In this document: piece after piece, positions 1 to 64,000 of the stretch | Layout: every line of letters starts with the position of its first letter | Position numbering within the stretch: the stretch's first letter is position 1 | Source of the DNA: Rhizobiales bacterium Ga0077545 | GTDB taxonomy: Bacteria > Pseudomonadota > Alphaproteobacteria > Rhizobiales > Methylopilaceae | Assembly (NCBI GenBank): GCA_001464335.1 | Contig: LNEV01000008.1 | Span: 186,001-250,000, forward strand | Length of the DNA stretch: 64,000 bases | Direction: 5' to 3' | Position numbers and translations under genes: made by a program | The notes under the pieces: generated by a model | Database searches by the model: none | Told to the model about the DNA's origin: nothing | What the model saw: only the letters and a program-made list of their open reading frames with translations

Positions 1-3000
1 CCGCCGTTCTGGTCGAGAACGCGGGCGATTTCCGCGCTCCGTTCGCCGAGCGTGTCGGCAAGGCCGATCGTGCGCTCCCGCAGGGTTTCGATGCTTTCCT
101 TGGTCAGCTTTTCGAGCGTCGTCTCGACTTCGGACGCCGCGACGATCAGCGTGTCCGTCACCGACTCGACGCCCGCCGACAGGCGCTGGGTCAGATGCGC
201 GCCGCGCTCGTCCAGCGTCGACGTGACGGCGTCCAGACGATCGACGACCGCCGATTCAAAGCGCTCGATGCGCGTGTCCAGCGTCTCGGCCACCTCGTTG
301 GCCTTGTTGCCGAGCGCCGAGTTCACATAGTCCGCACGCTGTTCGAGCGAAGCGACGACCGCGTTCGCGCGGGCCTCGACTTCGGCGGCGAATTTCTGCG
401 CGCGGTCGTCGAGCGCGTCCGTGAGTTCGCGGCCGCCGTCGGACAGGGTGCGCGACATTTCGATCGTGCGGTTGGCGAGCATGTCGTTGAAGCTCTCGAC
501 GCGGGCGTCGAGGCCGTCGCCCACGCGCTGCATCCGGCCTTCGATCTGCGTGCCGATTTCGCCGATCCGCTCGCCGGATGTGGTCTGGAAGTTCTCGAGC
601 TGCGCCGAGACGATGGCGTCGAGTTCCTGCGTGCGCTGCTGGATGAGGCCGGCAAAGCTTTCGGTGTGGCGCGAGATCTTGCCGTCCAGCGTTTCGGTGC
701 CCGAGGCGAGGGCCGCCTCGAGGGCGCCCGCGCGTTCGGCGAAGCTGCGGACCAGCTCCGGGGCGCGCACGTCGAACACATCCGCGACGTCGCGCATGCG
801 CGATCCGATGCTGGAATCGAGTTCCAGCGCATGCCGCTCGATGAGCCCGGCAAAGGTTTCGGCGTGGTGCGAAATCTTGCCGTCGAGCGCTTCGGTGCCG
901 TGGGCGATGGCCGCTTCGAGTTCGCCGGCGCGGCTGGTGAAGGTACGGACAAGCTCCGGCGCACGGACATCGAACACGTTCTCGATGTCGCGCATGCGTG
1001 CCGTCAGGGTTTCGTCGAGATGCGCGGCATCAGTGCTGATCTTGTCGGCGATGGCCTGGGCGCGGTCGCCGACCAGCCCTTCAAGCTGCGTGAGCGAAGA
1101 GGCGAGGCTCTCGGTGACGAGCGAGCCGTGGCTGATGAGCGTGGTCGTCAGCGCCTCGGCGGTGTCGGCCATCTCGTTGTTCACCTTTTCGGTGCGCTCG
1201 GCGAGCGTCTCGACGATGTCGGTACCGGCGAGCGTCAGCTGGCGAACGGCCTCGCTGCCGCGCATGCTGATCTGGTCGGCAAGGCTGGTCGCGGCGCTGT
1301 CGAGCGAGTCGCGAACATGCATCACGCTGTCGTTGACGCGGTCGGCCAGCTTCTCGTGGAAGGTGTCGGCGCCGCTGACAAGCGTGTCGCTGATGCCGGC
1401 GATCATGGAGGCAACGCGCACTTCCAGATCGTCGCCGCGCACCGCGATGATGTCGTGCATACGGTCGGTGGTCGCGTTCAGCTTGGCGGTCAGCGTGTCG
1501 CCGCGGTCGGCGATGGTCGCAGCGGCGCGTTCGGCCGTGGCGATGAAGGTCTGCTGCACGCCTTCTGTGCGCTCGGAAAGCAGGTCCTCGAAGCCGCGAA
1601 CGCCCGATTCCATGGCATCGCGCGCGGCGAGGACATGCGTGTCGATGTCCTCGACGATCCGCGAGCCGACTTCGCGCAAGGTGTGCTCAAGTGCGTCGCC
1701 GCGGCCGACGACCGCGTCGTGAATACGTACGCTTGCGATGTCGAGGCGCTCGGCAAGCGTTTCGCCGCGCGAGGACAGCGTTTCGGTGATGCGGGTGCCG
1801 GTTTCGTCGAGCTTCTGCTGCACTTCATTGCCGCGCAGCGCCAGATCGTGGACGAGGCCTTCGCCGGTCAGCTTCAGCGTCTCGTTCACATCGGAGACGC
1901 GCTCTGTGATGGTCGCGGCGATGTCGGTGCTGGTCGCCATCAGGGTCTGGGTGAGGCTTTCGGCGCGCTCGGCGAAGGTCGTGGCGATGGTCTTGCCGGA
2001 CTGCTCCAGCGTGTCGTTGACGATGGCACCGCGCGTCGAGATCGTGTCGGCGATGTGCGCGCCGGTCTGCGAGAGCGAATCCGTCATGTCGCGGGCGCGT
2101 TCGGTCAGCGTGTCGGTGAGCGATGTGCCGGTCGACATCAGCGTATGGGCGATTTCCTGAGCGCGCTGCGACAGGGTCGTCGTGACCAAAGTCGAGCTTT
2201 CGGCGAGGGCGCGGGACACGGTTTCGCCGCGCTCGGCGAGGGTCTGGGTCAGGGCGGCGGTCGTCTGCGTCAGGGTCGAGCCGATGGCTTCGGCGCGTTC
2301 TTCCAGCGAGTCCGAAATGCGGTTGCTCGTCGCCACGAAGCTGTCGGCAACGGCGCGCGAGCGGTCGTCGAAGGTTTTCGCGATGTCGCTCGAGGTCGTG
2401 AGCAGCGTGTCCTGGATCGAGACCGCGCGGGCGCCGAGTTCCGCCGAGAGGCGGTCCGAGGTTTCGGCAAGATTGCGGTTGAAGGCCACGCCCGTCTCGT
2501 TGAGGCGGTCGATGACATCGTGGCTCTGGTTCGAGACGGCCTGGATCAGCGTGTCGCCGGCGGTGCCGAAGGCGTCGGTGATCTGAAGGCTCTTTTCGTT
2601 GAGCGTCGACGTCACGCGGTTGCCCGCTTCGGTGATCGAGGACGTCATGCTTTCGCTGGCGACGGCCAGCTCGCGCGCAAGGCCGCTGTGCGCCTGGGCG
2701 ATGGAGCTCGACAGCTCGGAGGCGTTCTTTTCGAGTTCTTCGCGCTCGTTGCGCAGGCCGTCGACGAGGCCGCGCATGCGCTCCTCGTTGTCGCGGTAGG
2801 TGCGGTCGAGCGTCATGACCTCGCCGCGCACGGAGGCTTCGAGTTCGCCCGCGCGGGAAATCACGCGGTCGATGCTCGCGTCCATGGCCGCAACTTCGCG
2901 GCGCACGGCATCGCCCAAAGTGGCGACGGCCTCTGACGAGGTCCGGGCGGGCTCGGCGAGGCGGATCGCGACCTGCGTCATGGACGAGGCGACGAGCTTC

Positions 3001-3407
3001 ATCTCCTGCGCGCGGTTGGCGAGGGCGGCGAGGGTGAAAAAGAAGACGACCGGCGCCGCGATCACGAAGGCCAGCATCAGGGTCTGGACGAGATTGTCGG
3101 GCGAGGTGAAGCCGCCCGGCATCTGGGTGTTGGCGTAGACGAGACCGAGCACGATCCACGCCGCCGAGCTGATGCCCGCCAGAACGTAGGGAAGCGAGGA
3201 GGAACGGCGCTGCAGATTGTGCAGCACATGGCCGAACGAGCGGGCGTCGTCGTTGGCGGGGCGGTTGGCGGTCAGCGTGCCCTTGCGGGGGCCTTCCTGT
3301 CTGAAAAGATCTTCGTCGCCGGCAGGTTCGTCGAGCTTCAGCGCCTCTTCGATCGCGGACAAGGCCGCATCGGACGGATTCTGCGCTGCACCGGGAAGGT
3401 TCGCCAT
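1..3407 (-). CDS. Growth-pole-ring (GPR)-like giant coiled-coil protein, N-terminal part
   Basis: The gene starts at 3407 and runs off the left edge, so only 1135 N-terminal codons are visible. After a polar N-terminus there are two hydrophobic segments (about residues 74-92 and 108-130). Everything after that is repetitive, helical and charged, with recurring units about 70-110 residues long rich in Ala, Glu, Arg, Thr and Leu, as in apolipoprotein-like coiled coils. This architecture (short cytosolic head, membrane hairpin, very long apolipoprotein-like rod) matches the GPR protein of Agrobacterium, which forms a ring at the growing pole and is needed for polar growth and rod shape. The assignment to GPR is inference from architecture and order-level context. 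The opposite strand carries long antisense open frames, a by-product of the repetitive high-GC codons. A weak GCGAGG ribosome site precedes the ATG. Confidence 0.75.
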   Translation of the reverse strand, partial: MANLPGAAQNPSDAALSAIEEALKLDEPAGDEDLFRQEGPRKGTLTANRPANDDARSFGHVLHNLQRRSSSLPYVLAGISSAAWIVLGLVYANTQMPGGFTSPDNLVQTLMLAFVIAAPVVFFFTLAALANRAQEMKLVASSMTQVAIRLAEPARTSSEAVATLGDAVRREVAAMDASIDRVISRAGELEASVRGEVMTLDRTYRDNEERMRGLVDGLRNEREELEKNASELSSSIAQAHSGLARELAVASESMTSSITEAGNRVTSTLNEKSLQITDAFGTAGDTLIQAVSNQSHDVIDRLNETGVAFNRNLAETSDRLSAELGARAVSIQDTLLTTSSDIAKTFDDRSRAVADSFVATSNRISDSLEERAEAIGSTLTQTTAALTQTLAERGETVSRALAESSTLVTTTLSQRAQEIAHTLMSTGTSLTDTLTERARDMTDSLSQTGAHIADTISTRGAIVNDTLEQSGKTIATTFAERAESLTQTLMATSTDIAATITERVSDVNETLKLTGEGLVHDLALRGNEVQQKLDETGTRITETLSSRGETLAERLDIASVRIHDAVVGRGDALEHTLREVGSRIVEDIDTHVLAARDAMESGVRGFEDLLSERTEGVQQTFIATAERAAATIADRGDTLTAKLNATTDRMHDIIAVRGDDLEVRVASMIAGISDTLVSGADTFHEKLADRVNDSVMHVRDSLDSAATSLADQISMRGSEAVRQLTLAGTDIVETLAERTEKVNNEMADTAEALTTTLISHGSLVTESLASSLTQLEGLVGDRAQAIADKISTDAAHLDETLTARMRDIENVFDVRAPELVRTFTSRAGELEAAIAHGTEALDGKISHHAETFAGLIERHALELDSSIGSRMRDVADVFDVRAPELVRSFAERAGALEAALASGTETLDGKISRHTESFAGLIQQRTQELDAIVSAQLENFQTTSGERIGEIGTQIEGRMQRVGDGLDARVESFNDMLANRTIEMSRTLSDGGRELTDALDDRAQKFAAEVEARANAVVASLEQRADYVNSALGNKANEVAETLDTRIERFESAVVDRLDAVTSTLDERGAHLTQRLSAGVESVTDTLIVAASEVETTLEKLTKESIETLRERTIGLADTLGERSAEIARVLDQNG

Positions 3408-3838
3408 TTAACTCAAAGCCTCGCTGCCGTACCGCACTACATTCGGCCGCGCGCGCTATAGGAGGTGACATTGAAGAAGCGACCGCGCCGAAAGGCACGA
3501 TCTTCATCCCCCGCCTCAGACCTAATACAACAGGTCCTTGATCCCCCGGCTCCTTTGCGTGGTGGCCCCATCGCGCGAGAGCTTCATAGTACGCCGCCCT
3601 CTGATCCTAACCTCGGCCCGTCTTGATTCAATCCGAAGGTTAAAGATTTACCAAACGTCGTTAACGGCTTTTTTACTATACCCGAAACCGCCAGCAGTGA
3701 CACAGGCTTCGCCGCCGCCAAGCGCTGTGGAAAAACCTGTGTGCAATTTCAAACGTCGAATTTGCTCCAAACCCGCGTCGGAAATATGGCGTCACCGCTC
3801 ATTATTGCGGCTGTTTCTTTATGAAAAACCAACAAGAT
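3408..3838. other. Intergenic region upstream of the GPR-like gene
   Basis: No credible gene is seen here; the one short open frame (3538-3840, + strand) has no ribosome site or recognisable product. The stretch at about 3636-3680 is AT-rich compared with its surroundings and contains TTAA tetramers (3640, 3661) and a GATTC (GAnTC) site near 3625. These are compatible with cell-cycle (CtrA/CcrM) control of a polar growth gene, but the TTAA spacing does not match the CtrA consensus, so no site is called. Confidence 0.4.
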
Positions 3839-3866
3839 AAGGGCCGCTTCCTGCAAAGCGGCCCTT
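3839..3866 (-). terminator. Terminator of the ferredoxin-NADP reductase gene
   Basis: An 11-bp perfect inverted repeat (3839-3849 with 3856-3866) encloses a 6-nt loop. It lies 25 nt past the stop codon of the reductase gene in the minus direction. The following T-tract is weak, so termination efficiency is uncertain. Confidence 0.7.
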
Positions 3867-3890
3867 GGTCTTTGGATGGTGAACGAAGCC

Positions 3891-5054
<1,164 letters not shown>

Positions 5055-5137
5055 CTATCCCGCACGGCCCGGCACCCTTGTACTATTTGCGATGATTGGA
5101 CGCAGTATAAAAATAAACACGCATCGAAAATGATAAA

Positions 5138-5458
5138 TTAGCCTTGGCGGGCCGGCGTGTGCACTTTGAGGCCGTCGAGCGTGTCCGACACTTTGATCTG
5201 GCAAGACAGGCGGCTCTCGGGCTTCACCTCGAAGGCGAAGTCCAGCATGTCCTCTTCCATGGGCGAGGGGCCGCCGACCTTCTCGGTCCATTCCGCATCG
5301 ACATAGACATGGCACGTCGCGCATGAGCAGGCACCGCCGCACTCGGCCTCGATCTCGGGAATGCCGTTCTGAAGCGCCGTCTCCATGACAGTGGAGCCGT
5401 TGGTGGCATCGACGGTGCGGGCTTCGCCGGAGGAGGAGATGAAGGTGATGCTGGGCAT
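5138..5458 (-). CDS. [2Fe-2S] ferredoxin, adrenodoxin/putidaredoxin type
   Basis: This 106-residue protein has the cysteine pattern C40-x5-C46-x2-C49-x36-C86, which is the ligand set of vertebrate-type (Isc/FdxVI-like) ferredoxins. Its likely roles are electron supply to Fe-S cluster assembly or to oxygenases. It is encoded upstream of the ferredoxin-NADP reductase on the same strand, a pairing that makes an NADPH-reductase-ferredoxin chain plausible. A stable hairpin (5478-5502) lies just upstream and separates it from the Hpt-like gene, so it probably has its own promoter in the short gap. No cytochrome P450 or oxygenase gene is adjacent. Confidence 0.92.
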   Translation of the reverse strand: MPSITFISSSGEARTVDATNGSTVMETALQNGIPEIEAECGGACSCATCHVYVDAEWTEKVGGPSPMEEDMLDFAFEVKPESRLSCQIKVSDTLDGLKVHTPARQG

Positions 5459-5477
5459 GATGTCTCACGAATATAAG

Positions 5478-5502
5478 CGAAGGGCGGCAAGGCCGCCCTT
5501 CG
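5478..5502 (-). terminator. Terminator between Hpt-like and ferredoxin genes
   Basis: A 10-bp perfect inverted repeat (5478-5487 with 5493-5502) has a 5-nt loop and is followed on the minus strand by the T-rich CTTATATT. It sits between the stop of the Hpt-like gene (5578) and the ferredoxin start (5458). A second 7-bp inverted repeat (5546-5552 with 5573-5579) overlaps the Hpt-like stop codon. Confidence 0.65.
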
Positions 5503-5577
5503 AAAACTCAAAGCCGCATGTAAGCTGAATCGGCCGGATGCGCTAGAGCCTGTAATAGCTCCAGACTGGAACCAGGC

Positions 5578-5937
5578 TCAAGCCTCTGCCATCAGATCGT
5601 CGATCGTGTCGACGACTTCGGAGATGCATTCGGCGAGGATCGCGACCTGTTCGCCCGCGGGCCGTCCGGCGCGCGCGGCGGCTTCGAGAGCCTGCGCTGC
5701 GGTGGCGACGCGCCAGGCGCCGATGCCGGTGGCGGAACCGTTGAGCGTCTGGGCGATTTCGAGCCGGTTCATCGGGTCGTGCATCGCCTCGAGCTGGAAG
5801 AGAACTTGTGAAGCCTGCCGACGGAAGATCGTGAGAACCTCGCGTTCGAGCTTGCGATCACCGGCGGTCTGACGGGAAAGATGGGAGAAGTCGAGAGGAC
5901 TGTCAGCTTCGAACTCAACTCGTTGTGCAACCAACAT
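5578..5937 (-). CDS. Hpt-like phosphotransfer-domain protein lacking the phospho-acceptor histidine
   Basis: This 119-residue protein aligns by eye with the small stand-alone Hpt proteins of Rhizobiales: an N-terminal LSRQTxGDRxLEREVL segment (residues 20-35) and the Hpt core around residue 63. In active Hpt domains the core reads A-H-x-L-K-G-S. Here it reads IAQTLNGSATGIGA, with Gln63 (codon CAG, 5749-5751) in place of His and Asn in place of Lys. The fold appears kept while the phosphorylation site is lost. It is transcribed divergently from a SixA-type phosphohistidine phosphatase, suggesting a shared link to histidine phosphorelays. It could act as a docking decoy or regulator; that is inference. 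The alternative, that it never was an Hpt, is less likely given the N-terminal match. Confidence 0.75.
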   Translation of the reverse strand: MLVAQRVEFEADSPLDFSHLSRQTAGDRKLEREVLTIFRRQASQVLFQLEAMHDPMNRLEIAQTLNGSATGIGAWRVATAAQALEAAARAGRPAGEQVAILAECISEVVDTIDDLMAEA

Positions 5938-6127
5938 CGGACCTGTTTCCTTGTGAACCTTCTGTTTCGTCGCTTCCCCACGGCGACGGGTTCACTTCTT
6001 CCCAGCGCCGATGTCGAATTTAAGGCGAATTGGCCATACAAGAGTTTAACGGGCCGGGGCTTGTGCGTGGCTTGTGCTCGCATAGTTCAGAATTCGTCAC
6101 ACCATTGTCAGAAAGACACACTCTTCC

Positions 6128-6652
6128 ATGCGCAGACTGATCCTGTTTCGCCACGCCAAGGCCGAGAGGCCCGACCATTACGATCACGACCGTGAGCGCG
6201 ATCTGACCGAGGGCGGAATTGCGGCCGCGCGGGGCATGGGCGAATGGCTGGAAGGGCAGGGCATCGTGCCGGATCTGGTTCTGTGCTCGCCCGCGCTCCG
6301 CACCCGGCAGACCTGGGATGCCGCCGCCAAGGCCTTCGAACCTGCGCCGGAGGTCCTATATGAGGACGGCCTGTACGACGCCACGGCAGAGGAAGTTCTC
6401 GAAGTGGTGCGCAATTCGGAGGGCGATGTGCAAACCCTTCTCGTCGTCGGCCACAACCCCTCCATGGAATCTCTTGCGCTCATGCTGGCCGAAAGTGCCG
6501 AGCCGGAAGTCGCGGAACGGTTTGAGAAAAAATTCCCGACAGGCGCGATCGCTGTCCTCGATTTCGAGGACATGCCCTGGGCGGCGATCGAGGAGAAACA
6601 GGCCTGGCTCTACACGTTCGAGACGCCGAAACATCTGGGGCTGAACGATTGA
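6128..6652 (+). CDS. SixA-family phosphohistidine phosphatase
   Basis: This 174-residue member of the histidine phosphatase (phosphoglycerate mutase-like) superfamily carries the catalytic LFRHAKAE motif at residues 6-13 (His9 nucleophile) and the second catalytic histidine in VVGHNPSME near residue 109. Like E. coli SixA it is single-domain, begins at the RHG motif and has the short insertion-free core. SixA enzymes dephosphorylate Hpt-domain histidines or the nitrogen phosphotransferase NPr. Here the divergent neighbour is an Hpt-like protein, which strengthens that reading, although that partner has lost its histidine. The 190-nt gap to that gene must hold both promoters. Confidence 0.88.
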   Translation: MRRLILFRHAKAERPDHYDHDRERDLTEGGIAAARGMGEWLEGQGIVPDLVLCSPALRTRQTWDAAAKAFEPAPEVLYEDGLYDATAEEVLEVVRNSEGDVQTLLVVGHNPSMESLALMLAESAEPEVAERFEKKFPTGAIAVLDFEDMPWAAIEEKQAWLYTFETPKHLGLND

Positions 6653-6680
6653 TCCATTCCGAGCCGGGTTCTGCCGCTTC

Positions 6681-6757
6681 CCCTCTTCCCTTGTGGGAGA
6701 GGGCCGACTCGAAGCTGAAAGCTTCGAGCGGAGTGGGGGGTGCACGCCCCCACAGAG
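6681..6757. repeat. Palindromic intergenic repeat before ycjX
   Basis: The gap between sixA and ycjX holds imperfect inverted repeats: a CCCTCTTCCC...GGGAGAGGG pair, then GCTTCGAGC pairing with its complement in CTCGAAGC, then a G/C-run hairpin. The CCTCTCCCACAAGGG-type module resembles the one at 33538-33655, pointing to one genome-wide repeat family. Confidence 0.6.
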
Positions 6758-6764
6758 GGCGGGC

Positions 6765-8234
6765 ATGAAACTCTCCGACATCACCCATGAAGCCAGGATC
6801 GCGGCGGCGAGCGTGTTCGATGCGGCGGCCGAGGCCCTGCATCCCACCGTGCGGCTCGGCGTCACCGGCCTGTCGCGGGCCGGCAAGACCGTCTTCATCA
6901 CCGCGCTTGTCAATACTCTGGTCAATGGCGGGCGGCTGCCGCTGTTTCGTGCCTACGCCGATGGCCGCCTCATCGGCGCGCGCCTGTCGCCGCAGCCCGA
7001 CGACAGCGTGCCGCGCTTCGACATCGAGACGCATATGAAGGCGCTGCTCGACGAGCGCCGCTGGCCGGAATCGACCCGCCGCATCGCCGAGCTTCGCCTC
7101 GTCCTCGAATTCCAGTCCGAGACCTTTCTCGGCCGGCGCCGCGGCTCGACCTTCCTGACGCTCGACATCGTGGACTATCCCGGCGAATGGCTGCTCGATC
7201 TCGGCCTGATGGGAAAGAGCTACGCCCAATGGTCCGCCGAGACCGTCGCGATGAGCCGAAAGGGCGCGCGCAAGGCGTTTGCCGCCGCCTGGCACACCCA
7301 TCTTGCAACGCTCGATCCGAACGCGCCCGAAAACGAGAGCGCCGCCAAGACATCGGCGGATCTCTTCACCGCCTATCTGCGTGAGGCGCGCACCTCGCGC
7401 GACACGCTCTCGGCGCTGCCCCCGGGCCGCTTCCTCATGCCGGGCGATCTTGAGGGCTCGCCCATGCTCACCTTCGCGCCGCTCGATGTCGCGGCCGACG
7501 GCATCCCGCAGCCGGGCTCGCTCCATGCCATGATGGCGCGTCGGTACGACGCCTATGTGCGCGAGATCGTGCGGCCCTTTTTCCGCGATCATTTCGCGCG
7601 GCTCGACCGCCAGATCGTTCTCGTCGACGTGCTGGCCGCGCTCGATGCCGGACCGGACGCCGTGGCCGATCTCGAATCCGCGCTGACGGATGTGCTCGAT
7701 GCCTTCCGCCACGGCCGCAATTCCTGGCTCTCGACCCTGTTTCGTCCGCGCGTCGAGCGCATCCTGTTTGCTGCCACCAAGGCCGATCACCTCCATCATT
7801 CGAGCCATGACCGGCTGGAAGCGATCCTCGGCCGCCTCGTCCAGCGCGCACGCGAAAGGGCGCAGTTCGCGGGCGCCAAGGTCGATGTGCTGGCCATCTC
7901 CGCCGTCCGCGCCACGCGCGAGGCTCTGGCAAAGCAGGGCCGCCACGAGCTTCCCGTCATTGCGGGCACACCTGAAAAGGGCGAGCGCTCGGGCGATCAG
8001 GTCTTTACCGGCACCGAAGAGATCGGCGTCTTCCCCGGCGACCTCCCGGCCGACCCGGAAGTCGCGCTCTCGCCCGGGGGCTACAAGGGCCGCGCGGATG
8101 GCGGGGAGGGCGATGTCGGCATCCTCAAGTTCCGCCCGCCGAAGATCGAAAACGGCCCGTGGGAGAAGAAACAGCTCCCGCACATACGCATGGACCGCGT
8201 TCTGGAATTCCTGCTTGGAGATAAACTGGTCTGA
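6765..8234 (+). CDS. ycjX: YcjX-family P-loop NTPase (DUF463)
   Basis: This 489-residue protein has a Walker A GLSRAGKT at residues 35-42 followed by FITALVN, and a DIVDYPGEWLLDL segment typical of the YcjX family of GTPase-like proteins. In Enterobacteria ycjX and ycjF sit beside the phage-shock psp genes and are stress-induced; their exact biochemistry is not settled. The ATG at 6765 was chosen because the upstream part of the open frame is encoded by intergenic repeat. ycjF follows on the same strand but about 650 nt downstream, with a GIY-YIG gene and repeats between them. Confidence 0.9.
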   Translation: MKLSDITHEARIAAASVFDAAAEALHPTVRLGVTGLSRAGKTVFITALVNTLVNGGRLPLFRAYADGRLIGARLSPQPDDSVPRFDIETHMKALLDERRWPESTRRIAELRLVLEFQSETFLGRRRGSTFLTLDIVDYPGEWLLDLGLMGKSYAQWSAETVAMSRKGARKAFAAAWHTHLATLDPNAPENESAAKTSADLFTAYLREARTSRDTLSALPPGRFLMPGDLEGSPMLTFAPLDVAADGIPQPGSLHAMMARRYDAYVREIVRPFFRDHFARLDRQIVLVDVLAALDAGPDAVADLESALTDVLDAFRHGRNSWLSTLFRPRVERILFAATKADHLHHSSHDRLEAILGRLVQRARERAQFAGAKVDVLAISAVRATREALAKQGRHELPVIAGTPEKGERSGDQVFTGTEEIGVFPGDLPADPEVALSPGGYKGRADGGEGDVGILKFRPPKIENGPWEKKQLPHIRMDRVLEFLLGDKLV

Positions 8235-8250
8235 TGCTTCGGCGGGCGTG

Positions 8251-8292
8251 TTCCGGACGCATGCAGCGCACAGCGCGGAATGTGATCCGGAA
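8251..8292. repeat. Palindromic repeat, copy A (TCCGGA family)
   Basis: The ends TTCCGGACGCAT and ATGTGATCCGGAA pair with a small bulge around a GCAGCGC-rich loop. Nearly the same unit occurs at 8723-8764, in both cases followed by A(T/C)CCAGCG(C/A)AAG, and a related unit occurs at 33396-33434. Confidence 0.85.
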
Positions 8293-8344
8293 TCCAGCGC
8301 AAGAATCGCGGCGAAGCCGTTCCTCCCTTAATGCCTTTGCAGGT

Positions 8345-8701
8345 TCAAACGGGCGGCCGCGCCGCCGCATCTTCCGCTGGACCCCGGATCTGCGCCGCGC
8401 TGTGCGCGGCTTGTCCGGGGAACGTGATATCCTCGTAAAGATCGTGCCAGCCGGGATTGTCTTTCTCGATCAAGGCCAGCTTCCAGTCACGCCGCCATTT
8501 CTTCAGCCGCGCTTCCACCTCGCGCGCCTGAAGGATTGAATCAAAAGACTCCACGAAAACGAGACGCGTCACACCGTACTTTCGTGTGAAGCTCTGTACG
8601 TATCCTTCGCGATGTTCGTGCACGCGCCGCACAAGGTCGTTCGTCACGCCGGTGTAGAGCGTGCCATTTCGTTGGCTGGCAAGAATGTAAACCCAGTACA
8701 T
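8345..8701 (-). CDS. GIY-YIG domain endonuclease-like protein
   Basis: This 118-residue single-domain protein matches the small UPF0213/YhbQ-like GIY-YIG group: YWVYILASQRNGTLYTGVT gives the (V)YI...YTG core, followed by the catalytic-type Arg and His in NDLVRRVHEHR and the Glu in AREVEARLKKWRR. The ATG at 8701 has a strong GGGAGG ribosome site 8-14 nt upstream, so the 11-residue longer start at 8734 is rejected. The last 20 or so residues are encoded by another palindromic repeat (8382-8420), so the C-terminus looks like an extension produced by repeat insertion. The gene sits in the opposite orientation between ycjX and ycjF, with palindromes on both sides. Whether it is an active nuclease is unknown. 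Confidence 0.85.
   Translation of the reverse strand: MYWVYILASQRNGTLYTGVTNDLVRRVHEHREGYVQSFTRKYGVTRLVFVESFDSILQAREVEARLKKWRRDWKLALIEKDNPGWHDLYEDITFPGQAAHSAAQIRGPAEDAAARPPV
8382..8420. repeat. Palindrome inside the 3' end of the GIY-YIG gene
   Basis: CCCCGGA (8382-8388) and TCCGGGG (8414-8420) bracket a GCGCCGCGC/GTGCGCGGC inner stem. It is a REP-like unit overlapping the last codons of the GIY-YIG open frame. Confidence 0.75.
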
Positions 8702-8722
8702 CACGTATTCCTCCCTCCCGTT

Positions 8723-8764
8723 TTCCGGACGCATGCAGCGCGCAGCGCGGAATGCGATCCGGAA
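8723..8764. repeat. Palindromic repeat, copy B (TCCGGA family)
   Basis: This is nearly identical to copy A at 8251-8292, in the same orientation, and lies upstream of the GIY-YIG start. The two copies flank the gene as direct repeats about 470 nt apart. Confidence 0.85.
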
Positions 8765-8883
8765 CCCAGCGAAAGAACTCTACGGCGAAGCCATCCCCAA
8801 AACTCCTCAGAAGCTCGACGCCAAGAACATAACAAGAACAAACCAATTTGCATCCGTCGAGCCTAGCCCTTACATCTGCTGCG

Positions 8884-9888
8884 ATGTCCACACGCCCCCG
8901 CAAGCCCGCCACTTTCCGCCTCGACGATCCGGAACTCGTCTTTCCCGAGCCGAAGGCCGAGGTCGCCGATATCCTTGTCGAGCCGCCGACCTCGTCCGGC
9001 GAGATCGCGGAAGCGGCGACGGTCACGGCGCCTCCGCCGAAGCGCTCGACCATCGGCACTCTGTTCTGGGCCTCGCTCGGCGGTCTCATTTCCTTCGGCT
9101 TCGGTCTCGCCGTCACCAATCTTGTCGAGGATCTGTTTGCGCGCAGCGCCGCGCTCGGCTGGATCGGCGTCGGCTTGGCGACCCTGTTCCTGTTCGCATT
9201 TCTGGTGCTGGTCGGGCGCGAGGCTCTGGCGCTGCGCCGTCTTGGCAAGATCGATGGCCTGCGCGCGAAGGCGCAGGATGCCATCGTGCGGGACGACCGC
9301 GCGCTGGCGCTCGATGTCGTTTCCGACCTGCAATCTTTGTACGCACAGAATGCCCGTACGGCCCGCGCCCGCGCATCCCTGGCGGATGCGAAGCGCGACA
9401 TCATCGACGGGTCCGATCTCGTCCAGCTCGCCGAGCGCGAGCTGATGACGTCGCTCGATCTCGAAGCCCGGCGTCTCGTCACGGGGGCCTCCAAGCGCGT
9501 GTCCGTCATTACGGCGGTGGCGCCGCGTGCGGTCATCGATGTGGCGGTCGTCGCGGCGACATCCATCGCGCTCATTCGCAAGATCGCCGATGTCTATGGC
9601 GGGCGCCCCGGCACGCTCGGCTTTTTCCGGCTCCTGCGTCACGTGCTGACGCATCTGGCGGTCACCGGCGGCATGGCGGCAGGGGAGGGATTTATCGATC
9701 AGATCGTTGGCCACGGCGTCGCCGCGAAACTCTCCGCCCGGCTTGGCGAGGGCGTCATCAACGGCATTCTTACGGCGCGGATCGGCCTGGCTGCCATCGC
9801 CGTCTGCCGGCCGCTGCCCTTCGTGGCCCGGCCCGCGCCGACGCTCCGCGAGGTCGCGGGCAATCTTTTCGAGAAGAATGTGTCCTGA
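8884..9888 (+). CDS. ycjF: YcjF-family inner-membrane protein (UPF0283, TIGR01620)
   Basis: This 334-residue protein has a polar N-terminal tail (about 50 residues), two transmembrane helices (about residues 50-75 and 82-103) and a C-terminal DUF697-like region with AVAPRAVIDVAVVAA and a small-residue membrane stretch. The order TM pair, helical linker, DUF697 fits YcjF/UPF0283. It is the usual partner of YcjX. The ATG at 8884 lies 12 codons into the open frame and begins the family's normal N-terminus (MSTRPRKPATFRLDDP). Confidence 0.88.
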   Translation: MSTRPRKPATFRLDDPELVFPEPKAEVADILVEPPTSSGEIAEAATVTAPPPKRSTIGTLFWASLGGLISFGFGLAVTNLVEDLFARSAALGWIGVGLATLFLFAFLVLVGREALALRRLGKIDGLRAKAQDAIVRDDRALALDVVSDLQSLYAQNARTARARASLADAKRDIIDGSDLVQLAERELMTSLDLEARRLVTGASKRVSVITAVAPRAVIDVAVVAATSIALIRKIADVYGGRPGTLGFFRLLRHVLTHLAVTGGMAAGEGFIDQIVGHGVAAKLSARLGEGVINGILTARIGLAAIAVCRPLPFVARPAPTLREVAGNLFEKNVS

Positions 9889-9897
9889 GGGAAGAGG

Positions 9898-10086
9898 CTA
9901 GCGCGCCGCCTGCCGTGGCGCTTCGGGTTTGCTGCAAGCCTGGAGCAAAATCTCCGCGTCGTTCCCCAAGTCCTTGATAAGCCTTCGGGCTTTGGCCATC
10001 GGAATGCCGGCGGTCTCCGCAAGGTCGATGACGGTAAAGCGCACCCGCTCGGCCTTGGTCAGTCTCGTCGCGGTTTTTGCGTTCAT
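9898..10086 (-). CDS. Small hypothetical protein (62 aa)
   Basis: This short basic protein starts at the ATG at 10086 behind a GGGGGAA ribosome site. The middle (RVRFTVIDLAETAGIPMAKARRL) looks like a helix-turn-helix, as in small MerR- or Cro-like folds, and the tail is polar. I recognise no named family. It is convergent with ycjF (9-nt gap) and lies in the same direction as the SnoaL-like gene upstream of it. Confidence 0.6.
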   Translation of the reverse strand: MNAKTATRLTKAERVRFTVIDLAETAGIPMAKARRLIKDLGNDAEILLQACSKPEAPRQAAR

Positions 10087-10188
10087 CCCGATTCCCCCGA
10101 ATCTTGATAATCCCACCATCATCCTAAAACATAAGAGGATTCCGGCTTCTAACAATTTCGTGATCGACCGGCGTGTATGTGCACGTGA

Positions 10189-10545
10189 TCACTCGTCGTC
10201 GCTTTCGATGACGAACGCCTTCAGTTCAAAAAGCTTGTCGCCGCGAAAGCGCCAGACATCGCAATACGCGTAGTCGGTGTCCGTACCGTCTTCGTCCTTG
10301 ATGGTCACGGTGCCGATCGCGGTCAGATACTCGCCCTCCGCGATCAGGGTGTCGACCTCGATCTTCGGCGGCGCGAAATAGGTGTCCTCCATCCATTCGC
10401 GCACGGCGTCCTTTCCCTCCAGCACCTCGTCGCCGACGAAGTTCCACACCGTGTCCTCCGTGCAGAACGCCAGAAATCCCTCGTAATCGCCCTCGGCAAT
10501 CGCCGCATTGGCCTTCAGCAGGATCGATTTGTGTTTCTCGGACAT
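10189..10545 (-). CDS. SnoaL/NTF2-like family protein
   Basis: This 118-residue protein has the cone-shaped NTF2-like pattern: an N-terminal helix (ILLKANAAIAEGDYEGFLAF), then CTEDTVWNFVGD and GKDAVREWM, then alternating strands. These are features of ketosteroid-isomerase-related or SnoaL-like proteins. Many members bind small hydrophobic ligands; the substrate here cannot be read from the sequence. It is acidic, lacks a signal peptide and stands alone between a small hypothetical gene and the abrB-like gene. Confidence 0.8.
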   Translation of the reverse strand: MSEKHKSILLKANAAIAEGDYEGFLAFCTEDTVWNFVGDEVLEGKDAVREWMEDTYFAPPKIEVDTLIAEGEYLTAIGTVTIKDEDGTDTDYAYCDVWRFRGDKLFELKAFVIESDDE

Positions 10546-10602
10546 GGGGACCTCCTGACTTCAAACGAAGCCATTGTCGGAAAGGTTGCGGTGGCGGGCG
10601 GC

Positions 10603-11694
10603 TCAGTCGAGCGGGGTCGTCGGCGTTTCCTCGGTCTTGGTCGTCTGACGCCGCCCGACGAAACGCGCGATGTAGGGGCCGACCAGCATGACGGCGACCA
10701 GCCGGAAGGTCTGCATCGCGAGCACGAAGGGCACATCCGCATGGCTCGACATGGCCAGGATGGCCACCGTGTCGAGCCCGCCCGGGCTTGCGGCGAGATA
10801 GGCCGTCAGCGGGTCGACGCCGGCAAAGACGTGCAGCAGCCAGGCAAAGCCGCCGCAGATCGCGATCAGCGCGAGGATGGCAAGCGTCACGCTCGGCAGC
10901 GCACGGCGCGCATGCTGGAGGCTCTCGCTGGTGAAGCCGAGGCCGATATACCAGCCGAGCACGATGTAGGACGCCGCCGCCAGCCAGAGGGGCATTTCGA
11001 TGTCGATCAGCCCCGTCGATTGCAGGATGGAGCCGACAACCAGCGGCAGCAGGAAGCTTCCGCCCGGAATGCGCACCAACGTCGTGACGACGAGGCACAG
11101 CACGCCAAGTCCCAGTGTCTGCGCCAGCGACACCCATTCCACGGGTGCGGCCCAGCCCGCCACGGAGCTCGTCTCGGACATGTGCCCCGTCCAGACGATG
11201 ACGACGAGCGCGGCCACGATCGAGACCAGCACGACGCGCAGATATTGCATGAAGGCGACAAGCCGCACATCGCCGCCGAAGCTCTCCGACAGGATCACCA
11301 TGGCCGATGCGCCGCCCGGCGCGCAGCCCCAGATGGCGGTTGTGCCGGGCAAAACCTTCAGGCGCGTCAGCAGGATGCCGAGCAGGTTGCTGGCGATAAG
11401 CACGCCCACAATGACGGCGACGAACAGGATGCCTTGGTCGCGAAAGATGCTCAGCGTGCTGGGCGTCAGGCTCGATGCGATCATCAGCGCGATCAGGATC
11501 TGCGCCACGCGGTAGGCGAAGCGCGGCGGGCGGATCGCGCCGCCATTCGTGCCGACAACGATCCCGGCCAGCATCGGCCCGATGAGAAACACCCCGGGCG
11601 CGCCGATCAGCTCAAGAAGGCCGACGACGAGCGCGGAGCAAAGAAGAAGAACGGCCCACTGGCCTGCTGTGTTCAGGCCTTCGAGCTTGCTCAC
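10603..11694 (-). CDS. AbrB-family membrane protein (TIGR03082-type transporter)
   Basis: This 363-residue polytopic protein has about ten hydrophobic helices arranged as two similar halves. Each half carries the small-residue signature of this family: WGCAPGGASAM in the first and AYLAASPGGLDTVAI in the second. The family was named after a putative ammonia monooxygenase regulator but behaves as a membrane transporter of unknown substrate. The start is the GTG at 11694, which overlaps the TGA of ribBX by 4 nt (GTGA), so the two are translationally coupled. Coupling to riboflavin biosynthesis is unusual and may hint at a flavin-related cargo; that is inference. Confidence 0.85.
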   Translation of the reverse strand: MSKLEGLNTAGQWAVLLLCSALVVGLLELIGAPGVFLIGPMLAGIVVGTNGGAIRPPRFAYRVAQILIALMIASSLTPSTLSIFRDQGILFVAVIVGVLIASNLLGILLTRLKVLPGTTAIWGCAPGGASAMVILSESFGGDVRLVAFMQYLRVVLVSIVAALVVIVWTGHMSETSSVAGWAAPVEWVSLAQTLGLGVLCLVVTTLVRIPGGSFLLPLVVGSILQSTGLIDIEMPLWLAAASYIVLGWYIGLGFTSESLQHARRALPSVTLAILALIAICGGFAWLLHVFAGVDPLTAYLAASPGGLDTVAILAMSSHADVPFVLAMQTFRLVAVMLVGPYIARFVGRRQTTKTEETPTTPLD

Positions 11695-12776
11695 CCTTCC
11701 AGCTTCTCCGTTTCTTCGATTTCGACGCCGAAGCCCGCAAGGCCCACGTAATGGCGCTCCTTGGAGGCCAGCAGCTTGATCGAGGACACGCCGAGATCGC
11801 GCAGGATCTGCGCGCCGAGGCCCACTTCGTGCCATTCCTCGTCGCGCCGGGCCTGGCTGCGGCTCTGGTCGAGCGGCGTCACGGGAACGCCCGCGGTGCC
11901 GTCGCGCAGATAGACCATGACGCCGTTCCCGGCCTTGCCGAAGGCGCGGAACGCGCAGCGGATCGATTTGGAGCCGCCGAACACATCGCGCAGCGCGTCC
12001 GCGCGGTGCAGGCGCACCGGCACGTTCTTGCCGCTCGAAATGTCGCCATGCACGAGCGCGATGTGGTGCACCGCGTCGAACGGCGTGATGTACGCATAGC
12101 CCTTCAGCACGCCGATCTCGGTCTCGACCGGAAATTCCGCAACGCGCGTCACCAGCTTCTCGCGTGACTGGCGGTAGGCGATGAGGTCCGCCACCGAGAT
12201 CACCGGCAGCTTGTGCTGCTGTGCGAAGTCGGAAACCTGCGGGCCGCGCATCACCGTGCCGTCGTCGTTGACGAGTTCGGCGATGACGCCGACCGGCGGC
12301 AGGTTGGCAAGCTGGCACAGATCCACCGCCGCTTCCGTATGGCCCGAGCGCATCAGCACGCCGCCGTCCTTGGCGATGAGCGGGAAGATGTGGCCCGGCC
12401 GCACGAAATCGCCCGCGCCCATATTGCCGTTGGCGAGCGCGCGCACGGTCGCGGTGCGCTCCTCGGCGGAGATGCCCGTCGTCGTGCCGTGGCGCACATC
12501 CACCGAAACGGTGAAGGCGGTCTGCATCGGCGCGTCGTTGTTGGACACCATGGGGGTCAGGTTGAGGCGTTTGGCCTCGCCGGAGGTCAGCGGCGCGCAG
12601 ACGATGCCGGATGTGTGGCGGATGGTGAAGGCCAGCTTTTCCGGGGTCGCGTGCACGGCGGCGAAAATGATGTCGCCCTCGTTCTCGCGGTCGTCGTCGT
12701 CGGTCACCACCACCATCGCGCCGTTCGCGAAGGCTTCGATGGTTGTGCGCACATGGGCGAGGGGGTCTTTGGTCAT
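11691..12776 (-). CDS. ribB: 3,4-dihydroxy-2-butanone-4-phosphate synthase with a degenerate GTP cyclohydrolase II domain (RibBX type)
   Basis: In this 361-residue protein, residues 1-205 are a full RibB domain: the acidic loop VTDDDDRENEGD binds Mg2+ and ribulose 5-phosphate, followed by RHTSGIVCAPL, TTTGISAEERTAT and RSGHTEAAVDL. The C-terminal half resembles GTP cyclohydrolase II (RibA) but lacks the three zinc-binding cysteines; the region VPVRLHRADALRDVFGG followed by SIRCAFRAFG has one Cys only. This matches the RibBX arrangement known from Proteobacteria, in which the second domain is not a working RibA. It supplies the four-carbon unit for riboflavin; GTP cyclohydrolase II activity must come from elsewhere. 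No FMN riboswitch is visible upstream. It is coupled to the downstream AbrB gene. Confidence 0.92.
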   Translation of the reverse strand: MTKDPLAHVRTTIEAFANGAMVVVTDDDDRENEGDIIFAAVHATPEKLAFTIRHTSGIVCAPLTSGEAKRLNLTPMVSNNDAPMQTAFTVSVDVRHGTTTGISAEERTATVRALANGNMGAGDFVRPGHIFPLIAKDGGVLMRSGHTEAAVDLCQLANLPPVGVIAELVNDDGTVMRGPQVSDFAQQHKLPVISVADLIAYRQSREKLVTRVAEFPVETEIGVLKGYAYITPFDAVHHIALVHGDISSGKNVPVRLHRADALRDVFGGSKSIRCAFRAFGKAGNGVMVYLRDGTAGVPVTPLDQSRSQARRDEEWHEVGLGAQILRDLGVSSIKLLASKERHYVGLAGFGVEIEETEKLEG

Positions 12777-12791
12777 GCTTTCTTTCTACAT

Positions 12792-12902
12792 CCTCATCCT
12801 GAGCCGGACTCGCGAAGCGAGCCGCGTCGAAGGATGTTCACAAACTCAGAGCTCGCCGCCATCCTTCGACACGGATGCTGACGCATCCGGCTCAGGATGA
12901 GG
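12792..12902. repeat. Large palindromic intergenic element
   Basis: The 17-bp ends (12792-12808 and 12886-12902, CCTCATCCTGAGCCGGA and its complement) are perfectly inverted, and a second perfect 11-bp pair (GTCGAAGGATG, 12826-12836, with 12860-12870) is nested inside. It fills the gap between ribBX and the end of aroC. This is the CTCATCCTGAG-type element common in Rhizobiales; on RNA it would form a long hairpin and may act as a terminator for aroC. Confidence 0.85.
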
Positions 12903-12907
12903 CCACG

Positions 12908-13990
12908 CTACCCCACCTGGCCGCGATGGCGCAGGAAGTGGTCGGCCAGCACGCAGGCCATCATGGCCTCGCCGATGGGCACGGCGCGAATTCCGACGCA
13001 GGGGTCGTGGCGGCCCTTGGTCGAAACGTCCACCTCGTTCCCCGCGCGGTCGATGCTCTTGCGCGGCGTCAGGATCGAGGAGGTCGGCTTCACCGCAAAC
13101 CGCGCCACAACCGGCGCCCCGTTGGAAATCCCGCCGAGAATGCCCCCGGCATGGTTCGCCAGAAACACCGGGCGGCCGTCATTGCCAATGCGCATTTCGT
13201 CGGCATTGGCCTCGCCGGTCAGTTCCGCGACGCCCATCCCGTCGCCGATCTCGACGCCCTTCACGGCGTTGATGCTCATGAAGGCGGAGGCGATGTCGGA
13301 ATCGAGCTTGCCATAGATCGGCGCGCCCCAGCCGGCGGGCACGCCCTCGGCCACCACCTCGATCACGGCCCCGATGCTGGAGCCGGATTTGCGGATGCCG
13401 TCGAGATAGGTCTCCATCTCCTTGGCGGCCTCGGCGTCCGGGCAGAAGAAGGGGTTCTGGTCCACCTCGCTCCAGTCCCAGCGGGCGCGGTCCACGCGGA
13501 TATTGCCCATCTGGATCAGCGCCGCGCGGATCGACACGCCGGGGATGACCTGCCTTGCCACGGCTCCCGCCGCCACGCGCGCCGCCGTCTCGCGGGCGGA
13601 AGAGCGCCCCCCGCCGCGATGGTCGCGGATGCCGTATTTGGCGTCATAGGTGTAATCGGCATGGCCGGGCCGATACTTCGCCTCGATCTCCGAATAATCC
13701 TTGGAGCGCTGGTCGGTGTTCTCGATCATGAGGGCGATCGGCGTTCCCGTCGTCAGCAGCTTGCCGTCCTGCTCCATCACCCCGGAAAGGATTTTCACCA
13801 CGTCGGCCTCGCGGCGCTGGGTGGTGAATTTCGACTGGCCGGGCTTCCTCTTGTCCAGAAAGCCCTGAATCTCCGAGAGCTTCAGCTCGATCAGAGGCGG
13901 GCACCCATCCACCACACAGCCAAGCGCCACCCCATGGCTCTCGCCGAAGGTCGTGACGCGGAAAAGATGGCCGAACGTGTTGTGGGACAT
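12908..13990 (-). CDS. aroC: Chorismate synthase
   Basis: This 360-residue enzyme makes chorismate from EPSP, the last step of the shikimate pathway (EC 4.2.3.5), using reduced FMN. Family signatures are plain: [17 protein letters not shown] at the N-terminus, the basic [23 protein letters not shown]-binding region, [15 protein letters not shown], and [17 protein letters not shown] near the C-terminus. The ATG at 13990 gives the standard N-terminus ([15 protein letters not shown]); the 13-residue upstream extension is unsupported. Confidence 0.97.
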
Positions 13991-14152
13991 GGTGGAAGAG
14001 GGTTTAGGCGGGAGCAGAGCGGGGGGCAAGTGCGAGTAGAGGCTGAGGATAACGGCGGGGACCTCTGGATATCGGAAAAAGCTTCGAACAACCTCTGCGT
14101 AAAGGCCGACGAATGTTTTCCGCGTAAGTTGTGCAATTCGCTAGGCGGGCAA

Positions 14153-14989
14153 ATGGCTTCTCGAAAAACGCGCGTCTTGATCCTCTGCAAGACTTACCCG
14201 TCTCCCAGCGGGAAACATATCGAGACGTCGTGCGTAGCCGGCATGGAAGAGGACGGTACGCTAATTCGACTGTTCCCCGTTCCTTTTCGCCTGATCGGGG
14301 ATGATCAGCAATTTAAGAAGTGGCAATGGGTTCAGGTTCGAGTCGATCGACCTCCGGGGGATCAGCGTCGGGAAAGCCACAAGGTATTTGTCGATACGAT
14401 TCAATGTGAGGAGCCTCCATTATCAACAAAGAAAAAATGGCGTGATCGACGCGTTGAAATTGAAAAAATACCGACGCTAGCGGATTTCATGACACTAGAA
14501 TTGTCCAGACAGTCCACCGGGCAAACATTGGGATTGGTTCGCCCCTCACGAATTCTTGGTTTGGATATTACCCGTTCGGAAAAACCGGAATGGACCAAAG
14601 AAGAGCTTGAAAAATTGGTCCAGCATGAAAGGCAGGGGGGACTGTTCAACGACAAAGATGAAAAATCAATCGCTCGACTGAGAAAGCTGCCATACGACTT
14701 TCACTATCGTTACGCTTGTAATGTGAATGGCGTTGTGAGCGAGTACCGACACAAGGTCGTCGACTGGGAAATTGGTGCGCTGTTTTGGAACTGTCAGCGT
14801 AGACATGGAAACGAATGGGGCGCCGCTTTCAGGGACATGCTCGAAAAACAGTTACCAGCCGCTGATCTCATTTTTTTGATGGGCAATATCCATCGTTTTC
14901 CTGATCAGTGGCTGATCGTTAGTTTAATTTACCCACCTAAGCTGCAGCAGGAGCAGCTGTCGACTCGACAACTTTTCCTTGATTTGTGA
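14153..14989 (+). CDS. Uncharacterised protein paired with DUF488
   Basis: This 278-residue protein starts at the ATG at 14153 (GGCGGG upstream). I do not recognise a named family. Visible features are an N-terminal ILCKTYPSPSGKHIETSCVAG, then LIRLFPVPFRLI and the W-rich FKKWQWVQVRVDRP, a charged central region, and a C-terminal DWEIGALFWNC...DLIFLMGNIHRFPDQW block. The N-terminal third reads like a small beta-barrel (PUA/ASCH-like is possible). Its codons are AT-richer than those of aroC or the EAL gene. It converges with the DUF488 gene and the two coding ends overlap by 53 nt. A nucleic-acid-related or defence role is possible but not shown. Confidence 0.7.
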   Translation: MASRKTRVLILCKTYPSPSGKHIETSCVAGMEEDGTLIRLFPVPFRLIGDDQQFKKWQWVQVRVDRPPGDQRRESHKVFVDTIQCEEPPLSTKKKWRDRRVEIEKIPTLADFMTLELSRQSTGQTLGLVRPSRILGLDITRSEKPEWTKEELEKLVQHERQGGLFNDKDEKSIARLRKLPYDFHYRYACNVNGVVSEYRHKVVDWEIGALFWNCQRRHGNEWGAAFRDMLEKQLPAADLIFLMGNIHRFPDQWLIVSLIYPPKLQQEQLSTRQLFLDL

Positions 14990-15419
14990 GATGCGCGACA
15001 GATTGCTGATTCAGCTTGGTAACGGCCCGTGCGACGTAAGTGCGATGGCAAAGGTTGAAGTCCGCTTCAAAGCACACAAGACACGTATTTGACCGTATGG
15101 ATAGGCTCGCCAGTTGTGTCAAAGGATCTGATTGCTTCTTTACGTAAGCGAGAAACCCTTGAGTGTACACTGACCAGTTCTGATCCTGTTTGTATCTATC
15201 TCTGATGGGCTTTGGGCAGCCTAGCGCGGGCGCGTGAAGGTAGGCGATCCCTGCTGCCTGTAAAGCTTCGGAGAAGGCGTTTTTAGAGAACCCCTTTTTC
15301 CGGGAGATGGGGTTGGCACGTACGTCGACAACAGTACGTATTGCATTTCGCGTAAGCCGTTCAATGAACGTCTCTAGCGTCAATCCCTCATATCCACACG
15401 TAAACAGTAACTGCGCCAT
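14937..15419 (-). CDS. DUF488 family protein
   Basis: This 160-residue protein has the DUF488 signatures: TCGYEGLTLETFIERL at the N-terminus, VVDVRANPISRKKGFSK, then YLHAPALGCPKPIRDRY and the C-terminal CLVCFEADFNLCHRTYVA with its CxxC and C-H pair. DUF488 proteins are small and mostly uncharacterised, and often occur in mobile or defence-rich regions. I start at the ATG at 15419, since the TTG at 15443 only adds eight poorly conserved residues. Its coding end overlaps the convergent unknown gene by 53 nt. Both are lower in GC than the flanking core genes, consistent with joint acquisition. Confidence 0.82.
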   Translation of the reverse strand: MAQLLFTCGYEGLTLETFIERLTRNAIRTVVDVRANPISRKKGFSKNAFSEALQAAGIAYLHAPALGCPKPIRDRYKQDQNWSVYTQGFLAYVKKQSDPLTQLASLSIRSNTCLVCFEADFNLCHRTYVARAVTKLNQQSVAHLTNQGKVVESTAAPAAA

Positions 15420-15607
15420 TGGTCGGGTCCGAATAGGTATCAACTATGAATATGTAATCACCAATAAGTGCCTAACCTATTGGGGACAGTAAACTTCGCG
15501 TTATGTAAGCAAAGCTTTGTGTCAGCATGAGTGTAGAGTATATCACCCTGGAGTCACTAGAGGGAGATCGCGCATTGCCGCGCGGTTTCCACCTATGCTC
15601 CCGTCCT

Positions 15608-16366
15608 TCAGGCCGCCTTGCTCACATCAAACCCCAGAGCGGGCAGGGCTTCGAGAGCGGGTTTTGCGAACAGATAGCCCTGAAACAAATTGATGCCGGA
15701 GGCGCGCAGAACGCACACTTCGTCGGCGCTTTCGACGCCTTCGGCCAGGAGGCGGATGTTCAGCTCGCGCGCCATGGCGGCGATGCCGCTGATGATGACC
15801 TGCCGCGCATGGGATGTCTGCACATCGCGGATGAGGCCCATGTCCAGCTTGATGAGATCGGGCTGGAAGGAGGCCAGAAGGTTCAGCCCCGCATAGCCCG
15901 CGCCGAAATCGTCGAACGCCACGGTGAAGCCCAGCTCCCGATAGGCGGCGACGATGTTTTCGATGTGCCGGGTGTCCGCGATGCGCTCGTCCTCGGTGAA
16001 TTCGAACATGATGCGTTCGAGCGAAAACCGCGCATTCTTCGCGGCAGCAAGCGTCGCGCGGATGCAGGCCGAGGGCTCATAGACCGCGTTCGGCATGAAA
16101 TTGATCGACAGCATTTCCGCGCCCCCGGCCGGAAACAGCCGGGCCGCCAGCGAGATCGCCTTGACGCGGCAGTCCTGGTCGAAGCGGTAGCGGTTTTCGT
16201 CCGTCACCTGCGACAGCACATGGGCTGCGCCTTCGCCGTTCAGCCCGCGCACCAGCGCCTCATAGCCCCAGACGCGCCCTGAGGCAGCATCCACGATGGG
16301 CTGGAACGCCATGGTGAAATCGATCTTGGGCGCATCTTCGCGGCAGCCCTTGCACGGCGTTGTCAT
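15608..16366 (-). CDS. EAL-domain c-di-GMP phosphodiesterase
   Basis: This 252-residue stand-alone EAL domain has the catalytic elements YEALVRG, INFMPNAVY (metal Asn), EFTEDE (metal Glu), DDFGAGYAGL (DDFGTG-like), KLDMGLI (catalytic Lys) and LAEGVES. Most metal and catalytic positions are kept, so hydrolysis of c-di-GMP to pGpG is likely. The N-terminus has a short MTTPCKGC motif, a CxxC that could bind metal or respond to redox. The ATG at 16366 has GGAGATGAG upstream; the GTG one codon earlier is not needed. Copy 1 of the mosaic repeat begins 66 nt upstream of the start and must contain or border its promoter. Confidence 0.88.
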   Translation of the reverse strand: MTTPCKGCREDAPKIDFTMAFQPIVDAASGRVWGYEALVRGLNGEGAAHVLSQVTDENRYRFDQDCRVKAISLAARLFPAGGAEMLSINFMPNAVYEPSACIRATLAAAKNARFSLERIMFEFTEDERIADTRHIENIVAAYRELGFTVAFDDFGAGYAGLNLLASFQPDLIKLDMGLIRDVQTSHARQVIISGIAAMARELNIRLLAEGVESADEVCVLRASGINLFQGYLFAKPALEALPALGFDVSKAA

Positions 16367-16431
16367 CACTCATCTCCCTGATGGGCGCGCATTCCACATG
16401 AAAAACATGAAGATCGCGTTGAAGACGCATC

Positions 16432-17043
16432 TTGACAATATTCCTATTTTGTGCTTTCCTCCCGTCACTCTTTTCCACGGAGGGGGCGGTTCCGGACCGT
16501 CCAGATCGCGGGGAAGGGTGCGGTGGCCAAAGGGCCGGGGAGTAACGTTGCCCCGATCCGATGGAAGCTGAGGAGTGTGAAAGCCGGCGGAAAACCACCC
16601 GCCACGGGAGCGTCTGGCCCCATCGCGTGCCAGACCCCAAGGAAGGCCCCGAGGTCGGCCTTCGCGGCGGAAACAGTCCGAGGTCAAAAATCCACCGCGC
16701 GCGGGACGTCGAGAGATCGACTTCCCCGAGGTGAGTACGAATTGGTGTTGGCATTACAAACAAACAGCCAACGCCGCCGCGGGAGCGGTCAATCTCCCGG
16801 CGTCCCGCGCGCCCCTCCAAAGGGGCAACGGAACGAGTGCCCGCCGAGCCGACCGGCTCGCGCATTCCAATCTTCCCCCGGAAGACGCTTTCGCGCATCG
16901 GCACGCCAAGGAACGTGCGCCTCTCCCTCCCCTTGATGGGGAGGGTGGCCTCGCGCAGCGAGGTCGGGTGGGGCGCGCGGCGGCAACCCCACCCCGGACG
17001 GCTCCGCCGACTCGACCCTCCCCATAAAGGGGAGGGAGAGGGC
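16432..17043 (+). repeat. Mosaic repeat element, copy 1 (conserved ends, divergent core)
   Basis: Together with copy 2 (37559-38222) this defines a repeat of about 0.6 kb. Its parts in order are: TTGACAATATTCCTATT (16432-16448); a conserved block CACTCTTTTCCACGG to AGTAACGTT (16466-16549) with GGGCGGTTCCGGACCGTCC and GGCC/GGCC hairpins; a divergent core (about 16550-16693); a second conserved block ACCGCGCGCGGGACGTCG to TTGGTGTTGGCATTAC (16694-16757); a shared CCGCCGCGGGAGCGG segment; and a large palindrome (16922-17043). Both copies also keep a minus-strand open frame beginning MPTPI and ending near QNRNIV or GNRNIV. Whether the unit is a structured RNA, a mini-mobile element or both is open. 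Confidence 0.75.
16922..17043. repeat. Large palindrome of the mosaic element, copy 1
   Basis: CTCTCCCTCCCC and GGGGAGGGAGAG form the outer stem; inner stems are GTGGGG/CCCCAC and GGCCTCGC/GCGAGG. It is nearly identical to 38100-38222 except near the TCGGCTGCGCCGA tip. Confidence 0.85.
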
Positions 17044-17109
17044 CCAGCCACTCCTGAGCGCCTATCCATCATCCGCAGCCATCCCAATGCGAACGGCCCA
17101 TTTTTAAGA

Positions 17110-17126
17110 ATGAGTTGCAATCTCAT
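17110..17126. promoter_or_regulatory. Candidate Mur/Fur-family operator 1 upstream of sitA
   Basis: ATGAGTTGCAATCTCAT is a near-perfect inverted repeat with a TTGCAA core, resembling the Mur (manganese-responsive Fur homologue) boxes known upstream of rhizobial sitABCD. Binding is inferred. Confidence 0.5.
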
Positions 17127-17145
17127 CCTCCCGATGCCACCTTAA

Positions 17146-17160
17146 TGCGAGTAATTCGCA
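17146..17160. promoter_or_regulatory. Candidate Mur/Fur-family operator 2 upstream of sitA
   Basis: TGCGAGTAATTCGCA is an inverted repeat ending 17 nt before the sitA ATG. It fits the TGCAAAT-N-TTTGCA-like Mur pattern with substitutions and would block ribosome-proximal transcription if bound. Confidence 0.5.
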
Positions 17161-17177
17161 ATTAGGAGATCATTCGC

Positions 17178-18086
17178 ATGCGGGATGTGACGAGACGGGG
17201 GATCATGGCCCTTGGCGCGGCGGTGCTCGCGACGGGGCTTTGGACAGGCGCGGCCTTGGCTCAGGAAAAGTTCAAGGCCGTCACCACCTTCACCGTCATC
17301 GCCGACATCGCCCGCAACGTCGCCGGGGAGGCGGCGGCAGTCGAAAGCATCACCAGGCCGGGCGCCGAGATCCACAATTACCAGCCGACGCCGGGCGACA
17401 TCCGCAAGGCTCAAGGGGCGCAACTCGTGCTCTGGAACGGCCTCAATCTCGAACTCTGGTTCGAAAAGTTCTTCGGCAATCTGAAAGAGGTGCCGAGCGT
17501 CGTCGTCTCCGACGGCGTCGAGCCGATCGGCATTGCGGACGGTCCCTACAGCGGCAAGCCGAACCCCCATGCCTGGATGTCGCCGAGTGTCGCGCTGATC
17601 TACGTCGACAACATCCGCGACGCCTTCGCCAAATACGATCCCGCGAACGCCGAGGCCTACAAGGCCAACGCCGAGGCCTACAAGGCGAAGATCAATGCCG
17701 CCATCGCCCCCATCAAGGCCGAGCTTGCCGCCATCCCGGAGGAGAAGCGCTGGCTCGTGACAAGCGAAGGCGCGTTCTCCTATCTGGCGCGCGATTTCGG
17801 GCTGAAGGAGTTGTACCTCTGGCCGATCAACGCCGACCAGCAGGGCACGCCCCAGCAGGTGCGCCAGGTCATCGACGCGGTGCGCGAGCACAAGATCGGC
17901 GTCATCTTCTCCGAAAGCACGATCTCGCCAAAGCCCGCCCAACAGGTCGCCCGCGAGACCGGCGCGACATATGGCGGCGTGCTCTACGTCGACTCGCTCA
18001 GCGAAGCGGACGGCCCTGTGCCGACCTATCTCGATCTGCTGCGCGTCACCTCCGACACGATCGCAAAAGGTCTCGCCGCCTCCTGA
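17178..18086 (+). CDS. sitA: Mn/Fe ABC transporter periplasmic binding protein
   Basis: This 302-residue cluster A-I metal-binding protein begins with a twin-arginine-like or Sec signal (residues 1-28, ending GAALAQ). Likely metal ligands are the His in the [10 protein letters not shown] stretch, the His in NPHAWMSP, the Glu in [10 protein letters not shown] and the Asp in [10 protein letters not shown]. It has no long His-rich loop, which argues for Mn/Fe (SitA/PsaA-like) rather than Zn (ZnuA). The ATG at 17178 has TAGGAGAT upstream. It heads the sitABCD operon behind two Fur/Mur-like operators. Confidence 0.93.
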
Positions 18087-18103
18087 AATTGCCCGTACAT
18101 GGA

Positions 18104-18997
18104 ATGGACACAGCAATGAATGCGCCCGTCAATCTCAAGGCCGATGTAACGACCACCGCAGGGGGCGCGGGCATTCGTGTCGTGGACGCGGCCGTGACCT
18201 ACCGCAACGGCTTCACGGCGCTGCGCGATGCGAGCTTCGAGATCCCGAACGGCACCATCACGGCGCTGGTCGGGGTGAACGGTTCGGGCAAATCCACGCT
18301 CTTCAAGGCCATCATGGGTTTCGTGCGTCTGGCGTCCGGCTCCATCTCCATCCTCGGAATGCCGGTGCCGGAGGCACTGAAGAAGAACTTGGTCGCCTAT
18401 GTGCCGCAGAGCGAGGACGTCGACTGGAATTTCCCGGTGCTCGTCGAAGACGTGGTGATGATGGGCCGTTATGGCCGCATGGGCATGCTGCGCATCCCGA
18501 AGGCCACGGACCGCGACGCCGTCACTGCCGCGCTCGCCCGTGTCGGCATGGAAGAATACCGCAAGCGCCAGATCGGCGAACTGTCCGGCGGCCAGAAGAA
18601 GCGCGTCTTTCTCGCCCGCGCGCTCGCGCAGGACAGCCGCGTCATCCTGCTCGACGAGCCTTTCACCGGCGTCGACGTGACGACGGAACAGACCATCATC
18701 GCGCTGCTGAAAGACCTGCGCGAAGAGGGGCGGGTGATGCTGGTCTCAACGCACGATCTCGGCAGCGTGCCGGAATTCTGCGACCGCACGGTCCTGCTGA
18801 AGCGCACCGTGCTGGCCTACGGCCCGACGGAAGACGTCTTCACGCAGGAAAATCTTGAAAAGACGTTCGGCGGCGCGCTGCGGCGCTTCTCCTTCGACAC
18901 CGAGGAGGGCGCCACGCATCCGGTTGGCATCATTACCGACGATGAAAAGCCGTTGATGGTCTATGCCCACAAGAAGAGGGAGGAGGGCACGACATGA
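18104..18997 (+). CDS. sitB: Mn/Fe ABC transporter ATP-binding protein
   Basis: This ABC ATPase of about 297 residues has Walker [10 protein letters not shown]-loop [10 protein letters not shown], signature LSGGQKKRV, Walker B VILLDEPF and the switch His in VSTHD. The YVPQ.EDVDW.FP Q-loop segment is typical of metal-specific SitB/MntB ATPases. Two in-frame ATGs (18104 and 18116) could start it; neither has a strong ribosome site. The stop overlaps the sitC start by 4 nt (ATGA). Confidence 0.93.
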
Positions 18998-19851
18998 GCC
19001 TTCTCCTCGAACCGTTCAACTATCAGTACATGATCAACGCCATCTGGGTGTCGGCGCTTGTCGGCGGCGTCTGCGCGTTCCTGTCGGCCTATCTGATGCT
19101 GAAGGGCTGGTCGCTGATCGGCGACGCGCTGTCCCATTCCATCGTTCCGGGCGTCGCCGGGGCCTATATGCTGGGCCTGCCGTTCTCCCTCGGCGCCTTC
19201 TTTTCCGGCGGGCTTGCGGCGGCCGCGATGCTGTTTCTCAACCAGCGCACGCGGCTGAAGGAAGACGCCATCATCGGCCTCATCTTCTCGTCCTTCTTCG
19301 CGCTCGGCCTGTTCATGATCTCGCTGTCGCCGGCTTCGGTGAACATACAGACGATCATCCTCGGCAACATCCTCGCCATCACGCCGGAAGACACGCTCCA
19401 GCTTGCGCTCATCGGCTTCGTATCGCTGGCGATCCTCCTTGCGAAGTGGAAAGACCTCATGGTCGTCTTCTTCGATGAGAGCCATGCGCGCACGATCGGG
19501 CTGAGGCCCACGGCGCTGAAAATCCTGTTCTTCACGCTGCTGTCGGCCTGCACGGTCGCGGCTCTGCAGACGGTCGGCGCGTTCCTCGTCATCTGCCTCG
19601 TCGTGACACCCGGCGCGACGGCCTATCTGCTCACCGACCGTTTTCCCCGCCTTCTGATAATCGCCGTCCTCATCGGCTCGCTGACGAGCCTTTTCGGTGC
19701 CTACATCTCCTATTTCCTCGATGGAGCGACCGGCGGTATCATCGTCGTGCTGCAGACGCTGATCTTCCTCATCGCCTTCGTCTTCGCGCCGAAGCACGGC
19801 ATCCTCGCCGCTCGACGTCGTGCCAGCGCCGCGCTGGAAGCGGAGGCATGA
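18994..19851 (+). CDS. sitC: Mn/Fe ABC transporter permease
   Basis: This 285-residue ABC-3 family permease has about eight to nine hydrophobic helices, with the family motif [19 protein letters not shown] near residue 35 and [12 protein letters not shown] in the C-terminal half. Its ATG overlaps the sitB TGA, and its own end overlaps sitD the same way, so sitBCD are translationally coupled. It and SitD are homologous and probably form the heterodimeric channel. Confidence 0.93.
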
Positions 19852-20693
19852 GCATGATGGAAATTCTGCTTCAGCCGTTCCAGTTCGAGTTCATGGTCAA
19901 TGCGCTCGTCATTTCCGGGCTCATCGCCGTACCGACGGCTCTTTTGTCCTGCTACATGGTTCTGAAGGGCTGGTCGCTGATGGGAGATGCCATCAGCCAC
20001 GCTGTCTTTCCGGGCGTCGTCATCGCCTACATTGTCGGCTTTCCGTATGCGCTCGGCGCGTTCGCGGCGGGCATGTTCTGCGCGATCGCGACGGGTTATC
20101 TGAAAGAAAACAGCCGCATCAAGCAGGACACGGTGATGGGCGTCGTCTTCTCCGGAATGTTCGGCGTCGGCCTCGTTCTCTATGTGAAAATCCAGAGCGA
20201 GGTGCATCTCGATCACATCCTTTTCGGGGATATGCTCGGCATCTCCTGGCGCGACATCGCGGAAACGGCCGCGATCACAGCGCTTGTTGCGGCGGTGATT
20301 GCCGTCAAATGGCGCGATTTTCTGCTGCACGCCTTCGATCCCGTGCAGGCGCAGACCTCGGGCCTCAACACCGGGCTTTTGCATTACGGGCTGCTGGCGA
20401 TGATCTCGCTGACCGTCGTCGGCGCGCTGACCTCCGTCGGCATCATCCTGTCCATCGCGCTGCTCATCGCGCCGGGTGCCATCGCGTTCCTCGTGACGCG
20501 CAGTTTCGGAACAATGCTGTTGGTCGGCGTCGGCGTCTCGGTGTCGGCAGCCTTGCTGGGTGTCTATCTGTCGTTCTTCCTCGACAGCGCGCCCGCCCCG
20601 ACAATCGTGTTGCTTCTGGCGATCGTCTTCATCGCGCTCATGGCGGTGAAACCGGCTCTGGAAGCGTCCGGACAAGCCGGACTTATTGAATAA
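19848..20693 (+). CDS. sitD: Mn/Fe ABC transporter permease, second subunit
   Basis: This 281-residue ABC-3 permease is paralogous to SitC, with the motif MVLKGWSLMGDAISHAVFPG near residue 36 and LLIAPGAIAFLV later. It begins with a tight ATGA overlap with sitC. The operon ends here; downstream is an AT-rich stretch (20700-20740) with no clear hairpin terminator before the next transporter. Confidence 0.93.
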   Translation: MSMMEILLQPFQFEFMVNALVISGLIAVPTALLSCYMVLKGWSLMGDAISHAVFPGVVIAYIVGFPYALGAFAAGMFCAIATGYLKENSRIKQDTVMGVVFSGMFGVGLVLYVKIQSEVHLDHILFGDMLGISWRDIAETAAITALVAAVIAVKWRDFLLHAFDPVQAQTSGLNTGLLHYGLLAMISLTVVGALTSVGIILSIALLIAPGAIAFLVTRSFGTMLLVGVGVSVSAALLGVYLSFFLDSAPAPTIVLLLAIVFIALMAVKPALEASGQAGLIE

Positions 20694-20839
20694 CAGAAAT
20701 TATATGATATATAAAAAATTATGTTTATTGTTTCTGTAAAATACGTTTAGGCTCCCCACATATCGATGTCTTCTCGAAACGGGGAGGGCGCGCCACATAA
20801 TCCGGATGAAGCCGTTTCGGCGCCGGAGGGAGTTTTCAG

Positions 20840-21613
20840 ATGAAACGCATCGCATCTTTCGCCGTGGCCACTGTCCTCGGCCTCGCGACGGCCACATCGG
20901 CCGTCGCCCAGCAGGATCTCAAGGGCATCAAGGACGCCGGCGTCCTCAAGATCGGCACCGAGGGCACGTATCCGCCATTCACCTTCCATGACGGAGCGAA
21001 CCAGCTTGTCGGCTTTGACGTCGAGATCGGCCGGGCGGTTGCCGAAAAGCTCGGCGTGAAGGCCGAGTTTCTCGAAGGCAAATGGGACGGCCTGATCGCG
21101 GGCCTCGATGCCGGCCGCTACAATGTCGTCATCAATCAGGTCGGCATCACAGACGCCCGCAAGGCGAAATACGATTTCTCGGAGCCCTACATCGCCTCGA
21201 AGGCCGTGCTGATCGTGAAGGGCGACGACGACAGCATCAAAAGCTTCGACGATCTGAAGGGCAAGAAATCCGCGCAGACGCTCACCTCCAATTTCGGCAA
21301 GCTCGCTCAGGCCGCGGGCGCGGAGATCGTCGGCACGGAGGGCTTCGATCAGTCCATCGCGCTCGTCCTTCAGGGCCGTGCGGACGCCACTGTCAACGAC
21401 AGCCTGTCCTTCCTCGATTTCAAGAAGAAAAAGCCCGACGCCAATGTGAAGATCGCGGCCACCAAGGACGACGCCGAAGTCTCGGGCATCATCTTCGCGA
21501 AGAACCAGCCGGAGCTGAAAGCCGCACTCGACAAGGCTCTGGCCGACATCAAGGCCGACGGCACCTACGAGGCGATCTCGCAGAAATATTTCGGCGCGAA
21601 CGTCTCGAACTGA
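20840..21613 (+). CDS. Amino-acid (probably cystine) ABC transporter binding protein
   Basis: This 257-residue periplasmic binding protein (SBP_bac_3) has a signal peptide (residues 1-23, ending SAVAQ) and the ligand-site regions GTEGTYPPFTFHD, GFDVEIGRAVAEKLG, WDGLIAGLDAGRYNVV and the Arg in GITDARKAKYDFSEPY. The GTEGTYPPFTFHD and QKYFG segments resemble cystine-binding FliY/TcyA proteins, so cystine is my first guess; polar amino acids in general are possible. A strong GGAGGGA ribosome site lies 9-15 nt before the ATG. The terminator hairpin after this gene suggests the binding protein is made in excess over the permease and ATPase. Confidence 0.88.
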   Translation: MKRIASFAVATVLGLATATSAVAQQDLKGIKDAGVLKIGTEGTYPPFTFHDGANQLVGFDVEIGRAVAEKLGVKAEFLEGKWDGLIAGLDAGRYNVVINQVGITDARKAKYDFSEPYIASKAVLIVKGDDDSIKSFDDLKGKKSAQTLTSNFGKLAQAAGAEIVGTEGFDQSIALVLQGRADATVNDSLSFLDFKKKKPDANVKIAATKDDAEVSGIIFAKNQPELKAALDKALADIKADGTYEAISQKYFGANVSN

Positions 21614-21622
21614 TTAGGATCG

Positions 21623-21655
21623 AAAACCGGCCGGACCTTGTGTCGGCCGGTTTTT
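21623..21655 (+). terminator. Intra-operon terminator/attenuator after the binding-protein gene
   Basis: An 11-bp perfect stem (21623-21633 with 21644-21654) is followed by TTTTT. It falls between the binding protein and permease genes. Partial read-through here is a common way to set higher binding-protein levels. Confidence 0.85.
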
Positions 21656-21669
21656 CTGTGGGGGGTCTC

Positions 21670-22350
21670 TTGCCTTACTGGCTCCAGTTGATGATCGACT
21701 CGATCGGCCCGCTTTTGTGGGCCGCGCTCTGGTTCACGATCCCGCTTGCGATCCTCTCCTTCATTTTCGGCATCACGCTCGGCCTCGCGACGGCGCTGGT
21801 GCGCCTGTTCGCGCCCTGGCCGGTGGCGGCCGCCGCGCGGTTCTATGTCTGGATCTTCCGCGGCACGCCGCTTCTGGTTCAGCTTTTCCTTATCTTCTAC
21901 GGCCTGCCGAGCGCGGGCATCGTGCTCGATGCGTTCGTTGCCGCGCTGATCGGCTTCACGCTGAATGTCGGCGCCTATTCCTCTGAAATTCTGCGCGCCG
22001 TCATTACGAGCGTTCCGAAGGGGCAGTGGGAGGCGGCCTATTCAATCGGCATGACGTGGCGTCAGGCCATGACCCGCACGGTGCTGCCGCAGGCGGCGCG
22101 CATCGCCGTGCCGCCGCTGTCGAACACCTTCATCGCGCTCGTCAAGGACACGTCTCTGGCCGCTGTCATTACGGTGCCGGAAATGTTTCAGGCCACCCAG
22201 CGCATTGTCGCGACGACCTATGAGCCGCTCATTCTCTACATCGAGGCTGCGCTCATCTACCTCGTTCTCAGCTCGGTGCTGTCGCAGCTTCAGAACTGGC
22301 TGGAAGAACGTCTCAACCGCTCCGGCGGCTATGTCGGGGCGCGGGCATGA
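21670..22350 (+). CDS. Amino-acid (probably cystine) ABC transporter permease
   Basis: This 226-residue HisM/GlnP-type permease has about five transmembrane helices and the EAA loop VPKGQWEAAYSIGMTWRQAM. The TTG at 21670 is my start: GGGGGT lies directly upstream and the PYWLQLMIDS N-terminus looks native. The ATG at 21691 would remove seven residues and has no ribosome site. The stop overlaps the ATPase start (ATGA). Confidence 0.88.
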   Translation: MPYWLQLMIDSIGPLLWAALWFTIPLAILSFIFGITLGLATALVRLFAPWPVAAAARFYVWIFRGTPLLVQLFLIFYGLPSAGIVLDAFVAALIGFTLNVGAYSSEILRAVITSVPKGQWEAAYSIGMTWRQAMTRTVLPQAARIAVPPLSNTFIALVKDTSLAAVITVPEMFQATQRIVATTYEPLILYIEAALIYLVLSSVLSQLQNWLEERLNRSGGYVGARA

Positions 22351-23093
22351 TCGCGCTGGAGAACATCGTCAAACGCTTCGGCACAACGGAGGTCCTCTCC
22401 GGCATCAGCCTCGATTTCGCGGAGCGCTCCGTCACCGCCATCATTGGCCCGTCCGGTGGCGGCAAGTCCACTCTCTTGCGAACCATCAACCTGCTCGAAA
22501 TCCCGACATCGGGTGCGGTCACGGTCGGCGAGACGCGCGTCGCTTTCACGCCCGGCGGGCGGGTGGATCGCAAAGCAGTCCTTACGCTGCGCCGTCAGAC
22601 CGGCATGGTGTTCCAGAACTTCCAGCTCTTCCCGCATCGCACGGCGGTCGAGAACGTCATGGAAGGTCTCGTCACGGTGCAGAAGTGGTCGCGGGAGAAA
22701 GCCCGCACCCGGGCGCTCGATCTTCTTTCCAAGGTCGGCCTTTCCGAAAAGGCCGATGCCTGGCCCGCGACCTTGTCGGGCGGCCAGCAGCAGCGTGTTG
22801 CCATCGCCCGCGCGCTCGCGCCGTCTCCCAAAGTCCTGCTCTGCGACGAGCCGACCTCGGCGCTAGATCCGGAACTCGCGGAGGAGGTGGTCGAGGTCCT
22901 CAGCCAGCTTGCGGGCGAGGGAACGACGATGGTCATGGCCACCCACGATCTGCGCCTGGCCTCGAAGGTCGCGAACGAGGTCGTCTTCCTTGAGGCAGGG
23001 CATGTGGTGGAAAAGGGTGAGCCAGCTCGAATTTTCACCGCGCCGTCCCAGCCGCGCACGGCCCGCTTCATATCCACATTGCGCGCGGCCTGA
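22347..23093 (+). CDS. Amino-acid ABC transporter ATP-binding protein
   Basis: This 248-residue ABC ATPase of the polar-amino-acid class has Walker A GPSGGGKS, Q-loop MVFQNFQLFPH, signature LSGGQQQRV, Walker B VLLCDEPTS and H-loop MATHD. The FQ-x-FxLFPH Q-loop is typical of PAAT ATPases (GlnQ, HisP, TcyC). It is translationally coupled to the permease and completes the three-gene importer. Confidence 0.93.
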   Translation: MIALENIVKRFGTTEVLSGISLDFAERSVTAIIGPSGGGKSTLLRTINLLEIPTSGAVTVGETRVAFTPGGRVDRKAVLTLRRQTGMVFQNFQLFPHRTAVENVMEGLVTVQKWSREKARTRALDLLSKVGLSEKADAWPATLSGGQQQRVAIARALAPSPKVLLCDEPTSALDPELAEEVVEVLSQLAGEGTTMVMATHDLRLASKVANEVVFLEAGHVVEKGEPARIFTAPSQPRTARFISTLRAA

Positions 23094-23211
23094 ATTCTCC
23101 ACAGAAACCCTCGCCATTTGAGGAACTCGACGCCGGGGGCCAGAGTTGGCAAGGTGAATTGGACAGCCCGAATGTGGACTTTGACGTCACGGCAAGGCTC
23201 GGTCCCCGCCT

Positions 23212-25386
23212 TTGCCTGACCTCCCATCCACGTTTGGACGCCGTTTGCACGATCAGAACATCGATCTGAAGATCTGTGAGAGAGAGCCCATCCACATTCC
23301 GGGCTCGATCCAGCCGCATGGGCTGATGCTGATCGTCGATCCGGAAACGCTCTCCATCACGCATGTTGCGGGCGATGTCGAAGAGTGGCTTGGCCGCACC
23401 GACTGGGAGGGGCAGGCCCTCACGGAACTTCTCGGCGAGCGTGCCCTGGCCGAATCCATGCGCGTCATCGCGGGCGCGTCGCGCGGATTTTTGAGCCGCA
23501 TACAGCCGCCCTTCGCCTCCGACATATTCGACGTCACCCTTCAGATGATGAGCGGTGTCCTCGTCCTTGAACTCGAAGCCTCGTCCGACGCCGGGCTCGT
23601 CCACGTCCTGCCGCAAATTGAGGCGGCGGCGGCGGGCTTCGAGAAGACCCCCAGCCTTGAGGCGCTGTTCGAGGCCGCGGCCGTCGAATTCCGTCGTCTC
23701 ACCGGCTATGCGCGCGTGATGGTCTATCGCTTCCTCGACGACGATGCGGGCGTTGTCGTGGGCGAGGACGTGGCGGAGGGCGAGGCCTCCTTCATGAACC
23801 ACCATTTCCCGGCGTCCGACATACCCAGGCAGGCGCGCGCGCTGTATGTGCGAAACCTCGTGCGCGTCATTCCGGATGTCGGTTACGAGCCCGCGCCGCT
23901 GCGCCCAGCCTGGACGGCCGAAGCTCCGCTCGATCTCAGCGACAGCATTCTGCGCAGCGTTTCGCCCGTTCACATCCAGTATCTCCAGAACATGGGCGTC
24001 GGCGCTTCCGCCTCGATGTCCATCGTCCGGGATGGCATTCTTTGGGGGCTCATCGCCTGCCACAATCCGCAACCGCTCGAAATATCGTCCGAGACGCGCT
24101 CGGCCTGCCGGGCGCTTGCGGGCGGCCTAGCGCGTCAGATCAAGGCGCGCGAGGAAACCGACGCCTATCGCGAGCGCGTACGCCTGCGCTCCTTCGAGGA
24201 TCACATCGTCTCGCTGCTCTCGCGCGAAGGCTCGCTCGACACCGCCATTTCGAACCATCTCGGCGAGATCATGCGCATGCTCGCGGCGGATGGCGTCGCG
24301 ATCCTGCGCGGCTCCGATCTCATCGTCGGCGGCCATTGCCCGGCCGAGGAGCAGGTCCGTAAACTCGCCGCATGGGCCGTCCCGCGCAGCAGCGAAAAGG
24401 TCTATGCGACGGACCGCCTGTCCTTGCATTACGATCTGCCGGAAGGCGAGCGTGCGGGGGCGGCGGGTCTTCTTGCCATTACATTGTCGGCTTCCGATCC
24501 GTGGATTGTGCTGTGGTTCCGCGCCGAAGCGACCGAGGTCGTCAAATGGGCGGGCAATCCGCACAAGAACATGACCCCCGGCGAAAACGGCCTGCTCAAT
24601 CCCCGCGCCAGCTTCGATGCATGGTCGGAAACGGTTCGGGATCGCGCCCGGCGCTGGACCATTCCCGAGATCGAGGCGGCCGGCCGTCTGCGCGTTGCGG
24701 TGACGAATGTCTGGCAGACGCGGCGCCTGCGCGATCTCAACCGTCAGCTTCTCAACACGCTGGATGAGAAGGATATGCTGATCAAGCAGAAGGAATTCCT
24801 GATCGGCGAGGTCAATCACCGCGTCCAGAACAGCCTCCAGCTTGTGTCGAGCTTTCTCATGCTCCAGGCCCGCGCCTCCGAAGACCCGAAGCTCCGCGGC
24901 GCTCTCGATGAGGCGCGGCGCCGCCTCGCGGCCGTCTCCCTCGTCCATCGCCGTCTGTACAGGGCGGACCAGATCGACGCCATCGACGCGGCCCGCTATG
25001 TGGACGAGCTTCTGGACGATCTCGTTGCGTCCTTCGGTCCCGAATGGGAGGCGCATATACAGCGCGATCTTCAGCCCGTCATGCTTCCGACGGACCGCGC
25101 CGTGGCGCTGGGCCTGGTATTGACGGAACTCGTCATCAACGCCAACAAATACGCCTATGACGGTGAGCCGGGCCGCGTGAAAATAACATTGCTCGAAGAC
25201 CGCAACAAATTTCGCCTCGTCGTCTGCGACGAAGGCGTGGGTCGCTCAGGCGATCGCAAGGGGTTCGGCACCCGCATGATGGATGCTCTCGTCTCCCAGC
25301 TCGGCGGAACGTTTGAATTCCAGGACAATTACCCCGGCACGAACGCGATTCTGGTAGCGCCGATCGACCCGCCGGCCCGCAACTAA
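23212..25386 (+). CDS. Bacteriophytochrome with HWE/HisKA_2-type histidine kinase
   Basis: In this 724-residue photoreceptor kinase, Cys22 in LKICEREPIHIPGSIQPHG is the expected covalent biliverdin site. PAS (about 15-120), GAF with FPASDIPRQARALY and LWGLIACHN (about 140-320), and PHY with the tongue motif PRASF (about 330-510) follow. The kinase core begins with EVNHRVQNSLQL (phospho-His in NHR, HisKA_2/HWE class) and has the ATP-site LVLTELVINANKYAY and GFGTRMMDAL. The start must be the TTG at 23212: it is the only start codon between the in-frame stop at 23182 and Cys22. No heme oxygenase or response regulator is adjacent; the next gene is convergent. Red/far-red sensing feeding a general-stress or motility relay is likely. 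Confidence 0.92.
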   Translation: MPDLPSTFGRRLHDQNIDLKICEREPIHIPGSIQPHGLMLIVDPETLSITHVAGDVEEWLGRTDWEGQALTELLGERALAESMRVIAGASRGFLSRIQPPFASDIFDVTLQMMSGVLVLELEASSDAGLVHVLPQIEAAAAGFEKTPSLEALFEAAAVEFRRLTGYARVMVYRFLDDDAGVVVGEDVAEGEASFMNHHFPASDIPRQARALYVRNLVRVIPDVGYEPAPLRPAWTAEAPLDLSDSILRSVSPVHIQYLQNMGVGASASMSIVRDGILWGLIACHNPQPLEISSETRSACRALAGGLARQIKAREETDAYRERVRLRSFEDHIVSLLSREGSLDTAISNHLGEIMRMLAADGVAILRGSDLIVGGHCPAEEQVRKLAAWAVPRSSEKVYATDRLSLHYDLPEGERAGAAGLLAITLSASDPWIVLWFRAEATEVVKWAGNPHKNMTPGENGLLNPRASFDAWSETVRDRARRWTIPEIEAAGRLRVAVTNVWQTRRLRDLNRQLLNTLDEKDMLIKQKEFLIGEVNHRVQNSLQLVSSFLMLQARASEDPKLRGALDEARRRLAAVSLVHRRLYRADQIDAIDAARYVDELLDDLVASFGPEWEAHIQRDLQPVMLPTDRAVALGLVLTELVINANKYAYDGEPGRVKITLLEDRNKFRLVVCDEGVGRSGDRKGFGTRMMDALVSQLGGTFEFQDNYPGTNAILVAPIDPPARN

Positions 25387-25396
25387 GCACGCAAAA

Positions 25397-25420
25397 GGCG
25401 GCGGTCTTTCGACCGCCGCC
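25397..25420. terminator. Bidirectional terminator between phytochrome and DJ-1/PfpI genes
   Basis: A 10-bp perfect stem (25397-25406 with 25411-25420) with a TTTC tetraloop lies between two convergent genes. The T-tracts are short on both sides. Confidence 0.75.
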
Positions 25421-25438
25421 CGAATACAACATCGCGTA

Positions 25439-26005
25439 TTATTCCGCGGCGCGTTTGTCGTGGCGGCCTTCCGCGAATTCCTCGATCATCTTGCGGTTGA
25501 ACGCCGGAATGTCGTCGGGCTTGCGCGAAGTCACCAAGCCCTGATCGTTGACGACTTCGCTGTCTTCCCACAGCGCGCCGGCGTTCGTCAGGTCCGCCTT
25601 CAGGCTCGGCCAGCTCGTGACCTTCCGGCCATTCACGCCGCCTGCATCGATCAGCGGCCACGGCCCGTGGCAGATGGCGGCGATGGGTTTGCCGGTCGTC
25701 ACGAAGTGCTTGATGAAGTCGACGGCCTTCGGCGCGATTCGCAGCGAGTCCGGATTAGCCACGCCGCCGGGCAGCACAAGGCTGGAATAATCGTCGGGCT
25801 TGGCCTGGTCGAGCGTGCGGTCGACCTTCACCATGTCACCCTTTTCCGAATGCTTCATGCCCTGGATTTCGCCGCTCTTGGGCGAGATCACCTCGACCTC
25901 CGCACCCGCATCCTTCAGTGCCTTTACGGGCTCGATAAGCTCGGATTGTTCGAAGCCGTCTGTTGCAAGCACGGCAACGCGGCGGCCTTTCAGCTCGTTT
26001 GTCAT
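25439..26005 (-). CDS. DJ-1/PfpI family protein
   Basis: This 188-residue protein has the nucleophile-elbow cysteine in PIAAICHGPWPLIDAGG and the upstream SLVLPGGVANPDSLR, matching the YhbO/PfpI branch. Members are reported as glycation repair enzymes or stress-protective chaperones rather than true proteases. The ATG at 26005 has a perfect GGAGG site. The longer frame to 26110 encodes no recognisable extension. It converges with the phytochrome kinase and sits just downstream of the VOC gene on the same strand. Confidence 0.9.
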   Translation of the reverse strand: MTNELKGRRVAVLATDGFEQSELIEPVKALKDAGAEVEVISPKSGEIQGMKHSEKGDMVKVDRTLDQAKPDDYSSLVLPGGVANPDSLRIAPKAVDFIKHFVTTGKPIAAICHGPWPLIDAGGVNGRKVTSWPSLKADLTNAGALWEDSEVVNDQGLVTSRKPDDIPAFNRKMIEEFAEGRHDKRAAE

Positions 26006-26134
26006 AGCGTCCTCCATGAGGGGAAAATCTCTTTGGAGAACGAGCGGGCGGGGAGGGGAGTTCCATGCAGCCCAGCAAGCGAACGGCAAATGGGGCCGTC
26101 CATCGTACATGATGGACGGCTCCCTGTGCCTGCG

Positions 26135-26536
26135 TCAGCCCTGAACCGCGGCCGGGTCCATCCACACAATCTCCCAGACATGGCCGTCGAGATCCTGAAA
26201 GCTGGTCTGATACATGAAGCCGTGATCCTGCGGCGGCTTCCATTCGCGCCCACCGGCTTTCACCGCCTTGGCAAGGAAGGCATCGACTTCCTCGCGGCTT
26301 TCGGCCGAGAGCGCGTTCAGCACTTCGGTTGCCTTGAAGGCATCGCTGATCTCGCCCGTGATGAAATCGCGGAACCGCTCATGCGTGTGCAGCATGCAAT
26401 AGATATATTCGTCCACGACAACGCAGGCCGCTTTGTCGTCGCTGAATTGCGGGTTGATGGAAAAGCCGAGGGCACCGAAAAAGGCCTTCGACTTTTCGAG
26501 GTCGTTGACCGGCAGATTCACGAAGATCGAACGCAT
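26135..26536 (-). CDS. VOC (glyoxalase/bleomycin-resistance) superfamily protein
   Basis: In this 133-residue protein, IFVNLPVNDLEKSKAFFGALGF is the first beta-alpha-beta unit of the VOC fold, followed by the second half with SFQDLDGHVWEIVWMDP, whose Glu is a usual metal ligand. Similar proteins are annotated as lactoylglutathione lyase-like without proven substrate. The 129-nt gap to the DJ-1/PfpI gene allows co-transcription. Confidence 0.85.
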   Translation of the reverse strand: MRSIFVNLPVNDLEKSKAFFGALGFSINPQFSDDKAACVVVDEYIYCMLHTHERFRDFITGEISDAFKATEVLNALSAESREEVDAFLAKAVKAGGREWKPPQDHGFMYQTSFQDLDGHVWEIVWMDPAAVQG

Positions 26537-26643
26537 GGTGAAGCTCTCCTTGTTCTGTCATGCGCTGTATGACGAACGAGAGCGGCCAATTTCGACATGG
26601 GTTCAAAAATTTTTCGCCGGGCTTTCCGAAAAGGTGAAAGCCG

Positions 26644-27903
26644 TCAGCCTTCGCTCTGATATTTCGGGGCGCGTCCGAACATTCGGCCCTTTTCCGCAAT
26701 CAGCACGCAGCCGATGGCCAGCACCGAATAGACGCTGAAGCCGATGCCGAGCGGCACGGTGGTCATGTCGAATTGCTGGCCGACGAGAAAGCCGAGAAGG
26801 GCGCCGCCGGTCGTCGTGATGAAGCCCTGAACGGACGCAGCCGTGCCCGCCACATGCCCCATCGGCTCCATGGCGAGCGAATTGAAATTCGACACCATCA
26901 AGCCGAAACAGAACATCAGGCCGCCCTGCAGCAGCGAGAACACGAGAAGGCTTTCATAGCCCGTCATCGCGCTGACCATGTGCAGGATGGCGAAGGCCGT
27001 GAACCCCAACAGAGCGGTGTGCGAGACGACGCGCGGACCGGCCTTCACGACAACGCGCGAATTCAGGAAGTTCGAGACCGCCATGAAGGCGGCGATGGCG
27101 GCAAAAATCGTCGTGAACAGATGCGCGGCGCCGAACACGTCGGCGAAGATCTGCTGCGCCGTATTGATGAAGGCGAACAGGCAGCCCATCAGAAGCGTCG
27201 CGGCGAGCGCATAGAAGATCGACTGGCGGGTCGTCACGGTCTGCGCGAAAGCGCTGGAAACCGACTTGACGGAGATCGGCCTCCGGTCCTCGGGGTGCAG
27301 CGTCTCCGGCAGGCGGGTGATGCCCCAGATCAGGGTCGCAAATCCGTAAACGGCCAGAAATCCGAAGATCCAGTGCCAGGAAACGAACAGGATGATGATC
27401 TGCCCGATCGACGGCGCGATGATGGGCGCGGCAAGGAACACGATGAAGACGAGCGACATCACGCGCGCCATCACGGCACCGGAATAGCAGTCGCGGACGA
27501 TGGAGACGGCCAGAACGCGTGTTGCCGCCGCACCGACCCCCTGCAGCACGCGCGCGGCCAGCATGGTCTCGAGCGAGGCCGACAGCGCGACCCACACGCT
27601 CGCCGCCGTGTAGATCGCAATGCCGACCAACAGCACGGGCTTGCGCCCGAAGCGGTCGGCGATGGGGCCATAGATGATCTGCGCGCCGCCGAAGCCCAGA
27701 AGATAGGCCGTAATGACCCACTGGATCTGGTTGTCCTGCGTGATCCCGAGCGAATCGGCGATCTGCGGCAGCGCGGGCAGCATGGAATCGATCGACACGG
27801 CGTTCATCGCCATGATGGCGGCAACGAACAGCACGAATTCCCGAAATCCCAGTCCGGGATGAACGGGCGTCGGCGGCGTGGTCGAATAGTCCTGCGGCTT
27901 CAT
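26644..27903 (-). CDS. MFS multidrug exporter, Bcr/CflA family
   Basis: This 419-residue protein has about twelve transmembrane helices. Family motifs are SIDSMLPALPQI near helix 1, the loop 2-3 motif A as GPIADRFGRKPVLL, and RVLQGVGAAATRVLAVSIVRD (motif C-like, Bcr/CflA style). It should export drugs by proton antiport. Only five bases separate the T-run of a hairpin terminator (27909-27935) from the ATG at 27903 and no ribosome site is visible, so the message may be leaderless or the start may be regulated. Confidence 0.9.
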   Translation of the reverse strand: MKPQDYSTTPPTPVHPGLGFREFVLFVAAIMAMNAVSIDSMLPALPQIADSLGITQDNQIQWVITAYLLGFGGAQIIYGPIADRFGRKPVLLVGIAIYTAASVWVALSASLETMLAARVLQGVGAAATRVLAVSIVRDCYSGAVMARVMSLVFIVFLAAPIIAPSIGQIIILFVSWHWIFGFLAVYGFATLIWGITRLPETLHPEDRRPISVKSVSSAFAQTVTTRQSIFYALAATLLMGCLFAFINTAQQIFADVFGAAHLFTTIFAAIAAFMAVSNFLNSRVVVKAGPRVVSHTALLGFTAFAILHMVSAMTGYESLLVFSLLQGGLMFCFGLMVSNFNSLAMEPMGHVAGTAASVQGFITTTGGALLGFLVGQQFDMTTVPLGIGFSVYSVLAIGCVLIAEKGRMFGRAPKYQSEG

Positions 27904-27908
27904 TGAGC

Positions 27909-27935
27909 AAAAAAAGCCGCGGCAGAAGCCGCGGC
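27909..27935 (-). terminator. Terminator directly upstream of the MFS start
   Basis: An 8-bp perfect GCCGCGGC stem (27916-27923 with 27928-27935) has a 4-nt loop and is followed on the minus strand by a run of seven T. It ends the phn-TSUP transcription unit and stops five bases short of the next start codon. Confidence 0.88.
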
Positions 27936-28088
27936 ACGTCCTTCATGAGTGAATGAACTCGAAATAGTCCCTGCCGGGCCGATCCGCCAGCCCGATGGGA
28001 CTAAAGACGCACGGCGCTCTCGCGCTGCTGCTCCTCGTTGAGATCGACGCCAGGGTCGGTCTTGCGTCAGACGCCCGACGGATTGCGA

Positions 28089-28835
28089 TCAGCCGATGAG
28101 CTGGCGCAGCCCGTCATAGACGATGAGCTTCAGCGCCAGTGCGGTCAGCATCACCTGGAACGCCGGAAGGAAGTATTTTTCGTCCATTCGTCCAAGGACC
28201 GCGTGGCCGATGCTCGTGCCGATCATGCCTGCCGGGATCATGCACAGAAGCAGAAGCCCGTATTCGGCGAAACTGAAGCCGACCAGCGTGAACCCGGCGA
28301 CTTTCAGCAGGTTTCCGATGACGCTGAAAAAGCCGAGCGTGCCGACCATCTGCTCTTTCGAGAGGTCCTTGCGGATCACCAGAACGCCGAGGATCGGCGC
28401 GATGACGCCGACGATCATGTTCAGAAAGCCGGTCACGAATCCCACCGGCACGAACGCCCAGAGCGGAAGTTCCTTGTCGTTCATCTGCTTCAACTGGCGT
28501 GTCACCAGCGAGGCGAGAACGAACAGCCCGATCAGGATCTGGATGACGGCGGTCGGCAGGCCCTGAAACAGAAACAGGCCAAGCGCCACACCGAACGGCA
28601 TCAGCGCCGAGAAACGGATGATGATCGGCCAGGCGAGCTTGTCCCGCAGCAGCCACGTCCGCCAGCTGTTCGAGGCGAGGATGACCGCACCGTGGATCGG
28701 GATGGCCGCAGCCGGCGGCATGATCTGCAGCATGATGGCGATGAGCGCCGTGCCGCCGCCTGCGCCGATCACAGCGGTCAATGACGAGGTGCAGAAATGA
28801 ACGACTGTCAGAAAGATGATATCGGCAGTCGACAT
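28089..28835 (-). CDS. TSUP family (TauE/SafE) anion exporter
   Basis: This 248-residue protein has about eight transmembrane helices in two repeats, each with the small-residue motif of the family: SSLTAVIGAGGGTALIA near the N-terminus and TGFLNMIVGVIAPILG in the second half. TSUP proteins export sulfite, sulfoacetate or related organic anions. Its start directly abuts the phnE2 stop (no gap), so it belongs to the phosphonate importer operon, where it could expel an anion produced by catabolism of the imported compound. Confidence 0.85.
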   Translation of the reverse strand: MSTADIIFLTVVHFCTSSLTAVIGAGGGTALIAIMLQIMPPAAAIPIHGAVILASNSWRTWLLRDKLAWPIIIRFSALMPFGVALGLFLFQGLPTAVIQILIGLFVLASLVTRQLKQMNDKELPLWAFVPVGFVTGFLNMIVGVIAPILGVLVIRKDLSKEQMVGTLGFFSVIGNLLKVAGFTLVGFSFAEYGLLLLCMIPAGMIGTSIGHAVLGRMDEKYFLPAFQVMLTALALKLIVYDGLRQLIG

Positions 28836-29645
28836 TCAGAGGACACGCTTGCGGATCGTCGTAACGACGAGTTCCGCGAGGATCACGACCACGAAGATCG
28901 TCAGCAGCACGACCGAAACCTGGTCCCAGTAGAGAAGGCTGAGGGCACTGTCGAGCGCGACGCCGATGCCGCCCGCGCCGACAAGGCCGAGCACTGCGGA
29001 TTCGCGGATGTTGATGTCCCAGCGGAACAGCACGATGGACCAGAATGCCGGGCGCACCTGCGGCCAGTATCCCATCACGATCTGGCTCGGCACGGGCGCA
29101 CCCGCCGCCGTCAGCGCTTCGATCGGGCCGCGATGCGCTTCCTCGATGGCTTCCGCGAAAAGTTTGCCGACGAAGCCGATCGAGCGGAACGCAATGGCAA
29201 GCGTGCCCGCAAGCGGCCCCGGGCCGAAGATCGCCACGAACAGCAGCGCCCAGACGAGCGAGTTCACCGAGCGCGAGGTGACGAACAGGAAATGACCGAG
29301 CAGGTTGAGCGCGGGCAACGGCGTCAGGTTCCGTGCGGCCATGAAGCCGAGCGGGATGGCGAAGGCCAGCGACAGGATCGTGCCGAGCGTTGCGATGTGA
29401 AGCGTCTCGACAAGCGCTTTCCAGACCTCCGCGAAGAAGTAATTCCAGTCCATGGGCCACATGCGCACGAACAGGTCGGCGATCTGGGCCGGGGAATCGT
29501 AGAGGAACTCGGGGATGATCTCGATCGTGCGGAAAGACCAGACGACCGCGATCACCGTCAGAAGATACAGCGCATAGCGCGCCAGCTTCTGCGGCAGCGA
29601 GAAGCGGTGCCATTCGTGGTGCAGAGAGGCCGTCGCCGCGCTCAT
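28836..29645 (-). CDS. phnE: Phosphonate/phosphite-type ABC permease, second subunit
   Basis: This 269-residue permease has about six transmembrane helices, with the PhnE signature [22 protein letters not shown] and the C-terminal ALGLVGAGGIG-like ESAVLGLVGAGGIGVAL. It starts at the ATG at 29645, overlapping the stop of the first permease by 4 nt. The upstream part of the open frame (to 30386) is shadow. Two different PhnE subunits are usual in rhizobia. Confidence 0.92.
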   Translation of the reverse strand: MSAATASLHHEWHRFSLPQKLARYALYLLTVIAVVWSFRTIEIIPEFLYDSPAQIADLFVRMWPMDWNYFFAEVWKALVETLHIATLGTILSLAFAIPLGFMAARNLTPLPALNLLGHFLFVTSRSVNSLVWALLFVAIFGPGPLAGTLAIAFRSIGFVGKLFAEAIEEAHRGPIEALTAAGAPVPSQIVMGYWPQVRPAFWSIVLFRWDINIRESAVLGLVGAGGIGVALDSALSLLYWDQVSVVLLTIFVVVILAELVVTTIRKRVL

Positions 29646-30436
29646 TGGAATGTCTTCCGGATCCAGCCCGACAGCACTTCCGCGACCATGATCATCGCGA
29701 TCGTGACGATCAGGATCGTCAATACGAAATCGAAATCGAACCTCTGATAGGCCGTGAACAATGTCGCGCCGATGCCACCCCCGCCGACAATGCCGACCAT
29801 CGTGGAGTTCCGCAAATTCGAATCGAGCTGGTAGGTCGCGAACCCGATGAAGCGCGGCAGCACCTGAGGCTGCACGGCCATGATGAGGACGCCAAAGAAG
29901 CTTGCGCCGGTCGCGCGCACGGCTTCGACCTGCTTCAGCGATATTTCCTCGATGGCCTCGGCGAACAATTTGCCGACAAAGCCGATCGATCCGACGATCA
30001 GCGCCAGCACGCCCGCAAGCGCCCCGAAGCCCACCGCCTTCACAAACAGAATGGCGATGATGATCGGATGGAACGAGCGGCAGAGCGCGATGAGGAGGCG
30101 CGCGGGCCACGTCACCCAGACCGGCATCAGGTTGCGTGCCGCGAGAAGGCCGATTGGAAGCGACAGGAGCACGCCGAAGAAGCTGGCGAGGATCGCGATC
30201 TGAAGGCTTTCGATCATGCCGTCGCGAAGCAGCTCCCACCGCTCGAAGCTCGGCGGGAACATGCGGGCGAGGAAGGTGCCGCCCTGTCCGAGACCCGAGA
30301 CGAAGCGATCCCAGGAAAAGCCGAGATGCGAGGCCGCGTAGATCGTGTACAGCACGACAGCCAGCATCGCGAAGCGTCCGCCCCAATTGGTGCGGAACGG
30401 TTGCCGGGAGATCGCGTCAGGTGCCGGAGCGCTCAT
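29642..30436 (-). CDS. phnE: Phosphonate/phosphite-type ABC permease, first subunit
   Basis: This 264-residue permease is paralogous to the downstream one, with [22 protein letters not shown] and the [16 protein letters not shown] loop. It begins inside the last 20 nt of phnC and is coupled to the second permease, so phnC, phnE1 and phnE2 are translated as one set. Confidence 0.92.
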
Positions 30437-31223
30437 TGAGCCAGTTCTCCCCGCCGTAGATGGTCCGCAGATGATCGTCGGTGAGGCCGTCCGGCGGGCC
30501 GTCGTAAACGACCTGTCCCTCGGTCATGCCAATGATGCGTTGCGCGAAACGCCGCGCGAGTTCGACATCGTGGATGTTCACGATGACAGGAATGTCGCGC
30601 TCGCCGGCGAGCTTGGTGAGAATTTCCATGATCTCGACCGAGGTTTTCGGATCGAGCGAGGACGTGGGCTCGTCCGCAAGGATGAGGTCCGGTTCCTGCA
30701 TGATCGCGCGGGCGATGCCGACACGCTGCCTCTGGCCGCCGGAGAGCGCATCCGCACGCTGCGTCGCGAAACTGCCGAGCCCGACGGCATCCAGAAGCTC
30801 GAACGCGCGGTCGATGTCCTTCTGCGGAAATTTCCGCAGCCACGCCCGCCAGACCGGCACATAGCCGAGCCGTCCTGACAGGAGATTTTCCATCACCGTC
30901 AGGCGTTCGACGAGATTGTACTCCTGGAACACCATGCCGATGCGCCGCCGCGCCGCGCGCAGGTCGCCGCCGCGCAGGCGCGCGAGATCCTTGCCCATGA
31001 ACAGGATTTCGCCGGACGTGGGTTCGACGAGGCGGTTGATGCAGCGGATCAGCGTGCTCTTTCCGGTGCCGGACGGGCCGATGATCGCCGTCAGCCCGCG
31101 TCCCGGTATGGCAAGATTGATCCCGCGCAGCACCGGCGTCCCGCGCCGGTATTCCTTCACGAGGTTGCGGATGACGAGGGAGCGGGCGTCATGCCCGCTC
31201 CCTGTCGGCGTCACAGCCGTCAT
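30417..31223 (-). CDS. phnC: Phosphonate/phosphite-type ABC ATP-binding protein
   Basis: In this 268-residue ABC ATPase, Walker A is GPSGTGKS, Q-loop [14 protein letters not shown] (the EYNLVERL segment is characteristic of PhnC), signature LSGGQRQRV, Walker [10 protein letters not shown] and H-loop VNIHD. I start at the ATG at 31223, two bases past the phnD stop; the longer frame to 31445 lies inside phnD. Confidence 0.94.
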
Positions 31224-31225
31224 CT

Positions 31226-32251
31226 TCACTGCGGCTTCTTCTGCTTCTCTTCGGCCTTCTTCTTGGCCGCCTCGGCCTCGCGGGCCGCTTCGCGTTCGTA
31301 GGCCGCCTTGTTGTAGGGCGTGCCGGATTTCTCCGCGACATTGCGCACCACCGCCCAATCCTTCTGGTAGGTGATCGGGAAGAAGCGGTCGTCGCCGTTG
31401 AATTCCTTCTGCATTTCCGGCGGGAAGCGGAAATCGTAGAAGCACTGCTTGAGCTTCTCGGCGAGTTCGGGTTTCAGATCGTGCGCGTAGGCAAACGAGG
31501 AGGTCGGGAAAATCTCGCTCTTGTAGATGATGCGATAATCCTCGGCCTTGATCGTGCCGCGGTCGACCATGCGGTTGAAGACGTCGGACGCGACGGGCCC
31601 GCCGTCGTAATCGCCCGCGCCGACACCGAGCGCCGTCTTGTCATGACCGCCGGAGAACACCGGCTTGTAGTCCTCGTTCGGCTTCAGTCCCTCGTCGGGG
31701 AACAGAACGAGCGGCGCCAGATGCCCGGAATTCGAGGACGGCGCCGTATGGGCGACGCGCTTGCCTTTCAGGTCGGCGAGCGTCTGGAAGGGGCTGTCCG
31801 CCTTCACCAGCATCAGAAGCTGATAGCCCTGATAGCCCTTTTCGGTGCCCTTCGCGGCGAAGGGGATGGCGCCCGCCATGTTGACGGCAAAGCCCGTCGG
31901 CCCGGTCGAGAAGCCCGCGACGTGCAGACGTCCCGAACGCATGGCCTCGATCTCGGCGGAGTTCGACTGCACCGGATAGTAGACGACCTTCTTTCCCGTG
32001 CATTCGGAGAGGTGCTTGGTGAAGGGCGCGAACGCGTTTTCGTACACGGCGGGGTCTTCGACCGGCGTGTAGGCGAAGACGATCGTGCTGGGGTCGCGCG
32101 TTTCCTTGGGGATGTCGGCGACGAGGTCGTTGTTGGCGTCGCAATAGCGGTCGTCGAGATGGCCGCGGTTGGGGCATTCCTGCGCAAAGGCCGCGCCCGA
32201 AAAGGCAAGCCCGGCGGCCACCGCGCCGGCGGCCGTGAGGTATTTCAGCAT
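31226..32251 (-). CDS. phnD: Phosphate/phosphite/phosphonate ABC binding protein
   Basis: This 341-residue periplasmic protein has a clear signal peptide (residues 1-23, ending GAAFAQ), then [29 protein letters not shown] and [15 protein letters not shown], the last being the helix whose Ser/Thr residues hold the phosphonate oxygens in PhnD-family structures. A Lys/Ala/Glu-rich tail ends the protein ([14 protein letters not shown]). Ribosome site GGGAGAAA precedes the ATG at 32251. First gene of phnDCE1E2-TSUP; no C-P lyase or phosphite dehydrogenase gene is in the window, so the exact substrate is open. Confidence 0.92.
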
Positions 32252-32346
32252 CGCGTTTCTCCCTTGTGTTCTTATTGGGAGCAAGACAAACCCAAAACGC
32301 GTCGTCCGCCAAGCCCCAGAATTCGAAAGAGGGGGAATACTTTAGG

Positions 32347-32364
32347 CTGTCATGAAAACGTCAT
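32347..32364 (+). promoter_or_regulatory. Candidate Pho box
   Basis: CTGTCATGAAAACGTCAT shows two 7-nt direct repeats (CTGTCAT, ACGTCAT) separated by GAAA, the PhoB-binding layout. It lies 96 nt upstream of phnD. The consensus reads on the + strand, that is, away from phnD, so orientation is unusual for control of phnD; control of the downstream nucleotidyltransferase gene (270 nt away) cannot be excluded. Confidence 0.55.
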
Positions 32365-32634
32365 GTGACACGCGGGCGCGATTAGTTCTTGCCGCGCAAC
32401 AGCTTAACCTGCGGCCGGGCAGGGGCGCGGCCTCGGGCCGTCATCCGGCCCCTCCTGACGCTCTCTCCCGCGGGCGGAGCCGCACCGGCCGGGCGCCCCA
32501 GATGTGCATACATTCCCGCCGCCGCGCGGCACGCCTCCCATCCGCGCAACGTCCTCCCGGAACCTTCCCTGATCCTGCCGTGTTTCGCCTTCTCCCCCGC
32601 ACGCCTGCGGGGCGCACGGAGGACGACGGGACCG

Positions 32635-33384
32635 ATGAGTTCGCAGCATGTGGCGATGAAGAGCATGCCGGTGCCGCCGAAGGCCGAGGCGTTTTATGCC
32701 GACAGCCTCAAGCACCTGAAGAAATGCGGCGTGCCGTTCATGGTCGCGGGCACCTACGCGGTGTCGAGCTACACCGGAATCCGGCGCCCCACGAAAGACC
32801 TCGACGTCTTCTGCCGCGCGGGCGATTACCCGCGCATCCTGCGCTATTTCCAGGATCTCGGCCACAAGACGGTGGTGGAGGACGAGCGCTGGATCGCGAA
32901 GGTGAAAAAGGGCGGCCAGATCTTCGACGTCATCTTCAATTCCCGCACCGCCGCGACGCCCATCACGGACTCATGGTTCGAGGAAAAGCACACCACCCGC
33001 ATTTACGGCATCGAGGTGCAGCTCATCGCGCCGACGGAGCTGGTCTGGTCGAAGGTCTTCGTCCAGAACCGCGAGCGTTATGACGGCGCGGACATCGCCC
33101 ATGTCATCCTCAAGCAGCACCAGCAGATCGATTGGAAACGCCTGCTCGGCTACATGGAGCAATACTGGGAGGTGCTGCTCATCCACCTGCTCAATTTCCG
33201 CTTCGTCTACCCCACAGAGCGCAAATGCGTGCCCGACTGGCTGTTCGACGAGCTGATGACGCGCCTGCAGAACCAGCGGGCCATGCCCATGGGAAACACG
33301 CGCGTCTGCCGCGGCCGCCTGTTCTCGCCGCCCGATTACCTCATCGACATCGCCGAATGGGGCTTCGCCGACATCGTCGGCTGA
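32635..33384 (+). CDS. Nucleotidyltransferase-fold protein
   Basis: In this 249-residue protein, the segment MVAGTYAVSSYTGIRRPTKDLDVF (about residues 36-59) is the helix-GG-like turn and DxD-type metal site of a minimal nucleotidyltransferase: an acidic pair DLD, and a third acid in QIFDVIFN. Related proteins are annotated nucleotidyltransferase family or DUF1814-like. The ATG at 32635 is the best of three close in-frame starts (GGAGG lies 12-17 nt upstream). A metallophosphoesterase follows on the same strand, with a repeat between. Substrate unknown; tRNA, nucleotide or protein targets are possible. Confidence 0.75.
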   Translation: MSSQHVAMKSMPVPPKAEAFYADSLKHLKKCGVPFMVAGTYAVSSYTGIRRPTKDLDVFCRAGDYPRILRYFQDLGHKTVVEDERWIAKVKKGGQIFDVIFNSRTAATPITDSWFEEKHTTRIYGIEVQLIAPTELVWSKVFVQNRERYDGADIAHVILKQHQQIDWKRLLGYMEQYWEVLLIHLLNFRFVYPTERKCVPDWLFDELMTRLQNQRAMPMGNTRVCRGRLFSPPDYLIDIAEWGFADIVG

Positions 33385-33395
33385 AGAGCCCCGCG

Positions 33396-33434
33396 TCCCG
33401 GACAAGCGCGGAGAAACCGCGCGCCGATCCGGGA
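33396..33434. repeat. Palindromic repeat (TCCGGA family, variant)
   Basis: TCCCGGACAAGCGCGG pairs with CCGATCCGGGA and is followed by CCCAGCGCAAAAGCG. The end and the following ACCCAGCG are shared with the copies at 8251 and 8723. Confidence 0.75.
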
Positions 33435-33537
33435 CCCAGCGCAAAAGCGCGGCTCCGCCGCACACCTCGCCCACCCAACCCGGGTGTTCCCGGGATGGGA
33501 TTCAAAAGTGACGAAGTCGGGAACACCCGACTTCTTT

Positions 33538-33655
33538 GGGAGAGGTCGGCACAGCGCGAAGCGATGGCCGGGTGAGGGGTATTGGGCTTCTCAACCCCTC
33601 ACCCGGTCGCCTTCGGCGACTCGGCCTCTCCCACAAGGGGAGAGGCGGGAACCCT
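33538..33655. repeat. Palindromic intergenic repeat before the metallophosphoesterase gene
   Basis: CCGGGTGAGGGGT pairs with ACCCCTCACCCGG, GGTCGCCTTCGGCGACT forms a second hairpin, and CCTCTCCC...GGGGAGAGG a third. The module is related to the repeat before ycjX (6681-6757). No gene is present between 33385 and 33693. Confidence 0.75.
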
Positions 33656-33693
33656 CCCGCATCCCCGCACATTCCTTCTGAAAGGAGCCCCTT

Positions 33694-34488
33694 ATGCAGG
33701 ACGCCGTGAAGACAGAGACCCGCAGGCCGCGTTCCGTCGAGGCGGCGGCACGCCCCGCGAACGATGAGGTCGCGGCGGGGCAGAGCGTGCGCGTCGCCGC
33801 CCTCGGAGACCTCCACATGAAGGAGGACGCGGCGGGTTATTACAAAAACCTCTTCCTCGAACTGAACGACGAGGCCGACATCCTGTGCCTTGCCGGAGAC
33901 CTCACCGATTTCGGCCGCACCAAGGAAGCCGAAAACCTCGCCGAAGACCTGCGGAACCTGAAAATCCCGGTCGTCGCCGTGCTCGGCAATCACGATCACG
34001 AATGCGGACAGCCGGAAGAAGTCTCGCGCATCCTGCGCCAGGCGGGCGTGTGCATGCTGGGCGAAAGCACGCACATACATCACGGCATCGGCTTTGCAGG
34101 CGTGAAAGGTTTCGGAGGCGGCTTCGGCCGCCGCATGCTCGGCGCCTTCGGAGAGGGGGCCGTAAAGGCCTTCGTGCAGGAAACGATCGACGAGTGCCAC
34201 AAGCTCGAAATCGCGCTGCGCAGCCTGCACACCGAAAAGAAGATCGTCGTCCTGCATTACGCCCCCGTCGAGGCGACGGTGGTGGGCGAGCCCGAACAAA
34301 TCTTCCCTTTTCTCGGCTGCTCCCGCCTCGCCGAAACGATTGACCGCTACGACATCACAGCCGTCGTCCACGGCCACGCCCACCGCGGAACTTTTCGTGG
34401 CGCCACCCCGAAGGGTGTGCCGGTCTTCAACGTGGCGGTCGGCATCGAGAAGGAGGGCGGAAAGCCCTATTCGGTGATGGAGGTGTGA
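33694..34488 (+). CDS. Calcineurin-like metallophosphoesterase
   Basis: This 264-residue protein has the full two-metal motif set: GDLH (D38-x-H40), GDLTDFG, GNHDHE, VLHYAP and VHGHAHRG. Such enzymes hydrolyse phosphomono- or diesters; the fold alone does not name the substrate. The ATG at 33694 is preceded by GAAAGGAG. Together with the upstream nucleotidyltransferase it may form a synthesis/breakdown pair. The coding end overlaps the end of the convergent AAA+ gene by 22 nt, marking the boundary between the high-GC core and the low-GC insert. Confidence 0.88.
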   Translation: MQDAVKTETRRPRSVEAAARPANDEVAAGQSVRVAALGDLHMKEDAAGYYKNLFLELNDEADILCLAGDLTDFGRTKEAENLAEDLRNLKIPVVAVLGNHDHECGQPEEVSRILRQAGVCMLGESTHIHHGIGFAGVKGFGGGFGRRMLGAFGEGAVKAFVQETIDECHKLEIALRSLHTEKKIVVLHYAPVEATVVGEPEQIFPFLGCSRLAETIDRYDITAVVHGHAHRGTFRGATPKGVPVFNVAVGIEKEGGKPYSVMEV

Positions 34489-36692
34489 GCCAATCCTTCT
34501 GACTTTGATAGAGTTTTTAGCGCCGTCAATGCTTGCTGAATCAACGGTTCTAGAGTTGTTGGATTGTCTAACTCTTTGGTGGCAATATCGTCCCCATTAA
34601 CTTCTATAGTATGTACACATGAGGCGGCCATATCAGGTGACTTGAGAGCGATATCAAGATGTTTTCTCGCTTCTTCATAGTTATTCTGTAGAGCTTTAAG
34701 TATACCAATATTGTAATGTAAGAGCCGTGGGCATTCATCATCGTATTTTAGTGCAGCTTGAAACCACAGGTCTGCCTCTGGAAGATCTCCAGCATCTAAA
34801 AATAGGTAGCCGACATCGTTGGCTTCGGGATGGAGTCTGCTTTCGACGAGTATAAACGCGGCTTCCGCCATTTCTTTCGCCTTTATTTTATCTTTCTCAT
34901 CGACGTAATAACCACGCATCATATCCATTAGGGTTGTTGCGAGTTGTGTCGAAAGCAGTTCATCCGCAATTTTTTGAATTCTGGACACGACGGTGGCCAC
35001 GCTAGGTACAGTTATATCCCAGTATTTTCGTTCAATGTTGAATTGGATGTCGACGCCCCGCGCGCACAGCTCTTCTAAGCGTTTATTTAGCTTGCGAATT
35101 CCAGCAATGTGCTCGGGCGCGGACCATACAAACCAGAATTGCCCCGAGCATAAATCAGAAGTGTAGTATATTTCATAAAGTCGGACGGTTCGACCTGTTT
35201 CGCTTTTGATGAGTGAATTGAGCAGGTCGATGAGTAGCCGTGTAACAACAATGTTGTTGTAATCAATGTCTTCACAATCGTTTACAATTTCAATAAATTG
35301 AGAGATATCGTCCGCATAATCAGCAGCTAGCTGTCCCGTCAAAGGTTTGATGCTATCAAAGTCCTGGTACATGCGAATAAAAGTTAAAAACACAGTTCTT
35401 TCTAGCGGAGCCTGACTGAAGCCAACGTTTGCTCGTTTTGATCTCGCAAAATATTTTAGGTAGATACGCTCGAATTCATCCCCTTTGAATGTTAATCCTT
35501 GTGGATTTTGTTCGATAATTTCCATCCTTATAAGATCGTCAATTGCTTCGTAAAAAGCAGTCTCCACCCATCGAGTGTTGCCATGGAACAAGTACTCCAA
35601 GCGCCACAAGTCCTTGCTATGGAGTGTCTCCTTGCTGCTCAGGACAGCATCTAAAGCGATAAATAATTTCCTTCTCAGCGACTGGGCCTTCTGAAGGATC
35701 GGGCGGTCGTCGACATTTTGGCCGGAGGCCAATTCCTTTTGGATGCTGTCTAGCGTGGTAAGATCTAGCGTAAAGCGTCGCGTCGCGTTGTCTTGGCTGC
35801 GTCTGAAAAGCGTGTGGCATATGAGTTGAATTTCATACGGGCGGCGGCCTGATAGCGCGTCCATCTCTTTGATGAACAACGACGGAGCTAGCATCCTCAC
35901 TGCCCGTTGTTCCAATCCTAGATTCGCAAGGGGCGTCCGTATGCAGTCGGCTACGTCGTCTTCGGACCTGAACGGGCCAATGTCAATACGTTTGAATTGG
36001 CGGATGATAGGCGAAAATATTTCATCCATTATGGGAAAAAAATCTGGAGTTGCCGCCAATGCTAGCATGTACCCCGACATGTTCATGAAAATGTTGCGGA
36101 GCTTTTCGAGAATGACTCGATTGGCCCGCAAGACATTACATTCGTCAATTAGTATCAAAATTGGCATACGGATTTCAGTTGAAATAGCGCTGAGATCTTC
36201 TGCTAAGATGTCATCAGGAGCATTGATATTTTTATTAGCTTTCAATGCCCTTCCCAAGAGTATGGCAAAAACTAAGGGCATCTGTTCTTTATCGGTGATT
36301 TCTCCCGTAGCAGTCAGTTCAAGATAAGAAAAATAGGTCGGACTTGCACGGCCGCCGAAGGCCCCATGGTTGAAGGCAGCCATAACCACAGAGTGAAATA
36401 ACTTTCGAAAGAAATCTAAGTCGTTTTGGACGTCCCCTTCGTTTAAGTTGATGCGTACAACACAAAAATCTCGCCGTTTAGCCTCTACCTCCGCCATGTT
36501 CAGGAAGCTCGTTTTTCCTGATGCGCGGGCACCTACAAATGCTAGGTGAATAGGCTTGTTGGTTCCTTTTGCATGATTTAAATAATAAATAACGTCGGCA
36601 ATCTCTGTTTTTCGACCGAAAAAAAGCCGTTCATCTGACACTGGGTTGGCAAAGTCGTAAGGGTTGTGGAGCGTTTTAATCTTCTCAAGCAT
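34467..36692 (-). CDS. STAND-like AAA+/P-loop ATPase with helical C-terminal repeats
   Basis: This 741-residue protein has an N-terminal FFGRKTEIADV (residues 24-34) of the type that precedes STAND and AAA_16 NTPases, Walker A GARASGKT (54-61), and Walker B ILILIDEC (D183, E184). A probable sensor region (MLALAATPDFF) and a winged-helix-like part follow. The middle and C-terminus are helical; the last 130 residues show TPR-like periodicity (YLFLDAGDLPEADLWFQAAL, LLHYNIGILKALQNNYEEAR). Base composition is far below the neighbours. The start overlaps the end of the HEPN gene by 8 nt. By analogy with known STAND defence NTPases it may sense a phage product and switch on the HEPN partner; this is inference. 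Confidence 0.82.
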   Translation of the reverse strand: MLEKIKTLHNPYDFANPVSDERLFFGRKTEIADVIYYLNHAKGTNKPIHLAFVGARASGKTSFLNMAEVEAKRRDFCVVRINLNEGDVQNDLDFFRKLFHSVVMAAFNHGAFGGRASPTYFSYLELTATGEITDKEQMPLVFAILLGRALKANKNINAPDDILAEDLSAISTEIRMPILILIDECNVLRANRVILEKLRNIFMNMSGYMLALAATPDFFPIMDEIFSPIIRQFKRIDIGPFRSEDDVADCIRTPLANLGLEQRAVRMLAPSLFIKEMDALSGRRPYEIQLICHTLFRRSQDNATRRFTLDLTTLDSIQKELASGQNVDDRPILQKAQSLRRKLFIALDAVLSSKETLHSKDLWRLEYLFHGNTRWVETAFYEAIDDLIRMEIIEQNPQGLTFKGDEFERIYLKYFARSKRANVGFSQAPLERTVFLTFIRMYQDFDSIKPLTGQLAADYADDISQFIEIVNDCEDIDYNNIVVTRLLIDLLNSLIKSETGRTVRLYEIYYTSDLCSGQFWFVWSAPEHIAGIRKLNKRLEELCARGVDIQFNIERKYWDITVPSVATVVSRIQKIADELLSTQLATTLMDMMRGYYVDEKDKIKAKEMAEAAFILVESRLHPEANDVGYLFLDAGDLPEADLWFQAALKYDDECPRLLHYNIGILKALQNNYEEARKHLDIALKSPDMAASCVHTIEVNGDDIATKELDNPTTLEPLIQQALTALKTLSKSEGLAHTSITE

Positions 36693-37503
36693 AAGTTTTG
36701 CTAGCCTTCTTTATCATGCTTTCGATTAATGCTGTGGATTGGGACGCGAGATCCGCTGCTTGATTGCGTTTTACCCATTCGCGTCTTGCAACTGCTTGGC
36801 CTATCCCAGAGGGCAAATCGGAGTATTGCTTACAAATGCCAGAAAAATGTCGAAGTTGGCTCGTGCCTTCACCAAGGTAATCGTCATCGAACCACCATTC
36901 GTCGAGCAATTTCAGAGAAGTAATGCGGTCGGCGGATAGAATATGTCCGCTCGGCATTACCTCCAACGCGTGCGAGAATGAATTTTGAATATCGGATAGA
37001 CATTCAGATATCGATAAGATCGAACAGATCGCATTTTTTGCTGCCTCAAGGCTCAACGAGTCGAGGCTGTCCAATACTTTAGTGTATGTACCTTTAAGGA
37101 CAGAAAGATCGCCATCGCTGACTAGGCGATTATGCGCGACCTTGTTCCTAACCGACTCGACATCACTCAGCGATATGTCGGTCCCTGACTTCGCGTGGAA
37201 AAACTCCGTGAATAAAGGCCAGTTCGTACCGTTCGTAACGATTTTTCTTAGGTCCGGAAAATCGGTATAGTAAAGGGGGTGATGTGGTGTCAGCCGAGAC
37301 CAGGGAATCGACCTTTCATGCCGGATGGTGGAAGAAACCTTGTCTCGGATATCCGGGGGTAAGCCGCGCTTTTGCCACGAGCCTTTATGCTCGGTCCGTA
37401 GGCGTGCCGCGATTAGCTCACGAAGTATGTTTTCAAGGTCAAAAAGAAGACCGTACGCCTCGATGTTATTTTTGCGAGTGCGTTCGTAGTTGCTATCGAT
37501 CAT
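36685..37503 (-). CDS. Swt1-type HEPN domain protein (putative RNase effector)
   Basis: This 272-residue protein has an N-terminal region matching the Swt1-family HEPN domain: FDLENILRELIAARL, then YYTDFPDLRKIV and NWPLFTEFF, then the R-x4-H catalytic motif R119-NKVA-H124 in ESVRNKVAHNR. That motif is the nuclease signature of HEPN RNases and is intact. The C-terminal half is helical with no recognised domain. I start at the ATG at 37503, which has GGGAGA five bases upstream; the ATG at 37551 adds 16 residues and has no ribosome site. It is translationally coupled to the downstream STAND-like ATPase. GC content is low. The mosaic repeat copy 2 begins 56 nt upstream. Confidence 0.85.
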   Translation of the reverse strand: MIDSNYERTRKNNIEAYGLLFDLENILRELIAARLRTEHKGSWQKRGLPPDIRDKVSSTIRHERSIPWSRLTPHHPLYYTDFPDLRKIVTNGTNWPLFTEFFHAKSGTDISLSDVESVRNKVAHNRLVSDGDLSVLKGTYTKVLDSLDSLSLEAAKNAICSILSISECLSDIQNSFSHALEVMPSGHILSADRITSLKLLDEWWFDDDYLGEGTSQLRHFSGICKQYSDLPSGIGQAVARREWVKRNQAADLASQSTALIESMIKKASKTYA

Positions 37504-37558
37504 TTTCTCTCCCAAAGGCAGTATTTCAAAAATCTCGGGATTCACAACCATCTAGATA

Positions 37559-38222
37559 TTGACAATATTCCTATTCCCTGCTAAACCCATCTCACTCTTT
37601 TCCACGGAGGGGGCGGTTCCGGACCGTCCAGGATTGCGGGGAAGGGGGCGGTGGCTGGTGGCCGGGGAGTAACGTTCCCTTTGGTCGCCGGAGGCTGAAG
37701 GTGCGTTGTTCCGGCCGGGTCGATGGCCGTGCAACACGTCGGCGGCAAGGGTGTAGGCTTCCGAGAGCGAAGCCCTTGTCGGATGAAGCCGCTGTAGGTG
37801 CCTTGAAAGAGGGTGCTTACGGAACGGCGCACCGGAGGCGCAGAACACCGCGCGCGGGACGTCGTGAGAGCGATGCCCCACGGTGACTAAAACAATTGGT
37901 GTTGGCATTACAAAACACAGCCAACGCCGCCGCGGGAGCGGTCAATCTCCCGGCGTCCCGCGCGCCCCTCCAAAGGGGACGAGGACACGCCAAACCGGGT
38001 GTTCCCGTGTTTGGCGAAAGGAAAGTCCGCCGAGCCGATGGCTCGCGCACGCAAACCTTCCCCGGAAGACGTTTTCGCGCATCCAGATTCCAGAGCGCCA
38101 TCTCCCTCCCCTTGATGGGGAGGGTGGCCTCGCGCAGCGAGGTCGGGTGGGGCGCGCGGCGGCAACCCCACCCCGGTCGGCTGCGCCGACTCGACCCTCC
38201 CCATGAAAGGGGAGGGAGAGGG
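37559..38222 (+). repeat. Mosaic repeat element, copy 2 (conserved ends, divergent core)
   Basis: This has the same modular order as copy 1: TTGACAATATTCCTATT (37559-37575), CACTCTTTTCCACGG to AGTAACGTT (to 37676), a divergent core of about 170 nt (37677-37846), the block ACCGCGCGCGGGACGTCG to TTGGTGTTGGCATTAC (to 37911), the CCGCCGCGGGAGCGG segment, an extra inverted repeat with CCAAACCGGGTGTTCCCG, and the large palindrome (38100-38222). The hairpin GGCC-AAAG-GGCC of copy 1 becomes GGCT-GGT-GGCC here, still pairable. A minus-strand open frame of 118 codons (37552-37908) parallels the one in copy 1. As in copy 1, a minus-strand gene starts just outside the TTGACA end. Confidence 0.75.
38100..38222. 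repeat. Large palindrome of the mosaic element, copy 2
   Basis: The outer CTCCCTCCCC/GGGGAGGGAG stem and inner stems match 16922-17043 almost base for base; the TCGGCTGCGCCGA tip differs in a compensating way. Confidence 0.85.
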
Positions 38223-38264
38223 CGCCGCATTCCCTCTTGCCGCACGCACCGCTAGAAAGCCCGC

Positions 38265-38480
38265 ATGACCGACACCATGTCCGCCCGCCTCGAAGCCCTC
38301 GAAACCCGCATCGCCTATCAGGACGAGACCATCGAGGAGCTGAACCAGGCCGTCACCCGGCAATGGGCCGAGATCGACCGCCTGAAGCGCGAGGTCGAAA
38401 AGCTCTCCGAGCGCCTGGCCACCGCGGAGCAATCCCTCGGCGCGGACCCCGCGGAAGAAGCCCCGCCGCCGCATTACTGA
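38265..38480 (+). CDS. slyX: SlyX family protein
   Basis: This 71-residue acidic coiled-coil protein has heptad spacing through ARLEALETRIAYQDETIEEL and VEKLSERLATAEQ, and ends in PPHY, a common SlyX C-terminus. In enterobacteria slyX sits beside the prolyl isomerase gene slyD; its function is unknown. It stands alone between the mosaic repeat and the diguanylate cyclase gene. Confidence 0.9.
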   Translation: MTDTMSARLEALETRIAYQDETIEELNQAVTRQWAEIDRLKREVEKLSERLATAEQSLGADPAEEAPPPHY

Positions 38481-38573
38481 AAGTGCAGGTCCGCCTTAAG
38501 CGCGCCTTCACCATCTTCGGGCGGTTAAGGCCGCTGTCTCAAGACGTTAAGGGATAATTTCGGTTCCGCGCGC

Positions 38574-40229
38574 ATGAGTTGCGCTGAAATGCCCTTCAGA
38601 CTTCTCCGGCCCCTCGCGGCACGCCCTCTCAGCACCCAGATCGCGCTGCTGTGCGGAGCCATCGCAATCGCGGTGGCCGCCAGCGTCGGCACGGGGGCTG
38701 CGCTCATCAGCCGTACGCAGGCCATCCGCATCGTCCAGGACGACATCAGCGCCGTCGCCGCCGTCATGGCCGACCGCATCGGCCGTGGCGTCGAGGCGCG
38801 CATCCGCGATCTGTCGCTCATCGCCAGCCTCGAACCGTCCCGCGGCCACTGGATCGCCGATCCGCAAAGCGTGCGCGATGTGCTCGAACTCGCCAAGCAG
38901 GGCACCCGCATCTACGCCTGGCTCGGCTTCGCCGACGCGCAGGGCAGGGTGATCGCCGCAACCGACCGCCTGATGGAAGGCGTCTCCGTCGCGGACAGTC
39001 CCTGGTTCCAGAACGGCCAGAAGGACGGCTATGTCGGCGACGTCTATCGCGCCCCGCACCTGCGCGCCAAGCCGGGTGCGCGGTGGCCCGAAGTCTTCGA
39101 CGTGTCGATGCCGATCCGGTCGTCCACCGGCGAGATCGTCGGCGTTCTCGGCGCCAATGTTCACTGGGCCTGGATGGCGGAGATCCGAGATGCCTTCCTC
39201 ATGGCCGACCGCGAGGCGGACGGAGAGATCATCGTTCTGCGGCGTGACGGCACCGCCATCATGGGCGCGCCCTATGGCGTCGGCATCCTGTCGGCGGAAA
39301 TGGCCGAGGAGGCCTACCGGCGCGGGCGCGGGGTGGTCGAAGACGACGTCCATCTGGCGGCCTATTCCGTCATGCGCGGGCGGGCCGGTGCGCATCTCGG
39401 CTGGATCGTGCTGACACGCCAGCCAAAGGCGGTCGCGCTGGCCGAAGTGTCCTACATGACGCGCGTCATCGTCCTGATCGGTCTTGTCACGGCAGTCCTC
39501 GGCTTTGTTGCCGCATATCCGCTGGCAATGCATCTCTCGCGACCCCTGCGTGCCCTCGCTGCGGAGGCCGACGAGATCGGTTCCGGCCCGTTCCAGGGCC
39601 TTACGGCGCTCTATCGTGGGTCGGAAGAGATCAGCACCCTGTCGGTCTCGCTGCGTGCGTTGCTTCAGCGTCTGGGCGTCGAAGAGCGTCTGCACCGCGC
39701 GACGCTGGAGCACACGAGCCGTCTCGTGGCCGATCTGAGGTCCATGCGCGATCTCGCCGAGACCGACCCGCTGACGGGTCTGCGCAACAGGCGTTCGTTC
39801 GATGCTGTGGTTTCGTATGAAGCATTCACGGTCGTCGCCGTGGTCGACATCGACAATTTCAAAGACGTGAACGACACATTCGGCCACGCTGTGGGCGACG
39901 ACGTTCTGAAAAACGTCGCCGGAGTTCTCTCCAACTGCCTTCGCGACAGCGATATTTCCGCGCGGTATGGCGGTGAGGAGTTTGTGGTGGTGATGCGAAA
40001 TGTGGGGCTGGAAGGCGGTCTTCGCCTGTCCGAACGCCTTCTGGAAGCCATATCCGCATCGATCTTCCTGCCCGATGGCCAGAACATTACGGCCAGCATC
40101 GGCGTTGCGGAATGGAGAGCCGGCCTGTCCTTCGATGAGGTTTTCGCAAACGCCGACGACGCTCTGTATCGGGCAAAGCACAACGGCCGCAACCGGGTAT
40201 GTGCAATCAGGGAAAGTCTCGCATCATAA
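38574..40229 (+). CDS. Membrane diguanylate cyclase with periplasmic Cache-like sensor
   Basis: In this 551-residue protein, TM1 (about residues 20-48) and TM2 (about 298-322) enclose a periplasmic dCACHE-like region containing LGFADAQGRVIAATD and ANVHWAWM. HAMP-like linker residues and a helical segment lead to GGDEF: the active site is RYGGEEFVVV, and an RxxD inhibitory site (RDSD) lies five residues before it. So it should make c-di-GMP and be feedback-inhibited. An ATG five codons in (38589) is an alternative start. A bidirectional terminator follows. Confidence 0.92.
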   Translation: MSCAEMPFRLLRPLAARPLSTQIALLCGAIAIAVAASVGTGAALISRTQAIRIVQDDISAVAAVMADRIGRGVEARIRDLSLIASLEPSRGHWIADPQSVRDVLELAKQGTRIYAWLGFADAQGRVIAATDRLMEGVSVADSPWFQNGQKDGYVGDVYRAPHLRAKPGARWPEVFDVSMPIRSSTGEIVGVLGANVHWAWMAEIRDAFLMADREADGEIIVLRRDGTAIMGAPYGVGILSAEMAEEAYRRGRGVVEDDVHLAAYSVMRGRAGAHLGWIVLTRQPKAVALAEVSYMTRVIVLIGLVTAVLGFVAAYPLAMHLSRPLRALAAEADEIGSGPFQGLTALYRGSEEISTLSVSLRALLQRLGVEERLHRATLEHTSRLVADLRSMRDLAETDPLTGLRNRRSFDAVVSYEAFTVVAVVDIDNFKDVNDTFGHAVGDDVLKNVAGVLSNCLRDSDISARYGGEEFVVVMRNVGLEGGLRLSERLLEAISASIFLPDGQNITASIGVAEWRAGLSFDEVFANADDALYRAKHNGRNRVCAIRESLAS

Positions 40230-40232
40230 AAA

Positions 40233-40260
40233 AATGCCCGGGCGGGGGACCGGGCATTTC
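40233..40260. terminator. Bidirectional terminator after the GGDEF gene
   Basis: A 10-bp perfect stem AAATGCCCGG/CCGGGCATTT (40233-40242 with 40251-40260) has A- and T-tracts on the two sides and lies between convergent genes. Confidence 0.88.
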
Positions 40261-40281
40261 GCGTCGTCCGTCCTCGACGCC

Positions 40282-40497
40282 TCAGCCGAGTTCGGTCGAT
40301 TCCTTCAGCGTTTTCGCGTCCTTCTTCGGCTCATCCTGACCGGCCTGCGGCGGCAGGTTTTCGTCGCGCTGTTCGGCACGGGTGCCGAGAATGTCGCGCC
40401 GCGCCTGGAGCCAGTGTTCCAGCTCCCGGCCTTCCGGCTGGCCCTCGCGGACCCATATTTCGTAAGCACGCAGTCGGATGAGTTCGTTGTTGTCCAT
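40282..40497 (-). CDS. DUF2934 family protein
   Basis: This 71-residue protein has IRLRAYEIWVREGQPEGRELEHW, the defining DUF2934 motif (read here in two parts, residues 7-17 and 18-29), followed by a Lys/Glu-rich tail. Function unknown; such proteins are frequent in rhizobia and often stress-associated. It is preceded on the same strand by the DUF3008 gene with a 14-nt gap. Confidence 0.88.
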   Translation of the reverse strand: MDNNELIRLRAYEIWVREGQPEGRELEHWLQARRDILGTRAEQRDENLPPQAGQDEPKKDAKTLKESTELG

Positions 40498-40511
40498 TGC
40501 CGCTTCCCTTC

Positions 40512-40703
40512 TTAGTGTTTTTTGCTGACGTGTTCCGGCTTTCCCTTGCGCTTGGTCGAGGCCATCTCGTCGAGTTCCTTCTCGCTCATGCTCTCGGCCA
40601 TGTCCTTGGACGCGCCGCGCAGTTTTGATTTCGGCATGTCGCCGCGTTTAACCGCCAGCGCGGCGCCCGCGGCCTTCTGCTGTGCCTGGGATTTTGCAGG
40701 CAT
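40512..40703 (-). CDS. DUF3008 family protein
   Basis: This 63-residue very basic protein begins MPAKSQAQQKAAGAAL and ends EHVSKKH, the standard DUF3008 pattern. It is Lys/Ala/Ser-rich and probably disordered in part. Likely co-transcribed with the DUF2934 gene; both families often occur together as small stress-type proteins. Function unknown. Confidence 0.88.
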   Translation of the reverse strand: MPAKSQAQQKAAGAALAVKRGDMPKSKLRGASKDMAESMSEKELDEMASTKRKGKPEHVSKKH

Positions 40704-40800
40704 GGCCCATCTCCCGATATTTCTGCGATCACGACAAACGTTCGGCCGTCCCCAAACGTTCCGCCTTGCCGCCGCGCTGGGCGAGGTTCAAAATGACGCC

Positions 40801-41547
40801 ATGGACAACAGCAAGATCGTGACTGCCGCCGTTCTTCTCATCGGCGATGAAATCCTCTCCGGCCGCACCAAGGACGCTAATTCCGGCTGGATCGCCGAGC
40901 GGCTGACGGAGATGGGCATCGACCTGAAGGAAATCCGCGTCGTGCCCGATGACGAGCCGGTCATCGTCGACGCGCTGAACGCGCTGCGCGCCCGCTACAC
41001 CTACATCTTCACCACCGGCGGCATCGGCCCGACCCATGACGACATTACCGCCGATGCGGTGGCGAAGGCATTCGGCGTCGGCATCGATTATCATCCGGAG
41101 GCGGTGGCCGCGCTGCGGGAGATTTTCCACGGCGACCGGCTGAACGAAGCGCGCCTGCGCATGGCGCGCATTCCTTTCACGGCGGATCTGATCGTCAACG
41201 AGGCCTCGAAGGCGCCGGGCTTCCGCATCGGCAATGTCCATGTGCTGGCGGGCGTGCCCAAGGTCATGCAGAGCATGTTCCGGGCCGTCGCCCCGCTGCT
41301 CGAGACGGGGCCGAAAATGCTGTCCGAAACCATTCTCGCCAACGCCAAGGAGGGCGATGTCGGAACGCCGCTCGGCGAGATACAGAAGCGGCACCCGGAC
41401 GTGTCGATCGGTTCGTATCCGTTCCAGGACGAGAAGGGCTACAACACCAATCTCGTCATCCGCTCCCGCAGCGCCGACGCGCTGGCGGCCGCACGGGCCG
41501 AGGTCGAGACCATGCTGGAACATGTGAAGGTGACGGTCTCGGCATAA
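40801..41547 (+). CDS. Molybdopterin-binding/CinA N-terminal-like protein
   Basis: This 248-residue protein has the MoCF_biosynth (MogA/MoeA/CinA-N) core: AAVLLIGDEILSGRTKDAN, TTGGIGPTHDDITADAVA and NVHVLAGVPKVMQ. It lacks the C-terminal NMN deamidase domain of full CinA and so belongs to the COG1058 short group, which may act as a nucleotide pyrophosphatase. Start at the ATG at 40801. It converges with the tRNA-Leu gene. Confidence 0.88.
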   Translation: MDNSKIVTAAVLLIGDEILSGRTKDANSGWIAERLTEMGIDLKEIRVVPDDEPVIVDALNALRARYTYIFTTGGIGPTHDDITADAVAKAFGVGIDYHPEAVAALREIFHGDRLNEARLRMARIPFTADLIVNEASKAPGFRIGNVHVLAGVPKVMQSMFRAVAPLLETGPKMLSETILANAKEGDVGTPLGEIQKRHPDVSIGSYPFQDEKGYNTNLVIRSRSADALAAARAEVETMLEHVKVTVSA

Positions 41548-41570
41548 AAGGCCGGTTTCAGCCTGCCTGA

Positions 41571-41657
41571 TGGTGCGGACGGTGGGAATCGAACCCACAC
41601 TCCCTTTCGGGCGAGGGATTTTAAGTCCCTTGCGTCTACCAGTTCCGCCACGTCCGC
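41571..41657 (-). tRNA. tRNA-Leu(UAA)
   Basis: The minus strand folds as a type II (long variable arm) tRNA: acceptor GCGGACG with CGTCCGC, discriminator A and encoded CCA, D-arm GGCGGAACTGGTAGACGC, anticodon stem AGGGA/TCCCT around loop CTTAAAA giving anticodon UAA, a variable arm with CGAAAG tip, and the T-arm GGGTTCGATTCCC. It lies downstream of the convergent cinA-like gene. Confidence 0.97.
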
Positions 41658-41756
41658 GCGGCCGGCGCACCCTAAGGAGTGCGCTCCATGCCTGCAAGCC
41701 GAGGGAACCTCTGTCCCGTTGCAACGTTCCTTTCCGGGGGACACAGGGAGAGGGAC

Positions 41757-41831
41757 ATGAACGGTATCATTTATCTGGTTGGTCTTGTGGTCGTCATTAT
41801 CGCGGTGCTCAGCTTCTTCGGGCTGCGCTGA
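41757..41831 (+). CDS. 24-residue single-helix membrane protein
   Basis: ATG (41757) to TGA (41831) encodes MNGIIYLVGLVVVIIAVLSF followed by FGLR: one long hydrophobic helix with a positive end. GGGAGAGGG lies 4-12 nt upstream and a strong terminator (41852-41878) follows, so this is a complete small transcription unit. Proteins of this size and pattern recur in Rhizobiales; the role is unknown. Confidence 0.8.
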   Translation: MNGIIYLVGLVVVIIAVLSFFGLR

Positions 41832-41851
41832 GAGCAGGGTTTAATTCGGCA

Positions 41852-41878
41852 AAAGGGGCGCTTTGAGCGCCCTTTTTT
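41852..41878 (+). terminator. Terminator of the 24-residue membrane protein gene
   Basis: GGGCGCT/AGCGCCC (41856-41862 with 41866-41872) has a 3-nt loop, flanking A-tract and six T after the stem. Confidence 0.9.
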
Positions 41879-41914
41879 CGTGCTAGCCTGCCCGCCGCTG
41901 GAAGGAGGTGCAGG

Positions 41915-42175
41915 ATGCACACGCTGATGGTGATCGGTGGAGGGTTCGTTCTTCTCGCTGCGTTCGCGGTCGCGGCGCGCCTTGGCAATTTTTCGCTGTC
42001 CAGCGCTGCGCTCGGTTTCGTCCCGGTCTGGTTTCTCGCGTCGGTCTACAATCTCTATGTCGGCGTCAGTACGGCAGGATACACGGTGGCCGAGGAGATG
42101 CCCATTCTGGTCGTGGTTTTCGCGGTTCCCGCTGTTGCGGCGGTGTTCCTCTGGTGGAAGTTCAACGCCGCCTGA
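41915..42175 (+). CDS. Small inner-membrane protein (86 aa)
   Basis: Three hydrophobic helices (about residues 4-22, 28-48, 61-80), a short periplasmic or cytosolic loop with STAGYTVAEEMP, and a WWKF end. A strong GGAAGGAGG ribosome site precedes the ATG. I recognise no family. It may be co-regulated with the 24-residue membrane protein upstream, but a terminator separates them. Confidence 0.75.
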   Translation: MHTLMVIGGGFVLLAAFAVAARLGNFSLSSAALGFVPVWFLASVYNLYVGVSTAGYTVAEEMPILVVVFAVPAVAAVFLWWKFNAA

Positions 42176-42180
42176 CATGA

Positions 42181-42206
42181 AAAAAGGCGCCTTGCGGCGC
42201 CTTTTT
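42181..42206. terminator. Bidirectional terminator between small membrane gene and helicase gene
   Basis: An 11-bp perfect stem AAAAAGGCGCC/GGCGCCTTTTT (42181-42191 with 42196-42206) with TTGC loop and U-tracts in both directions lies between convergent genes. Confidence 0.92.
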
Positions 42207-42211
42207 CTTCG

Positions 42212-43549
42212 TTAGGCTGGCGAGTTCGAACGCTGAGCCGGTTTGCGGAAAGGCTTCCGGAAGCCTCCTGCCGGCCTTTGTTCGCCGTTGCGCTGATCGA
42301 GCCTTTGGCCGTTGCCGCCGGGACCGCCGGGCGCCGCACCGCGATGACGCGGCTTGCCGTGTGCATGAGGCTGTCCGCCGCGACGGTGAGGCTCCGCATT
42401 CGGGCGAACCGGATCGCGCGGCGCGTCATAGCCCTCGAGAGCCGGCACCTGCATCTGGATCAGCCTTTCGATGTCGCGCAGAAGTCCACGTTCGTCCGGC
42501 GCGCAGAAGGAAATCGCAATTCCCTCATTGCCCGCGCGGGCCGTACGGCCAATGCGATGGACATAGCTTTCCGGCACGTTCGGCAGATCGAAATTGACGA
42601 CATGGCTGACGCCGTCGACGTCGATGCCGCGCGCAGCAATGTCGGTCGCAACGAGCGCCCGCGTCTGGCCGGACTTGAAGGAGGCGAGGGCGCGTTCGCG
42701 CGCTCCCTGAGATTTGTTGCCGTGGATCGCGGCGGCCTGAATGCCCGCAGCTTCAAGATGCTTGGAGATCTTGTCCGCACCGTGTTTCGTGCGCGAGAAG
42801 ACAAGCACGCGGCTCATGCCGCGTTCGCCGAGAAGCTTGGCAAGAAGCACGCGCTTCTGCGCGCTGTCCACAAAGGCCACATGCTGGACCACGCGGTCGG
42901 CGGTCTTGGCGACCGGGGTCACCTTTACTTCGACGGGATTTTGCAGAAGCTCGGCGGCAAGCGTGCCGATTTCCTTCGGCATGGTCGCGGAGAAGAACAG
43001 GTTCTGGCGCTGCTTCGGAAGCTTGGGAACGATCTTCCGGATGTCGCGGATGAAGCCCATGTCGAGCATCTGATCGGCCTCGTCGAGCACGAAGATCTCG
43101 ACCGGGTCGAGCTTCAGCATGCCGCCATTGAGGTGATCGAGCAGGCGGCCGGGCGTTGCAACGAGAATGTCGATGCCGCCAGCCAGCGCGCGGACCTGCG
43201 GACCGGCCGACACGCCGCCGAACACGACGGCGACGGACAGGCCGAGATTCTTTCCATACGTACGGAAGCTCGCGGCGATCTGGCTCGCAAGCTCGCGGGT
43301 CGGCGACAGAACGAGCACGCGGCAGGAACGGCGCTGGGCCGGTTTGCGGTCTGCGGCGAGGCGGTTGAGGATCGGCAGCGCGAACGCCGCGGTCTTGCCG
43401 GTGCCCGTCTGGGCGATGCCGAGAAGGTCGCGGCCGGTGAGGAGATGGGGGATCGCCTGCGCCTGGATGGGCGTCGGGCTGGTGTAGTTTTCGGCGGCAA
43501 GCGCCTTCAGGATCGACGGGTTAAGGCCGAGATCGGAAAAAGAAGTCAC
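42212..43549 (-). CDS. DEAD-box RNA helicase, RhlE-like
   Basis: This 445-residue protein contains all helicase motifs: Q motif ([10 protein letters not shown]), I (AQTGTGKT), Ia (PTRELASQ), Ib (TPGRL), II (DEAD in VLDEADQML), III (SAT), IV ([11 protein letters not shown]), V ([10 protein letters not shown]), VI ([10 protein letters not shown]). The C-terminal 70 residues are Arg/Gly/Pro/His-rich and disordered, typical for RNA binding in RhlE. The start is a GTG at 43549. Likely role in RNA remodelling, cold adaptation or ribosome assembly. Confidence 0.95.
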
Positions 43550-43880
43550 GTGTGATGTCTGCTTTCAAAAAGCCGCAGCGTGCGAGCCCGGCCATTGCCG
43601 GTCGCAGAAAGTGCGGGGGTCTTAAGAGAGAGCCCCGCGTGTCTGGGCTATCGGATGATTCCGGGGGCGTCTGGCGGACAAGGACCTGAGAGGTGTCCTG
43701 TTCACGCGGCCTGATCGCCAAAGATCGCCGAAGCGATGGGTGCAGCATGTGCCCGTTTCTCACCAGAAAGTCAAACGCGGCCCGGTTTCTTGCATTCGTG
43801 CAAAAACGCTCGTGCAGCGTCGCGCATTGTCCACGGCCTGCTAAGGGCGCAAGTCTTGGGCAACCGGATGGAGCGTTCAG
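43550..43880. other. Intergenic region between helicase and wrbA
   Basis: 331 nt holding the divergent promoters of the helicase and wrbA genes. I see no stable hairpin, repeat or supported short gene; the small open frame 43693-43884 on the + strand lacks a ribosome site and overlaps the wrbA start. Confidence 0.5.
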
Positions 43881-44480
43881 ATGACCAAGGTTCTTGTTCT
43901 TTACTATTCCGCATATGGCCATATCGAGAAGATGGCGGACGCCGTTGCCGAAGGCGTGCGCGAGGCGGGGGCCGAGGCCGTCATCAAGCGCGTGCCGGAA
44001 TTGGTGCCGGAGGACGTCGCCAAGGCCTCCGGCTTCAAGCTCGACCAGAAGGCGCCGATCGCGATCGTCGATGAACTGCCTCAGTACGACGCCATTATTT
44101 TCGGTGCCGGCACGCGCTTCGGCACGGTCGCTTCGCAGATGCGAAACTTCATCGATCAGACGGGTGGCCTGTGGTTCACCGGCGCTCTTGTCGGCAAGGT
44201 CGGCTCGGTCTTCACATCCAGCGCGACGCAGCATGGCGGTCAGGAATCGACCATTCTGACCTTCCTGCCCACGCTCATGCACCACGGTATGGTCATCGCC
44301 GGCCTGCCTTACGCGTTTCAGGGGCAGTCGGGTCTCGATGAGATCAAGGGTGGCTCGCCCTATGGCGCTTCAACGATCACCGGAGGCGATGGCAGCCGTT
44401 TCCCCTCGGCCGTCGAGCTGGACGGTGCGCGCTATCAGGGCGCCCATGTCGCGCGGATCGCGGCTAAACTCTCGGCTTGA
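43881..44480 (+). CDS. wrbA: NAD(P)H:quinone oxidoreductase, WrbA type
   Basis: This 199-residue flavodoxin-fold protein has the FMN phosphate loop [14 protein letters not shown], the WrbA-specific [21 protein letters not shown] and [15 protein letters not shown], and the C-terminal HVARIAAKL. Reduces quinones by two electrons, limiting radical formation. Standard length and start. Confidence 0.95.
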
Positions 44481-44490
44481 TGCGGGCCTA

Positions 44491-45651
44491 TCAGCGGGCC
44501 CGGTAGCCATACACCCAGTCGTAGCGCGCCATCAGCCGCTCCGGTCCGAGGACACGAAGCACGGTGTCGCGCGCGAAAGCGGCGGCACCGGAAAGCCTGA
44601 AGATCTCGCCATTTCGGCGCGAGGCGTTTTGAACGGCGGCCGTGCGTGAGGCGCGCTCGTTCTCATAGGCACGAAAGGCCGTTGCCGGATCGTCCGGAAA
44701 CTCCTCAAGCCGCGCTGCCAGAACGGCGGCATCCTCGATGGCAAGTCCCGCGCCCTGCGCCAAGTGCGGCAGCACGGGATGTGCGGCATCGCCGATAAGG
44801 GTGACGCGCCCCTCGCCGATCTTTGCCGGGCGGCCGTTATAAAGCGGCCAGGTCAGCCAGGTGTCGGCCGCCTCAAGAAGCCGGCGGACCTGTGGAGACC
44901 AGCTTGCGAACCAGGACATCAGCTCCGCCCGGCTGCCGGTTTGCGACCATCCGCCAGAGGCCTCGTTTCCGCGAGTCACGGCGACCATATTGAGCATGCC
45001 GTTGCGGTCGATCGGGTAGGTCACAAGATGCGCGCCCGGGCCCAGCCAGACATTGGCTTCGAGCGCGGTTGGCAGATGCACGGTCGCCCGCCAGGCGATC
45101 TGCCCGCTGAAGCCGACATTGGCATCGCCCATGCCAGTACGCACGCTGGAACGCACGCCATCGGCGCCGACAAGTGCACCGGCGCCAAAGCTCTCGTCGA
45201 TGTTCGGGCTGCGCAGATGGGCGACGACCCCCTTTGCCGTGGCGGCGCAATCGACAAGCTCGGTCCCGAGCCTGAGGTCGATGTCGGCCTTTTGAACCGC
45301 GCTCGCGAGAATCTGCTGCAGCGCAGCGCGGTGAATCAGCCGATAAGGCGCTCCCCAGCGCCGCTCGGCGTCGAATCCAAGCGGGATCTGGGTGAGGGGC
45401 GTGCCGGTCTTGCCGTCGATCAACCGGATTCGCGCAGGCTGCACGCCGGCTTCGTCCAACGCCGGTCCGAGGCCCAGACGGTCAAGAATGCGCGAGGCAT
45501 TGGGCGAGAGCTGTATGCCGGCCCCGACCTCTTCGATGCGCAGCGCCCGCTCGACGAGGACGGTGCTGACGCCCTTGCGCGCCAGAAGGAGTGCCAGCGA
45601 AAGGCCGCCGATCCCGGCGCCCGCGATGAGAATCGGGCGCGTAAAGCTCAT
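44491..45651 (-). CDS. FAD-dependent aromatic hydroxylase-like monooxygenase
   Basis: This 386-residue protein has the three FAD motifs of group A flavoprotein monooxygenases: GAGIGGLSLALLLAR near the N-terminus, the DG motif in ALVGADGVRSSVR, and the GD motif in VTLIGDAAHPVLPHLAQG. It most resembles salicylate/3-hydroxybenzoate hydroxylases, yet no ring-cleavage or aromatic pathway gene is nearby, so the substrate is unknown. Confidence 0.88.
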   Translation of the reverse strand: MSFTRPILIAGAGIGGLSLALLLARKGVSTVLVERALRIEEVGAGIQLSPNASRILDRLGLGPALDEAGVQPARIRLIDGKTGTPLTQIPLGFDAERRWGAPYRLIHRAALQQILASAVQKADIDLRLGTELVDCAATAKGVVAHLRSPNIDESFGAGALVGADGVRSSVRTGMGDANVGFSGQIAWRATVHLPTALEANVWLGPGAHLVTYPIDRNGMLNMVAVTRGNEASGGWSQTGSRAELMSWFASWSPQVRRLLEAADTWLTWPLYNGRPAKIGEGRVTLIGDAAHPVLPHLAQGAGLAIEDAAVLAARLEEFPDDPATAFRAYENERASRTAAVQNASRRNGEIFRLSGAAAFARDTVLRVLGPERLMARYDWVYGYRAR

Positions 45652-45655
45652 GAGT

Positions 45656-45925
45656 TCAGATGGCGAGAGCGCTGTTGGCGTCCCAGAGGCAACCGGCGGG
45701 CTCTGTCTGGCCGGCCTTCAGCGCCGGGTCGTGGCGATAGAGCGTCGAGCAATAGGGGCACACGATCTCGTTGTCGTCGCCCATATCGAGGAAAACGTGC
45801 GGGTGGTCGTAGGGCGGTTCGGCCCCGATGCACATGAATTCCCGCACTCCGATAGCCACCGAACGGTGCCCGGCGGAGTTCTGGAAATGCGGTGTGCGGA
45901 TGTCGGCCACGGCGGCTGTTCCCAT
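45656..45925 (-). CDS. Zinc-finger (zf-CHCC) domain protein
   Basis: This 89-residue protein has REFMCIGAEPPYDHPHVFLD and IVCPYCSTLYRH, supplying C-H-C-C zinc ligands in the arrangement of the zf-CHCC family, related to the mitochondrial complex I subunit NDUFS6. It lies 4 nt upstream of the monooxygenase gene, so the pair may be co-transcribed. Confidence 0.88.
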   Translation of the reverse strand: MGTAAVADIRTPHFQNSAGHRSVAIGVREFMCIGAEPPYDHPHVFLDMGDDNEIVCPYCSTLYRHDPALKAGQTEPAGCLWDANSALAI

Positions 45926-46017
45926 GTTTAAGTTGAACCGGAGCGCAATCTAACGGCTTCACCCAGCGATGGCGAGCGGCTATTCGTCCCGCCTGCGTCT
46001 CTTAACATGGTCCTGAA

Positions 46018-46770
46018 ATGCCGAGCTTTTCCTCCGACGGCCTCACACTGAACTATCTCGACCGGGGCGAGGGCGATCCCGTTCTCCTGATTCATGGTTT
46101 TGCCTCCAATCTTCAGGTCAACTGGGTCGGCACCCAATGGGTCGATACGCTGGTGAAGGCCGGCTACCGGGTCATCGCCTTCGATCATCGCGGGCACGGC
46201 CAGAGCGAGAAGCTCTACGATCCGGCCCGCTACACCATCCGCGACATGGCGGCCGATGCCTTGGCCCTGCTCGACAGTCTCGGCATCGCCCGGGCCGATG
46301 TGGTCGGCTATTCCATGGGCGCGCGCGTCGGCGCCCTGTTGGCCATCGAGCATCCGGATCGGGTCCGCAGTCTGGTGATCGGCGGCATGGGCGGGCGCCT
46401 GTTCGAGGGAGCGCCAAAATCCGACGAGATCGCCAAGGCCCTCGAGGCCCCGAGCCGCGACGATGTCACGGATTCCTATGCCCGCACGTTCCGTGTCTTC
46501 GCCGAGGCCACAAAGGGCGATCTCAAGGCGCTGGCGGCCGTCATCCGCTCGCCGCGCCTGCCGTTGACGCGGGAGATGCTGGGCACGATCTCGTCGCCGG
46601 TTCTGGTCGTAGTGGGCACGGAAGATGTCGTCGCCGGCGATCCCAAGGTTCTGGCCGAGGCCATCCCCGGAGCACGGGCGGTCGAGGTCGAGGGACGCGA
46701 TCACAACCGCTGCGTCGGCGACAAGGTGTTCAAGGAGGCCGTCGTCGGATTCCTTGCCGAGCGCACCTGA
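46018..46770 (+). CDS. Alpha/beta-fold hydrolase
   Basis: In this 250-residue protein the oxyanion HG motif is LLIHGFASN, the nucleophile elbow VVGYSMGARVG (Ser), an acid follows in VVGTEDVVAGD, and the general base His is in EGRDHNRCV. This is the pattern of esterases, C-C hydrolases and cofactor-free peroxidases; the substrate is not evident. The gene is divergent from the zinc-finger gene. Confidence 0.88.
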   Translation: MPSFSSDGLTLNYLDRGEGDPVLLIHGFASNLQVNWVGTQWVDTLVKAGYRVIAFDHRGHGQSEKLYDPARYTIRDMAADALALLDSLGIARADVVGYSMGARVGALLAIEHPDRVRSLVIGGMGGRLFEGAPKSDEIAKALEAPSRDDVTDSYARTFRVFAEATKGDLKALAAVIRSPRLPLTREMLGTISSPVLVVVGTEDVVAGDPKVLAEAIPGARAVEVEGRDHNRCVGDKVFKEAVVGFLAERT

Positions 46771-46855
46771 CGCTTTGATTCAATTTTAAGTGTCATGAAC
46801 ACGGTGATTTAGCGGAGTGCTGTTTAGGCTGTCCCTTGGTGAAGGGGAAAACCTG

Positions 46856-48682
46856 ATGGATCTGCGGCAACGTCCTTATCCTGTTCCTGCAAGCGAAGCG
46901 GGGCGTCTCGAGGCTTTGTGGTCGTATCAGATCGTCGATACGCCGCCCGAGCGCGAGTTCGACAGTCTCGTCAGCCTGGCGAGCCGGATCTTTTCGTGCC
47001 CCGTGGCCTATATCGCTCTCGTGGACGATACGCGTCAGTTCATCAAGGCTCACATCGGCATGGAAGCGGGCGATGCCGGGCGGGATGCCTCGTTCTGCAC
47101 CTACACGATTTTGCAGAACGACGTTCTGTATCTGGCGGATGCGACCCAGGATCCGCGTTTTGAACAAAACCTGTTCGTGACGGGAAATCCTCAGGCCCGC
47201 TTTTATGCAGGCGCCCCTCTCATCACGCCGTCCGGACATGCGATCGGCAGCCTGAGCATCATGGACACGGAGCCGCGCCCCGACTTCACAGCCGATCAGA
47301 TGCGGACGCTGCGCGATCTCGCCTCGCTGGTGGTCGATCGCCTTGAGGTTCGCCGTCTCAATCTGCAGCGTTGCCGCAATGAGCAGCGTCTCGAACATCT
47401 CGCACATTTCGATTCCCTGACCGGCCTGCCGAACAGGGCGTCCTTGTGGATGCACATCGACAGTCTTCTGGCGCAGGGACTGCCGGTTAATGTCCTCATG
47501 GCCGACATCGACAACTTCAAGGAAGGCAATGATGCGCTTGGCCAATTGCACGGCGACGAAATCCTGAAGCATGTCGCGCGGCGGATCCGTGCCGTCGTCC
47601 CGAAATCCATGTTCGTCGCGCGCCCGAGCGGAGATGAATTTGCGATCGTCGTCGAGGGCGATATGACCAGCGGCGCATTCGAGCGGCTGTGCCGCGAAAT
47701 TCTCGCGGATATCTCCGCGCCTTTCCAGGTCGACGGCCGCTGGCATGAAATCGAGGTCAGCATCGGCATCGCGATCGCTCCGCAGCACGGCGTGTCGGCG
47801 CAGGAACTCCTCGCGAGCGCCGATCTCGCGCTTCAGGAGGCAAGGCTGGAAGGCCGAGGTCGCGTGGAAGTGTTCACGCCGGCTCTTCGGCAGGCCCTGC
47901 AGTCGAAACGGTCGATCGAGATCGAGCTGAAACGCGCTTACGAAAACGGTGAACTCGAAATCGTCTATCAGCCGCAGGTAAAGCTTTCCGACAGCTCGCT
48001 TGTGGGCGCAGAAGCGCTGCTCAGATGGCGTCATCCGGAGCGGGGCGTCCTAAGCCCGTCTGACTTCATTTCCGTGCTTGAATCCATGCCTTTGGCGGTG
48101 GATGTGGGCACCTGGATCATTGAAACCGCCTGCCGTCAGTCGAAGGAATGGTCCGACGCCGGATCACCCATTCAGGTTGCGGTCAATCTTTTTGCCTCGC
48201 AGCTCGATCGCAAGGCCGACCTTGTCGGCGTCGTGGACAGGGCACTGCAACTGGCCGATCTGTCGCCCGGTGGGCTTGAGCTCGAAATCACCGAGAACAT
48301 CATCTTGCGCCGAGAGGCCGCGATGATCGCCCAGCTTCACCAGCTCCGGAAAAAGGGTGTCGGCATTTCGTTCGACGACTTCGGAACGGGTTTTGCGTCG
48401 CTGAGTCATCTGAAGTCGTTCCCGCTGACGAAACTGAAGATAGATCAAAGCTTTGTCGCCGGTCTTTGTAGCAATTCCGCCGACGCGGCGGTGGTCGAGG
48501 CGATCCTGCATCTTGGCCGCAGTTTCCGCTTCAAAGTGGTTGCCGAAGGCGTCGAAACACTCGAGCAGCACGACCGGCTTCTGTCGCTTGGCTGCTCCTT
48601 GGGGCAGGGTTTCCTTTTCGGCCGCGCGATGTCGCCCGCCGATTTTTCCAGCCGCCTGCCGGATTGGCGCGAAGTCGCCTGA
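46856..48682 (+). CDS. GAF-GGDEF-EAL protein, probable c-di-GMP phosphodiesterase
   Basis: In this 608-residue cytosolic protein, a GAF domain (about 25-165, with CTYTILQND and FYAGAPLITPSGHAIGSL) is followed by a GGDEF domain whose active site reads RPSGDEFAIV: the first Gly is Ser, so cyclase activity is doubtful. The EAL domain is complete (GAEALLRWRHP, LEITENI, DDFGTGF, KIDQSFV, AEGVET). I use the ATG at 46856 (GAAGGGGAAAA upstream), not the GTG at 46817. Likely net c-di-GMP breakdown controlled by the GAF ligand and perhaps GTP. Confidence 0.9.
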   Translation: MDLRQRPYPVPASEAGRLEALWSYQIVDTPPEREFDSLVSLASRIFSCPVAYIALVDDTRQFIKAHIGMEAGDAGRDASFCTYTILQNDVLYLADATQDPRFEQNLFVTGNPQARFYAGAPLITPSGHAIGSLSIMDTEPRPDFTADQMRTLRDLASLVVDRLEVRRLNLQRCRNEQRLEHLAHFDSLTGLPNRASLWMHIDSLLAQGLPVNVLMADIDNFKEGNDALGQLHGDEILKHVARRIRAVVPKSMFVARPSGDEFAIVVEGDMTSGAFERLCREILADISAPFQVDGRWHEIEVSIGIAIAPQHGVSAQELLASADLALQEARLEGRGRVEVFTPALRQALQSKRSIEIELKRAYENGELEIVYQPQVKLSDSSLVGAEALLRWRHPERGVLSPSDFISVLESMPLAVDVGTWIIETACRQSKEWSDAGSPIQVAVNLFASQLDRKADLVGVVDRALQLADLSPGGLELEITENIILRREAAMIAQLHQLRKKGVGISFDDFGTGFASLSHLKSFPLTKLKIDQSFVAGLCSNSADAAVVEAILHLGRSFRFKVVAEGVETLEQHDRLLSLGCSLGQGFLFGRAMSPADFSSRLPDWREVA

Positions 48683-48751
48683 AGAAGGGCTTTTACCGGA
48701 GGCTGATCGGCACTAGATAGTGCCGGTATTGGTCCGGCAGGAAGCGATTGC

Positions 48752-49594
48752 ATGTCCCAAACCCAGCAGCCTCGCGGCAGGACCGCGCTCGTGGCCGTCG
48801 ATCCGGTCTGGCAACAGCTTCGCGCCGAGGCGGAAGAGGTCGTTGCGCGCGAGCCTCAGCTCGCCGGGTTGTTGCATTCGGCCATCCTTCATCACGACAC
48901 TCTTGAATCAGCGATAGCGCACCGCATCGCCGCCCGCCTCGATGCGGACGAACTCGGCGATGGCATCATCCGTCAGGCGTTCGAAGACGCCATCATGGCC
49001 GATCCGCAGATCGGGCTTGCGATCCGCGCCGATCTTGCGGCCGTGATCGATCGCGATCCGGTCGCAGACCGGTTTCTTGAGCCGGCTCTCTATTTCAAGG
49101 GCTTCCACGCCCTCGAAGCGCAGCGCTTTGCCCATCGCCTCTGGCTCGATGGCCGTAAGGACATGGCGTTGTACCTGCAAAGCCTCGTTTCGAGCGCCCT
49201 TCAGGTCGACATCCATCCGGCGGTTCCGGTCGGAAAGGGCGTCTTCATCGACCACGGCACGGGTGTCATCGTCGGTGCGACGGCCGTTATCGAGGATGAT
49301 GTTTCGATCCTGCAGAATGTGACGCTCGGCGGCACCGGCAAGGAAACGGGCGACCGCCATCCGAAGATTCGACGCGGCGTTCTGCTTGGCGCCGGTGCCA
49401 AGATTCTGGGCAATATCGAAGTGGGAGCGGGTTCACGCGTCGCGGCCGGGTCGGTGGTTCTAAAATCGGTTCCACCCTGCACCACTGTGGCGGGCGTTCC
49501 TGCGCGTGTCGTCGGTCGCGCGCCGTGCGCGGATCCTTCGCGCAGCATGGACCATATGCTGATGGACGCTGAAATTTTCGATCCCGTCATCTGA
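48752..49594 (+). CDS. cysE: Serine O-acetyltransferase
   Basis: This 280-residue enzyme has an N-terminal helical SATase domain (VWQQLRAEAEEVVAREP...) and a left-handed beta-helix with hexapeptide repeats (DIHPAVPVGKGVFIDHG, VTLGGTGKETGDRHPKI). It acetylates L-serine for cysteine synthesis (EC 2.3.1.30). The expected catalytic His is in DHGTGVIVG. Standard length. Confidence 0.95.
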   Translation: MSQTQQPRGRTALVAVDPVWQQLRAEAEEVVAREPQLAGLLHSAILHHDTLESAIAHRIAARLDADELGDGIIRQAFEDAIMADPQIGLAIRADLAAVIDRDPVADRFLEPALYFKGFHALEAQRFAHRLWLDGRKDMALYLQSLVSSALQVDIHPAVPVGKGVFIDHGTGVIVGATAVIEDDVSILQNVTLGGTGKETGDRHPKIRRGVLLGAGAKILGNIEVGAGSRVAAGSVVLKSVPPCTTVAGVPARVVGRAPCADPSRSMDHMLMDAEIFDPVI

Positions 49595-49657
49595 CGCGCT
49601 TGCGCCCGGCGGCAGGGGATGCGACACCCCGGCCCGAACAGATTTGGAGAAAATCGC

Positions 49658-49870
49658 GTGGACAAGAAAGAACTTGAAAAAGTGCAGGCTTACCTGCGCC
49701 GTACCTTCGGCAACACGAATTTGCGTACGGTGGGGCGCCCGAAGAAAATGGATTCAGCCGAGGTCTATCTTGGCGAAGAATTTATCGGCGTTCTGTTCCG
49801 CGACGAAGAGGATGGCGAACTGTCCTACAATTTCCAGATGGCCATCCTGGCCGAAGATCTGGACGATTAA
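49658..49870 (+). CDS. DUF3126 family protein
   Basis: This 70-residue protein starts at a GTG (49658) behind TTTGGAGAAAA. The sequence KVQAYLRRTFGN, then AEVYLGEEFIGVLFRDEEDGE and FQMAILAEDLD, is the DUF3126 pattern, a small alphaproteobacterial family of unknown function. It is commonly found near cysE in this group. Its end overlaps the convergent PAP2 gene by 4 nt. Confidence 0.9.
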   Translation: MDKKELEKVQAYLRRTFGNTNLRTVGRPKKMDSAEVYLGEEFIGVLFRDEEDGELSYNFQMAILAEDLDD

Positions 49871-50520
49871 TTCTCTGCCTTCTCGATATCTCCGCGCTCC
49901 TGCAGCCGGCGTGCTACTTCCCAGCACATCATTGCCCAGGCCAGACCGGCGAGCCACCCGGCGATAACGTCGGTCGGCCAGTGGACACCGAGATAGACGC
50001 GGCTCATTCCGATCATCGCGGTAATGACGGCCGCAAAGCCAAGTATATACGCTTTTGTCCGCAGCGTTCCCTGCGTGCGTGCGATGAGCGCACCGAGCGT
50101 CAGATAAGCGATCGCCGACAACATTGCGTGTCCGCTCGGAAAGCTCAGTGTATGCACTTCGACCGAATGGGCCACGAGGTCCGGACGGGCCCGGTCGAAA
50201 AGCAGCTTCAGCAGATTGTTGAGGATCGTGCCGCCGATGACCGACGCCAGAACGAGCCATGCGGTTCCGCGTTTTCCCGCAACGGCCAGAAACCCGGCGG
50301 CTGCGAGCGTCACCAGAATGACGACGGTGTTGCTGCCGAGAGCGGTGATGTCGAGAAACATTGTCTCGACCCAGAGCGGGCCTGCCGGATCATGCTTGTC
50401 GCCGGTTCGGAGGGCCAGCATCAGGGAACGGTCGAAGCTCTGCAGATGACCGTTCATCACGGTCGCGGCAAGAGCCGCAAACAGCACCGCAAACAATCCT
50501 GCGCCTTTAAGCCCTATCAC
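49867..50520 (-). CDS. PAP2-family phosphatase
   Basis: This 217-residue membrane enzyme has about six helices and the three-part phosphatidic acid phosphatase signature: KLLFDRARP, PSGHAM and SRVYLGVHWPTD. It probably dephosphorylates undecaprenyl diphosphate or another lipid phosphate at the periplasmic face. GTG start at 50520 with AGGGA upstream. Confidence 0.92.
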   Translation of the reverse strand: MIGLKGAGLFAVLFAALAATVMNGHLQSFDRSLMLALRTGDKHDPAGPLWVETMFLDITALGSNTVVILVTLAAAGFLAVAGKRGTAWLVLASVIGGTILNNLLKLLFDRARPDLVAHSVEVHTLSFPSGHAMLSAIAYLTLGALIARTQGTLRTKAYILGFAAVITAMIGMSRVYLGVHWPTDVIAGWLAGLAWAMMCWEVARRLQERGDIEKAEN

Positions 50521-50593
50521 GTCATATGTCCCTGCTGAATCGAGGGTTCTTTGTGCCGTGTGGCGCGCTGGCCGTCAAAGAGCTGATCTTCAA

Positions 50594-50632
50594 AAAGATG
50601 AGGGCCGGTTCCGGGGTGGGAAACCGGCCCTC
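50594..50632 (-). terminator. Terminator of the cysteine-peptidase gene
   Basis: An 11-bp perfect stem GAGGGCCGGTT/AACCGGCCCTC (50600-50610 with 50622-50632) is followed on the minus strand by ATCTTTTTG. Confidence 0.88.
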
Positions 50633-50686
50633 CGCTGCCTGGTCGTGGGGACGGGGAGGGGTTGCGACCCAGGGAGCGTTTTCAGG

Positions 50687-51328
50687 TCATCTGTTGCGGG
50701 TCGACGCGACGCCCACATCGCTGCGGGCAGGGCCGACATAGACCCAGTCCTTCGGAGAGGTCTGGGACTGGCGCTTGATGTATTCGTATCCGGTCAGCTG
50801 CCAGGGCATGACACCCTCCTGCTGATTGTCCAGGACGAGGTCGCCACGGTCGGTCGCGACGGTCAGGACGGCGTGTCCCGCGCCCTTCAGATCGCGCACG
50901 ACGGTCACGAGCAGTGCCGAGGCGTTCCAGCCGAGAGAAATCAGCGTGCGGCGCTTCAGCAGCACGTAATCCTCGCAATCGCCGCGATCGACCGGGTAGG
51001 TCCAGTGTTCCTCGACGCCATACAGTTCGAGGTCGGTGACCGGAGCGATCTGTGCGTTGATGGAGCGGTTCACGCGCTCGAGTTCATCGAAGCGCACCGC
51101 ATTCATTGCAATCCGCGAACCTTTGCGGCCGGTGCCCTCGCACTCGGACGGCAGTCGCGTGCAAAATTCCACGTGGCCGATCGGCGCTCGCGCGCGACCC
51201 AGCTCTTTCATTGAAGAAGAACCATAGATACCTGTAGCATTCGCTGCATCTGCAGAAACAAAAAATGCAAAGGCTGCGAAGAATGCTGCAAGTCTGTTCG
51301 TTTGGGAAGTATATCTACTCAAAGTCAT
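50687..51328 (-). CDS. Transglutaminase-like cysteine peptidase (BTLCP, LapG-like)
   Basis: This 213-residue exported protein has a signal peptide (residues 1-32, ending DAANAT). The catalytic triad of the bacterial transglutaminase-like family is visible: Cys in RGDCEDYVLLKR, His in GAGHAVLTV and Asp in LVLDNQQEG. LapG-type members cleave large adhesins under c-di-GMP control; no adhesin or LapD homologue is in the window, so the target is unknown. The neighbouring double-PilZ gene, on the same strand, makes a c-di-GMP link plausible. Confidence 0.88.
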   Translation of the reverse strand: MTLSRYTSQTNRLAAFFAAFAFFVSADAANATGIYGSSSMKELGRARAPIGHVEFCTRLPSECEGTGRKGSRIAMNAVRFDELERVNRSINAQIAPVTDLELYGVEEHWTYPVDRGDCEDYVLLKRRTLISLGWNASALLVTVVRDLKGAGHAVLTVATDRGDLVLDNQQEGVMPWQLTGYEYIKRQSQTSPKDWVYVGPARSDVGVASTRNR

Positions 51329-51499
51329 GAACCCCTCCTTGCCCGTCGAGGTTCAATATGGCAGATATACTTTGATCCCAGTCTAAGTCTGGGTTTTAAA
51401 ATCTAACCATTTAAGTAAGTATTCATTAGGCATGAAGCTGCGTTTACCTGCAGGCTTCACAACGCTCTGATTTTGAAGGAAGCGCCGTCGGAGCGGGCT

Positions 51500-52171
51500 C
51501 TATTCGCCGAATTCTTCGCGCAGCAGATCGAGGTTCTGCGGGCGCATGAATTCGACTGCGATGCCTGTTTCGAAATGGCGGACGACCTTGGCGGCCGTAC
51601 GGCCAAGGGTCACCGGCGTGCCCAGGGGCGGCTGAATATCGATCTGCACCGCCGCGCCGGACAGCGAAATATCGGTGACCCGGCAGGGGATCTCACGCCC
51701 GTCCTGCATGACGAGAAGCGTGCGTGTTTTCGTCGGCGGAAGGCGGTCGTGGCGCCGGTCTTCGGGCAGGCCGAGCACCTGGCGATTCGCGAGCCAGGTC
51801 AATTGATCAGCAAGCTTCTCGCGCTTGCGAGGCGTGGCCGCGATGGTCATCGCAAAGCCGTTCTGGATCGTACGGACAAGGACGCCCTCGATCCGGCCGA
51901 TATGGTCGAAATAGGCTATGACCTTCTCGCCGGGACGTCCGATGACCGGCGCCACGACGGCAAGGCCGCCGGGCGAAATGTCGAGCGTCTGGCAGGGATA
52001 CTCGCACCGGTCGCTCAGCATATAGCGGCCGATCAGCGCCACCTTGACGCGGGAATGGCGTCGGCGCTCCTGGGGACGCTGTTTCGGGACCGGTTGCGTA
52101 AGGGCCAAGGCAAGTATCCGCAGGCGAACCGGAAAAACCGATTCCAAATATCTTGTCAGGACGATAGGCAA
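51500..52171 (-). CDS. Tandem PilZ-domain c-di-GMP-binding protein
   Basis: This protein of up to 223 residues has two PilZ domains. The first has R-RRHSR (RxxxR) and TLDISPGGLAV (DxSxxG), the second RRHDR and VTDISLSGAAVQ, so both carry the c-di-GMP binding motifs. The first possible start is a TTG at 52171 just inside an in-frame stop; no ATG occurs before the first RxxxR, so the true start is a TTG or further in and is uncertain. It is likely a c-di-GMP effector for motility, polysaccharide or the adjacent peptidase. Confidence 0.85.
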   Translation of the reverse strand: MPIVLTRYLESVFPVRLRILALALTQPVPKQRPQERRRHSRVKVALIGRYMLSDRCEYPCQTLDISPGGLAVVAPVIGRPGEKVIAYFDHIGRIEGVLVRTIQNGFAMTIAATPRKREKLADQLTWLANRQVLGLPEDRRHDRLPPTKTRTLLVMQDGREIPCRVTDISLSGAAVQIDIQPPLGTPVTLGRTAAKVVRHFETGIAVEFMRPQNLDLLREEFGE

Positions 52172-52259
52172 GCGCAGTTAATGATGTGTGATGGCCTGCC
52201 ATATTTCGGCCTTCGATCTTGCTTTTCCCCGAACGCCGATCCATTTGCTGTGATCTGAA

Positions 52260-53012
52260 ATGCGCCTCTCCGACCCGCCCACTCGCGAGCCTGTCTTCAA
52301 CACGCCTCCGGTGGTTGGGTGGACAATCGCGGCCCTCGTTGCCATCCACGTCGCGCGTAGCTTTCTGGACGGCAACGGCGAAGTGCAGATGCTGCTCATG
52401 TTCGCCTTCATACCGGCGCGCTACGATCCCTCGTTCACGCAAGCCATTTTTCCGGGCGGGGTGCTTGGCGATATCTGGACGTTCGTGACCTATGCGGGGT
52501 TGCACGGCGATCTGATGCATCTGGGAGTGAACAGCATCTGGCTCCTCGCCTTCGGCAGCGCAGTGGCCTGGCGTTTCGGCTCAACCCGTTTCCTGCTGTT
52601 CATGGCGGCGACGGCTGCGCTCGGCGCGGGGGTGCACCTTCTACTGCATTTCGGTGAAATCACACCGATGATCGGCGCTTCGGCCGCAATATCCGGCCTT
52701 ACAGCCGCGGCGGTTCGTTTCATTTTCGAGGCGGGCGGACCACTCGGCGCGTTTCGCCGCCGGGGGCGGGCGGCCTTCGCGATTCCCGCAGCTCCCCTCA
52801 GCCGGATCATGCGCTCGCCCCAAATCCTTGGCTTCGTGGCGATCTGGTTTGCAATCAACATCGTCTATGCTCTGGGCGCTCTCCTGAGCGGCGAGCCTTC
52901 GCCGGTTGCCTGGGAGGCTCACATCGGCGGTTTTATCGGCGGGCTCCTTCTTTTTCCGCTTTTCGATCCCAAACTTCCCTTCGGATTCGACGAACTGCAC
53001 CGGCGCGCTTGA
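52260..53012 (+). CDS. Rhomboid family intramembrane serine protease
   Basis: This 250-residue protein has six to seven helices. The catalytic dyad is Ser in GASAAISGLTA and His in EAHIGGFIGGLLL; the HGDLMHLGVNSIWLLAFG segment gives the conserved His-Asn of helix 2. It cleaves within membrane helices; the substrate is unknown. The C-terminal FDPKLPFGFD tail is often seen in alphaproteobacterial rhomboids. Confidence 0.9.
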   Translation: MRLSDPPTREPVFNTPPVVGWTIAALVAIHVARSFLDGNGEVQMLLMFAFIPARYDPSFTQAIFPGGVLGDIWTFVTYAGLHGDLMHLGVNSIWLLAFGSAVAWRFGSTRFLLFMAATAALGAGVHLLLHFGEITPMIGASAAISGLTAAAVRFIFEAGGPLGAFRRRGRAAFAIPAAPLSRIMRSPQILGFVAIWFAINIVYALGALLSGEPSPVAWEAHIGGFIGGLLLFPLFDPKLPFGFDELHRRA

Positions 53013-53091
53013 TCGTCCGGCCTTTCGGCGCAATCATCCTTGTAAAGCTGCCCGGTTTTCAGAAGGCGGCTAGGGAAACATTTGGGAGAAG

Positions 53092-53529
53092 ATGCATATG
53101 CATGTTGCGGAAATACTCGACACCAAGGGATATAGCGTCGTTACGCTGAAGCCGAACAACACGCTTGCCGACGCCGCGCACCTGCTGGTCGACCGTGGTA
53201 TTGGTACTGTCGTAGTTACCTCCGGTGACGACATCATTCTGGGCATCCTTTCGGAGCGCGATATTGTGCGTGCGGTAAGCAAGCTCGGGGCCTCCGCGCT
53301 CGATGCACAGATTTCGGAGCACATGACGAAAGCGGTGAAGACGGTCGTGAAATCCGACCGGGTGCGTTCGCTCATGGAGCGCATGACGGAAGGGCGCTTC
53401 CGCCACATGCCGGTCGTGGAAAACGGCCGGCTTTGCGGAATCATCTCGATCGGCGACGTCGTGAAATCGCGCCTCGGCGAACTCGAAGCCGAAGCGAGCG
53501 CGATGCGCGATTACATTGCCTCGGCTTGA
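53092..53529 (+). CDS. Two-CBS-domain protein
   Basis: This 145-residue protein is nothing but a CBS pair: first repeat with TLKPNNTLADAAHLLVDRGI and GILSERDIVRAV, second with HMTKAVKTVVKSDRV and GIISIGDVVKSR. It probably binds adenine nucleotides and acts as a small energy sensor, as inferred for many stand-alone CBS proteins. The start lies in the sequence ATGCATATGCAT with GGGAGAA upstream. Confidence 0.92.
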   Translation: MHMHVAEILDTKGYSVVTLKPNNTLADAAHLLVDRGIGTVVVTSGDDIILGILSERDIVRAVSKLGASALDAQISEHMTKAVKTVVKSDRVRSLMERMTEGRFRHMPVVENGRLCGIISIGDVVKSRLGELEAEASAMRDYIASA

Positions 53530-53535
53530 ACGGCG

Positions 53536-53982
53536 CTACTTCTTGTAGATGTCCGACGGATCGAAAGCCCGGTCGGCCTCGATAAATTCGAGCTCTGCGC
53601 CGGGCTTTCCCAGCGGAACCGCGCGGTAAAAGCACGACACGCGGCCGGTGTGGCAGGATGCACCAGTCCCGGCAACGCGCACTTTCAGCAGGATCGCGTC
53701 CTGATCGCAGTCGACGCGCATTTCCGTCACGGTCTGCACGTGCCCGGATTCCTCGCCCTTCTTCCAGAGCTTGCGGCGCGAGCGCGAATAGTAATGCGCC
53801 TGCGCGGTTTCGATGGTCCGGGCTAGCGCCTCCGCGTTCATATGCGCCAGCATCAGCACCGCGCCGGAATCGGCATCCGTCACGACGGCCGTCACGAGGC
53901 CATCACCGTCGAAACGGGGCGCCAAAGTCAGGCCCTCTTCGGCATCGTGCGGGGAGGTGGGAGCGGGGAAAGTCACGGTCAT
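53536..53982 (-). CDS. hisI: Phosphoribosyl-AMP cyclohydrolase
   Basis: This 148-residue enzyme has [30 protein letters not shown] and the zinc motif [11 protein letters not shown]...ASCHTG, which are HisI signatures. It opens the purine ring of PR-AMP in histidine synthesis (EC 3.5.4.19). It is the monofunctional form without HisE. It starts 4 nt after the folE stop, so it is an operon partner of folE. The start at 53982 gives the normal length. Confidence 0.95.
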
Positions 53983-53986
53983 CGGG

Positions 53987-54613
53987 TCAGCGCTGGGCGC
54001 CGCGGACGAGCGTGATGAAACGCACCTGTTCGGCAGGATCCTTGGCGAAGACACCGGTAAAGCGGGTCGTCGTGGTGGTCACGCCGGATTTGCGGATGCC
54101 GCGCATGGCCATGCACATGTGTTCAGCCTCGATCATTACGGCGACGCCGCGCGGGTTCAGTTCCGCGTCGATCGCCTGGATGATCTGCGAGGTCAGGTTT
54201 TCCTGGGTCTGCAGGCGGCGGGCAAAGACGTCTACGACACGGGCGATCTTCGAGAGGCCGACCACGCCGTCTGTGGGGTAATAGGCGACGTGGACCTTTC
54301 CAAGGAAAGGAACCATGTGGTGTTCGCAATGAGAATGGAAGGGGATGCCCTCGACGAGGACGACATCCTTGTAGCCCCCGACCTCTTCGAACACGCGCTC
54401 CAGAACGTGGGCGGGGTTCTGCTTGTAGCCGCCGAACAGCTCGCTGTAGGCGTTCACCACGCGCTTGGGGGTGTCGATCAGGCCTTCACGGTCCGGATCG
54501 TCGCCAAGATACGAAATGAGGGTGCGAACGGCGTCCTCCGCCTCCTCGCGCGAGGGGCGCCTGCTTTCGAGGGCCACGGCTTTGGCGGCAGGGTGCTTGA
54601 TGATTGCGTCCAT
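53987..54613 (-). CDS. folE: GTP cyclohydrolase I
   Basis: This 208-residue enzyme has [24 protein letters not shown] (zinc Cys and His), [20 protein letters not shown] and [11 protein letters not shown] with the second zinc Cys. It makes dihydroneopterin triphosphate for folate (EC 3.5.4.16). The ATG at 54613 has GGAAGG upstream and is preferred to the start eight codons before it. It is coupled with hisI. Confidence 0.96.
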
Positions 54614-54784
54614 GTAACCTTCCGGCCAGCCCCGCATGGCCTGCCGCCCTAAAGTGAGCCGGGTGCATATCGCACCGCGCGCCGTCCACCTATATAATCT
54701 TCAACCCGAAAGCCGCAAAAAGGGTTACGGCCACCCGCCCATATAGGACGTGGTGAACCCGGACGTAAGCGGCAGGATCAGAAA

Positions 54785-55228
54785 ATGCTCGACGACATCT
54801 ATAACAGACGCATCCTGGAACTGGCGGCCGGCATTCCGCATATCGGTCGCCTGGAGAACCCGGATGCATCCGCCACCGCCCATTCCAAGCTGTGCGGCTC
54901 GACCGTGACGGTCGATCTGCGGCTGGAAGACGGCAAGGTCTCGGATTTTGCCCATGACGTGAAAGCGTGCGCCCTGGGGCAGGCCTCATCGTCAATCATG
55001 GGCGCACAGGTCATCGGGTCCACTCCGGACGAACTCCGCAAGGTGCGGGAGGACATGCGCGCCATGCTGAAAGAAGGCGGCGCGCCGCCGAACGGGCGCT
55101 GGGCGGACCTGAAGGTTCTGGAACCAGTGCGGGACTACAAGGCCCGGCATGCCTCCACACTTCTGACCTTCGATGCGGTGGTGGACGCGCTCGATCAGAT
55201 CGAAAGCCGCAAGAAGGCGGCGGAGTAA
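54785..55228 (+). CDS. NifU/SufU-like iron-sulfur cluster scaffold protein
   Basis: In this 147-residue protein the NifU_N fold is visible: KLCGSTVTVDLRLEDGKV with Cys37 and DVKACALGQASSSIMGAQ with the second Cys. The third cysteine of IscU/SufU (in the R-x-x-C-A-T-L motif) is missing; the corresponding region reads RHASTLLTF, with His near that place. This Cys-poor form may bind zinc or a cluster differently. It is followed by yidD with only a 14-nt gap. Confidence 0.85.
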   Translation: MLDDIYNRRILELAAGIPHIGRLENPDASATAHSKLCGSTVTVDLRLEDGKVSDFAHDVKACALGQASSSIMGAQVIGSTPDELRKVREDMRAMLKEGGAPPNGRWADLKVLEPVRDYKARHASTLLTFDAVVDALDQIESRKKAAE

Positions 55229-55242
55229 GCGCCATTTCTGCC

Positions 55243-55557
55243 TTGGGTGCCCTCGTTCTCCTGCCGGTCCGGGTCTACCGTCTCTTCATCTCGCCGATGC
55301 TGGGAGCAAACTGCCGCTACATGCCGACGTGCTCGGCCTATGCGGAGGAGGCGGTCAAGCGTCACGGTCCGTGGGCCGGCGGCTGGATGATGACGGCACG
55401 CCTGTGCCGCTGCCATCCCCTTGGCCCGGCCGGATTCGATGCCGTTCCTGAAAAATTGCCCGTTAACGGCCGCTGGTATATGCCGTGGCGCTATGGCCGA
55501 TGGACCGGCCGCCACATGGTGCACCGCTTCGACGAGAGGTCGCGCCGTTCTAGCTAA
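55243..55557 (+). CDS. yidD: Membrane protein insertion efficiency factor YidD
   Basis: This protein of about 104 residues has LLPVRVYRLFISPMLGANCRY, then PTCSAYAEEAVKRHGPW and RLCRCHPLGPAGFDAVP, the complete YidD signature with its three conserved cysteines in CRY-PTCS and RCHP. YidD helps insert membrane proteins with YidC. No ATG or GTG is available in the right place; the TTG at 55243, just before the first conserved residue, is the best start, and translation may be coupled to the upstream scaffold gene. Confidence 0.85.
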   Translation: MGALVLLPVRVYRLFISPMLGANCRYMPTCSAYAEEAVKRHGPWAGGWMMTARLCRCHPLGPAGFDAVPEKLPVNGRWYMPWRYGRWTGRHMVHRFDERSRRSS

Positions 55558-55608
55558 CTGAAACCGCTTACCTGCTTGGTTCGCAGGGGTGAGCACGAGG
55601 TTTTTTTC

Positions 55609-57564
55609 ATGCCCATTCTGACCTTTCCCGACGGTGCCGCTCGTGAATATCCTGCCGGCACCACCGGCCTCGACGTCGCCAAAGCCATTTCGCCTTCGCT
55701 TGCCAAGCGCACCGTCGCGGTGGCGCTCGATGGCACGCTGCATGATCTCTCCGACATCATCCACGCAGACGCGAAGATCGAGTTGCTCAATCGCGAAGAC
55801 CCGCGCGCGCTGGAACTGATCCGGCACGATGCGGCGCATGTTCTCGCCGAGGCCGTGCAGAGCCTGTTCCCGGGCACGCAGGTCACGATCGGACCGGTGA
55901 TCGAGAACGGTTTCTATTACGATTTCTTCCGCAACGAGCCGTTCTCGACGGACGACCTCGCGGCCATCGAAAAGCGCATGCGCGAGATCATCGCCAGGGA
56001 TGCGCCGTTCACGAAGGAAGAATGGTCGCGGGACGAGGCCAAGGAGTTTTTCGGCGCGAAGGGCGAGAGCTTCAAGGTCGAGCTCGTCGATGCCATCCCG
56101 GCGGGCGAAACGCTGAAAATCTACAAGCAGGGCGATTGGCTCGATCTGTGCCGCGGTCCGCACATGACCTCGACCGGCAAGGTCGGCAATGCCTTCAAGC
56201 TCATGAAGGTCGCGGGCGCGTACTGGCGCGGCGATTCGAACAATCCGCAGCTCCAGCGTATTTACGGAACGGCGTTCGCCAAGCAGGATGAGCTGGATCT
56301 CTATCTGCACCAGCTCGAAGAAGCCGAAAAGCGCGATCACCGCCGCCTCGGCCGCGAGATGGATCTGTTTCATTTCCAGGAGGAGGGGCCGGGCACCGTT
56401 TTCTGGCATCCGAACGGCTGGACCATGTTCCAGGAACTGATCGCCTATATGAGGCGGCGCCTGCGCCCGCTCGGCTATCAGGAGGTCAATGCCCCGCAGC
56501 TCCTCGACAAGTCTCTTTGGGAGATTTCCGGCCATTGGGGCTGGTACAAGGAGAACATGTTCGCGGCGCAGTCGGCGGGCGACGATACCGAAGACGAGCG
56601 CGTCTTCGCCATCAAGCCGATGAATTGTCCCGGCCATGTGCAGATTTTCAAGCATGGCCTGAAGAGTTACCGCGATCTGCCTCTGAGGCTTGCGGAATTT
56701 GGTTCGGTTCATCGCTATGAACCTTCGGGCGCCCTGCATGGCCTGATGCGGGTGCGCGGCTTCACCCAAGACGATGCCCACATCTTCTGCACCGAGGAGC
56801 AACTCGCCGAGGAATGCCTGAAGATCAACGATCTCATCCTGTCGACCTACGCGCATTTCGGGTTCGAGGAGATCGTGGTCAAGCTCTCGACCCGTCCCGA
56901 CAAGCGTGTCGGTACGGACGCGGCATGGGACCATGCCGAAAGCGTGATGGCCGACGTGCTTCAGGAAATTTCGCGCCGCTCCGGCAACCGCATCAAGACC
57001 TCGGTTAATCCGGGCGAGGGCGCGTTCTACGGTCCGAAATTCGAGTATGTTCTGCGCGATGCCATCGGGCGCGACTGGCAGTGCGGAACGACGCAAGTCG
57101 ACTTCAATCTGCCGGAACGTTTTGGTGCATTTTACATTGGCGCGGACGGCGAGAAGAAGGTGCCGGTCATGGTGCACCGCGCGATCTGCGGCTCCATGGA
57201 GCGCTTCCTCGGCATTCTCATTGAGCATTACGCCGGAGCGTTTCCGCTCTGGCTCGCGCCGGTTCAGGCGGTGGTCGCAACGATCACATCCGACGCCGAC
57301 GGGTATGCACAGGAGGTCGCGGAAACTTTCAGCAAGGCCGGGTTGCGCGTGCAGACGGATCTTCGCAACGAGAAGATCAATTACAAGGTGCGCGAACACT
57401 CGCTGGCCAAGGTCCCGGTTCTGGCTGTCGCGGGACGCAAGGAAGCGGCAGAGCGTCTGTTGTCGATCCGCCGTCTCGGGTCGCCCGACCAGACCTCGGT
57501 GTCGCTCGATCAGGCGATCGAGCTGTTGAAGGCCGAGGCCCTGCCGCCCGATTTGCGCGGCTGA
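55609..57564 (+). CDS. thrS: Threonyl-tRNA synthetase
   Basis: This 651-residue class II aminoacyl-tRNA synthetase has a TGS domain (1-60), the alanyl-tRNA-synthetase-like editing domain with [13 protein letters not shown] (HxxxH), the catalytic core with zinc ligands in KPMNCPGHV and the motif 2 [21 protein letters not shown], motif 3 ([17 protein letters not shown]), and a C-terminal anticodon-binding domain. The ATG at 55609 gives the normal TGS start. Confidence 0.97.
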
Positions 57565-58512
57565 TCAGTTCACGGCCGCGACGTCGACATTGGCGACGCG
57601 GCCGGAATGGACGTCGAAGGGCTTTTGGAAAATCTGTCCCTCATAGCGGGCGACGGCGATGTATTCGCCTTCGGCCAGAATGACGTCGTTGGGCGAGGGC
57701 AGGTTCTCCGACACGATGTCCCCGCCGGGCGTCAGAATGCTCCAGACGGCATCGGAAATGGCGCTGCCGCTCGTGCCGAGCAGCCTGAGGTCGATCCGGC
57801 CTGCTTTGTGAAGAACATTGGCTTCCGTCAGCTTGCCCGGCTCGACGCGGATTTCCGAAATGATCTTGGCGTTCGCCTGACCATAGGTCGACGTGATCTG
57901 GTAAAGCCCGGCCTTCAAGCGCAGCAGAACGCCGGATTTGACGCGCGCAACGAGTTCTTCGTCCGTGCCGTCCGTCCGGTGAATCTCGAACTCAAGTTCA
58001 TCCGGGGGGATCTGTTTTTCCCCGATCATACCCTTGAAGCGCAGCGCTCCGACATCGAGTGCAATTTGCAGGGAAACCGATTCGGTGCCGACAACCACAT
58101 GTTGCGTCTCGGCGGCAAGGCCGTAGGCGACGTGCAGGATGTAGCCGCCCGGATCGAGCGTCACGAAAGGTTTTGCGTCGGTCGATTCGAGAACGAGCGG
58201 ATAATTTCCGTTGACGTCCGCCTGGTCGGCGAAGATGCGCCAGCGAAGCCCGCTGTCGATGGGCGTCGAATCGGCAAAAAACAATGCGCTCAGGCTGAGC
58301 ACCGTCTTCGTGAGGGAGCCGGGGCTTACGGGAGCAAGATTGCGCCGCATATCCGGTTGCAGCTCGAGCGGTGAGGGCAAGCCCATCGGCATGCCGTCCT
58401 GCGGTGCAAGCGATGTTGCTCCGCCGAACTGGGCGCGAGCACCCGGCGCGACCGCGAGCAGAAATGCGGCGCCAAGGGCACAGGCCGATGCACGGGCGAT
58501 GAACCTCGTCAT
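57565..58512 (-). CDS. Exported protein of unknown function
   Basis: This 315-residue protein has a signal peptide (residues 1-25, ending GARAQ). The mature part is beta-rich, with repeated PEGA- or carboxypeptidase-regulatory-like units such as DPGGYILHVAYGLA, LKAGLYQITSTYG and LAEGEYIAVARYEG, each 'x-G-x-Y-x-V' like. It may be a periplasmic adaptor or envelope-binding protein. I know it only as a hypothetical rhizobial family. ATG at 58512. It converges with thrS and is divergent from the nitroreductase gene. Confidence 0.75.
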   Translation of the reverse strand: MTRFIARASACALGAAFLLAVAPGARAQFGGATSLAPQDGMPMGLPSPLELQPDMRRNLAPVSPGSLTKTVLSLSALFFADSTPIDSGLRWRIFADQADVNGNYPLVLESTDAKPFVTLDPGGYILHVAYGLAAETQHVVVGTESVSLQIALDVGALRFKGMIGEKQIPPDELEFEIHRTDGTDEELVARVKSGVLLRLKAGLYQITSTYGQANAKIISEIRVEPGKLTEANVLHKAGRIDLRLLGTSGSAISDAVWSILTPGGDIVSENLPSPNDVILAEGEYIAVARYEGQIFQKPFDVHSGRVANVDVAAVN

Positions 58513-58614
58513 GTCATCCGTGTTCCCGAAAAACGGGGCATTTGCAAGACGGCGCTTTGGCAATTGCCGCTTTGCCCGCCATTTGCGAAACAGGAGCCCC
58601 ACGCGGATTGGATC

Positions 58615-59175
58615 ATGACCGACACCAAAGACCTTCTTCTCAGCCGCCGTTCCGTGCCAGCCTTCATGCTGCATGAACCTGGCCCCGACGCCACACAGAT
58701 CGAGACCTTGCTCACAGCGGCGAGCCGCGTGCCGGATCATGGCAAGCTGACGCCCTGGCGCTTTATCCTCGTCGAGGGCGCGGCCCGCGCGAAATTGGCC
58801 GAGGCCTTTGCGAGGCTCCATCTCGCCGAGGGCGCGGATCCGAAAAAGGTCGAGGAAGACAAGAAGAAGCTCGATGCGCCGCTCACGGTCATCGTTGTGA
58901 GCCGCGCCGGGCCGCATGTGACGATTCCCGAATGGGAACAGGTGCTGTCGGCAGGAGCCGTCTGCATGAACCTCATCGTCGCGGCCCATGCGCTTGGCTT
59001 CAAGGCGAACTGGCTCACCGGCCGCCCGGCCTATGACCGGGCCTCGATGGACCTGCTCGGGCTGGCCCATGAGGAGCGCATTGCCGGCCTCATTTATATC
59101 GGCTCCTCCGACCAGGTGCCGCCCGATCGCCCGCGCCCGCCGCTCGATGAGATCGCGGTGCGGTGGCAGGGGTGA
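58615..59175 (+). CDS. Nitroreductase family protein
   Basis: This 186-residue FMN protein has LLLSRRSVPAFM and PDHGKLTPWRFILVEG for FMN binding, plus GAVCMNLIVAAHALGFKANWLTG, placing it among YdjA/nitroreductase enzymes that reduce nitro groups, enones or iodotyrosine-like compounds with NAD(P)H. The ATG at 58615 is preferred to the earlier 58564 start, which adds an unconserved stretch. Its stop overlaps the next start by 4 nt. Confidence 0.9.
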   Translation: MTDTKDLLLSRRSVPAFMLHEPGPDATQIETLLTAASRVPDHGKLTPWRFILVEGAARAKLAEAFARLHLAEGADPKKVEEDKKKLDAPLTVIVVSRAGPHVTIPEWEQVLSAGAVCMNLIVAAHALGFKANWLTGRPAYDRASMDLLGLAHEERIAGLIYIGSSDQVPPDRPRPPLDEIAVRWQG

Positions 59176-59783
59176 GCGTCGTGCACTTCTACGAGCCGTC
59201 GAAGGGGCACGGCCTGTCGCACGACCCGTTCAAGGCCATCATTGCGCCGCGGCCCATCGGCTGGATTTCGACCGTCGATAAGGCAGGACGCGGCAATCTC
59301 GCGCCCTACAGTTTCTTCAACGCGTTCTCCTCGGTGCCGCCGATCATCGGCTTTTCGAGCGAAGGCTGGAAGCACTCGGCCGCAAACGTCGCGGCGACGC
59401 GCGAGTTTGTCTTCAATCTCGCAACGAGCGCGCTTGCGGATCAGATGAACCGCACCGGCGCGGCGCTGCCGGAGGGTGAAGACGAAATGCTGGCCGCGGG
59501 CCTCACGCCCGCGCCGTGCCGTCTTGTGAAGGCTGCGCGCGTTGCCGAAAGTCCGGCAGCGCTGGAATGCCGCCTGATCGAGATCATCGAGCTCAAGGAT
59601 CTCGATGGCGTGCCGCTCGGCCGGTTTTTGATCCTCGGTCAGGTCGTCGGTGTGCACATCGACAGCGCCTTCCTGACACCCGAAGGCCTGTTCGACACGG
59701 CCCGTGCATCGCCGCTCGCGCGCTGCGGCTATCTTTCGGATTACGCGGAGGTTTCCAGTCTCGTGACACTCCATCGGAAATGA
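59172..59783 (+). CDS. Flavin reductase-like FMN-binding split-barrel protein
   Basis: This 203-residue protein has IIAPRPIGWISTVD, NLAPYSFFNAFSSVPP, and AATREFVFNLAT, the flavoredoxin/flavin reductase pattern. GTG at 59172 forms a 4-nt GTGA overlap with the nitroreductase stop, so the two flavoproteins are translationally coupled and may share flavin or substrate. Confidence 0.88.
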   Translation: MSVVHFYEPSKGHGLSHDPFKAIIAPRPIGWISTVDKAGRGNLAPYSFFNAFSSVPPIIGFSSEGWKHSAANVAATREFVFNLATSALADQMNRTGAALPEGEDEMLAAGLTPAPCRLVKAARVAESPAALECRLIEIIELKDLDGVPLGRFLILGQVVGVHIDSAFLTPEGLFDTARASPLARCGYLSDYAEVSSLVTLHRK

Positions 59784-59877
59784 CGCAAAAGCTCGGCATT
59801 AACTCTTCATTTACCACGTTCGGTCGATGGTGATTTGTCCCGGAAAGGGGTGATTCCAACCGATCGGTTCTGCCTCG

Positions 59878-60810
59878 ATGAGTGTCTGGTCCGTCAGCGA
59901 TGTGACGCAAGGCATTGCGGGAACGCTCCGCAAGGCTGCGAGCGCAACTGGCGCGGGCTTCGATTATCTCGTCAAGACGGCGATGCGCGAGTCCAGTATG
60001 GACCCGTCCGCAAAGGCCAAGACCTCTTCCGCAGCGGGGATGTTCCAGTTCGTGGAACAGACCTGGCTGCAGACGGTCAAGGAAGCGGGACCGAAGCATG
60101 GCCTCGACAAAGAAGCCGCCGCCATCACCAAATCGGCCAATGGCCGTTACAGCGTCGCCGATCCCAAAGCGCGCCAGCAGATTCTCGATCTTCGTTTTGA
60201 CGCGGAGACCGCCGCGCTCATGGCGGGCGAGTTCACCGGGCGCAACAATGCGGTCATGACATCGGCGCTGCGCCGGCCGCCCAGCGAGGGCGAGCTTTAC
60301 GCAGCGCATTTTCTCGGCGCGCAGGGCGCGACCGATCTCATCCGCCTTGCAGGCGCCGCGCCCGAGGCGAAAGCGGCTTCCTATTTTCCAGAGGCCGCAA
60401 GCGCGAACCGCTCAATTTTCTACAGCGGGGGCAAGGCACGCAGCGCGGCCGATGTGCTCGCGACGGTCACCGGCAAGCACGACAAGATGTCCGTGCCGGC
60501 GACCATGACAGCGTCTGCGTCCCCCGCGACGAGGGCAAGCAGCGCGCCGGGCCTGTTCACGGACCTTGAGCCGTCCACGCCGACTTTGGCCTACGCCGAA
60601 GACAGGCCGGTTTTTCATTCCATGTTTCAGACCGCGCGGCGTCCGCCGGTCTCATCATATGTACAGGGAATCTGGGCGGATCTCGCCCCGGCTTCCGCAA
60701 CGGGGGCGGGACGGGTCGTGCAGACACGTTCCGCTGTGGGTTCGACTGAGCCACTGGATCTTTCGGGCTTCATGAAGCCCGAACTCCAGCGGGGGGCTAA
60801 AGACATCTGA
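59878..60810 (+). CDS. Lytic transglycosylase-like protein
   Basis: This 310-residue protein has an N-terminal SLT-like domain with the catalytic Glu in TAMRESSMDPSAKAKTSSAAG and MFQFVEQTW, the usual G-x-x-Q/F motif. The second half is Ser/Ala/Pro-rich and low in order. No signal peptide is seen, as in rhizobial flagellar or division-related transglycosylases exported by other routes. It is followed by the DUF2336 gene with a 1-nt overlap (TGATG). Confidence 0.82.
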   Translation: MSVWSVSDVTQGIAGTLRKAASATGAGFDYLVKTAMRESSMDPSAKAKTSSAAGMFQFVEQTWLQTVKEAGPKHGLDKEAAAITKSANGRYSVADPKARQQILDLRFDAETAALMAGEFTGRNNAVMTSALRRPPSEGELYAAHFLGAQGATDLIRLAGAAPEAKAASYFPEAASANRSIFYSGGKARSAADVLATVTGKHDKMSVPATMTASASPATRASSAPGLFTDLEPSTPTLAYAEDRPVFHSMFQTARRPPVSSYVQGIWADLAPASATGAGRVVQTRSAVGSTEPLDLSGFMKPELQRGAKDI

Positions 60811-61946
60811 TGATCGTACAGCGTTTTCTTGCCTGGGCACCGACAGCGCCTGCACCGCAGCGCGCCGAGGCTGCTGGCGCTCTCGCCAGGGCCTATCTTT
60901 ATTCCGGACTGTCGCGTCAGGACTTCCAGGCTGCCGAAGCGGCGCTCACCATGCTCCTCGACGACGACTCGCGCGACGTGCGCCGCTGCATCGCCGAGGC
61001 ACTGGCCCCGAGCCCCTTCGCGCCGCGTCACATCATCCGCGCTTTGGCCCACGATGTTCCGGAGGTCGCGATTCCGGTTCTCATCATGTCGCCGGTGCTG
61101 GACGACAACGAGCTTATCAATCTCATTCCGACACGAGGTGAAGAAGAGCAGGCGGCCATTGCTGCGCGCGATCCGTTGTCTCCGGCCGTGTCCGCCGTCA
61201 TTGCCGAGATCGGCACGCCGATGGCCTGCGCTATCCTCGTCTGCAATCTGGGCGCCGCATTGACCCGGCGCACCTTTGCCCGGCTCGCGGAGCGTCACGG
61301 CGCGGACCCGAGCGTGCGCGATGCATTGCTGGAGCGTCGGGATCTGCCGATTTCCATCCGCCAGAGCCTTCTCGTCGAACTCGCGGGAATGCTCGGGCAG
61401 ACGGCGGTCAACCGCTTCAGCCTCAACGAAGAGCGCGTCCGTCAGATGACGCAGGACGCATGCGAACGCGCGACGCTTCTCCTCGCTGAAGTTTCGCCGT
61501 CCACGTTGGGTGCGCTTCTCAGTCATCTGCGCCAAAGCGGTCAGTTGACCACCGCGCTGCTCCTGCGGGCCCTGGTGAACGGCGACCTCGATTTCATCGA
61601 GGCCGCGTTTGTAGAACTGACGGGTCTTGGCGCCGAACGGGTGCGCCAGCTTCTGGCCGAGCCGCATCGTGCCGGCTTCCGCGCGCTGTACCGGGATGCC
61701 GGCCTTCCGCTGTCTGCCGCCGATCCGTTCGCCGAGGGCCTGGCGGCCTGGGTCGAACTTCGCGCCTGCGACATTTCGGGAGCGCCTGCGCGTCGGCACG
61801 TTGCCGAGCGTGCACTTGCAAAGACCGATACGGGAGATATCGCCGGGCCTGCCGAACTGTTCCGTCGCATGGTGACGGATGCGGCGCGCGAGGAGGCGAT
61901 GGACGCTCTTCGTCCCTACACGCAGCCCCGCCTCACGGCAGCCTGA
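60810..61946 (+). CDS. DUF2336 family protein
   Basis: This 378-residue protein is helical with HEAT-like repeats, e.g. QAAEAALTMLLDDDSRDVRRCIAEALA and HIIRALAHDVPEVAIPVL (pieces of a DUF2336 core; read as overlapping helical pairs). DUF2336 occurs in many alphaproteobacteria, often near two-component genes. Here an Hpt protein and a receiver protein follow convergently, so a role in that phosphorelay is plausible. Function unknown. Confidence 0.85.
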   Translation: MIVQRFLAWAPTAPAPQRAEAAGALARAYLYSGLSRQDFQAAEAALTMLLDDDSRDVRRCIAEALAPSPFAPRHIIRALAHDVPEVAIPVLIMSPVLDDNELINLIPTRGEEEQAAIAARDPLSPAVSAVIAEIGTPMACAILVCNLGAALTRRTFARLAERHGADPSVRDALLERRDLPISIRQSLLVELAGMLGQTAVNRFSLNEERVRQMTQDACERATLLLAEVSPSTLGALLSHLRQSGQLTTALLLRALVNGDLDFIEAAFVELTGLGAERVRQLLAEPHRAGFRALYRDAGLPLSAADPFAEGLAAWVELRACDISGAPARRHVAERALAKTDTGDIAGPAELFRRMVTDAAREEAMDALRPYTQPRLTAA

Positions 61947-62519
61947 TCAGTAGACTTCGCTGTTGATTTTGACGAAGCGGTCGACGCCGATGATCGCTTC
62001 GCGCGCCGTGCGCAATTCAGCGATGACGCTGCGCGCGATCGAATTGTCCTCGCGCATTTCATCGCGCACGATCGCTCGGATTGCATCCACATGCGCGTCG
62101 ATCAGTTCGATGATCTGGCGTTCGATGGCTTCGACACCATCGATCAGATCGCAAAGACCGTCGGCGATTTCGCCGGCAAGCGGATAGCCGAACGTGCGGC
62201 CCTGGCCACGGATGTCGTGCGAGGCGCGGTAGAGAACCTGCTGATTGTCGACGTCTTTTGGCGCGGTCTTGAATTTTTCGCGCGCGGCCTCGAGCTTGGT
62301 TGTCTCGTCCGACATCCACGCCACGAAATTGGTTTCGAGCTGGGCGAGCGCCTTTTCGGCACGCTCCAGCGCGTCCGCATCGAACCCGTCTTTGGTCGCG
62401 CCCGTCCCGCCGATCGCCATTGCGCGGTCGCGCAAAGTGGTCGGAGGAATGATGATGGAGTGGTCCTTGTGGACGATGGTCTCCGGCTTTTTTTCCAGAC
62501 GTCTCATGGCGCCGCTCAC
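61947..62519 (-). CDS. Hpt-domain phosphotransfer protein
   Basis: This 190-residue protein has a central Hpt core LYRASHDIRGQGRTFGYPL whose His in SHDIRGQG is the likely phospho-acceptor, in contrast to the Gln-containing Hpt-like protein at 5578-5937. N- and C-terminal helical tails flank it. The GTG at 62519 overlaps the receiver gene's stop by 4 nt; an ATG four codons on (62507) is an alternative start. Confidence 0.85.
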   Translation of the reverse strand: MSGAMRRLEKKPETIVHKDHSIIIPPTTLRDRAMAIGGTGATKDGFDADALERAEKALAQLETNFVAWMSDETTKLEAAREKFKTAPKDVDNQQVLYRASHDIRGQGRTFGYPLAGEIADGLCDLIDGVEAIERQIIELIDAHVDAIRAIVRDEMREDNSIARSVIAELRTAREAIIGVDRFVKINSEVY

Positions 62520-63067
62520 ATCGCCCCCCGCGCTTTGTTGTAGAGGGGCTGCTGTTCGATGATTTCCGCACCGGCGGCGCCGGGCCCGCGCCGTTCCTGG
62601 CCTCCGTAATTGCTGCTCGACGTACGCCGGCGATCGGGGCCGAAATAATCGCGCGTCTGTACGAACGGACGTGGATTGACGACGACGTTGAGAATGCGCT
62701 GATACAGCGATTTGGCTGAGATCGGCTTGCAGAGGAACTCGGTGACGCCGGCATCGCGGGCGCGCAGAACGCGGCTTTTCTCCGAATGGCCGGTCAGCAT
62801 GATGATCGGTGCGTACGGGTTCGCATTGGCGCCCGGCTTGCGGATCATCGCCGTCAGTTCGAGCCCGTCGAAGATGGGCATGGCCCAGTCCGTGATGACG
62901 ATGTCGGGAAGATAGGTCGTGTAGGCTTCGAGGCCGGCCGCACCGTCTTCGGCCTCATAGACCTCGCGCGCGCCGAAGCTGTGGAGCAGCGTTCGCAGGA
63001 TGCGTCGCATATGGGCGTTGTCGTCGATGACGAGGAAACGCAATTTGTTGAAGTCGACGCGGATCAT
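62516..63067 (-). CDS. Response regulator (receiver domain, CheY-like)
   Basis: This 183-residue protein is one receiver domain (residues about 10-130) with the acidic pair IDDN, phospho-acceptor Asp in IVITDWAMP, Thr in IIMLTGHS and Lys in EFLCKPIS, then a short basic, Gln/Arg-rich tail with YFGPDRRR. No output domain, so it likely passes phosphate or binds a partner. It is translationally coupled to the Hpt protein; the two with DUF2336 look like one signalling module. Confidence 0.9.
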   Translation of the reverse strand: MIRVDFNKLRFLVIDDNAHMRRILRTLLHSFGAREVYEAEDGAAGLEAYTTYLPDIVITDWAMPIFDGLELTAMIRKPGANANPYAPIIMLTGHSEKSRVLRARDAGVTEFLCKPISAKSLYQRILNVVVNPRPFVQTRDYFGPDRRRTSSSNYGGQERRGPGAAGAEIIEQQPLYNKARGAM

Positions 63068-63136
63068 GTTCTAACGGAGCCTTCGGCAGCCGTTATCACC
63101 TTGCCACAATTCGGTTAACACAAGGTTCGGTTGCGC

Positions 63137-63979
63137 TCAGCGCCCCGAGAACTGCTCGGCGATGATGCGTTCTTCCATTCCGTGGTCGGGATCGTGAAGC
63201 ATCACCATGCCGCGGTCCCGGTCGAGGCGGATGATGACCTCGACGGCATTGCGGAATTCGGTGTGGTCGGCGACAGCCGATGCCGGGCGCTTGACCGGAT
63301 CGAGCACGCCGAGCCGCACTTCGGAACTGTCGGGAAGCAGCGCGCCGCGCCAGCGCTTTGGCCGGAACGGGTTCAGCGGCGTCAACGCCAGGAGATTGGC
63401 GTTGAGGGGAACGATCGGGCCATAGGCCGAATGGTTGTAGGCTGTCGACCCGGCGGGGGTCGCAACCAGCGCCCCGTCGCCGATCAACTCCTTCATGCGG
63501 ATCGTCCCGTCGACCCAGATTTCGAGCTTCGCCGCCTGAAAGCTCTGGCGGTAGATCGAGACCTCATTGATCGCACGGGCGAAATGCCGGTTTCCCTCGA
63601 TGTCGAGGACATGCATGACGAGCGGACGGATGCGCGTCGGAACGGCCGCTTCGAGACGCTCGCGCAGGCCTTCCTCGCGATAATCGTTCATCAGGAAACC
63701 GACCGTGCCGCGATGCATGCCGTAGATTGGCGTGCCCTTGTCCATCAGGCGGTGCAGCGCCTCCAGCATGAGGCCATCGCCGCCAAGCGCGACAACGACA
63801 TCGGCCTCATCAAGGGGGACATTTCCATAGGCGTGTGACAGGCGCCGAGCGGCCGTTCGGGCTTCGTCCGCTCCAGAGGCGACGAAGGCGATCTTGCTGA
63901 AGCGCGGCGGTGCCAGCGGCTCCGGTTCCGGATGCAGCCCGTCGACCACCAATCCATCAAATGACGTTGTCGTCGGCAC
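63137..63979 (-). CDS. nadK: NAD kinase
   Basis: This 280-residue enzyme has the GGDG motif in VVALGGDGLMLEAL and the NE/D motif in ARAINEVSIYR, followed by GDGALVATPAGSTAY. It phosphorylates NAD to NADP (EC 2.7.1.23). The start used is a GTG at 63979, which adds a 27-residue lead before FSKIAFVAS, the usual family N-terminus. A start nearer that point is possible but no ATG is available there. Confidence 0.92.
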   Translation of the reverse strand: MPTTTSFDGLVVDGLHPEPEPLAPPRFSKIAFVASGADEARTAARRLSHAYGNVPLDEADVVVALGGDGLMLEALHRLMDKGTPIYGMHRGTVGFLMNDYREEGLRERLEAAVPTRIRPLVMHVLDIEGNRHFARAINEVSIYRQSFQAAKLEIWVDGTIRMKELIGDGALVATPAGSTAYNHSAYGPIVPLNANLLALTPLNPFRPKRWRGALLPDSSEVRLGVLDPVKRPASAVADHTEFRNAVEVIIRLDRDRGMVMLHDPDHGMEERIIAEQFSGR

Positions 63980-64000
63980 GAGGTATCACCGGAGCGAATG

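Follow-up and report, generated by a model that had tools for sequence, protein, structure and literature searches.

Putative structured noncoding RNA genes that share a promoter box with gene transfer agent genes in an alphaproteobacterial family

Gene transfer agents (GTAs) are domesticated phages that are found in many Alphaproteobacteria and pass DNA between bacteria. The available portions of the published accounts describe how their expression is governed in Caulobacter crescentus: GafY, which interacts with RpoD, has binding sites at the GTA and gafYZ promoters and at 18 additional places in the chromosome. IHF shares 18 of these 20 sites, and GafZ depends on an inverted repeat that lies between the -35 and -10 elements of the GTA promoter (PMC11150451). 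One of the upregulated scattered loci of this regulon encodes a homeodomain-related protein (PMC11150451, PMC9632790). The terms “non-coding” and “small RNA” have no occurrence in the accessible text of PMC9632790 and PMC13236601, nor does “sRNA” in that of PMC11150451. As far as the available descriptions extend, the GafY/GafZ/IHF regulon of Caulobacter and the GafA regulon of Rhodobacter capsulatus have the same general design as the one considered here, namely a GTA cluster and a set of scattered loci under one activator.

Three further kinds of elements offer points of comparison. The HEARO/omega, ROOL, GOLLD and OLE RNAs are large structured bacterial RNAs of several hundred nucleotides with many helices; the phi29 packaging RNA and the ColE1 RNA II are structured RNAs that serve DNA packaging or replication; and the rhizobial RIME and ABC elements are modular, dispersed, mosaic intergenic repeats. 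The RNA described below resembles the first group in size and number of helices, with a long-range helix that crosses helix P2, but differs from it in being multicopy, in having GTA-type promoters, in lacking any linked protein gene that we noticed and in matching no Rfam family. With the phi29 and ColE1 RNAs we draw a functional analogy only and claim no relation in sequence or structure. Like RIME and ABC it is modular, dispersed and intergenic; as these are described, a fixed promoter layout and covarying helices set it apart from them.

The stretch of DNA analyzed here (the window) is 64,000 nucleotides long and corresponds to positions 186,001-250,000 of contig C8 in a 3.38 Mb genome (G000). 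The original prediction placed in it, at 37559-38222, the second copy of a mosaic repeat with conserved ends and a divergent core. The mosaic is real: the first ~120 nt (query 1-121) are 84% identical to copy 1 and the 3′ part (query 288-664) 81%, the middle ~166 nt do not align, and TTGACA stands at the start of both copies. The reported span, nevertheless, combines two unrelated things, an RNA gene at ~37559-38080 and a dispersed palindromic repeat, without assigned strand, at ~38104-38222. We rejected the latter as a part of the RNA element, as it is placed differently at other loci; the same palindromic repeat also lies outside copy 1 (16921-17043). A search of the host genome recovered 46 matching pieces, far above chance, with copy 2 itself and pieces of the tail repeat counted in. 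We interpret copies 1 and 2 as probable members of a multicopy family of structured noncoding RNA genes with a predicted length of ~430-490 nt.

On the plus strand of the window, copy 2 opens with the -35 box TTGACA (37559-37564), which takes the same position in nearly all copies compared, followed inside the promoter spacer by the box TATTCCTAT (inverted, TAGGAATA; 37566-37574) and, after a spacer of 17 nt, by a putative -10 box, TAAACC (37582-37587), which is assigned from its spacing and preceded by an extended TGn. The predicted RNA (37594-38080) would run from the start suggested by this promoter to a terminator-like 3′ hairpin, CCTTCC-GGAAG followed by TTTTCGCGC (38056-38080). Within it, helix P2 pairs 37593-37603 with 37638-37648, as supported by covariation, and the long-range helix P1, recognized by comparing its strands between lineages, joins GGAGGGG (37606-37612) to CCCCTCC (37965-37971). 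The P3 hairpin region (37650-37696) is followed by the variable core (37697-37845), of a type common to the copy at G000:C9:355786, and by the 3′ domain (37846-37971), with a closing helix (37851-37861 with 37954-37964) and an inner hairpin (37898-37904 with 37922-37928). Copy 1, on the same strand, occupies 16432-16896 up to the end of its terminator-like hairpin, with its -35 element at 16432-16437, box at 16439-16447, 5′ domain at 16464-16569 and 3′ domain at 16693-16818. The same order, i.e., TTGAC, 17 nt spacer, -10-like box, 5′ domain, core, 3′ domain and terminator-like hairpin, recurs among the compared copies of G000 and of two related genomes, G002 and G003. By eye, the terminator-like hairpins of other copies are similar with different letters, and they often close with TTTCGCGC. 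The core, divergent between the two window copies, is not random: several types of it recur among the copies, and it has a predicted fold.

A covariance model of the 5′ domain built from 18 sequences (R1) found 19 copies in G000, 16 in G002 and three in G003, which are the RNA-bearing genomes of the window’s genus (g1), and none in the 15 other genomes of the family. A BLAST match in a second genus (g2; locus L026) then led to the same RNA in all 13 of its 13 genomes. For a wider search of 150 relatives we used a joint model of 45 sequences (R2; alignment A3 holds 45 of the 51 sequences gathered), whose matches lean on sequence because its automatic structure lost helix P2. It detected the RNA in 16 of the 18 genomes of the host’s bacterial family, the exceptions being G001 and G005, with 23 copies in G012, 17 in G000, 16 in G002, nine in G015, eight in G007, seven in G003, six in G010, five each in G004 and G014, four in G016, three in G011, two in G013 and one each in G006, G008, G009 and G017. 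Two matches came from G032, a member of a different bacterial family, and none from the other 131 genomes under the stricter filters applied to that many genomes, by which weak members may be missed. These model searches of the genome and its relatives define a multicopy family spanning two genera and G032. Weak matches in four genomes of other families resembled ordinary coding or unrelated DNA at the one locus compared in each (L102-L105), and a Streptomyces locus from a pattern scan (L056) was by eye a chance match. Assembly breaks inside RNA copies are common, as at the ends of contigs C4, C6, C7, C9, C10, C11, C13, C15, C17 and C18 of G000, so that the counts may fall short of the real number through collapsed or missed copies.

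Compensatory changes in P2, in P1 and in the 3′ hairpin are evidence that the structure of this RNA is under selection. In 18 of 21 sequences (three damaged or truncated ones were left out), seven of the 11 pairs of P2 show double-sided changes and 94.9% of cells are paired; for the 17 pairs of P2 and P3 together, 96.1% are paired versus 39-57% with slid partners, and none of 500 shuffles equaled either the percentage paired or the covariation score. In the 3′ domain, compared in 16 of 19 copies after dropping three with an insertion, four of the seven pairs of the inner hairpin have double changes and all cells (100%) are paired; the outer helix says little because it hardly varies, and of five measures for this domain, two (how many pairs and how many pair types there are) are no higher than in the shuffles. 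P1 pairs GGAGGG near the 5′ end with CCCTCC at the 3′ end. Its strands are GGAGGG/CCCTCC in g1, mostly GGAAGG or GGGAGG with CCTTCC in g2, and GAGGGG/CCCCTC in one copy of G032, the other having CCTCTC. All six of its pairs form in 48 of 60 copies as against 29% of cross-lineage combinations, a comparison in which the search pattern, seeking pyrimidine-rich strands, itself favors pairing; in five g2 copies the pattern found no 3′ strand, while six g2 entries, either chance matches or damaged, had been removed beforehand. The 12 copies falling short of six pairs comprise seven with a single mismatch and five that, by eye, pair only in a shifted register. P1 crosses P2, and the two would therefore constitute a pseudoknot if both form together. 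Covariation supports helices other than the local GGCC-AAAG-GGCC hairpin in which the original prediction had seen pairing conserved despite change.

No Rfam family matches this RNA, and we did not find it catalogued elsewhere. At gathering thresholds, Rfam 15 returned one tRNA from the window and nothing else; at E≤1 there was no match for three RNA loci, and at E≤5 a further 15 loci gave an SRP RNA beside one copy and ten matches far below gathering scores. HEARO, the guide RNA of the IscB/TnpB type, matched none of these loci at the respective thresholds. The literature examined, including the accessible portions of PMC11150451, PMC6363796, PMC9632790 and PMC13236601, showed nothing recognizable as this RNA. 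A known RNA family was accordingly rejected. Protein coding on either strand was likewise dismissed, with frames being lost and P3 modules differing by non-multiples of three; the minus-strand frame starting MPTPI, which had been remarked upon in both window copies, fares no better, for only five of the 26 copies compared have the MPTP start, and the frame is otherwise lost. Nothing pointed to a phage, plasmid or viral origin: phage and plasmid collections gave no match, and one 5′ pattern scanned against viral contigs gave zero.

Next to copy 2 on the minus strand (34467-37551) is a two-gene cassette, oriented in the opposite direction, whose start is no more than ~60 nt from the promoter of the RNA. 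It codes for a 741 aa AAA/STAND-like protein with TPRs (weak Pfam matches) and a 288 aa HEPN-like protein similar to the PADLOC candidate PDC-M34B (E 6e-21), and is possibly a defense candidate. Its abutment on the RNA gene, which had been part of the original description, looks coincidental, other copies of the RNA having different neighbors.

The promoters of the RNA genes provide a connection to the GTA genes. A box, TAGGAAWA, placed beside or inside the -35 region, is common to RNA genes, GTA terS-terL, genes for terS-like helix-turn-helix (HTH) proteins and, in g1, gafA. By eye, ATTCCTA or GGATTATGRTCCTA is present in all 33 RNA promoter sequences compared, and the four matches of the box pattern in G000 all lie at RNA genes. 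A strict form of the box has 13 matches in the 18 genomes as against two for the control, resolving upon inspection into 11 RNA genes and two HTH protein genes. With up to two mismatches, TAGGAAAATANNCNTTGACA has 43 matches in 16 of the 18 genomes and its reversed control none; these sites fall at 17 RNA genes (the places G004:C2:212890 and G000:C14:224787 having been added by hand from the strict-box inspection and R1), 12 GTA terS genes, five terS-like HTH genes and one gafA, with three more lying within 6 kb of a GTA terS and five elsewhere. RNA genes thus form the largest group of box sites (17 of 43), whereas no noncoding RNA figures in the available parts of the Caulobacter and Rhodobacter descriptions.

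Our reading of GTA promoters covered 16 loci, of which 13, in 12 genomes, have such a promoter, one of these belonging to a non-GTA HTH gene. In them, TAGGAAAATA-NN-C-N (TAGGAAAAAGTTC in G000) immediately precedes TTGACA, and directly after the -35 box comes, with small variations, the inverted repeat AGCGTGACGCT (12 genomes), the same kind of element as that associated with GafZ in the accessible account of Caulobacter. The loci of G008, G012 and G016 have no GTA-type promoter at that spot, and a looser search finds boxes elsewhere in these three genomes. Box and spacing are identical in the GTA promoters and many g2 RNA promoters, where a near-palindrome, AGGAA-N4-TTCCT, commonly overlaps the -35 box; in g1 RNA promoters they are displaced or altered, with a similar motif, often inverted, sitting inside the spacer. 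The gafA promoters of the three RNA-bearing g1 genomes carry the box, in two of them with the distance to the -35 box shorter by one, whereas gafA in the 13 g2 genomes showed no box with the motifs tried, nor was one seen at L309 in G032. The inverted repeat AGCGTGACGCT is absent from the RNA promoters compared. That GTA promoters have it while these RNA promoters do not fits the RNA genes being scattered targets of the GafY type.

Some further observations concern the GTA promoters and their surroundings. Most GTA clusters of the family have a nearly identical motif, TTGACAGCGTGACGCTG-N-TCGGGTAG, in the terS promoter (12 genomes), a candidate for a GafZ-type site. Immediately upstream of a gene for a 256 aa protein with a PRVPRGNADGG motif (G003:C11:79182; L268) lie the regulon box and a second TAGGAAAATA; this gene is possibly a further member of the GTA regulon. 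In G008 a GTA-type promoter (C1:1900612; L251) lies ~46 kb from terS at 1854998, a distance that might reflect a rearrangement splitting the GTA cluster. In G012, the genome with the most RNA copies, two GTA-type boxes (C1:1823547 and 1829559) flank terS-terL.

Within the family, the RNA and the GTA occur in the same genomes. The large terminase TerL of the GTA, which in G000 matches Terminase_6N/6C, is encoded by the same 16 of the 18 family genomes as the RNA, and the remaining two lack both; these counts refer to the 18 family genomes, with G032 lying outside them. The terS-type HTH family, too, occurs in 16 of the 18 genomes, all but G001 and G005; another of its branches is the small terminase encoded immediately upstream of a GTA-type large terminase. 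DUF6456, the GafA domain, also occurs in the same 16 genomes and, among 14 control genomes, only in Caulobacter. We take DUF6456 to be a domain of the GafZ/GafA type, which here fits both its co-occurrence with the GTA and Caulobacter being the sole control match; the gene encoding it, gafA, is likely that of the GTA activator. The co-occurrence of RNA and GTA is suggestive rather than an independent proof, the family having only two RNA-free genomes.

The genomic positions of the copies were compared for 92 RNA copies in 87 of 95 loci, the patterns having located no RNA in the other eight. Among between-genome pairs of copies that share a neighboring gene, side and orientation both agree in 46, and ten show other arrangements; the 46 are not independent, many coming from a few sites. 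The largest shared site is near genes for rpsU, an FKBP and a DUF3617-like protein (all named by eye from sequence) in eight mapped g2 genomes, or up to ten by shared genes, with one locus (L116) partly in another arrangement. Two good pairs cross the genera, their shared neighbors being 80% identical over 548 aa (L119-L166) and 67% over 309 aa (L158-L186). The pair L170-L187 was rejected as orthologous, the RNA being inverted relative to the shared gene. In the three G002-G000 pairs with a common neighboring gene, this inverted one included, identity between the RNAs is 57-67%, compared with 86-99% in G002 and 87-96% in G000 for the best paralogue within the same genome (gap columns not counted throughout). 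Shared positions together with such similarity within genomes suggest that the positions are old and the sequences homogenized within each genome. Some copies are nearly identical although their flanks are unrelated, with sharp edges on the left, implying that some movement or conversion has happened. Separately, an RNA copy in each of two species (L081 in G002:C1 and L003 in G000:C13) has the same neighboring gene, dnaX-like by eye, and an SRP RNA adjoins L081.

Taken together, we consider it probable that the element is a structured noncoding RNA gene belonging to the GTA regulon, its RNA being produced once GTAs are induced. The main skeptical alternative as to its role is that of a selfish, hitch-hiking RNA, which would disperse itself by means of GTA-type promoters and of DNA carried by GTAs, would spread and be homogenized through the transport of copies from cell to cell in GTAs, and would not serve GTA production. 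The near-identical copies with unrelated flanks, the range in copy number from one to 23, the excess of similarity between paralogues of one genome over that between species at a common neighboring gene and, within the family, the restriction of the RNA to GTA genomes would all be expected of such an element. We nevertheless regard it as unlikely: the neighborhoods shared even across genera, together with the site near the rpsU/FKBP-type genes common to eight to ten g2 genomes, point to genes that are old and have been inherited vertically, and neither a target duplication nor a transposase was noticed by eye beside the copies. A pure mobile element is, in particular, not preferred because gene neighborhoods are shared, bearing in mind that the tally of 46 versus ten refers to copy pairs and not to independent sites. 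More improbable by far is an ordinary dispersed intergenic repeat of the REP/MITE type without function, for all that the element is multicopy, intergenic, mixed with palindromic repeats and prone to break assemblies, as this would leave the fixed promoter layout, the compensatory changes in P2, P1 and the 3′ hairpin, the box common to GTA genes and the shared neighborhoods unaccounted for.

A different kind of objection accepts a regulatory small RNA but ascribes the box to some regulator distinct from the GTA activator. A terS-like HTH protein, for instance, might repress or activate a small regulon of its own and also target the GTA promoter. Several HTH genes do have the box upstream, and the HTH family occupies the same 16 of 18 genomes; yet these proteins are paralogous to the small terminase of the GTA, and in three genomes gafA, too, is preceded by the box, both of which favor the GTA circuit, leaving this reading possible but doubtful. 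The earlier proposal of a retron-like, guide-type or rapidly evolving RNA locus has survived in its last part, in that we see a fast-evolving structured RNA with exchangeable modules and covariation, while nothing was found in support of the retron or guide-type part. That the element is a retron, a guide RNA or a small coding gene is accordingly the least credible of the readings considered: conserved ends around a variable core and the open minus-strand frame in both window copies had suggested it, but there is no Rfam match, the MPTP start is confined to the few copies mentioned above, and no gene for a reverse transcriptase or nuclease was noticed by eye beside the copies.

Under the favored reading, of an RNA gene in the GTA regulon, the promoter box would be the site of the GTA activator (of the GafA/GafY type) or of a co-regulator, GTA-producing cells would switch on their RNA copies together, and the folded RNA would act in trans in the producing cell. 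Our leading guess for its role is that it assists GTA assembly or the packaging of DNA as an RNA cofactor, alongside the terminase or the HTH paralogues, where copy number and homogenization would serve dosage. Against dosage stands the single copy found in four genomes, and against the GTA reading as such the fact that most g1 RNA promoters have the box inside the spacer, unlike the GTA promoter, along with the lack of AGCGTGACGCT in the RNA promoters compared and of any box recognized with the motifs tried at gafA in the 13 g2 genomes or seen at L309 in G032. Going beyond membership in the regulon, we tentatively raise the idea of an unknown RNA component of GTAs, dispersed, GTA-activated and pseudoknotted, which might function in making, filling or releasing particles or in priming replication at scattered sites. 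The boldest alternative is this priming variant, in which extra DNA replication, by way of an R-loop or in an RNA II-like manner, would supply DNA for packaging.

If true, these proposals would add an RNA to a GTA system that the available accounts otherwise describe through proteins, and would bear on how GTAs choose and supply the DNA that they package and on the role of the scattered accessory loci, in addition to presenting a large RNA family that is new and whose concerted evolution is unusual.
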